Assembly (NCBI GenBank): GCA_017303715.1
Contig: JAFLBZ010000046.1
Location: 1-32,830, forward strand
DNA from: Rhodothermia bacterium
GTDB taxonomy: Bacteria > Bacteroidota > Rhodothermia > Rhodothermales > UBA2364
Direction of reading: 5' to 3'
DNA: 32,830 nucleotides
The notes beneath the pieces are model-generated. The model saw nothing but the letters and a program-made list of their open reading frames with translations. It did not search any database and was not told the DNA's origin. The translations under genes and the position numbers were made by a program. This document shows positions 1 through 32,830 of this stretch, piece by piece. Position 1 is the stretch's first letter. Each line of letters begins with the position of its first letter.

Positions 1-304
1 CGCCGTCCTTGAGGGCGAGGATGAACGCAACCCAAAAGCAATAGCTTGCCAGAGACGAGAAGTAAAGCGATTAACGCCTTCGGTTAGGGCGGAGTAGTCG
101 GCGTACAAACCCAAAAGCAATAGCTTGCCAGAGACGAGAAGTAAAGCGATTAACGCCGTCCTTCAGGGCGGAGGCATCAAGCAAGAACTACACATAATGC
201 AATACTAACTCCGTCCTTCAGGGCGGAGTAGTCGGCTCCGAATAGCATTGGGCTTTAGCCCTGAACGATGGCAAAAGGTGTATGCTGTGCGCTGGAAATG
301 GATT

Positions 305-475
305 TCTACGAAGATGCCACCCCTACGGGGCTTTTCTGTTCGTTTGGTGACGGCATTCTACGAAGATGCCACCCCTACGGGGCTTTTCTGTTCGTTTGGT
401 GACGGCATTCTACGAAGATGCCACCCCTACGGGGCTTTTCTGTTCGTTTGGTGACGGCATTCTACGAAGATGTCG
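305..475. repeat. 52-bp tandem repeat array (about three copies)
   Basis: The motif TCTACGAAGATG recurs at 305, 357, 409 and 461, an exact 52-bp period. Each unit carries a small palindrome, CCCCTACGGGG, followed by a T-rich stretch. Because 52 is not a multiple of three, the open frames here repeat the same peptide in rotating frames, which argues against coding. Confidence 0.85.
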
Positions 476-1261
476 CTCGCTGGGGCTGTGCTTGGTCATG
501 GCTAAAGCCGAAGGTGATATCCGTTGCACGCAACCCCACGCTGAAGCATGGGGTTAATATGATGCCGGAGAACAGGTGGCAACGCCGTCCTTGAGGGCGA
601 GGATGAACGCAACCCAAAAGCAATAGCTTGCCAGAGACGAGAAGTAAAGCGATTAACGCCTTCGGTTAGGGCGGAGTAGTCGGCGTACAAACCCAAAAGC
701 AATAGCTTGGAAGAGATGAAAAGCCAAACAAGGCATTAACTCCGTCCTTCAGGGCGGAGTAGTAGGCCCCGAATAGCATTGGGCTTTAGCCCTGAACGAT
801 GGCAAAAGGTGTATGCCGTGCGCTGAAAACGGGTTTCTACGAAGATGTCGCTCGCTGGGGCTGTGCGTTGTCATGGCTAAAGCCGAAGGTTGTTATCCGT
901 TGCACGCAACCCCACGCTGAAGCATGGGGTTAAAATAATGCCGGAGAACAGGTGGCAACGCCGCTCGTCTGAATGGAGATATGAACAACCAAAAGCAATA
1001 GCTTGCCAGAGACGAGAAGTATAGCGATTAACTCCGTCCTTCAGGGCGGAGGCATCAAGCAAGAACTACACATAATGCGATATTAACTCCGTCCTTCAGG
1101 GCGGAGTAGTCGGCGTACAAACCCAAAAGTAATAGCTCGCCAGAGACGAGAAGTAAAGCGATTAACTCCGTCCTTCAGGGCGGAGTAGTCGGCTCCGAAT
1201 AGCATTGGGCTTTAGCCCTGAACGATGGCAAAAGGTGTATGCCGTGCGCTGGAAACGGGTT

Positions 1262-1440
1262 TCGACGAAGATGTCACCCCGCTGGGGCTTTTCTGTTCGT
1301 TTGGGAACGGCATTCTACGAAGATGCCACCCCTACGGGGCTTTTCTGTTCGTTTGGTGACGGCATTCTACGAAGATGTCACCCCTACGGGGCTTTTCTGT
1401 TCGTTTGATGATGGCATTCTACGAAGATGTCGCCCCTACG
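1262..1440. repeat. Second 52-bp tandem repeat array
   Basis: Units begin at 1262, 1314, 1366 and 1418, the same 52-bp period and nearly the same sequence as the array at 305-475. There is some point divergence, for example CCCCGCTGGGG in the first unit in place of CCCCTACGGGG. The middle composite unit (583-958) has only one degenerate copy near 837-870, so copy number varies between otherwise similar units. Confidence 0.85.
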
Positions 1441-1513
1441 GGGCTGTGCTTAGTCATGGCTAAAGCCGAAGGTGTTATCCGTTCCACGCAACCCCACGCT
1501 GAAGCATGGGGTT

Positions 1514-1531
1514 AAGGCCGCCGGCGGCCTT
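1514..1531. repeat. Perfect 18-bp GC-rich palindrome
   Basis: AAGGCCGCCGGCGGCCTT is a perfect 18-bp inverted repeat directly after the last hairpin of the repeat cluster. No T-run follows on either strand, so it does not look like a standard intrinsic terminator. A degenerate relative of the 52-bp unit follows at about 1558-1590, so repeat decay extends toward the stop of the next gene. Confidence 0.6.
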
Positions 1532-1634
1532 CAGCTGTGCGCCGCCAATGATTTTTCGTCGTAGGAAGATACCGACCCGAAGGGGCTGGGTGGTGCGTTT
1601 ACAGCGTTTGGCTGCACATTGATTACCACCGTGA

Positions 1635-2066
1635 TCAACTGCCGCGCTTATTCCTCATGGCATTCAGGCACGTAAGACCTTCGGGTGGATGATCTATAAA
1701 TTGCTGATACTGGCCGCCACCCAAGGCAACCAAAGCCGCATGTCCGGTTTTATTGAAGTGAATCCCCCAACCAAATTGTTTTGCTAAAGGTGAGGTGCGT
1801 AAACAAGCCATAGGTTTATCGAAGAAGACCTCGCGCAATTCCGCTTTTTCTTGCTCAGAGAGTACTTCGGCCAAACCCTTGTGCCGGAGATGTGTCTCAA
1901 ACAAAATGTCTTCTTGGGTATAGGCATATGGCGCTTCTGCCAAGAGTTCGTATTGGATGCTGGCAATTGTGGGTTTTCCATTGTGCAACAAAGGTGCTTG
2001 TGCCACCGAACTTGGACAATCTGGCGCCACCTTGATAAAGGTATGGTAATAGTTTATGTCGTGCAT
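1635..2066 (-). CDS. DUF6157 family protein
   Basis: This 143-residue protein has the features I associate with DUF6157: an N-terminal NYYHTFIKVAPDCP segment, then GKPTIASIQYELL, a YTQEDILF segment and a C-terminal FGWGIHFN region. The family has no established function. I chose the ATG at 2066 because a GGGGA ribosome-binding-like stretch lies just upstream and the family starts near this point. A longer frame from 2087 would overlap the preceding gene. It is a small, probably cytoplasmic protein with no signal peptide. It is the last of three minus-strand genes and its stop faces the repeat cluster. Family assignment is from recognition of the sequence, without a profile search. Confidence 0.8.
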   Translation of the reverse strand: MHDINYYHTFIKVAPDCPSSVAQAPLLHNGKPTIASIQYELLAEAPYAYTQEDILFETHLRHKGLAEVLSEQEKAELREVFFDKPMACLRTSPLAKQFGWGIHFNKTGHAALVALGGGQYQQFIDHPPEGLTCLNAMRNKRGS

Positions 2067-2070
2067 AATG

Positions 2071-2565
2071 TTATTCCCCGCACGCAAAGGGTATTTTTTT
2101 GGTGAGTGTAGAAATGGTTTTACTACCGCTGCTCAAGGAGGCTGTAACACTTATCGGATCACAACCCGTATCATTCAATAAAAACAATAGTTTATATGCT
2201 GAATTGTTGCCAATCACCGAAAAGGTACGTTTTTCGGTTTTGATGACTTTGCCGCCCGCCCGCGCCGTGAATTGTATCGTTTGATCTTTGTTGGATGCCC
2301 CTTTTGCCGAAATGGTGACCACTACAAGGGTTTGATGCGAATAGCCCTCTGCCGAACCTTCGCCGATGATGGTATTCCAAAGCGAGATATCCGGATTGTC
2401 TATGACATTTTCGGAGAGACCACCCACCACATTGGCACCGTTCATCTCTTTGTTTTCGTTATAGAACAACCGCGCTTCGATGGTACTGATTTTGGATTGC
2501 CCCCACGCCATTTGAAGCATAGCGGAAAGGCACACAGCCATGAGGCCAAGACTAATTTTTTTCAT
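2071..2565 (-). CDS. Secreted protein of unknown function
   Basis: I do not recognise this 164-residue protein. It opens with MKKISLGLMAVCLSAMLQ, a typical signal peptide, with probable cleavage after AWGQ near residue 23. The mature part is rich in Thr, Ser and beta-type sequence, which fits a small periplasmic or exported beta-sandwich. Two cysteines (in GCDPIS and near the C-terminus in FACGE) could form a disulfide. It lies 43 bases after the VKOR-family gene and 4 bases before the DUF6157 start, so the three are probably co-transcribed. A link to disulfide formation by the upstream oxidoreductase is possible but is only inference from position. Confidence 0.7.
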   Translation of the reverse strand: MKKISLGLMAVCLSAMLQMAWGQSKISTIEARLFYNENKEMNGANVVGGLSENVIDNPDISLWNTIIGEGSAEGYSHQTLVVVTISAKGASNKDQTIQFTARAGGKVIKTEKRTFSVIGNNSAYKLLFLLNDTGCDPISVTASLSSGSKTISTLTKKIPFACGE

Positions 2566-2608
2566 GATGTTTCAGGTGTATAAAGTGGAGAATAGAAGGT
2601 TTGCCGTA

Positions 2609-3202
2609 TTACGCGCCCAGCATCCACCAACCATACCAGAGTGCCAAGGTGGGAATAAAAGAGAGGCTAAGCTGAACGATGAAAGGTTTGAGCGGGGGCG
2701 AAAATTCGGGAATGGAGGTAAACCGACGAATCCGCAACAACCGATCGAAGGCGAACCACGTCAGAAAATGGTTAATCGGGCAAATAGGGCACAAAACAGG
2801 CATCTTGACCAGTAGGTGGAGGAAGAACAGGGTAAAGGGTACGGCCATTAAAAACCCCAACGCCAATACATTGTATGCCCAACGCCGATAAACCAAATCC
2901 AATCTTGGAAAAAGGGCAAACCAAACTGTTACCCAAACAAAAAACCCAAACCCCAAATACGCATTCGGCAGGCCAAAATACTGCGCCTCGGCAGATTGCA
3001 AAACCGCATCGCAATCTACTTTTTCCGAAATTGAACAAAACCCCGTACCCGGAATGGCTTGACCCGTTTCTAACACCGTAAAACGCCACGTCAGCCAACC
3101 CGTATTGAGCAGGATCAGGAGCATGAGCATCCAGAAGACTCGCTCTGCCCAATAATAGATGGGAGGTTGTAAACGCTGGACTGAGGGCATTGCGGTTTCC
3201 AT
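2609..3202 (-). CDS. Vitamin K epoxide reductase (VKOR) family membrane protein
   Basis: Bacterial VKOR homologues reoxidise periplasmic thiol oxidases by passing electrons to quinone. This 197-residue protein has the family layout: a first membrane helix, a loop with a cysteine pair (Cys56 and Cys64 in FCSISEKVDCDAV), an FGLPNAYLG segment, further helices and the CPIC active-site motif (Cys138, Cys141) followed by PINH. There is no fused thioredoxin domain and no DsbA-like partner in the window. I took the ATG at 3202; a longer reading begins with TTG at 3235 inside tandem repeats, and ATG 3190 is also possible. It is the first gene of a three-gene minus-strand group. Confidence 0.88.
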   Translation of the reverse strand: METAMPSVQRLQPPIYYWAERVFWMLMLLILLNTGWLTWRFTVLETGQAIPGTGFCSISEKVDCDAVLQSAEAQYFGLPNAYLGFGFFVWVTVWFALFPRLDLVYRRWAYNVLALGFLMAVPFTLFFLHLLVKMPVLCPICPINHFLTWFAFDRLLRIRRFTSIPEFSPPLKPFIVQLSLSFIPTLALWYGWWMLGA

Positions 3203-3220
3203 AGAGGAGATATTCCTTTC

Positions 3221-3300
3221 GGTTATGACGACCAATTGACGGTTATGACGACCAATTGACGGTTATGACGACCAATTGACGGTTATGACGACCAATTGAC
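3221..3300. repeat. Four exact 20-bp tandem repeats upstream of the VKOR gene
   Basis: GGTTATGACGACCAATTGAC is repeated four times without a mismatch (3221, 3241, 3261, 3281). The array ends 18 bases upstream of the chosen ATG. An AT-rich TATAAAA-like stretch lies on its far side (minus strand, about 3307-3313), so on that reading the array would lie in the 5' leader. It could bind a regulator as iterons or be a recent slippage product. Confidence 0.9.
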
Positions 3301-3953
3301 TTAACTTTTATATGAAATTGTTTTTTTAGGCCTTACACATCACCGGACTTCTTACTGCCTATATCTATAATTTACCATCCGAAAGGTGACAATCAAAGTA
3401 GGCCTCGTTTTTTCGTCCCCTATAGTTTTAGGAAATGATCCTATATGAGCGGAGTAATTTGACGCTTGGGCAAGCGCAGGGCTGAACTTGCTTGCGACAC
3501 ACTAAATTGGTGTTACAAGCAACAATATACGGCTTCACAGCACCGTTTGACACTATTCTTGGGGTGTTTGATCGCCCGCGACCACACTCTTTCTTGTTCC
3601 CCAATCATCAAAAAAACTGTAAAATCCAATACGATAAAAACAGGTTTAGATGGTGGATTACGAGCCAGATCTCCTTTATTACCAAGCGCAGTGCTTTTTC
3701 AAAAGGGTTTTACGATTTGTAATCCGCCAATGGTTTAATCGCAAAATAATATTCCTTGGGCTTTCAGATAATAAATCAAAGTCATCTTTATTATAAACGA
3801 ACCGTAAAGAAACAATTTCAGATCTTTTTTTTTATGGATTTGTATTGTTAATTTAATAGATAAATGCTTATATTCTACGCACTTATTACGCAAGGCTTAT
3901 CCAATACAAGGCGATGGGCCTGTTTTCAAACCTTTAATTAATTCTTATACAAC
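3301..3953. other. 653-base AT-rich intergenic region with inverted repeats
   Basis: No convincing gene was found; the short open frames around 3466-3738 lack any recognisable motif. Two structures stand out. One is a hairpin at 3488-3522 (TTGCTTG paired with CAAGCAA, with an inner ACAC/GTGT stem). The other is a spaced inverted repeat, TGGTGGATTAC at 3651-3661 and GTAATCCGCCA at 3719-3729, with one mismatch. The region should carry the promoters for both flanking, divergently transcribed genes. It may also hold decayed mobile-element sequence. Confidence 0.5.
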
Positions 3954-4187
3954 ATGTTAAGCACAAAAGGAATTGTAGGCATTGCCTCTCTTGAAGACCT
4001 CAAAAACATGACCGAACACATCGTAAATGAAGTGGTTAGCTCAAATGATGCCGTTTTGGTAGATGATGCTGGTGTCGTTGTGGTCAGCCGCCAAACCTAT
4101 AACAAACTTATTGGCGCTAAAAAAGCGAGCACGGGCACGGGGCGTCGTGGTCGTCCGAAAAAAGTTGTTGAAGTGACCGAAGGTTAA
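3954..4187 (+). CDS. Small AT-hook protein
   Basis: This 77-residue protein ends in a basic tail with GRRGRPKK at residues 63-70, a good match to the AT-hook minor-groove DNA-binding motif with its RGRP core. The N-terminal part has a helix-like stretch (about residues 12-30) followed by DAVLVDDAGVVVVSRQTYN, whose strand-turn-strand-helix pattern loosely resembles Phd/YefM antitoxins; that resemblance is my inference. No toxin gene is adjacent. It could be a nucleoid-associated or regulatory protein. The ATG at 3954 follows an AT-rich leader, and the gene ends at a strong bidirectional terminator shared with the AAA ATPase gene. Confidence 0.75.
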   Translation: MLSTKGIVGIASLEDLKNMTEHIVNEVVSSNDAVLVDDAGVVVVSRQTYNKLIGAKKASTGTGRRGRPKKVVEVTEG

Positions 4188-4202
4188 TTCGGCTGAATGT
4201 CA

Positions 4203-4250
4203 AATGAAAAGAGCGGGTTTGTGGCCAAATCCGCTCTTTTCATTTTCAAG
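4203..4250. terminator. Bidirectional intrinsic terminator
   Basis: AATGAAAAGAGCGG (4203-4216) pairs perfectly with CCGCTCTTTTCATT (4231-4244), a 14-bp stem around a 14-base loop. The stem gives A/T-rich flanks on both strands, so it can terminate the AT-hook gene from the left and the AAA ATPase gene from the right. Confidence 0.88.
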
Positions 4251-4258
4251 GAGTGGGT

Positions 4259-6040
4259 TTAAATCCCCATCAATCGCTTAATTTGCTCGATCCGTTGCAG
4301 GATTTCTTCGCGCTTCATTGCGCGGTATTTTTCGGGCAATAATTGCTTGCTGGTACACTCCATCACAGCAGCTAAATTCTGCAATTCCACTTCCATAGGA
4401 TAGGTTGGCGGAATAAAATCATCAATGGTTTCTTGAAGGATTTCCTTGGTAATTTTGGCATTTTCGACTTTTTCGGCCCGAGAAACAGCCCTGAATTTAG
4501 CACGGGTAAAAATGGCCTCCATATCCGCACCAGAGAATGTTGCCTCGCCATTGAGGAACGTTTCTGGAACCTCTTCCATAGAGAGTTCCGTTTTGGTCTT
4601 TTTCATGGTCACGGTGAGCAGCTCTTCCCGATCTTCGCGCGTAGAAGGATAGAATAGCGCAAGGTGCTCCTCTGCACGCCCTTGCCGCTTTAAGTCAATG
4701 GGCATTAAGTCTGGTCTTGCCGTCAGGAGGAACCAAAGAATTTTGCCTCGGTTTTTGGAATTGCTCATAAAGCTGGCAATTTGCCCAAAAACGCGATTGG
4801 AGACGCCAGAGTCGCCTTGGTTGTTGCGGTCACCAAGCATGGCATCGGCCTCATCAATCATAACCGCAACGGGTGTCATTGCTTGGAGCAGGGTTAAAAT
4901 CCGTTCCAAGTTGGCTTCGGTTTGCCCTTGCCACTGCGACCTGAAGTTCTTGAGTTTCACCATCGGTACGCCAATTTCTCCGGCAAAACATGTAATAATA
5001 AAGGTTTTCCCCGTCCCTACAGGCCCATTCACCAAATACCCCATCGGCATAACGTCTGGACGGCCACTTTTTAAGGCAACCGCCGCCTCACGAAGATGTT
5101 TTTTGACCTCGCGATGGCCGGCCACCATGTCCAAATTATAATCTGTTTCCACAAATTCGAGCATCCCAAAGGCTTCGGCCTCGATAAGTTCTTTTTTCCG
5201 GCTAATCAGAAAATCGAAGGTGAGTGGATGCTGGTTTTCGAGGACATCGGCCAATATTGTACGGAGTTGGATGTAATTAAGACCAGCCGTATTTTGTGCC
5301 AATGTTTCGGGAGAAACTTCCGATAGTTTTTTAAAATCCGCTGTTCTTTTTCCGATATACCATTTAATAAAGGTGAGCCGCTGGGCTTCATTGGGAATAG
5401 AGATTTTAATTTCTGCGGTATAAGGGCTTTGCACCAACTGTTGGTTAAGCGCCGTAAGGCTTTCGGCAACCAAACAAAGCGTAAAATCACGGTTTAGAAA
5501 AAGCGGATCATGTGCCCATCTTTGTAAAAAAACCAAGGCATTTCGGTCTTCCGTAGAGAGGTTCCCTGCCTCCGACATCGGAATAAGCGTCTCTGCATAA
5601 TCCATAATAACCGCCACCCTTTTTCCATCGGCCAAACGCAAACGAAAATAATTTTCCAACACGGCAAAAACACGAACGGGGTCTTTAGGCACTTTCTGGG
5701 CATAATCCGTTCCGAATATGGTATCATATCCAGATAATGCACGATTGAAATCTTTTTGAGACTCCGCATTTCCGAATTGAATACCCGCAGAACGGTCATA
5801 AAACAGGATAATATCCCGTCCCGCAAAAAGGTCTTGAATTAAAAATTCGCGTAGTGAAATATAGGTTGGTGCATCATTATCATCCAGCGATGGAACCAAA
5901 TTCCGCACATTACCATATAGTATAAATTGGTTTAGGGTTTTGGTGAAATATTTCCGGGCCAATTCCTTTGCCCATTCAGGGTAATAGGCGATGTATTGTT
6001 CCACAGCCGCATAACCGGTTGGATTCGCTTTTTTTGCCAT
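4259..6040 (-). CDS. AAA-family ATPase with degenerate first domain
   Basis: The 593-residue protein has one clear AAA module: Walker A GPVGTGKT at 339-346, Walker B VAVMIDEADAM at 391-401, a sensor-1-like LLTARPDLMP near 439 and an RQGRAEEHL segment near 452 that resembles the RxGR finger region of classical AAA proteins. A helical lid-like region follows (about 500-545). The N-terminal half (about 60-280) looks like a second AAA-type fold without a P-loop: RVAVIMDYAET at 141-151 resembles Walker B and CLVAESLTAL near 189-198 resembles sensor 1. No protease, membrane or metal-site motif is present, so it is not FtsH. The role is unknown. It is transcribed alone and converges on the AT-hook gene. 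Confidence 0.85.
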   Translation of the reverse strand: MAKKANPTGYAAVEQYIAYYPEWAKELARKYFTKTLNQFILYGNVRNLVPSLDDNDAPTYISLREFLIQDLFAGRDIILFYDRSAGIQFGNAESQKDFNRALSGYDTIFGTDYAQKVPKDPVRVFAVLENYFRLRLADGKRVAVIMDYAETLIPMSEAGNLSTEDRNALVFLQRWAHDPLFLNRDFTLCLVAESLTALNQQLVQSPYTAEIKISIPNEAQRLTFIKWYIGKRTADFKKLSEVSPETLAQNTAGLNYIQLRTILADVLENQHPLTFDFLISRKKELIEAEAFGMLEFVETDYNLDMVAGHREVKKHLREAAVALKSGRPDVMPMGYLVNGPVGTGKTFIITCFAGEIGVPMVKLKNFRSQWQGQTEANLERILTLLQAMTPVAVMIDEADAMLGDRNNQGDSGVSNRVFGQIASFMSNSKNRGKILWFLLTARPDLMPIDLKRQGRAEEHLALFYPSTREDREELLTVTMKKTKTELSMEEVPETFLNGEATFSGADMEAIFTRAKFRAVSRAEKVENAKITKEILQETIDDFIPPTYPMEVELQNLAAVMECTSKQLLPEKYRAMKREEILQRIEQIKRLMGI

Positions 6041-6242
6041 GATTCCTTAAACGTTAATGGTTTGATCAGTCAATAAAACAGGATGTTTGGACGGGATGAT
6101 CGGCAGACGGTTTCATTTTTCCCGATTTTTCAGGGCCTGTTGTATCCAATACTTGCAAACTACTACACGAACAAGCTATTATCAAATCTGATTGCCGCAA
6201 AATGCGCAACGCCATACCACAAAGTTGTAAACCCATTAAAGA

Positions 6243-6713
6243 ATGTCTTCCTCCGATAAAATTGCCCAGCTCCGTGCGTTACCACAAGAATTAGAGCGCA
6301 TCTTGACGAACCTCTCGGACGAACAGTTGGACACCCCATACCGAGAAGACGGCTGGACGGTTCGGCAGGTGGTACATCATCTTGCAGATTCGCACATGAA
6401 TGCCTACATCCGCTGTAAACTTGCCTTGACGGAGGATAGTCCAACGATCAAACCCTATCTTCAGGATGCTTGGGCCGAACTCCCAGATGGCAAAACCGCG
6501 CCTTTGAAGCACTCGCTTGCCCTACTCTGTGCCCTTCACGAGCGTTGGGCGGACGTGTTCACGACCATTAAAGAAGCGGACTGGCAACGCACGATTCATC
6601 ATCCAGAAAATGGTCTGATGACTCTGTGGATGATGTTGGATGCTTACGTGGCACATGGCGAGACACACGTCGGCCAAATTCGGGGCTTACGCCAACGAAT
6701 GAATTGGATATAA
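6243..6713 (+). CDS. DinB/YfiT-like putative metal-dependent hydrolase or transferase
   Basis: This 156-residue protein matches the YfiT/BstA branch of the DinB superfamily, four-helix-bundle proteins with a three-histidine metal site; some members transfer bacillithiol or other thiols. Visible markers are GWTVRQVVHHLADSH (residues 37-51), where His46 is a probable ligand, and the C-terminal AHGETHVGQI with His138 and His142. Length is normal for the family. The ATG at 6243 is close to a complete family N-terminus. It lies 21 bases upstream of the RNase T2 gene and may be co-transcribed with it. The physiological substrate cannot be read from the sequence. Confidence 0.85.
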   Translation: MSSSDKIAQLRALPQELERILTNLSDEQLDTPYREDGWTVRQVVHHLADSHMNAYIRCKLALTEDSPTIKPYLQDAWAELPDGKTAPLKHSLALLCALHERWADVFTTIKEADWQRTIHHPENGLMTLWMMLDAYVAHGETHVGQIRGLRQRMNWI

Positions 6714-6734
6714 ACCGCTTAAAATTTATCTATC

Positions 6735-7403
6735 ATGCAAAAAAATAACCTCGTAAACTGCTTGTTTGTGCTTTGGCTCTTTTTTTATGGGACGCCACCG
6801 CAAGCAACTGCCCAGCAAAACAAGTCCGGACAATTCGATTATTACCTTCTTGCCCTTTCTTGGTCGCCTTCTTATTGTGCAGAAAAGGGCCAGAACGATG
6901 TACAACAATGTGGTATGGGTAGGCAATTAGGCTTTGTATTGCATGGCCTTTGGCCACAAAACAAAAAAGGATGGCCTCAAAACTGTGGTAAAGAAATGCT
7001 AAAAGACCGCACGTTAGCGCTTTTCCCGGACTTGTTTCCGAGTACGAAATTGGCGCAGCACGAATGGAAAAAACACGGTACGTGTTCCGGCCTTTCACAG
7101 CAAGGCTATTTAAACCTTTCCAAAAAGCTTAAGGAGAGCGTTCGTATTCCGGCGACCTACCAACGGCCTACCCAGCCCTTCCGCTCATCGCTTGATGCCC
7201 TCAAACAGGCTTTTGTACGCGAGAATCCTGCAATACGCGCAGACGGACTCGCCCCAATTTGTTCGGGAAGCGGGCGTTTTTTTCAAGAATTGCGGGTATG
7301 TTTTAACAAAAACGGATTTCCCACCGCTTGTTCGGAGGAGGTGTTACGTACCTCAAAAAGGTCTTGTGGCCAACCGGATTTCTTAGTACGTAGTGTTCGT
7401 TAA
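6735..7403 (+). CDS. Ribonuclease T2 family secreted endoribonuclease
   Basis: RNase T2 enzymes cleave single-stranded RNA through 2',3'-cyclic intermediates, usually in the periplasm or outside the cell. Both conserved active-site segments are present: CAS I FVLHGLWPQ with His70, and CAS II HEWKKHGTCSG with Glu110, Lys113 and His114. A signal peptide covers about residues 1-27, ending near ATAQQ. Several cysteines (Cys48, Cys59, Cys84, Cys117 and C-terminal ones) could form the usual disulfides. The 222-residue length is normal for bacterial members. It follows the DinB-like gene closely, and an IS1 remnant begins about 80 bases after its stop. A role in nutrient scavenging is likely but inferred. 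Confidence 0.93.
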   Translation: MQKNNLVNCLFVLWLFFYGTPPQATAQQNKSGQFDYYLLALSWSPSYCAEKGQNDVQQCGMGRQLGFVLHGLWPQNKKGWPQNCGKEMLKDRTLALFPDLFPSTKLAQHEWKKHGTCSGLSQQGYLNLSKKLKESVRIPATYQRPTQPFRSSLDALKQAFVRENPAIRADGLAPICSGSGRFFQELRVCFNKNGFPTACSEEVLRTSKRSCGQPDFLVRSVR

Positions 7404-7538
7404 GGCTTGCGAGGTAGTTTTGGGTTAGCTGCTGGTTACAAAATTCAGGTTATAAATTGCAAATTGTTGTTATTAAATGATTTGGTAGTGTAATTTTAGT
7501 GGGTGTTTTGCTTAATTTTGTTCAAAAAAAGACTGGTC

Positions 7539-7814
7539 ATGGTAATTGAAAAAAAATGTTGTCATAAATGTGGTTCGGAACATATCGTAAAAAATGGTTC
7601 GAATAGTTCTGGAAACCCGAAGTACAAGTGCAAAGCGTGTGGTTTTGGGGGTGTTTTTCAAAGTGTGCGTAAAAGTGAGGCGTTCAAAGAAATGGTTGTG
7701 CAGGCGGCCCAAGAACGCACTTCTTCCCGTGGTTTGGGCAGAGTGTTCGGCATCAGCCACCAAACAGCCCTCCGTTGGATAAAAAAAAAGCACAATCCCT
7801 CCAGGGAATCGTAA
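7539..7814 (+). CDS. insA: IS1-family InsA-like protein (remnant element)
   Basis: This is the upstream reading frame of the IS1-type transposase, 91 residues from the ATG at 7539 (a GTG at 7503 would add 12). It has an N-terminal zinc-ribbon pattern (CCHKCG, then YKCKACG) and a helix-turn-helix segment, RGLGRVFGISHQTALRWIKKK. In IS1, InsA binds the terminal repeats and represses transposition, while the InsA-InsB fusion made by -1 frameshifting is the transposase. A run of nine A residues at 7781-7789 in the WIKKK codons is a natural slippery site. Since insB is broken, the element should not move by itself, but InsA could still be made. Confidence 0.8.
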   Translation: MVIEKKCCHKCGSEHIVKNGSNSSGNPKYKCKACGFGGVFQSVRKSEAFKEMVVQAAQERTSSRGLGRVFGISHQTALRWIKKKHNPSRES

Positions 7815-7900
7815 GCACGTTGGTTCCAGCCGAAAAAAATGATGTACTCGAATTGGACGAGTTGTGGTCATTTGTGTGTAAAAAAGTACAAAAACGATGA
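7782..7900 (+). pseudogene. insB: Truncated insB (IS1 transposase catalytic part)
   Basis: In the -1 frame relative to insA, translation gives TLVPAEKNDVLELDELWSFV and a few more residues, then a TGA at 7898-7900. The LELDELWSFV segment is typical of IS1-family InsB and carries the first Asp of the DDE triad. The expected Trp codon of the KRW motif has apparently become TGA. The second Asp and the Glu are absent, so no catalytic domain can be made. Confidence 0.75.
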
Positions 7901-7981
7901 CCCACTCTTTGCGAAACCCAAGTATTTAGTAAATAAACGTGTTTTCCGTTGGGTTTATAAATAGCCCAATCCACACATTCA

Positions 7982-8017
7982 GAAAAACAAAAAGCCGCAC
8001 TTCCATGGGAGTACGGC
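7982..8017 (-). terminator. Intrinsic terminator downstream of rho
   Basis: Read on the minus strand, GCCGTACT pairs with AGTGCGGC (8 bp including one T-G wobble, 8-base loop) and is followed by TTTTTGTTTTT. It begins 22 bases after the rho stop. The rho transcript therefore probably ends at a Rho-independent site. Confidence 0.8.
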
Positions 8018-8038
8018 CTGCTTTTGTGGTAGATCAAT

Positions 8039-9946
8039 CTAAGAATTCATCACCGTTAGAAATTCCTCATTGTTCCGGGTTCCACGGATTTTATCCAAAA
8101 GGAACGTCATCGCGGCAATTGGCTCCATATCCGCCATTAGTTTACGGAGGATCCAGACGCGATTGAGCACATTTTCAGGAATCAGGTGTTCTTCTCGGCG
8201 TGTTCCAGATTTAATAATGTCAATGGCAGGGTAAATCCGGCGGTCAGAAAGGTCTCTGTTAAGTACCAATTCCATATTACCAGTTCCCTTAAATTCCTCA
8301 AAAATAACCTCATCCATCCGGCTGCCTGTATCAACAAGTGCCGTACCTACAATGGTCAGCGATCCACCTTCCTCCACATTCCGTGCTGCTCCAAAGAAGC
8401 GTTTTGGGCCACGGAGTGCGCCTGCTTCGATACCACCAGAAAGGGTTTTGCCAGATGCCGGTGCAACGGTATTGTGTGCCCGTGCAAGGCGCGTGATAGA
8501 GTCGAGAAGGATGACAACATCTTGTCCGGCTTCGATGAGGCGTTTGGCTTTTTCCAAAACAATGTTACTTACTTCCACATGACGTTCAGGGTCTTCGTCG
8601 AAGGTAGAAGCAATGACCTCGCCCTCGATATGGCGACGCATATCCGTCACTTCCTCTGGCCGTTCGTCCACCAAGAGTACGATCAAGTGGCACTCTGGAT
8701 GATTGGTAGTAATTGCATTGGCAATTTGTTGCAAGAGGATGGTTTTCCCGCTTTTGGGTGGAGAAACAATGAGGCCGCGTTGCCCTTTTCCAATAGGGGC
8801 GAAGAGGTCAATAATCCGCGTGCTATAATCGGAAGCACGGGACTCTAACTTTAGGCGCTCCTCTGGATAAAGTGGGGTGAGATAATCGAAAGTGGGGCGT
8901 TCTTGTAAAAGTGCTGGATCACGCCCGTTGATGGTGTTTACTCGGATCAGGGCAAAAAAACGTTCGCCTTCTTTAGGTGGGCGGATGTCGCCATCTACGG
9001 TATCACCCAATCGCAGGCTAAACCGTTTGATTTGGGAAGGGGAGACGTATATATCGTCTGGGCTTGGGAGGTAGTTGTATTCTGCCGAACGTAGGAAGCC
9101 ATAACCATCGGGCAAAATCTCTAAGACCCCCACTTTGCGGATCATACCTTCTAATTCAACATTGTTGGGATCGAAGACCCGCATGTAGTCTGGTAGGGCT
9201 TCTTTTGCTGCCCGAATGCGTTCGTCGCGTCGGACGCGGTCTTCACGGCTATAGCGCCCCGGACGTTCAGGACGTTGTTCCCGCTTTTGTGGCCCACGGT
9301 CTCCTCTATCGTCCTTTTTTTGGGGTGCTGGACGGTCGTCGCGGCGCATCATTGGCGAGCGTTCTTCGCGTTTGTTGCTCCATTCTTCGCGTTTGTTGGT
9401 TCCCCAATCATCGCGCTTGTTTGCGCCCCAATCATCGCGCTTGTTTGCGCCCCAATCATCGCGCTTGTTACTCCAATCGTCCCGTTTATTTGCGCCCCAA
9501 TCTTCGCGCTTTTTAAATTCGGGTTGTGGTGTTCGCGGTTTGTAGCGGTCATCTGGCCGTTGGCGTTGTTCCTCACGCGGTTCTTTAGGTTTCTCTTCGC
9601 GTGGGCGAAAGACCCCCTCGGAACGAAAGTCTTCGCGTTCTTCCACAGGGCTACCACTGGGGCTTGGTTGTGAAAAAAGTTCGGGAGTGATGGGTGGTTC
9701 CACTTCGGGTGGTGGAGGTTGGTAGGAAAGTGGGTCAATTTTTACGGCTGTTTTGCGCGGACGTTTTCCGGCGCGGTCTCCAGCCGCCTCGCGTTCTGGC
9801 TCTTCGGCAGCAGCAAGGGCAAAAGATTCCAGAATCTGATAAATCAGCTCCTGTTTGGTCATCCGATAGGTACTGGCAATGCCGAGGCTTCGGGCAATCT
9901 CTTGGAGTTCAGTAACCTTTTTTTCCTGAAGGGTTGCAATGTTCAT
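8039..9946 (-). CDS. rho: Transcription termination factor Rho with long disordered insertion
   Basis: Rho is the hexameric RNA-dependent ATPase that ends transcription at unstructured RNA. At 635 residues this protein is far longer than the E. coli form (419). Order of parts: Rho_N helical domain (about 1-43), a long low-complexity region (about 45-245), the RNA-binding cold-shock-like domain (about 258-335, with GYGFLRS), then the RecA-like ATPase with Walker A SPPKSGKT (395-402), a Walker B region around [14 protein letters not shown] (477-490) and the Q/R-loop area. The insertion contains six near-identical 7-8 residue units (KRDDWGAN type, residues 146-191). Rho of some Bacteroidota also has such an insertion. 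It lies 239 bases after folC, on the same strand, and probably has its own promoter. Confidence 0.97.
9374..9511 (-). repeat. In-frame tandem repeat inside rho
   Basis: Six units of 24 or 21 bp encode [23 protein letters not shown] (twice), KRDDWGTN and KREEWSN. Adjacent 24-bp units are almost identical at DNA level, pointing to recent slippage or unequal recombination that kept the frame. Confidence 0.9.
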
Positions 9947-10058
9947 GGATGAAGCGGATCCGGCTTAACCGGATGTCTTTAGGTGGGTTTTATGGAGAAG
10001 TAGATGTTAAATTCAATCAACAGAAAAAGCGCCCAACGAATATCCGATACGAATAAAA

Positions 10059-10072
10059 CAGACAATTGTCTG
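10059..10072. promoter_or_regulatory. Perfect 14-bp palindrome upstream of rho
   Basis: CAGACAATTGTCTG is a perfect palindrome about 115 bases before the rho start, inside the gap between folC and rho. A dimeric regulator could bind here, and on the minus strand its TTGTCT half could also serve as a weak -35. The shorter inverted repeat ATCCGG-CTTAA-CCGGAT (9958-9974) lies just before the start codon. Confidence 0.4.
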
Positions 10073-10185
10073 AGATATACGGAAAAATGAGGGAGTGTGC
10101 TGTATAGACTCGGCTATGAGGTTTAATGGATAGTAAGTTAGGGTTTTTCTCTGAAAAAACAAAGGGTATGAAGATATTTTTTTGG

Positions 10186-11484
10186 TTAAATAGAAAAAAA
10201 ATCGTTAGTTGCACCCATTTCGGCAACCACTTGGTGGCTACCCGTAACAAGTGCTGTTTTGTTTTCACTCGGACATTTCATAAATACCCGAAGGGCTTCG
10301 GGGACGGATGCATGTGGAGTGGCTTTTATGCCTAAATGTTCTAACTTTACCGCGAGGGATTGTGCATCGTAGCCACGGGGGGGCGGGAGATTAACCGTAA
10401 AGACCTGTACATTTTCGGACTCAAATATCCGGGCAATGGCCTTGAGATATTTGTCTTTCATACATCCGAAGATGACGTAAAGAGGGCTTCTGGATTCCAA
10501 AAAACGCACAAAACGCATGGTGGCCGCTAAGCCATCTGCATTGTGGCCTACATCTGCGACAATCAACGGATTTCGAGAACGAACCTCACATCTCCCCCTT
10601 AATCCAGAAAGTGCCACGACACTTCCGAGACCTTTCCGAGCCTCATCTGCGGTTGCTGAAGGAAAGAGGGTTTTTGCACAGCAAAGGGCCAGTAAGGCAT
10701 TTCCACGCTGATGTTCGCCGGGCAAAGCAACTTTCAGACGTTGAAGCGTAAAATAAGGCGTTTTAAAATCGGCGGTAAAACCAGAAGAGGATAATCGGAA
10801 ATTTTGAACCGCCTCGTTTGGTAATAGTTCGTGAAATATTGCGCCTAAGGATGCGGCATGTGCTTCCATAATTTGGCGAATTTCAGGCTGAAAAACAGTT
10901 GTAAAAACAGGCGTATTCGGTTTTATGATACCTGCTTTTTCGCGTGCAATTTCGGGCAAGGTTTCCCCCAATTGCGCCATATGGTCGAACCCGATATTCG
11001 TAATGGCGGTAACGACAGGGGCGACAACATTGGTGGCATCTAACCTACCGCCAAGCCCCGTCTCTATAACTGCGGCATCTACCTTCATTTCGGCAAAAAA
11101 CGTAAAGGCGAGCGCGGTTGTGGCCTCGAAGAAGGAAGGTTTTTCTATATCAAAAAGTGGCTTCCAATGTGCTACCGCTTGGGCCATCCATTCGGGTGAG
11201 GCGGGTATGCCATTGATTCGGAATCTCTCGGTGAAGTGGAATAAATGCGGAGAGGTATAAAGCCCCACTTGTTTGCCAGAAGCCGTCCCGATGGCTGCAG
11301 TCATCGAAGAAACGGAGCCTTTACCATTTGTACCTGCAATATGGGCTGTTGGATAACGGAGGTGTGGATCCCCCATTTGTTGAAGAATCCGGCGGATTTT
11401 CTCCAAGCCCGGTTTATAGGCTTGCGTGGTTTTCTCGAAGCGTGGAAGGTCTAAGAGGTACTGATAAGCAGATTCAGGTGTCAT
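10186..11484 (-). CDS. folC: Bifunctional folylpolyglutamate/dihydrofolate synthase
   Basis: FolC adds glutamate to dihydropteroate and to reduced folates with ATP, in the cytoplasm. The 432-residue protein shows the Mur-ligase-like P-loop in AHIAGTNGKGSVSSM (GTNGKGS at 51-57), the TSPHL segment and the ETGLGGRLDATNVV signature typical of FolC. The C-terminal glutamate-ligase domain has the expected VADVGHNADG motif. Length is normal. The gene starts 6 bases after the stop of the upstream methyltransferase gene, so the two are almost certainly co-transcribed. Rho follows on the same strand after a longer gap. Confidence 0.95.
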   Translation of the reverse strand: MTPESAYQYLLDLPRFEKTTQAYKPGLEKIRRILQQMGDPHLRYPTAHIAGTNGKGSVSSMTAAIGTASGKQVGLYTSPHLFHFTERFRINGIPASPEWMAQAVAHWKPLFDIEKPSFFEATTALAFTFFAEMKVDAAVIETGLGGRLDATNVVAPVVTAITNIGFDHMAQLGETLPEIAREKAGIIKPNTPVFTTVFQPEIRQIMEAHAASLGAIFHELLPNEAVQNFRLSSSGFTADFKTPYFTLQRLKVALPGEHQRGNALLALCCAKTLFPSATADEARKGLGSVVALSGLRGRCEVRSRNPLIVADVGHNADGLAATMRFVRFLESRSPLYVIFGCMKDKYLKAIARIFESENVQVFTVNLPPPRGYDAQSLAVKLEHLGIKATPHASVPEALRVFMKCPSENKTALVTGSHQVVAEMGATNDFFSI

Positions 11485-11490
11485 AGCAGC

Positions 11491-12435
11491 TTAGTCGGTG
11501 GGCAAGTGTTTTCGGATTTTGGCCACAAAAAAACCTTCCATTTGTTGCGTTGGCAAGATGCGCACGGCATGACGAACTTCCGGCAAAAAGATGTTTCCTT
11601 CCCATGTGTGCAAAGCGGGCTGGGTATTCGAAAAATGTACCGCCATTGGCTCAATGCTGATGATACCCTCGAAGTGGCGGAGTGCAGCATCCAAAACCGC
11701 TTCATTTTCTTCGGGCGCATAGGAGCAAGTGGAATACACAATGGTTCCACCCGGTCGGGCACATCGGATGGCGGAGTGCAAGAGTTGGTTTTGTTTCCAA
11801 GCCATCTCACGTACTTTTCGGAGGCTCCAATAACGGAAAGTTTCTGGGGCTTCTTCACGAAATCTTGCTTCGGTAGAGCACGGCGCATCTATAAGAACGC
11901 GGTCAAAAAAATTGGGACGATGCCGCCAGATCGAGGTTCCGTCTTTTAGAAACGTTCGCACATTGGTTGCGCCTTGTGCCTTTAGGTTTGCCTGAAGTTG
12001 GAAAAAACGCTTACGTACCACCTCCACAGCGGCAATAGTGCCCGTATTTTGCATCATAGCCGCCATCTGGAGGGTTTTACTACCGGGTGCAGCCGCCAAA
12101 TCTAAAATATGTTCGTCTCTTTGTGGTTCCAGCAGGAGTACAGGAACCATGCTCGAAAGGTTCTGAACATAAATCCATTGTTGATGATAAACGGGGTGGC
12201 TCAACAAGCGCGTACGGTCTTCGGGGAAGACCCAAAAACCCAATGGATACCAGTCAACCGTATGAAATTTAATATCGGACGCTTGTAGTGCTGCATAAAC
12301 AGCCTCGGTAGTTGCTCGTAGGGTATTGATGCGGAACCCCGTGGCAGGCGGTGCAACAAAGGATTGGTAAACCGAGTCAAGTATTTGTGTGGGGATAATG
12401 CGGGAAAGTCTTTCTGTAAACGCAATAGGCAACAT
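11491..12435 (-). CDS. NOL1/NOP2/Sun-family RNA (cytosine-5) methyltransferase
   Basis: The protein (314 residues) has the hallmarks of RsmB/RsmF-type m5C RNA methyltransferases: the SAM-binding motif LDLAAAPGSKTLQ (111-123), the catalytic-site motif LIDAPCST with Cys186, and STCSYAPEENE with Cys237. The two cysteines act as product-release base and nucleophile in this family. An N-terminal FRINTLR segment precedes the catalytic domain. It lacks the N-terminal NusB-like domain of RsmB and the long C-terminal extension of RsmF, so the target (16S rRNA or tRNA) cannot be named. It heads the minus-strand group with folC and is divergent from clpX. Confidence 0.92.
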   Translation of the reverse strand: MLPIAFTERLSRIIPTQILDSVYQSFVAPPATGFRINTLRATTEAVYAALQASDIKFHTVDWYPLGFWVFPEDRTRLLSHPVYHQQWIYVQNLSSMVPVLLLEPQRDEHILDLAAAPGSKTLQMAAMMQNTGTIAAVEVVRKRFFQLQANLKAQGATNVRTFLKDGTSIWRHRPNFFDRVLIDAPCSTEARFREEAPETFRYWSLRKVREMAWKQNQLLHSAIRCARPGGTIVYSTCSYAPEENEAVLDAALRHFEGIISIEPMAVHFSNTQPALHTWEGNIFLPEVRHAVRILPTQQMEGFFVAKIRKHLPTD

Positions 12436-12622
12436 ATGGGCTGGGCGTCTGATTCGGCTGGGCGAGGAAATAGGGTGTTGAGAAGCGCCGGTAAAGGCTT
12501 AAAATACATACATGATCTTCTATTTTCAAGCATCTTAGCCATATTCGATGGCGGCTTCATTGAAAAGAGACCTTCTTGTGCTGTATATTAACCAACTTAT
12601 AAGGTTCCACCCGTATCTTGTT

Positions 12623-13879
12623 ATGCATAATCTGAACGAAGAAATTATCCGGTGTTCCTTTTGTGGGCGTGCCGCCCATGATGTGGTCTCGATGGTGGCT
12701 GGCCCGGAAGTGTATATTTGTGACCATTGTGTGGACGATGCTGTTCATATCATCGAAAGCGAGCGCTTACAACTCCAAAAAATACCCCCGAAGCCACTCC
12801 TTAGGCTTGCACCAAAGGAGCTAAAGCAGCGGTTAGACGAGTTTGTGATAGGCCAAGACCGTGCAAAAAAAGCAATGGCCGTTGCGGTGTATAACCATTA
12901 TAAGCGGGTTGAAGACGAGTCTTTTATGGCCGATTTCCACGATGTGGAGATCGAAAAATCTAATATGGTGCTGATTGGGCCTACCGGAACGGGTAAAACC
13001 TTGTTGGCGCGTACTTTGGCAAAAATTCTGGATGTACCCTTTTCCATCTCGGATGCCACTTCACTTACGGAGGCCGGTTATGTGGGCGATGATGTAGAGA
13101 CCGTTTTGTTTCATTTGCTTCAAGCAGCCGATTTTAATGTGGAGCGCGCAGAACGGGGCATTGTTTTTATTGATGAAATAGATAAAATTTCCCGTAAGTC
13201 CGATAGTGTGTCCATTACACGAGATGTCTCTGGCGAAGGTGTGCAGCAAGCCTTGCTGAAAATTATTGAGGGAACCATTGCAGGCGTCCCGCCCAAAGGA
13301 GGACGTAAACACCCAGAGCAAGCACTGATCAACATCAATACCCGCAACATCTTGTTTATTTGTGGCGGAGCCTTCGAAGGTCTGGATGAGATCGTAGCCA
13401 AGCGCCTCTCTACTCGAAGTTATGGCTTTGGAAATGGCAAATCCGTAAAGCACGATAAAAAGGATCCGGCAATCTTTTCACATGTAGCGCCAGACGATTT
13501 AATGAAGTATGGCCTTATTCCGGAGTTGATCGGGCGGGTTCCGGTGATTACTTCTTTAGACGGGCTTTCGGACTTGGCGCTACGGCGGATACTGACCGAG
13601 CCAAAAAATGCCTTGATCAAACAATACCAAAAGTTATTTGCGATGGATGGCGTCCACCTTATTTTTGAGGAGAAAGCCTTAGATGCCATCGTACAGAAAG
13701 CCCGTAAATTGGGTACTGGTGCGCGGGGTTTACGATCGGTTATGGAAGGCATGATGACCGAGATTATGTTCGATATTCCCAGCCGAACTCACCTCCGAAC
13801 CTGCCGCATTACCCGCGAAGTGGTGATGGAGGGCGCGTTGCCCATTATGGAGGAACGGGTACAACGTGCCGTTGGGTAA
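12623..13879 (+). CDS. clpX: ATP-dependent Clp protease ATP-binding subunit ClpX
   Basis: ClpX is the AAA+ unfoldase that feeds substrates to ClpP. I start it at the ATG at 12623 (418 residues), which begins just before the zinc-binding domain CSFCGR...YICDHC (Cys11, 14, 33, 36); an in-frame extension from 12548 is probably not translated. Walker A GPTGTGKT is at 119-126, followed by the pore-1 loop GYVGDDVE, Walker [11 protein letters not shown], the RKH loop (GGRKHPEQ), a YGFG element at the place of the IGF ClpP-contact loop and ELIGRVPV of the arginine-finger region. ClpP is not in the window. It is followed after 12 bases by a YqaA-like gene. Confidence 0.96.
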
Positions 13880-13891
13880 ACGAGACGTCGT

Positions 13892-14323
13892 ATGGACTTC
13901 CTCGCCCAGCATATGCTCCTAAACGTTTTTGTGGTGTGTTTCCTCGGTGCAACCATTCTGCCCTTCCCTACCGAAGCCGCACTTTTGGGCGCATTGTATA
14001 TGGGAGAAAGTGTGGTCTGGGTTTGGCTTCTTGGCTCCGTCGCCAATATTCTCGGCGCATTCGTTAATTACCTGATTGGGGTTTATTTTGCCGATAGAGC
14101 GGCCTTTCGGTTGCACGAAAGTGCTTCGGGCAGGAAGGCCATGGCTTGGTACAGCCGATATGGTGCGTGGAGTTTACTGGGGAGCTGGTTGCCCGTTATA
14201 GGCGATCCGCTGTGTTTGGTTGCGGGCATTTTTCGGATGCCGCTTTATTGGTTTTTCCTCGGACAACTCACCCGTGCTGCCCGCTATTTGGTGGTAGTAA
14301 TGGGATTTCTGGCGGCGAGGTAA
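13892..14323 (+). CDS. YqaA-like DedA/VTT-superfamily membrane protein
   Basis: This 143-residue protein has about four hydrophobic segments and the YqaA hallmark GSWLPVIGDPLCLVAGIFRMPLY (about 95-117). That motif resembles the re-entrant loop of DedA/VTT proteins, some of which translocate or flip lipids. An early ILPFPTEAALLG segment is also typical. It starts 12 bases after clpX and ends 4 bases before the YihY-like gene, so the three form a tight plus-strand operon. A role in membrane lipid handling is inferred from the superfamily; no substrate is known. Confidence 0.87.
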   Translation: MDFLAQHMLLNVFVVCFLGATILPFPTEAALLGALYMGESVVWVWLLGSVANILGAFVNYLIGVYFADRAAFRLHESASGRKAMAWYSRYGAWSLLGSWLPVIGDPLCLVAGIFRMPLYWFFLGQLTRAARYLVVVMGFLAAR

Positions 14324-14327
14324 GACT

Positions 14328-15281
14328 ATGGAAATTCGCAAGTTTTGGTTGTTTGAACGCTCCAAACGGGTGTTGGATATCTTACAATTTTATGCAAAGG
14401 GCATTTGGTATCGGTTAGAAAGCGATGATGTCTTCGTTTGGGCCGCAGCTATTGCCTTCAAAATGCTCATTGCCTTTATTCCACTTCTCATCATGGCAAC
14501 AGGGGTTATAGGCTGGATTTTGCAATCTTTCCTAAGCACCTCTGACCCCTATCTTGCGATTAACCGATTTCTGGCAACCTTCTTACCACAATACCAAAAC
14601 CGAGAAGTGGTACAAGGGATTAATAGCTTGGCGCGTGCTGGGCAGCGGTTTACCTACATCGGGTCTGCATCACTCTTTATCTTGTCTATCAGCCTGTTCA
14701 CAACCCTTCAAACGGTGGTCTCCCACATTTTTAAGGAAGAACGTGTGAATCGGAGCCTTTGGCGGTCGTACTTGTTTGATGCCCGTATGGTGATTCAGGT
14801 CGGTTCTGCATTCGTGGTCTCGATTTTGCTTACCCTCATTCTCACCGCTGTTAAACAAACGGGCGATGGCTATTTGGAGACGTTGCCCAATGTCTCACCA
14901 CAACTTATTGCATTATGGGGGAGTTTGGCGAATGGGATTTTGTATTATTTGCTACCACTTTTGGTCACTATGGCCATGTTCTTCCAACTCTATTACTTTG
15001 TTCCTAAGCCTCATCCTCCGGTAAGAAGTGTAATCGCAGGGACGCTCTTTACGGCTGTTTTATGGGAGTTGGCAAAGAACTTATTTGCTTGGTATGCCTC
15101 CACCTTGCGCCCCTTTGACCGATACGGAGCCTCTCATGATGCCTTGGTTCCTGCACTTGGGGATTTTTTTGGGATTACGATGGCTCTTGTTTTTTGGGCA
15201 TATTATTCAGGCTTGGTCTTTATTCTGGGTGGAATGATGGCGGCCCTACATGAAAAAGCACGACGAAAAGGACTACACTAA
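14328..15281 (+). CDS. YihY/UPF0761 (BrkB-related) inner membrane protein
   Basis: The protein (317 residues) shows the YihY family pattern: an N-terminal amphipathic part, FVWAAAIAFKMLIAFIPLLIM near residue 35, a long loop, several further membrane helices and a C-terminal FDRYGASHDALVPALGDFFGITMALVFWAYYS segment. The family was once misannotated as RNase BN and its function is unsettled. The start codon lies 4 bases after the YqaA-like stop. Together with that gene it suggests a small membrane-protein operon behind clpX. No terminator was recognised in the 254 bases that follow. Confidence 0.9.
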   Translation: MEIRKFWLFERSKRVLDILQFYAKGIWYRLESDDVFVWAAAIAFKMLIAFIPLLIMATGVIGWILQSFLSTSDPYLAINRFLATFLPQYQNREVVQGINSLARAGQRFTYIGSASLFILSISLFTTLQTVVSHIFKEERVNRSLWRSYLFDARMVIQVGSAFVVSILLTLILTAVKQTGDGYLETLPNVSPQLIALWGSLANGILYYLLPLLVTMAMFFQLYYFVPKPHPPVRSVIAGTLFTAVLWELAKNLFAWYASTLRPFDRYGASHDALVPALGDFFGITMALVFWAYYSGLVFILGGMMAALHEKARRKGLH

Positions 15282-15535
15282 TGGCAGTTGGGCGAAGTTG
15301 GTTTTCGTTGTTAGGGGGGATTTTAAATACATTGGCTTCGGCAATACTCAGTCACTGGACTTCGGTTACGTTCAGCCAGATGTAGAAGATTTTGCCCCGA
15401 TTGGGCTAAATTTACCCCTTTCCGTTGCTATAGATCTCAAAGTTACTCGTTCATGGTTTTCTATTTCTGCCCATGATTGCGATAGTCTGGTTAAGCCATA
15501 ACTCGCGATAATCTATCTGAAAACAGGTCTGTGAA

Positions 15536-17794
15536 TTATCGCACAATCACCTCGTCCAGAAAAACCCAAGCTGGCGTTCCACGGCCATTGTGCCAGTCTG
15601 GAAGGGTTTCGCGTTTGGCAGTGATCCGCAGATAACGAGCGGACACACCGTCTAAAGGCTGGGTAAACACATACCGGAAGCCCTCAAGCCGTCGTGGGGA
15701 TTCTGCGTGCGTTAGGCGGGCTGGTGTACGCCACGTTTGGCCATCCGACGAGGTGGAGAACAGCACCTCTTTGGGCAAAAGAATCCACGAACCACTTACT
15801 TGTAGCGTAGAAAGGGCTATTTCATGCACCTTTTGTTCTTTTCCGAGATCGAGAACGGCTTCAAAATCGTGGTCGTTCCAACCTTGCCAAAGCCCATCAC
15901 TAAAGGATAAGGAGCCTTGTACACCATCGGTCAAGGTTTGGTCTCCCGTTCCGGTGTAGCGTGATGCGGGTGGATGAACCAAAGCCATTTTTTTCCCGAC
16001 GGCAAGGTGTTTTGGGAGTACGATAAACTGAACCGAGCGCAAAAGCGGTTCCCCATTTAGTATAGGCAAAATTTGCACCTCGCCGGGTTGGTCAAAAATG
16101 ACATCGGGCGTGTAATGGGGCGATGTTGGGGTGGGTTTGGTTCCATCGGTTGTGTAGTACAAGTACATGCCGGATACGTTACGCTCCACTTGCACCTGGA
16201 TATTGCCTGTCGAGGGATTAAAGATGGGTTTCATGGTAATGAGGGGGCGGTTTTCTGGGCCAAATTGCACCCCCAACTGACGAAGGCGAGTATATTGATC
16301 GCGGTCTAAACGGCTTTTAAAATCGGTATAGGACTTGGGGCTTTTCGTCCATAAGGCTTCCGACATGGCCAAGAGGCGTGGGAAGACCATTGCATCAAAA
16401 TTGGCTGTGGTGATGTATTCCGTCCAGATATTGGCCTCACCGCCTTTTATTTTTGCGGTTTCTTCGGTGGTTAATCCTTCTGGAATGGGATTAAATCCGT
16501 GTACTTTTTCCAAGGGTAAGCCGTCTGGTTGGCCATCAAAATAAGCATGACTGGTGGGTGACGAAATGACATAATTCCCCAATTTGGTGGCTGTTCGGGC
16601 GTGTTCAATATCGCGCCAAGCCTGTACCGTAGCGCCGGATGCAAGGCCGCCTTCCAAAATTTCGTCCCAGCCAATAATCGTTCGTCCCTTGCTGCGCACA
16701 TAAGCGTCAATTTCTTTAATGAACCAACTTTGAAGTTCTTCTCCGCTTTTCAGACCCTTTTCGCGCATAAAAGCCTGCGTCAGTTCCGATTCGTTCCATG
16801 CGGTTTTGGGTGCTTCATCTCCACCAATATGAATGTACTTTGACGGAAACAGCGTCATTACTTCGTCTAAAATGTCTTTTAGAAAGGTCATGGTTTCCGG
16901 TTTGGCCACACAATAGATATCATTAAACACGCCCCAAGTGGTGGGGATGCTAAGCGTCTCGCCGGTGCAAGAATATTGCGGATAAGCGACCAGTGCCGCC
17001 GAAGAGTGTCCGGGCATCTCGATCTCTGGAACCACGGTGATGTTCCGCAGCCGAGCATATTCCACCACATCACGAATTTCCTTTTGGGTGTAAAAACCAC
17101 CATAGCGGGTTCCGTCGGCCTCTGTCCGCCAAGCGCCCACCTCCGTTAGTTTGGGATATTTCTTGATTTCGATTCGCCAGCCTTGGTCTTCGGTTAAATG
17201 CCAGTGCAAAACATTCATCTTATACAACGAGAGCAGGTCTATGTATCGTTTGACGAATGAGACAGGGAAAAAATGCCGCCCAACGTCTAATAAACTGCCC
17301 CGCCAGCCAAATTTGGGGGAATCTTTAATGGTAATGGCCGATAACGTGACGGGAGATTTTTGGGTGGGATTTCCGCCTTCGATCGTGCCCGGAAACAATT
17401 GCCGTAGCGTTTGTACGCCCCAAAAGAGTCCCTTTTCCTCGAAGGCAGAAATACGGATTTGGTCTTTACGCACACGAAGTTCGTAGCCCTCGGTATGGGT
17501 AATGTCATCATGGCGCTCCAAAGCAAGGACAATAGCACCCGTCGGAACGGTACTGCCCGTCTGAAGGCTGGTTTTAAGCCCCATTTGCTGATTGAGCCAG
17601 TCGCGCAAAAAAACAGCAATCTCTTTGCCACGTTTGTTTCTCGACGGTAAAACCACAATTTTGGCCGTTGGACGTAGCGTGAAAACACCGCTTTCCGGTG
17701 TAACCAAATCCGGCTGGGGAACAACTGACACCGGACTTTGTGCCAAAAGCATGAAAGGGGCAAGCAAGAGGCCCATAAAAAGCAGGATACGCAT
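15536..17794 (-). CDS. Secreted beta-N-acetylhexosaminidase (GH20)
   Basis: GH20 enzymes remove terminal N-acetylglucosamine or N-acetylgalactosamine by substrate-assisted catalysis. The protein has 752 residues: a signal peptide (1-19, cleaved after LLAQ), an N-terminal GH20b domain (about 22-155), and the TIM barrel with RGSLLDVGRHFFP (165-177), HWHLTEDQGWRIEI (197-210) and the catalytic pair Asp326-Glu327 in HIGGDEAP. Then come a chitobiase C-terminal-like domain (YYTTDGTKPTPTSPHY) and a discoidin/F5-8-like carbohydrate-binding domain (about 610-752). It is likely exported to the periplasm or cell surface to degrade chitin-type or glycoprotein sugars. It follows two secreted paralogues on the same strand. 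Confidence 0.95.
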   Translation of the reverse strand: MRILLFMGLLLAPFMLLAQSPVSVVPQPDLVTPESGVFTLRPTAKIVVLPSRNKRGKEIAVFLRDWLNQQMGLKTSLQTGSTVPTGAIVLALERHDDITHTEGYELRVRKDQIRISAFEEKGLFWGVQTLRQLFPGTIEGGNPTQKSPVTLSAITIKDSPKFGWRGSLLDVGRHFFPVSFVKRYIDLLSLYKMNVLHWHLTEDQGWRIEIKKYPKLTEVGAWRTEADGTRYGGFYTQKEIRDVVEYARLRNITVVPEIEMPGHSSAALVAYPQYSCTGETLSIPTTWGVFNDIYCVAKPETMTFLKDILDEVMTLFPSKYIHIGGDEAPKTAWNESELTQAFMREKGLKSGEELQSWFIKEIDAYVRSKGRTIIGWDEILEGGLASGATVQAWRDIEHARTATKLGNYVISSPTSHAYFDGQPDGLPLEKVHGFNPIPEGLTTEETAKIKGGEANIWTEYITTANFDAMVFPRLLAMSEALWTKSPKSYTDFKSRLDRDQYTRLRQLGVQFGPENRPLITMKPIFNPSTGNIQVQVERNVSGMYLYYTTDGTKPTPTSPHYTPDVIFDQPGEVQILPILNGEPLLRSVQFIVLPKHLAVGKKMALVHPPASRYTGTGDQTLTDGVQGSLSFSDGLWQGWNDHDFEAVLDLGKEQKVHEIALSTLQVSGSWILLPKEVLFSTSSDGQTWRTPARLTHAESPRRLEGFRYVFTQPLDGVSARYLRITAKRETLPDWHNGRGTPAWVFLDEVIVR

Positions 17795-17907
17795 ATAGAT
17801 ATTGGGATTGGGAACCTTGAGATTGGGTAAGATAGGTAAAAACCAACCTCAATGCTTCTTTTCCTCAACGTCTGCGCATCCTGCGAAAAAGATCTGCCCT
17901 TTCCTGC

Positions 17908-18570
17908 TTAATTCCCACGACGTGGTGGAACGGGAATTGGCTTTTTGGGCAAGGAAATACCTTCCTGTGGAATTTTAACAACACCCGGATGGGTGCCTGT
18001 GGGCTGTTTAGGATTCGTTATGGATACAGGGAAACGAATGGTGTTTAAGAAAGCCGTAAACTTTGGGCGCTCCTCATTAAACTGCGTGGTGGCGGTATTG
18101 GCCGGAAGTTCGGTTGAAGTGGTTGCTTCAGCGTAATACGGTGTGCTGATCTCCGAGTTCTTTGCAAATGCGTAGATCATCTTGTGTACATACAAGGTTC
18201 TTAGGTCATGCGCCACCCGAAAATCCTTGGAGTAGGTTAGTTCAATAAAGTAATCTGCAAGCGGGTTGCCGTCATAAAAACCACGAGAAATCACTTGTAC
18301 ATTTTTTACCCCCGACTGTGTACGGATGCCATTTAGGACGTCCTCGGCCAATGTACTCACGTTTGGCGAGGCGGAGGTGCGTTTGTAAAGACCTGCATGG
18401 TAGTCGGTTGTATTTACCCATTTCCCGAAGGCACAATAAGTGTCGTAATTTCCCTTGTCCGCCCATCCAGCCTGCTTGGTCACAGAGACCTGATCGTTCA
18501 GGCATTTCACGTTCTGCGCTTTAAGCCCAACAACCGAGCATAAGCACAGACACAAGATTAGTTTTTTCAT
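17908..18570 (-). CDS. Secreted protein of unknown function, paralogue 1
   Basis: The family is not known to me. The 220-residue protein begins with a signal peptide (MKKLILCLCLCSVVGLKAQ) and continues with NVKCLNDQVSV, a cysteine about 23 residues later in DTYCAF, and a mixed alpha/beta body. The C-terminus is Pro- and Lys-rich (KKPIPVPPRRGN). It is clearly related to the next upstream gene: both share the V-x-C-x4-VSV pattern with a second Cys, an L-[YS]-V-[HY]-K-x-I segment with a later YY pair, and a late [AS]FLNTIRFPV-like strand. The two cysteines may form a disulfide. It precedes the GH20 gene by 113 bases on the same strand. Confidence 0.75.
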   Translation of the reverse strand: MKKLILCLCLCSVVGLKAQNVKCLNDQVSVTKQAGWADKGNYDTYCAFGKWVNTTDYHAGLYKRTSASPNVSTLAEDVLNGIRTQSGVKNVQVISRGFYDGNPLADYFIELTYSKDFRVAHDLRTLYVHKMIYAFAKNSEISTPYYAEATTSTELPANTATTQFNEERPKFTAFLNTIRFPVSITNPKQPTGTHPGVVKIPQEGISLPKKPIPVPPRRGN

Positions 18571-18631
18571 GTTGTTTTTCCTTTTATCCTGTTTTTAAAA
18601 GAGTTAGGCTCGGTGCATTCTTAAAATATCA

Positions 18632-18660
18632 CTTACATATGGGTTGCATATACATGTAAG
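18632..18660. repeat. Spaced inverted repeat between the two secreted paralogues
   Basis: CTTACAT (18632-18638) and ATGTAAG (18654-18660) are perfect inverted arms with a 15-base spacer, about 60 bases upstream of the paralogue 1 start. It could be an operator or a weak hairpin; nothing decides between them. Confidence 0.3.
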
Positions 18661-18723
18661 CTAAATGCTATTTGCCTCACAAAGAGAGCCGGAGCCTTAA
18701 GCGTCATTAGAGGATAAACCTGC

Positions 18724-19377
18724 TTAGAATTTCTTTCTGGACACATTCACACCATTTGGTAAGGCAGGCCGCGCTGCATCCCTAAGTCCTTCGCGAATTT
18801 CGTCTGTAACCACACCGGGGTTTACCACAAGTACTGGTCTAATGGCTAAAGAACCTTTAAAGGCAGAAATCCGCGCTTGATGGTTTCGGTAAACAGTCTT
18901 TGCATTTTCGTATGTCCCACGATGTAGAACGCTCATCTCGAAGTAATACTGTGATTGCGTTTCGGTGGGCTTTGATATGGCGCTGATGTGTTTGTAAACC
19001 GATAAACTCGTTAGAGGCTCACCACTCACGGCAGTTGTAAACAGGAAGAAACCAAATTGCTCGGTAAAATTGGGTCTGGTTTCGGTTCCGAATCGCTCAT
19101 TGTGAATACCATCCACGACGGGAGTTGTTGCGCGGACTTGCTCCAACGCCCTGCTGATAAGGATTAATCGGTTTGGCTGGATGGTGGGGTATTTACGAAT
19201 CTCTGCAAAAACGGTGGCGTTCCGGTCTCTTGACACGAGGAACTTGCAGGTACTTTCTGTTTTTTCCACCAAAGTCCAGAGCGAATCTACACTGACGGCT
19301 CCACCAAAGCAATGTACTCTTTGGGCTTGTACGTGAAATGCCGTAAAGAAGAGGAGAAGGAAAAGAAGTTTTTTCAT
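18724..19377 (-). CDS. Secreted protein of unknown function, paralogue 2
   Basis: This 217-residue protein has a signal peptide (MKKLLFLLLFFTAFHVQAQ) followed by RVHCFGGAVSV and a second cysteine in STCKFL. It aligns along most of its length with the neighbouring 220-residue protein, with shared blocks at the N-terminal cysteines, the central LSVYKHISAISK segment and the C-terminal SLAIRPVLVVNP strand. The C-termini differ. The two probably arose by tandem duplication and then diverged strongly. No catalytic motif was found. It is the first gene of the minus-strand group and is divergent from the GbsR-type regulator gene, with 313 bases between them. Confidence 0.75.
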   Translation of the reverse strand: MKKLLFLLLFFTAFHVQAQRVHCFGGAVSVDSLWTLVEKTESTCKFLVSRDRNATVFAEIRKYPTIQPNRLILISRALEQVRATTPVVDGIHNERFGTETRPNFTEQFGFFLFTTAVSGEPLTSLSVYKHISAISKPTETQSQYYFEMSVLHRGTYENAKTVYRNHQARISAFKGSLAIRPVLVVNPGVVTDEIREGLRDAARPALPNGVNVSRKKF

Positions 19378-19621
19378 GGCTTTTATTGTTTTTGAGAATG
19401 AAGGAGTTGATTTTTTTTCTCGCGAGATCTGTACAAATGGATTATCGAATTTTGAAAAAGGGGAGTATCAGCGAAAGGCGACTTCACAGCAAGTTCATAG
19501 AGGGCTTTGGTTTTGAGATCATGACTTTTTGAAATACAACATATGCGTGCTACATTCTTGTATCTTATGCCGAAAAGTAATGGGCAAATTAGGCTTTTTT
19601 GGGATGTTCTTACGAAAGTAC

Positions 19622-19650
19622 TTGCGTGTCAAAAAACGCTTTCTTATATT
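19622..19650 (+). promoter_or_regulatory. Candidate sigma-70-like promoter for the GbsR-type gene
   Basis: TTGCGT (19622-19627) and TATATT (19645-19650) are separated by exactly 17 bases. Transcription would begin near 19657, about 34 bases before the ATG at 19691. Sequence match is moderate; many Bacteroidota use a different -33/-7 consensus, so confidence is limited. Confidence 0.45.
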
Positions 19651-19656
19651 TCAATC

Positions 19657-19674
19657 GTTTGAAAATTATCAAAC
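19657..19674. promoter_or_regulatory. Candidate operator GTTTGA-N6-TCAAAC
   Basis: GTTTGA (19657-19662) and TCAAAC (19669-19674) are perfect inverted arms around a 6-base AT-rich spacer. The site covers the predicted transcription start and lies 16 bases before the regulator's ATG, the right place for autorepression by a dimeric winged-helix protein. Confidence 0.5.
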
Positions 19675-19690
19675 AAAACAAAATTTACAA

Positions 19691-20191
19691 ATGGCGCTTG
19701 AACTCTCGCCTTTACAAAATGAATTAGTTGTAGAATTTGGCAACATATATGAGAACTATGGTTTTCAGCGGATCAAGGGTCTCATTGTGGGCTTGCTCTT
19801 GGGCCAGCCGGAGCCAATGAGTCTTGACGACATTGTGGATGCATTGGGCCGATCGAAAGGTCCGATCTCGACAGCCGTCCGCGAGCTATCTACGATGGGC
19901 ACTTTGCGCAAAGTAACAGGGCCGGAGAATAGACGGGACTACTATACCACCCATCCCGATCTTTTCTTCAATAACTTCATGTTCAACATGCAAACGGTGC
20001 GGCGCAATCGGCGCATTGCCGAGCAGTTTTTGAACGAAGTGACGCCAGACGCCCCCGGAAATGGGCATCTGATCCGGAATTTGGAACACATGCGTGCGTT
20101 TTACACCTTAATGGAAACGTTTTATCGCAACTTCTCGGAAGAGTGGAAGCAACAGCGACCCACCCCTATCCGTCCAGAAGAAGAGCGCTAA
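19691..20191 (+). CDS. GbsR/MarR-type transcriptional regulator
   Basis: The 166-residue protein from the ATG at 19691 has the GbsR-like layout: an N-terminal helix (ELVVEFGNIYENYGFQRIKG), a winged helix-turn-helix (about 35-85) with MSLDDIVDALGRSKGPISTAVRELSTMGTLRKV, then a wing with RRDYYTTHPD, and a C-terminal helical dimerisation region ending in a charged tail. GbsR relatives regulate osmolyte uptake in Bacillus, but in other bacteria they control varied membrane or transport genes. The TonB-dependent receptor gene follows after 41 bases, so the two are probably in one transcript and the receptor is a likely target. An upstream start at 19529 would add 54 unfamiliar residues and was rejected. 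Confidence 0.85.
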   Translation: MALELSPLQNELVVEFGNIYENYGFQRIKGLIVGLLLGQPEPMSLDDIVDALGRSKGPISTAVRELSTMGTLRKVTGPENRRDYYTTHPDLFFNNFMFNMQTVRRNRRIAEQFLNEVTPDAPGNGHLIRNLEHMRAFYTLMETFYRNFSEEWKQQRPTPIRPEEER

Positions 20192-20232
20192 CCTCATTTT
20201 ACCAACCTAAACATCCAAACCCAAACAAAAAC

Positions 20233-22803
20233 ATGAAACCTCTCCGCACCATATGGGCCTGCGGCATGGCATTGCTTTGCTTGCTCGCCCCGACGGTAGC
20301 CGCCCAAACCATAAGCGGCATCGTTCGGGACGGTGGCTCCAATCTGCCGTTGCCCGGCGTTACGGTTGCTGTTGTCGGTTCCAATACCGGAACAGTAACC
20401 AATGTATCTGGCGCATATTCGCTCAATGTAGGCAAGGCTGGCACCTTTAGCATTCGTTATTCGTTTGTAGGCTATGCCGCCGAGACCCGCTCTGTTCTTT
20501 TGGCCGTTGGCAAAAACCAAACCTTAGACGTATCGCTGAGTCCGGTTATGTTGTCTGGAGACGAAGTGGTGGTTACAGCCTCGCGTCGTCCCGAAAAACT
20601 GACGGAAGCACCGGCGTCCATTAGTGTGATTACCGCGAAAGATTTCGACCAAATCGCCTCGTTCAATGTGGGTGAATTGGCCTCGAAAATTCAAGGCGTA
20701 GAGTTTGTGCGGACGGGTGTAACGGGCGTAGGCTTTAATGCGCGTGGGTTTAACAATGCGTTTAATGCAAAAGTTGTGGCAATGACCGATGGCCGTAACT
20801 CCATGATGGCGGGGGGGAGTGGCTTGCCGGCAGGAATTATGAACACAGTGATCAAAGAAGACATCGAGCGTTTGGAAGTGGTGCTTGGCCCGAATTCGGC
20901 GCTGTATGGCCCCAATGCACACAATGGCGTGGCCAATACCATTACCAAAGACCCACGTCGTTATCCGGGGACAACGGTGGCCTTCTCTGGCGGGAGCCAA
21001 AGCGTTCTGTCGGCGCGTTTGCGTCATGCACAATCTTTAGGAAGCAAACTTGCGTTTAAAGTAACGGGTGAGTTTACGAAAGGTGAAGATTTTGATTTTA
21101 CGGACAGTGTTTTTGTGGGTGGATCGGTTTATGGGCGTGTGCGCTCGGTTCCCGAACGCAATTTAGACCACACCTTCCAGCACATTCGCGGAGAAGGCCA
21201 TTTATACTTTACCCCAAAAGCCGGAAACGACTTCATTTTGTCTTATGGCGGTAGTGTGAATGACTTCTTGAGCGTCAACAATGTGGGACGCAACCAAATC
21301 CAAGACTGGAAATTCTCGTATGCACAAGCCCGTTATGTCTCGCCTCGTCTTTTTGGTCAGGTCTATTATACGTGGACGGATGTTGGCACTTCGTATGGGA
21401 TTACACCCTATACCCGCGATTATACCAACCGAATAAACAGCACCATCACGGATCCGGCCAGTCCTTTCTTTCCGTCTGTTGGCCGCCTCTCCTCCCAAGC
21501 TGCCGAAACCTTTGGCCTGCGCTTGGGGAACCAGTTCAAAGAAAAATCGGGACGTCTAAATGCGGAACTTCAGTACAATACTGCCATCGAGCCGCTCGGT
21601 ATAAACCTTGTTGCTTCTGCCAGTTACCAAAAAGACAGTCCGAACACCTATGGAACCTCGATTGCGGACAGCACCGTTCCGGGACAAGAAGGAACCCTCA
21701 TCGAGATTACCCAAATGGGCGCTGCGCTACAATTGGAAAAAGCCTTGCCTGCCGGATTTAAATTGGTTGCTGCTGGTCGCTTAGACAACCACAGCAGTTT
21801 TGGCAATCAGTTTGCGCCAAAAGTTGCAGTTGTAAAAACGGTTGGTGATGGAGCCTTCCGCGCAAGCTATGGACGTGCATTCTCCAATCCGTTAATTCTC
21901 TTCCAATACGCCTACATCTTTAATATTGTATATGGCAATGGGCAAGGCATTCGCTACATCCCCAATGGCGCCAATGTAAATGATGCTTCTGCCATTAAGA
22001 CCACCGATCCACTCCGTCCGGAGCAAATCGGAACCTATGAAGTAGGTTATAAAGGCACGTTCAACAAAAAAGTATTTGTGGATGTGGCGGGTTATTATGG
22101 GAAAACCAAAGACTTCCTTAGCCCCACGATTGGGGTTCTGGGCCGCGCACTCACGATGGGCGATATTGAGATCAAAAATACCGCCGTTCCGGGAGCTGTA
22201 AATGCTTCTGGTGTACTCTCCGGCGCACAGTTTCTGACCTATTTCAATTATGGTCAAGTGGATGCATGGGGCGTTGATCTTGGAGTAAACTACTACCTGA
22301 ACAAAAGCGCAACGCTGGGTGTGAAGTATTCTTGGTTCGACTCCGACATCACCGATGGCGATATTAAAAACGACGCCAACCGCGATGGTGCTGTCTCCGC
22401 CGAGGAACGTAGTCTGAATGCGCCAAATCACCGCGTGGCAGGTACCTTGAGTTTGGCAAACATTGCCGGAAAGCCGCTTTTTGCCAATATCTCGGCACGT
22501 TGGGTACAAGAATATGACTTCTACTCTGGCAACCAAATTGGTACGGCAGCAGGTGAGGGCAAACGTGGTGTGGTATCGGTAACGCTACCAAGTGGTGTAA
22601 CGGCAAACTACCTTAAGAACTGGAATCATGGTGCATTGGGTGGCTTTACAACCGTTGACCTGAGCATGGGCTATGCCCTAAACAAAATGTTCTCGTTGGG
22701 CGCTGCGGTAAGCAATGTGTTTAATGTAGAACAACGCGAGTTTGTTGGCTCGCCCTCTATCGGACGCTTGATTTCTTTTGAACTAAAGGCCAACCTGAGA
22801 TAA
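20233..22803 (+). CDS. TonB-dependent outer membrane receptor
   Basis: This 856-residue protein is an energised outer membrane importer. After a signal peptide (1-25, ending TVAAQ) it has a CarboxypepD_reg-like domain (about 27-104, GIVRDGGSNLPLPGVTVAVVG), a TonB-box-like DEVVVTASRRPEK (110-122), a plug domain (about 125-240) with IQGVEFVRTGVTGVGFNARGF, and a long beta-barrel. The C-terminus, IGRLISFELKANLR, ends in a typical last strand. It is shorter than most SusC proteins, has no SusD partner nearby and shows no siderophore-specific feature. It follows the GbsR-type gene by 41 bases; I start it at the ATG at 20233, directly before the signal peptide. A strong terminator follows. The ligand is unknown; the genes downstream hint at an organic acid or ester. 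Confidence 0.93.
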   Translation: MKPLRTIWACGMALLCLLAPTVAAQTISGIVRDGGSNLPLPGVTVAVVGSNTGTVTNVSGAYSLNVGKAGTFSIRYSFVGYAAETRSVLLAVGKNQTLDVSLSPVMLSGDEVVVTASRRPEKLTEAPASISVITAKDFDQIASFNVGELASKIQGVEFVRTGVTGVGFNARGFNNAFNAKVVAMTDGRNSMMAGGSGLPAGIMNTVIKEDIERLEVVLGPNSALYGPNAHNGVANTITKDPRRYPGTTVAFSGGSQSVLSARLRHAQSLGSKLAFKVTGEFTKGEDFDFTDSVFVGGSVYGRVRSVPERNLDHTFQHIRGEGHLYFTPKAGNDFILSYGGSVNDFLSVNNVGRNQIQDWKFSYAQARYVSPRLFGQVYYTWTDVGTSYGITPYTRDYTNRINSTITDPASPFFPSVGRLSSQAAETFGLRLGNQFKEKSGRLNAELQYNTAIEPLGINLVASASYQKDSPNTYGTSIADSTVPGQEGTLIEITQMGAALQLEKALPAGFKLVAAGRLDNHSSFGNQFAPKVAVVKTVGDGAFRASYGRAFSNPLILFQYAYIFNIVYGNGQGIRYIPNGANVNDASAIKTTDPLRPEQIGTYEVGYKGTFNKKVFVDVAGYYGKTKDFLSPTIGVLGRALTMGDIEIKNTAVPGAVNASGVLSGAQFLTYFNYGQVDAWGVDLGVNYYLNKSATLGVKYSWFDSDITDGDIKNDANRDGAVSAEERSLNAPNHRVAGTLSLANIAGKPLFANISARWVQEYDFYSGNQIGTAAGEGKRGVVSVTLPSGVTANYLKNWNHGALGGFTTVDLSMGYALNKMFSLGAAVSNVFNVEQREFVGSPSIGRLISFELKANLR

Positions 22804-22817
22804 TCTTTTGAACGGAA

Positions 22818-22854
22818 GGGCGGTATTTTTTTCGGGAACTGCCGCCCATTTTTT
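22818..22854 (+). terminator. Intrinsic terminator after the TonB-dependent receptor gene
   Basis: GGGCGGTA (22818-22825) pairs with TGCCGCCC (22840-22847) through 8 positions including one T-G wobble, around a 14-base loop, and is followed by ATTTTTTG. It lies 15 bases after the stop and should separate the regulator-receptor transcript from the genes that follow. Confidence 0.8.
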
Positions 22855-22909
22855 GCCCCACCCTTCTTATCCAACCGACCTCCACACAAGGGCGGTTCCT
22901 CATATCGAA

Positions 22910-23896
22910 ATGCGAAAAGCCAAAATTATCGGAACAGGGTTGTATGCACCGGATCGGGTCATCCCCAATGCACACTTTAATGAAATGTATCAGCAGGATG
23001 TGGATGCTTTTCTGCGTGAAAACCGCAATATCTTTGAGCGGCGATACATGACAGAAGGTCAAACCACCTCCGATCTGGCCGCCGAAGCTGGTCGCCGCGC
23101 CATTGAAAATGCTGGACTTAGACCGGAAGACATTCAGTTGGTCGTGGTGGCAACCGATACGCCCGATTTTCTCTCGCCCTCTACAGCAGCTATCGTGCAA
23201 CATAAGGTGGGTGCGACTGGGGCTGGCTCGTTTGATGTGAATACCGCTTGTGCTGGATTTGCTACGGCCTTAGATATAGGCAGTAAATACATTGGTGCAG
23301 ATGTCCGCTATCGGTATGTATTGGTCATCGGGGCCTATGGCATGAGCCGTTTTTTAGACTTCCGAGACCGCAATGTCGCTACCCTTTTTGCCGATGGCGC
23401 TGGAGCCGCCGTCCTTACACCCTCTAACGACGAAAGCGGAGTACTGGCTTCGCGCTTGTGGTCGGATGGGCAGTACAGCGACTACATGGGGCTATATGTG
23501 GGTGGCGCGGCTACCCCACCAACAGAAGTCCTCGTCCATGATCAACAACATTTGCTTCAATTCCGGAAAAAATTCCCCAAAACCTTTAATTTTGACCTCT
23601 GGACGGGGGTGATTGAGGAATTGTGTGACGACTTGGGCATTACACCACACGATGTAGATCGTTATTTCTTTACCCAAATCAATATCCTCACCATCCGGGA
23701 AGTCCTGACACATTTCGACCTTCCCGAACATAAAACCCATTACATCATGGATCGGTATGGCTATACCGGAAGTGCCGCCATTCCGATGGCCTTGGCGGAT
23801 GCACATGCGGTAGGAAAACTCCAGCGGGGCGAACTCGTGTTTATCGTCACTTCTGGGGGGGGAGCCGCTATGGCCGCGCTTGCCCTTCGGTGGTAA
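22910..23896 (+). CDS. KAS III (FabH)-like thiolase-fold protein with altered active site
   Basis: FabH-type enzymes condense an acyl thioester with malonyl-ACP using a Cys-His-Asn triad. The protein has 328 residues from the ATG at 22910, normal for the family, with KIIGTGLYAPDRVIPN at the N-terminus, the nucleophile Cys114 in DVNTACAGFATAL, and ADGAGAAVL. Where FabH normally has the HQAN block, this protein has FTQIN (residues 254-258), with Thr255 in place of His. Where GNTSAAS is usual it has GYTGSAA, with Tyr285 in place of Asn. So two of three catalytic residues seem replaced, by my hand alignment. It may be an acyltransferase or a specialised condensing enzyme. It precedes a symporter and an acyl-CoA ligase gene. 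Confidence 0.85.
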   Translation: MRKAKIIGTGLYAPDRVIPNAHFNEMYQQDVDAFLRENRNIFERRYMTEGQTTSDLAAEAGRRAIENAGLRPEDIQLVVVATDTPDFLSPSTAAIVQHKVGATGAGSFDVNTACAGFATALDIGSKYIGADVRYRYVLVIGAYGMSRFLDFRDRNVATLFADGAGAAVLTPSNDESGVLASRLWSDGQYSDYMGLYVGGAATPPTEVLVHDQQHLLQFRKKFPKTFNFDLWTGVIEELCDDLGITPHDVDRYFFTQINILTIREVLTHFDLPEHKTHYIMDRYGYTGSAAIPMALADAHAVGKLQRGELVFIVTSGGGAAMAALALRW

Positions 23897-23941
23897 GGCT
23901 TTTTTATCCTTAAATCTGTTCCGAAACAAACACCTCGCATC

Positions 23942-25411
23942 ATGGACGCACACGTAATTGGCTGGCTGTTTTTTGGCGTTTATATCGCTTTTATGGCTTA
24001 TGCCACCTACTTAGGCCTTAAACAAAGCAAGGGTTTGGCCTCTTTTTCGGTGGGCAACCGCCAGATAAACCCGATTTGGGTGGGCTTGTCCTTGGCGGCA
24101 AACCTGACAAGTGCAGCCACCTTTGTCATCAATCCGGGCTTGGTGTATCATTTTGGCTTGGCCGGATTTTTTGGATACGCTGTTGCTACTCCTTTGGGCA
24201 TTATGGTAGGGCTAATCATCGTCTCAAAAAGTTTCCGGCGGGTTGGCGATCAATTTGCCGTTCTCACCGTTCCGCAATGGATTGGCGACCGATTCGGAGA
24301 CAAACGGCTTACGCTATTTTATGCCTTTCTAAGTTTATTGCTCATCACGTTTTTGGTTCTCATCACTGTAGGATTGGCGCGGGTTTTGGGTGCTTTATTG
24401 GGCATAGATTTATTGGTGGCCATTGCCATTGTTATTGTTTTACCTCTGGTGGCCATTTTCTTGGGCGGTGCAGGTGCGCACATTCTGATCAACTCGGTTC
24501 AGGCACTTATCATGCTTCTGGTCGCCCTGATTTTGCTCGGCTCTGGTCTTTCCTACTTCTCGGAAGGCATTGGTGGGTTTTTAGGCAAGCTTAGCGCCAT
24601 AGATCCGCTCCTTGCTCAACCCATAAACCCGAAAAGCGCCCTATTCCGGAATTTTTTCGAGGTTTATGTGGCCAATTTTGTGATCGGGATTGCGGTCATT
24701 ATGCAGCCTCATATTATTTCCAAAGCACTTTATTTAAAGACGGAAGGTGATGTAAATAAATACCTTACGACGGGGCTGGTAACGGTTTTTTTCTTCTTCA
24801 TGGTACTCATTGTAGGTGCATTTGCCCGTATTCAATTCAATGATCCAAGCCTTGCCGTAGATGCTGTAATGCCCAAGTACCTCACCGATCACTTTGGCCC
24901 TATAGTACGAGGAATTGTGGCACTCGGCTTGCTTTCCGCTGGATTTTCCACGATGGAGGGCTTGCTCGTTTCTCTCTCGGCCATTTTTGCGAATGACGTC
25001 TATAAAAACCTCTTCACCAAGCCTGATGAATCGGGTGAAGACGTAGATCAAAAGGCACTTCGTTACGGGAAAGGTTTCTTATTGGTGCTTGCGCCCGTTT
25101 TATTTCTCATTTCTGCAAGCCAAATCAAGCCCGATCTTTCGGTGGCCATGTTGGCGCAAAATGGCGTTTATGGCTTGTTTTCGGCCACATTCGCCCCCGT
25201 ATTGTTTGGCATCTTCTCTAAACGACTCACCAAGGGCGGTGTTTTGGCTTCTGCGCTAACGGCCATTGCTATCCATTTTGGGATGACTTACGGAAAAGTT
25301 ACTTTTATGGCCAATAATCCTGCTGTCCCTGCTACATTTGCCATTGTGGGTAGCTTCTTGGTGGCCACACTTGTTACGATCCTAAACCGAAAACCTACTT
25401 CCCAAGCCTAA
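23942..25411 (+). CDS. Sodium:solute symporter (SSS) family transporter
   Basis: This 489-residue protein has about 13 hydrophobic helices and the SSS pattern: YLGLKQSKGLASFSVGNRQINP near residues 24-45, then LSLAANLTSAATFVINPG, the FRRVGDQFAVLTVPQWIGDRFGDKR loop (about 99-123) and GLLSAGFSTMEGLLVSLSAIFANDVYK (about 332-358), the usual helix and loop late in the core. SSS proteins import sugars, amino acids, osmolytes or monocarboxylates with sodium. The acyl-CoA ligase gene begins 6 bases later, which points to a carboxylate substrate; this is inference from linkage. It lies 45 bases after the KAS III-like gene. Confidence 0.92.
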   Translation: MDAHVIGWLFFGVYIAFMAYATYLGLKQSKGLASFSVGNRQINPIWVGLSLAANLTSAATFVINPGLVYHFGLAGFFGYAVATPLGIMVGLIIVSKSFRRVGDQFAVLTVPQWIGDRFGDKRLTLFYAFLSLLLITFLVLITVGLARVLGALLGIDLLVAIAIVIVLPLVAIFLGGAGAHILINSVQALIMLLVALILLGSGLSYFSEGIGGFLGKLSAIDPLLAQPINPKSALFRNFFEVYVANFVIGIAVIMQPHIISKALYLKTEGDVNKYLTTGLVTVFFFFMVLIVGAFARIQFNDPSLAVDAVMPKYLTDHFGPIVRGIVALGLLSAGFSTMEGLLVSLSAIFANDVYKNLFTKPDESGEDVDQKALRYGKGFLLVLAPVLFLISASQIKPDLSVAMLAQNGVYGLFSATFAPVLFGIFSKRLTKGGVLASALTAIAIHFGMTYGKVTFMANNPAVPATFAIVGSFLVATLVTILNRKPTSQA

Positions 25412-25417
25412 AACAAC

Positions 25418-26902
25418 ATGAGAACCGACTGGCTGGCGCGAAATGCACAATATTATCCACATAAAACGGCCATCGTTTGGCAGCCCGAAAAACGGCGGAT
25501 TTCGTTTGCGGAGTGTGAAGCGCTTGGCAACCAAACGGCCCAATGGCTTGCGCAAGAACATGGCTTAAATGCCGGAGACCGTGTGGCCATCTTGGCCGAA
25601 AACAGCCTTACCCACCTCTTGTTGTTTTTTGCTTGTCAAAAGGCCGGGTTTGTTCTGGTTCCGATCAATTATCGCCTGACACCTGCTGAGGTACAGTACA
25701 TTGTAGAAGATAGTGACCCCACGGTTTTGTTTTATGGCGATTCGTTTGCTGCGTATATCTCGGAATTAACCCCACGTTGCTTGCCAGTCATAGAAGTTCC
25801 TCAAGTCATTGTAAGTAAAGAAAATACACCAAGAGAATATCTGCAAAATCCAGAGGATGCGGTGATGATTCTCTATACTTCTGGAACCACTGGACGGCCA
25901 AAGGGGGCTATGATGACGCATAAAATGCTTGCGTTTAATGCCTATAACACCATTATGCGCCTTGATTTAACCACCAAAGACATTTCGTTTAATGCGGCTC
26001 CTTTTTATCATACAGGTGGGTGGAATGTCCTGCTAACACCATTCCTGCTGTTGGGCGCAACCACCATCTTGTTAGACCGCTTCGACCCAGCACAAATCTT
26101 ACATCTTTGCGAAGCGGAGCAGATGAGCATTATTTGGGGTGTACCAACCATGATGAAGATGCTCTCCGACGATCCTCAATTCCCACAAGCCAACCTTAAG
26201 AGTGTACGCTATGCCATTGTGGGCGGCGAACCCATGCCCATTCCACTCATCGAGAAGTGGCAGGAAAAAGGCGTCCCCATTCGCCAAGGCTTTGGTATGA
26301 CGGAAGTTGGTCCAAATTGCTTCTCACTCCCCGAAGAAGACGCTATTCGCAAAGCCGGCTCAATTGGATTTCCAAATTTCTATGTGGATGTGCGGGTGGT
26401 GGATAACCAAGGAAACGATGTGCCTCTCGGTACAACGGGCGAGTTGTTGATGCGTGGCCCAATGACCACTTCCGGCTATTGGCGGAACGAGGCCGCAACT
26501 CAAGAAAGTCTCAAAGAGGGATGGTTTTATACTGGAGATTTGGTGAGAATAGACGACGAAGGCTATTGCTATGTGGCCGGACGTAAAAAGGACATGTATA
26601 TTTCCGGCGGCGAAAATGTGTATCCCGCCGAGGTCGAAAAGATCCTCTATCAACATCCCGCCATTGCAGAAGCAGCTGTGATTGGGGTTCCAGATGCCAA
26701 ATGGGGCGAAACCGGAATGGCTTTTGTGTCCCTAAAACCCAATCAAACCGCCACCGAGATCGAGTTGATCGCCCATTGTCGCAATCGCGTGGCTCGTTAT
26801 AAAACCCCCAGTTATGTACGTTTCCTGCCAGAATTGCCCAAGGGACACAGCGGGAAAATACTTAAAAAAGACTTGATGAAGAGTCTGTTTACCAATGAGT
26901 AG
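25418..26902 (+). CDS. AMP-dependent acyl-CoA synthetase/ligase
   Basis: ANL-family acyl-CoA ligases activate a carboxylic acid to acyl-AMP and then to acyl-CoA. The protein has 494 residues, with the P-loop-like YTSGTTGRPKG (153-163), the GMTEVGPN motif, the YTGDLVRIDDEGY hinge region, GRKKDMYISGGENVYPAEVE, and a C-terminal PKGHSGKILKKDL containing the catalytic Lys480. The layout is like medium- and long-chain fatty acid CoA ligases, but substrate choice cannot be read with certainty. The start is 6 bases after the symporter stop, so the two are translationally close and probably serve import followed by activation. No Thr/Gly signature loss was seen; the enzyme looks functional. Confidence 0.93.
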   Translation: MRTDWLARNAQYYPHKTAIVWQPEKRRISFAECEALGNQTAQWLAQEHGLNAGDRVAILAENSLTHLLLFFACQKAGFVLVPINYRLTPAEVQYIVEDSDPTVLFYGDSFAAYISELTPRCLPVIEVPQVIVSKENTPREYLQNPEDAVMILYTSGTTGRPKGAMMTHKMLAFNAYNTIMRLDLTTKDISFNAAPFYHTGGWNVLLTPFLLLGATTILLDRFDPAQILHLCEAEQMSIIWGVPTMMKMLSDDPQFPQANLKSVRYAIVGGEPMPIPLIEKWQEKGVPIRQGFGMTEVGPNCFSLPEEDAIRKAGSIGFPNFYVDVRVVDNQGNDVPLGTTGELLMRGPMTTSGYWRNEAATQESLKEGWFYTGDLVRIDDEGYCYVAGRKKDMYISGGENVYPAEVEKILYQHPAIAEAAVIGVPDAKWGETGMAFVSLKPNQTATEIELIAHCRNRVARYKTPSYVRFLPELPKGHSGKILKKDLMKSLFTNE

Positions 26903-26993
26903 CTGGCATTTGGGACTTGGGATTTGATTAGCCCACGACCCTCGTTAATTTATCATCAAGGTCTTATAATCAAAAATAACTTCCTGCATCGTC

Positions 26994-27947
26994 ATGAAAC
27001 TTCCTCATCTGATTCTTTTATTCACGGCACTCCTCACCGGATGCCACAGCACCAACATTCCAACCATGCCCGTGACCGATTCGCTTCCACATGCCCTTTC
27101 GCCAATGAAAAAAATATCTGTAGGCAACCACGAAATTGCCTTTTGGGAGGGCGGAAAGGGCAAAGAAGTGCTGTTGTTCGTACATGGTCTCGGCTCTAAC
27201 TCGTCCTTTTGGAAAGAAAATCTGGGTGCATTTACCCAAGAATACCGTGTAATTGCCATAGACTTGCCGGGATATGGGGCTTCGTCTAAAGAACAAGTTC
27301 CGGCAACCATGCCTTGGTTTGCCGACCAAGTGGCCGCTTTTCTCACGGCCATGCGCCTCAAAAAAGTAACTTATGTGGGCCTCTCGATGGGTGGCCAAAT
27401 TGGGATGACCTTGGCGCTAAAACATCCCGAGCGTGTGGAGCGATTGGTCTTGGTGTCGGCAGCCGGCATAGAGACTTTCGATCAAAAGGCCCGAACAAGT
27501 CTCCGAAATTTTATGACGGTTAAGTCCATTATGGAGGCTACCGATCCGCAAATCAATACAAGCATCGCCCTCAATTTCGACACATGGGATGCCGCGAAGT
27601 TTGGCTGGTTGGTAGCGCAGCGGAAGGCTTGGAAAACCCGTCCAGACTTCCGTGCGTATGCCGAGGCAAACGAAAAATCGGTTTCGGGCATGTTAGATGG
27701 TCCGGTCTTTGAGCAATTAGACGCCCTGCACCTGCCTGTTTTGGTACTCTATGGCAAGGGTGACAAGATGATCCCCAACCGCTTCTTTAATCCGGCGCTG
27801 ACCACAGCCGATATTGCGGCGCGTGCCCAGAATGCGCTTCATGGCGCACAAATGGAATTGGTGGAAAAAGCGGGACATTTGCTTCCGTTGGAGCAACCCG
27901 AACAGTTTAACCGTTTGTTGCAGTCTTGGCTTAAATCTGTGCGATGA
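26994..27947 (+). CDS. Lipoprotein alpha/beta-hydrolase
   Basis: This 317-residue protein has a lipoprotein signal peptide with lipobox LLTGC (Cys17), so the mature enzyme is probably lipid-anchored in the envelope. The hydrolase fold shows the oxyanion segment FVHGLGSN (62-69), the nucleophile elbow GLSMGG with Ser131, Asp257 in YGKGDKMIP, and His295 in KAGHLLPLEQP, a complete Ser-Asp-His triad. Likely an esterase or lipase-like enzyme; the substrate is unknown. It follows the acyl-CoA ligase gene by 91 bases on the same strand. Releasing an acid outside the inner membrane would suit the symporter and ligase before it. It converges on pyrB with only 6 bases between stops. Confidence 0.9.
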   Translation: MKLPHLILLFTALLTGCHSTNIPTMPVTDSLPHALSPMKKISVGNHEIAFWEGGKGKEVLLFVHGLGSNSSFWKENLGAFTQEYRVIAIDLPGYGASSKEQVPATMPWFADQVAAFLTAMRLKKVTYVGLSMGGQIGMTLALKHPERVERLVLVSAAGIETFDQKARTSLRNFMTVKSIMEATDPQINTSIALNFDTWDAAKFGWLVAQRKAWKTRPDFRAYAEANEKSVSGMLDGPVFEQLDALHLPVLVLYGKGDKMIPNRFFNPALTTADIAARAQNALHGAQMELVEKAGHLLPLEQPEQFNRLLQSWLKSVR

Positions 27948-27953
27948 AGTCCC

Positions 27954-28916
27954 TTAGCCCATCTCGACAAGTGTAGCGGGGTTTTGTCCGCCGGCCAGTA
28001 GGTACAAACAAGCCATTCTCGTGGCCACACCATTGGTAACCTGATCCAAAATCACGGCGCGTTCATGATCTACCACCTCACTGGCCAACTCGACTCCTCG
28101 GTTTACAGGGCCTGGGTGCATAATGCGCAAGTCGGGATAGCGCAACAAATGTGCCATGGTTATGCCAAATTGGTTGTGGTATTCACGTAAACTGGGATAC
28201 AAACTGGTGTCTTGTCGTTCTAATTGGATTCGGAGCGCCATCGCCACGTCACAGCCTTCTAACGCCTCATCGAGCCGATGCGTAATGCGGCATCCAAATT
28301 GTGAAAGGCCGTATGGCATCATGGTGTTGGGGCCACAAAGGGTAACGTTTGCACCCATCTTCGTAAGACCATAAATATTGGAACGGGCAACACGGCTGTG
28401 GCTTATGTCCCCAATAATGGAAACATTTAAACCCTCGAACTGAGGAGCGATATCTGAAATGGTCAGCAAGTCCAAAAGCGCTTGTGTTGGATGTTCATGC
28501 GCACCATCTCCGGCATTTAACACAACCGCATCTACGCATTGCGTCAGGAAATAGGCGGCACCGGGGGACTTGTGGCGGATTACGGCAATATCCACTTTCA
28601 TTGCTTCTATATTTTGGGCGGTGTCTTTCAGGGTTTCGCCTTTTGAGATCGAAGAACCAGACGAAGCAAAACTAACGGTATCTGCGGACAAACGCTTCTC
28701 GGCCAATTCAAATGAAATGCGGGTACGGGTGGATGGCTCAAAAAAAAGATTAACCACCGTTAGTCCTCGTAGTGCTGGGACACGAGGGATTTGCCGCCGC
28801 AGTACCTCTCGAAATTCCCGCGCCGTAGCCAAAATCAAAGCAATCTCCTCACGGCTAAAGGTTGCCAAGCCTAATAAATGCCGATGACGGAGTGTGGTAA
28901 GCGGTTGTATCATCAA
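27954..28916 (-). CDS. pyrB: Aspartate carbamoyltransferase catalytic subunit
   Basis: PyrB joins carbamoyl phosphate and aspartate in the first committed step of pyrimidine synthesis. The 320-residue protein has the carbamoyl-phosphate-binding motif [13 protein letters not shown] (59-71), the [12 protein letters not shown] segment (about 141-152) and the aspartate-loop-type [11 protein letters not shown] near residue 263. Length is typical of the free catalytic chain. No pyrI regulatory chain or dihydroorotase gene lies next to it. Its start overlaps the pyrR stop by 4 bases (ATGA type), so translation is coupled and pyrR lies upstream in the same transcript. Confidence 0.97.
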
Positions 28917-29536
28917 AACTTATGAAGGCGTTGACCAAAATCGGGATTGTTGCCACCCTTGCGTTTATGCGCAGGCACATCCACCAACCAGACACCATCC
29001 TCTTGGTCCTGTTCTTGTAATTTAACCCGCACCTCTTCGCCAAGCGTGGTTGGGACAAAGCGCCCTACGATGTCTGCTTGAAGGGGCAACTCGCGCAAAC
29101 CACGGTCTATCAATACCAAAAGCCGGATGGTCGTAGGACGTCCTAAATCCAATAAAGCATCTAAGGCCGCCCGTACTGTTCGTCCGGTAAAGAGAACATC
29201 ATCCACCAAAACGATGTGTGCCTCATTGACATCAAAGAGGATCTCTGTACGGCGAACAAGGGGTTGGTAGAGACGCCGGCGAACGTCGTCGCGGTATAGG
29301 GTTGCATCCAGAATGCCAAAATCCAGTGTACTTCCTTCTGCTTCTCGGATTTTCTGGTGCAGACGACGGGCCAAGTGGACGCCCCGTGTTTGCATTCCCA
29401 CCAAAGCAAGTTTTGAGGAAGACAAGGCATTCGGCTCAAAAACTTCTGTTACCTCGCGGGCCATTCGCGATAGCGTTCGGTCTAAGTCCGCCGAGGTCAT
29501 CAGTTGGGCTTTAATATAGTCTTGGGGCTGCATCAT
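28913..29536 (-). CDS. pyrR: PyrR bifunctional pyrimidine regulator/uracil phosphoribosyltransferase
   Basis: PyrR binds pyr mRNA in Gram-positive bacteria and also has uracil phosphoribosyltransferase activity. The 207-residue protein shows [13 protein letters not shown] (47-59), a [15 protein letters not shown] segment and the PRPP-binding loop [12 protein letters not shown] (109-120). It is about 25 residues longer than the Bacillus protein, mainly through a C-terminal extension ending in [10 protein letters not shown]. It comes first in a two-gene operon with pyrB, overlapping by 4 bases. I could not recognise a PyrR-type RNA attenuator in the 130 bases upstream, so regulatory use of RNA binding is uncertain in this organism. 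Confidence 0.93.
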
Positions 29537-29666
29537 ACGTCTAAAGGTACGACTTTGTACCCCATGACAGGCAAAAAAACTTGGTTAAGACGAACGTGTC
29601 GCAACAAAAAGCGCTACATTCCGGTATGTTCGCTTTTGGCCCGCTAAACACCGTGTTTTCAGACGT

Positions 29667-31796
29667 ATGGGTTTACGATCCCTTAATCCTCGCACACTAC
29701 AGATTCTCCTCGGCCTTTTGGTACTTGGCTTGTTTTCAGGTACGATCTTTTATCATATCCATTTAGAAGTCTGGAATGGTTGGAACTTAGGCTGGTTAGA
29801 TGTCTTGGCGGAGTTGGGCGTGGCCGCAACGTTTGGCTTGGCGTATCAATGGATGTCAGACCACTTCCAAACACGTAAACTGGGTCCTATACGTGCCCTC
29901 TGGTCGCTGACGCTGGTGATTTTGGGGGTTGTTTTACTAAGTGCCTTGTTTGGTCTGCACTACGAAAAAGGCATGTGGTTTTTTAGCCATAAAATCCCTG
30001 ATCGAACCATTCCGGGCGTCTTGGTCATTTGCGGCATGGCGCTATTACAAGGGCTGGGAGGCGCCTTTCTACTCGTTCAACTGCGAGAATTGGTTTTGTT
30101 CAAACGAACATCGGTCACGGTGCGCAATTGGAATATGTTGTTGTGGAGCTTGGCCGGAACGTTTGCAGCGGTGGTTCTGGTCAAAATAATCCCCATTCCC
30201 TATGTGGTAGAATTTGCGATCGTCTTTACGGGTGCAACCATCCTCATCAATGTCTTCCGTTTGTCTTGGGTGGCCTACCTGCCTTTCCGCCAAAAATTGA
30301 TCGGCTTGGCGGTGAGTTTGGTGATGTTGATCGTTTTATTGGCCGCTTTTGGCGAGGCAGTCCCTATGCGGAAATGGGGGTTCATTATTTGGGAGGCCGA
30401 TCCCTTTGTGGCTCAATATAGTTTTGCGCTTAACCTTACGCTTACACTCACCCTTATTCTGGGCATTTTATACAGTGTTACCACCTTACTATCGCTCATT
30501 TTCCACTTGCCTACATCGGGCGATTTTCAACGGAAATCGGACGACTTGGCGGCGATGCGTGCGCTCACCCAAATCGTAGGACAGGTTTTTGACACACAAC
30601 ACCTCCCCAAATTGGTCTTAGACGCCGTACGGCAGTTTGTGGGCGAGGAACAAATGGCATGGTTAGCCCTTTCCGATGTGCGAACAGGAACGCTCCGGCC
30701 CCAAGTGGCCGCCATGACGGGTCTGACAGAAGCACAACTAACAGCATGGATGGAATTGGATGCCTTCTATTCTGAACTCCAGTCCCGCCGAGAGCCACTT
30801 GTTCTTAATCATGCCGTCCGAGACCATCGCATACACACCCCCGGATACGAAATTGGGAGCTTGGCCATGATGCCCCTCATCACCCGAAACGAGTTGATCG
30901 GTGCGCTCTTTGTGGCAAAAACCTTGGCAGATGGTTTTGACGAAGACGACGCCAAAAGTCTGGGTGCTTTTGCGGATCAGGTAGCATTGGCCATAGACAA
31001 TGCCCGGCTGTTCGAGGAGCGCATCGAAAAAGAACGCTTAGGTCGAGAATTGGCCATTGCTCGCGATGTTCAAAAACGCTTGCTCCCCAACGAACTGCCC
31101 CGCATCCCCGGTGCATCCCTGTTTGCTTCCTATGAATTTGCACATGAAGTGGGTGGCGATTATTTCGACTTTGTGCAGGCAGACAACAACCGTTACAGCT
31201 TTATCATTGGGGATGTTTCCGGAAAAGGAACCTCTGCGGCTTTTTATATGGCGGCCCTTAAAGGAACCTATCATGCGCTCGCCCGTTCCGATCCCGATCC
31301 TCGAACTTTGCTCCTAAAAGCAAATGAGGCCCTTTCCGTACAAAAAGAAAAAAATATCTTTATCACCGCTATTGCTGGATTGTTGGACACGGCCTCCGAG
31401 ACCATCACCCTGCTTCGGGCTGGACACTCGCCCGCAATCCACATAGACCTGCACGGACAAGTTCGGATGCTGCGCGAAGGTGGCCTTGGGCTGGGATTGG
31501 CAAACTCGGCCATCCTCGAAAAAACATTTGTACCCATAACCGCCCCGCTACGTCCGGGCGATGTCTTTGTTTTATATACAGATGGCGTTATTGAAAGCCG
31601 AAATGCCGCTGGAGAATCGTATGGTTACGAGCGCTTAATCGAGACACTACAAAAATCCCGTCAAGAGGATGCCGTTGGAATCCATGATGCGCTATTAGCA
31701 GACCTCAACCGTTTTACGGGAGACCTACGGTATTTTGATGACCTCACTTTAATTGTGCTTAAATGGCATGGACAATCGGTACGGACACAGGTGTAA
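29667..31796 (+). CDS. Membrane-bound PP2C/SpoIIE-type phosphatase with GAF domain (RsbU-like)
   Basis: This 709-residue protein should dephosphorylate a STAS anti-anti-sigma factor. The N-terminal half has about eight membrane helices (residues 10-280), then a GAF domain (about 290-450), a short coiled-coil linker (451-475) with ERLGRELAIARDVQKRLLP, and a SpoIIE phosphatase domain (about 476-700). Metal-binding and catalytic motifs are intact: GGDYFDF (497-503), GDVSGKG (515-521), LYTDGVIES and the final DDLTLIVL (691-698). It therefore combines membrane and GAF inputs. The STAS gene follows after 52 bases and the HATPase kinase gene after that, an ordinary three-part partner-switching module. 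The cognate sigma factor or other output is not in the window. Confidence 0.93.
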   Translation: MGLRSLNPRTLQILLGLLVLGLFSGTIFYHIHLEVWNGWNLGWLDVLAELGVAATFGLAYQWMSDHFQTRKLGPIRALWSLTLVILGVVLLSALFGLHYEKGMWFFSHKIPDRTIPGVLVICGMALLQGLGGAFLLVQLRELVLFKRTSVTVRNWNMLLWSLAGTFAAVVLVKIIPIPYVVEFAIVFTGATILINVFRLSWVAYLPFRQKLIGLAVSLVMLIVLLAAFGEAVPMRKWGFIIWEADPFVAQYSFALNLTLTLTLILGILYSVTTLLSLIFHLPTSGDFQRKSDDLAAMRALTQIVGQVFDTQHLPKLVLDAVRQFVGEEQMAWLALSDVRTGTLRPQVAAMTGLTEAQLTAWMELDAFYSELQSRREPLVLNHAVRDHRIHTPGYEIGSLAMMPLITRNELIGALFVAKTLADGFDEDDAKSLGAFADQVALAIDNARLFEERIEKERLGRELAIARDVQKRLLPNELPRIPGASLFASYEFAHEVGGDYFDFVQADNNRYSFIIGDVSGKGTSAAFYMAALKGTYHALARSDPDPRTLLLKANEALSVQKEKNIFITAIAGLLDTASETITLLRAGHSPAIHIDLHGQVRMLREGGLGLGLANSAILEKTFVPITAPLRPGDVFVLYTDGVIESRNAAGESYGYERLIETLQKSRQEDAVGIHDALLADLNRFTGDLRYFDDLTLIVLKWHGQSVRTQV

Positions 31797-31848
31797 CCTT
31801 CTGAAAAAACCTTCGTATATCCCTAACCCCCAACCATAACCTAACCAC

Positions 31849-32211
31849 ATGAGCAGTTTTTCGGTCACGTTTCGTACCTCGCCAAGCGCACAGGTTTTAG
31901 ACCTGAGCGGGGAATTGGATGCACATACCGCACAAGATTTAGAGGTTGCCATCCAAACTTGTTTGAGCAATGGTAAATTTGCTTTGATCATTAATGGTGC
32001 GAATTTGCGCTACATTTCCAGTGCCGGACTTGGCGTGTTTATGGCTTTTGTAGAGGAAATACGTGAAAACGGGGGCGATCTTAAAATTGCGGCACTCCAA
32101 CCACAAGTCTATGATACATTCGACCTGCTCGGTTTTCCACACTTGTTCGATGTCTTAGCTTCGGTGGAGGTAGCCGAGGCGCGGTTTATGTCTGGTGAGT
32201 TACGCAAATAG
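31849..32211 (+). CDS. STAS-domain anti-sigma factor antagonist (RsbV-like)
   Basis: The protein is 120 residues with a single STAS domain: LDLSGELDAHTAQDLEVAI (17-35), then LIINGANLRYISSAGLGVFMAF (46-67). The serine block at 57-58 is the place of the phosphorylated serine in RsbV/SpoIIAA. In the unphosphorylated state such proteins capture the anti-sigma kinase, and a SpoIIE phosphatase such as the upstream gene product restores that state. The final segment runs on to VEVAEARFMSGELRK. It lies between the phosphatase and kinase genes on the same strand, with gaps of 52 and 43 bases. Confidence 0.93.
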   Translation: MSSFSVTFRTSPSAQVLDLSGELDAHTAQDLEVAIQTCLSNGKFALIINGANLRYISSAGLGVFMAFVEEIRENGGDLKIAALQPQVYDTFDLLGFPHLFDVLASVEVAEARFMSGELRK

Positions 32212-32254
32212 GACGTGCCTTTACGACGGGTCCATTAAACTTGAATCATAAAAA

Positions 32255-32698
32255 ATGATGCCACAAACGATGCAATATAGTCTGCGAGTGCCAAGCGACA
32301 AGCGCTATTTGGCAGATGTGCGTCGTTTTATTGAGGCCCATGCGGTGATGGTTCCTTTTCCCGAATTTGCCATTGAGCATATCAAACTTGCAGTGGATGA
32401 AGCCTGCACAAACATTATAGAACACGCCTACCAACGCAACAACACCGAAGCCATAGAAGTCGTGGTGGCGGTAGATGAGGTTGCTTTTCGGATTACGCTG
32501 CGGCATCGTGGTATCCCCTTTCAGCGAGACCACTACCACCGCCCACAAGACCTTAGGGCTTCCATCAACGCCCGTAAAGGTGGCGGTTGGGGCGTTTTTC
32601 TGATGAATCGGCTGATGGACGAGGTGGATTATCGCATTCTGGACGGCTACAACGAGGTTTATTTGGTTAAAAAACGGATGATGAACGGTAAACGGTAA
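32255..32698 (+). CDS. HATPase-type anti-sigma factor kinase (RsbW-like)
   Basis: This 147-residue protein has a GHKL ATPase fold. The N-box is in IKLAVDEACTNIIEHAY (43-59, Glu49 and Asn53), and the G2 region is GGGWGVFLMNRLMDEV (109-124). RsbW-like kinases phosphorylate the STAS antagonist and bind a sigma factor. The G1 box is odd: family members normally have D-x-G-x-P-F, but here it reads RHRGIPFQR, so the Asp that contacts adenine appears to be His84. The kinase may bind nucleotide differently or be weak. The start at 32255 begins MMPQTMQYS; later ATGs are possible. It is the last gene of the module. Confidence 0.88.
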   Translation: MMPQTMQYSLRVPSDKRYLADVRRFIEAHAVMVPFPEFAIEHIKLAVDEACTNIIEHAYQRNNTEAIEVVVAVDEVAFRITLRHRGIPFQRDHYHRPQDLRASINARKGGGWGVFLMNRLMDEVDYRILDGYNEVYLVKKRMMNGKR

Positions 32699-32783
32699 AC
32701 AATAGACTTGTTGCATTGGGATAAGTATAATGTTTACATTAGTTTAAACGTGTATTCCTCTCAATATTAATCTATATAAAACG

Positions 32784-32830
32784 ATGAAAGATTTTTCGAT
32801 ATATTCAAATGTCAAAACAGATCGTGACTT
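32784..32830 (+). CDS. Possible gene start, cut by the window edge
   Basis: An ATG at 32784 opens a frame (MKDFSIYSNVKTDRD) that runs off the end without a stop. The upstream 80 bases are AT-rich and free of genes. Only 15 residues are visible, too few to identify anything. Confidence 0.3.
   Translation, partial: MKDFSIYSNVKTDRD

Follow-up and report, generated by a model that had tools for sequence, protein, structure and literature searches.

What does an enzyme of the KAS III fold do once it has kept the catalytic Cys and lost both the His and the Asn of the triad? In FabH, the His and Asn are needed for decarboxylative condensation. The question is raised by a gene on a 32,830-nucleotide stretch of a Rhodothermia bacterium (Rhodothermales; assembly GCA_017303715.1, contig JAFLBZ010000046.1), a stretch that we call the window (Table 1). 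The original prediction, made from the letters of the window, had read the encoded protein as keeping Cys114, with Thr255 in the HQAN block (TQIN for HQAN) and Tyr285 in the GNTS block (GYTG for GNTS). It had suggested that such an enzyme may move acyl groups without condensing them or may use a different mechanism, perhaps with acyl-CoA from the nearby ligase. Below we refer to the protein and its homologues as C-T-Y, after the three residues.

Table 1. Features of the window, with the number of related loci (of 37) in which each neighbour recurs
Feature	Position	Strand	Remark	Loci
MarR/GbsR-type winged-helix regulator	19529..20191	+	true start probably internal ATG	26/37
TonB-dependent receptor	20233..22803	+	ORF listed from 20143	14/37
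KAS III-like protein, 328 aa, Cys114/Thr255/Tyr285 replacing Cys-His-Asn	22910..23896	+		
Asp83 codon	23156..23158	+	aligned to HMG-CoA synthase Glu79 (1xpk) and E. coli FabH Thr81	
Cys114 codon, nucleophile position (FabH Cys112)	23249..23251	+	alignments	
Thr255 codon at FabH His244 position (TQIN for HQAN)	23672..23674	+	alignments	
Tyr285 codon at FabH Asn274 position (GYTG for GNTS)	23762..23764	+	alignments	
SSF sodium:solute symporter	23942..25411	+		25/37
AMP-binding acyl-CoA ligase	25418..26902	+		31/37
alpha/beta hydrolase, lipoprotein-type N-terminus (LTGC)	26994..27947	+		29/37

Fold, triad and conservation of the C-T-Y protein

Translation of the window gives the gene as a single open frame, and the protein matches both halves of KAS III in Pfam (PF08545, 87 bits with a cut-off of 24; PF08541, 84.6 bits with a cut-off of 26.6). 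Its closest solved relatives are ordinary FabH enzymes, at about 30-34% identity. Comparison with solved FabHs by phmmer, a profile search and MAFFT alignment all place Cys114 at Cys112 of E. coli FabH, Thr255 at His244 and Tyr285 at Asn274, so the predicted residue numbers are exact. In the MAFFT alignment, the known functional residues of the E. coli FabH sequence land on the correct numbers. An AlphaFold2 model of the protein (mean pLDDT 96.4) fits E. coli FabH to within 1.6 Å over 317 residues with a Z of about 46, all whole-chain figures, and this high-confidence superposition makes the triad alignment secure. In fold and length the protein is like the FabH enzymes of E. coli, A. aeolicus and others, and it has their nucleophilic Cys, their Gly-rich GGG loop and, from the HQAN block, the Gln and the Asn; it differs from them at His244 and Asn274 and at most positions that contact CoA or ACP. 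The curated FabH cut-offs of NCBIfam are narrowly missed (PRK09352, 246.6 vs 249 bits; TIGR00747, 222 vs 292), and in Pfam Thiolase_N scores 25.3 vs a cut-off of 26.4 and Thiolase_C does not match. The protein is thus a KAS III by fold, yet it lacks two of the three defining residues and falls just below the curated thresholds, which together make FabH an unsuitable name for it.

The substitution is fixed. Cys-Thr-Tyr is present in all 58 distinct family members, and Cys-His-Asn in 46/46 other KAS III sequences, a comparison set that is rich in Burkholderiales and does not amount to 46 independent cases. That set includes both FabH-like paralogues of the window's genome, one of which adjoins plsX. 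Within the order, 22 of 114 genomes have an orthologue of the C-T-Y gene; across the phylum Bacteroidota, 56 of 394 sampled genomes do. The C-T-Y proteins form one clade with support of 100/100 in a tree built with the two trait columns removed. Two distant members, in Planctomycetota and Pseudomonadota, retain the Cys, Thr and Tyr. No member was found in Actinomycetota at the chosen threshold, in a search that had no positive control and so shows little. Against two copies from the same genus, dN is about 0.07 and dS 1.1-1.4; the gene is under strong purifying selection. Decay or sequencing error is ruled out by this low ratio and by a frame that is open in all members, and the triad swap is an old, maintained change. 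On the tree and alignments, the clade itself is best described as old, well conserved and derived from FabH.

Conservation also bears on whether the protein could be a non-catalytic partner that supports another KAS III or a thiolase, as PqsB does PqsC. PqsB has a KAS III fold without the catalytic residues (PMC4807248), and three operons contain, beside the C-T-Y gene, another KAS III-like gene, one of PRK06840 type. PqsB-type subunits, however, have lost all three catalytic residues, whereas every C-T-Y member retains Cys114 and the other active-site changes are fixed as well. Most operons, including that of the window, are without a second KAS III. We regard a purely supporting role as very improbable.

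Residues that may stand in for His and Asn

Histidine is conserved in no column of the C-T-Y alignment, the best reaching 39/58. No catalytic His that has moved elsewhere is thus apparent and, with Thr and Tyr invariant in the homologue alignment, both His and Asn are truly absent, as had been predicted. Besides the triad positions, the family is invariant at Asp83, Tyr143, Pro223, Asn227, Trp231 and Ser315, all of which are also retained in the Planctomycetota and Pseudomonadota members. Asp83 stands where FabH has Thr81 and Tyr143 where it has Asp140, and Phe87 of FabH is replaced by Ser89. Phe87 limits acyl length in FabH, and a change of this kind widens the acyl pocket (PMC3734052). A parallel with Ser317 of PqsD for such a widened pocket was dropped, as the mutagenesis primer matches Ser317 to Gly306 of FabH and not to Phe304 (PMC3734052).

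Asp83 is the most suggestive of the invariant residues. Each of three MAFFT modes puts it opposite Glu79 of HMG-CoA synthase (1xpk; its sequence was confirmed in the PDB), and the same column is acidic in none of the 46 FabHs. In a passage of PMC13412983 that cites Chun et al. 2000, Glu79 is named as the residue that acts as general base when the C-C bond forms. Going by the alignment, Asp83 would face Cys114. HMG-CoA synthase thus shares with the C-T-Y protein the Cys nucleophile (Cys111 for Cys114) and an acidic residue at this site, here Asp and not Glu; it differs in that the equivalents of its His233 and Asn275 are Thr255 and Tyr285, and it is distant in sequence. A literal aldol or retro-aldol reaction could be imagined, in which an acyl-Cys enolate adds to a keto-acyl-CoA or a branched 3-hydroxyacyl-CoA is cleaved. 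Apart from Asp83, weak HMG-CoA synthase profile matches over residues 3-142 point this way. The protein is nevertheless much nearer to FabH (246.6 bits for PRK09352 vs 59.5 for PRK04262, whose curated cut-off is 244), both partner residues of HMG-CoA synthase are replaced, and the operons showed nothing mevalonate-like. We therefore consider this version of the chemistry improbable. OleA, a Claisen enzyme of the superfamily, likewise works without decarboxylation and needs an acidic residue to do so (PMC7064751). We liken the C-T-Y protein to it by description; in OleA the residue is Glu117, contributed by the other subunit, and His285 is also in the active site.

Can the Cys work without its usual partners? 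PqsBC, a KAS III whose triad is incomplete by nature, has a Cys that acyl-CoA acylates almost as fast without the His as in the wild type (PMC4807248), which makes an active, Cys-only acyl-enzyme plausible here. It differs from the C-T-Y protein in being a heterodimer that carries out decarboxylative condensation, with a PqsC that retains the His and has Val for the Asn. The precedent lends some weight to the view that the C-T-Y enzyme also still condenses with decarboxylation, as part of a biosynthetic operon, with the substrate or other residues such as Asn227 and Asp83 supplying the missing groups. An amino group of the substrate stands in for the absent Asn in PqsC, and loss of the His in FabH lowers activity only about tenfold (PMC4807248). 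Asn227, aligned by MAFFT with Ala216 of FabH and located on the helix after the flap, is by its invariance a candidate replacement for the catalytic Asn. On the other hand, every C-T-Y member lacks both the His and the Asn, and the gene is surrounded by those for importers, a CoA ligase and a hydrolase of the secreted type. The CoA/ACP-binding positions of FabH (Arg36, Gly209, Phe213, Lys214, Arg249 and Lys256) are not retained in the MAFFT alignment, most members having Asn or Leu for Arg249. This loss is a weak sign, because the KAS III of A. baumannii serves ACP although it, too, has neither Arg36 nor Arg249 (PMC8036411). Persistence of the ancestral reaction seems unlikely to us.

Alternatively, the protein could be an acyltransferase or thioesterase without C-C chemistry, with Cys114 passing an acyl group made by the ligase to a carrier, an alcohol, an amine or water. 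Loss of both decarboxylation residues with retention of the Cys, the adjoining CoA ligase and the acylation of PqsBC without its His (PMC4807248) would all fit. CerJ, ChlB3 and DpsC are KAS III folds with altered triads, and two of them are acyltransferases (PMC9573744). They differ from the C-T-Y family, which has no conserved His, in carrying a His, paired with Asp or with a second His, at the altered position. In CerJ and ChlB3, a His-Asp pair activates the Cys, and its His sits at the FabH Asn position (PMC9573744), where Tyr285 is fixed here; the C-T-Y protein is therefore not an acyltransferase of the CerJ/ChlB3 type. Acyl transfer would also leave unexplained a fixed Asp83 at the HMG-CoA synthase Glu site, and among the recurrent neighbours we noticed no gene for a carrier protein. 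We judge it a rather unlikely account, yet the likeliest alternative to our preferred reading, followed by substrate-assisted decarboxylating condensation, the aldol reaction and the non-catalytic role.

The operon and its genomic setting

The C-T-Y gene lies in a conserved operon. Our neighbourhood set comprised 40 related loci and the window, and counts refer to the 37 loci where the automatic gene caller kept the C-T-Y gene, with neighbours taken on the same strand and within 8 kb; as the loci are related, the counts are not independent. The ligase is found in 31 of the 37, so the suggestion that acyl-CoA comes from it is a sensible reading. Its nearest solved relatives are the feruloyl-CoA / fatty-acyl-CoA synthetase entries 8wev and 8weu. 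An MFS transporter takes the place of the SSF symporter in five of the loci, and in Planctomycetota the C-T-Y gene has beside it a divergently oriented SSF symporter gene of this family. In the window, the Met of the TonB receptor at 20233 opens a signal-peptide-like stretch. Loci with the receptor (14/37) never have the AlgE/OprD-fold barrel that occurs with a small lipoprotein in 20/37. This outer-membrane barrel (with its lipoprotein, our families 6 and 7, loci L126-L165) has about 515 amino acids and at best a weak Pfam match, to Alginate_exp, in 8 of 21 members. A FabG-type SDR is among the neighbours in 27/37 loci; it is absent from the window's operon, and its orthologue stands alone elsewhere in that genome. 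The importers, the secreted-type hydrolase and the CoA ligase argue for uptake and activation of carboxylic acids, and the gene set looks built for organic acid uptake and breakdown. In the open-licence literature, we found no paper on the C-T-Y clade or on its operon together with polyhydroxyalkanoate (PHA).

Several features beside the genes are worth recording. The gap that separates the KAS III gene from the TonB receptor holds a hairpin (22818-22854), GGGCGG...CCGCCC with an 18-base loop, which is followed by A and six T and could be an attenuator or a terminator; its loop exceeds the rule of our hairpin scan, and it is not in the scan's list. Genes for PyrR and aspartate carbamoyltransferase lie directly past the operon on the opposite strand (27957-29536). 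The additional KAS III-like protein mentioned above (PRK06840 family) is encoded at L144:13316-14335 and in loci L159 and L160, and by eye its triad reads Cys, His, His (LHFKQS, IGHVGQ), another altered triad. The window's genome has a fourth KAS III-like gene on contig C14 (L204:5772-9880), which by eye adjoins an F390-synthetase-type ligase-like ORF, a hydrolase-like ORF and an epimerase-like reductase, a group reminiscent of an Ole- or resorcinol-type cluster.

A possible link to PHA comes from two genomes of one genus (L138, L162), where the class III PHA synthase genes phaE and phaC, then the regulator and the SDR gene, lie directly ahead of the C-T-Y gene, in that order. The window's genome has a separate PhaE-PhaC-PhaB-thiolase cluster (contig C36, L188:7490-12311), and its organism probably stores PHA. 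Of 394 genomes, seven are PhaC-positive and five of these have the C-T-Y gene, a co-occurrence to which we give little weight because the five come from two genera only. A connection to extracellular PHB depolymerase was dropped, as no match exceeded the cut-off in the 114 genomes of the order. A substrate link to 3-hydroxyacids or PHA may exist, resting on one lineage. Ordinary thiolases are present in 113 of the same 114 genomes, and three or four of the C-T-Y operons themselves contain a thiolase gene, so the C-T-Y enzyme is not just the sole thiolase that the cell has, and a replacement of that kind is ruled out.

A proposed reaction and its meaning

The reading that we prefer, with a probability of roughly 0.4, is that of an active, CoA-linked enzyme of organic-acid catabolism that forms or, likelier, breaks a C-C bond without decarboxylation, in the manner of a thiolase or an HMG-CoA synthase. 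The original suggestion of acyl transfer without condensation stands as one option, since acylation of a Cys without the His is known (PMC4807248); Asp83 at the Glu79 position and the FabG-type dehydrogenase next door make C-C chemistry without decarboxylation at least as likely. From the fixed residues and the neighbours we infer activity, a catalytic Asp83, a type and direction of reaction and a class of substrate, and the chemistry probably differs from that of the KAS III relatives.

In this proposal, the decarboxylation machinery of KAS III would have been lost and a working enzyme kept. A CoA ester would hand its acyl group to Cys114. The carboxylate of Asp83, at the site where HMG-CoA synthase has its general acid/base Glu, would serve as acid and base, and the hydroxyls of Thr255 and Tyr285 could hold the thioester carbonyl oxygen, formerly the job of the His and Asn. 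The result would be a C-C bond made or broken without decarboxylation. In the cell, the lipoprotein hydrolase might free a carboxylic or hydroxycarboxylic acid, which would enter through the TonB receptor or the porin and then the SSF symporter, to be activated by the CoA ligase. The FabG-type SDR could then oxidize a 3-hydroxyacyl-CoA to the 3-oxoacyl-CoA, and the C-T-Y enzyme would most likely carry out a thiolase-like step, cleaving the 3-oxoacyl-CoA by way of acyl-Cys114. Counted against this last step are the SDR's position outside the window's operon and the thiolase beside PhaC in the window's own genome.

The C-T-Y family may add a new catalytic arrangement to the thiolase superfamily, namely a Cys-Asp-Thr-Tyr enzyme derived from FabH that works without His or Asn, catalyses non-decarboxylating C-C chemistry and forms the core of an undescribed organic-acid catabolic operon of Bacteroidota. 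We put this wider proposal forward tentatively, as doubtful but worth stating. Cys-His-Asn is treated as the hallmark of KAS III enzymes, and C-T-Y proteins are given the name 3-oxoacyl-ACP synthase III by annotation pipelines that go by similarity; a correction would touch a gene with the breadth among sampled Bacteroidota given above (56/394). The clade offers a test of how the KAS III fold does acyl or C-C chemistry when the residues normally used for decarboxylation are gone. If our reading of the operon is true, it would expose an unrecognised catabolic route.
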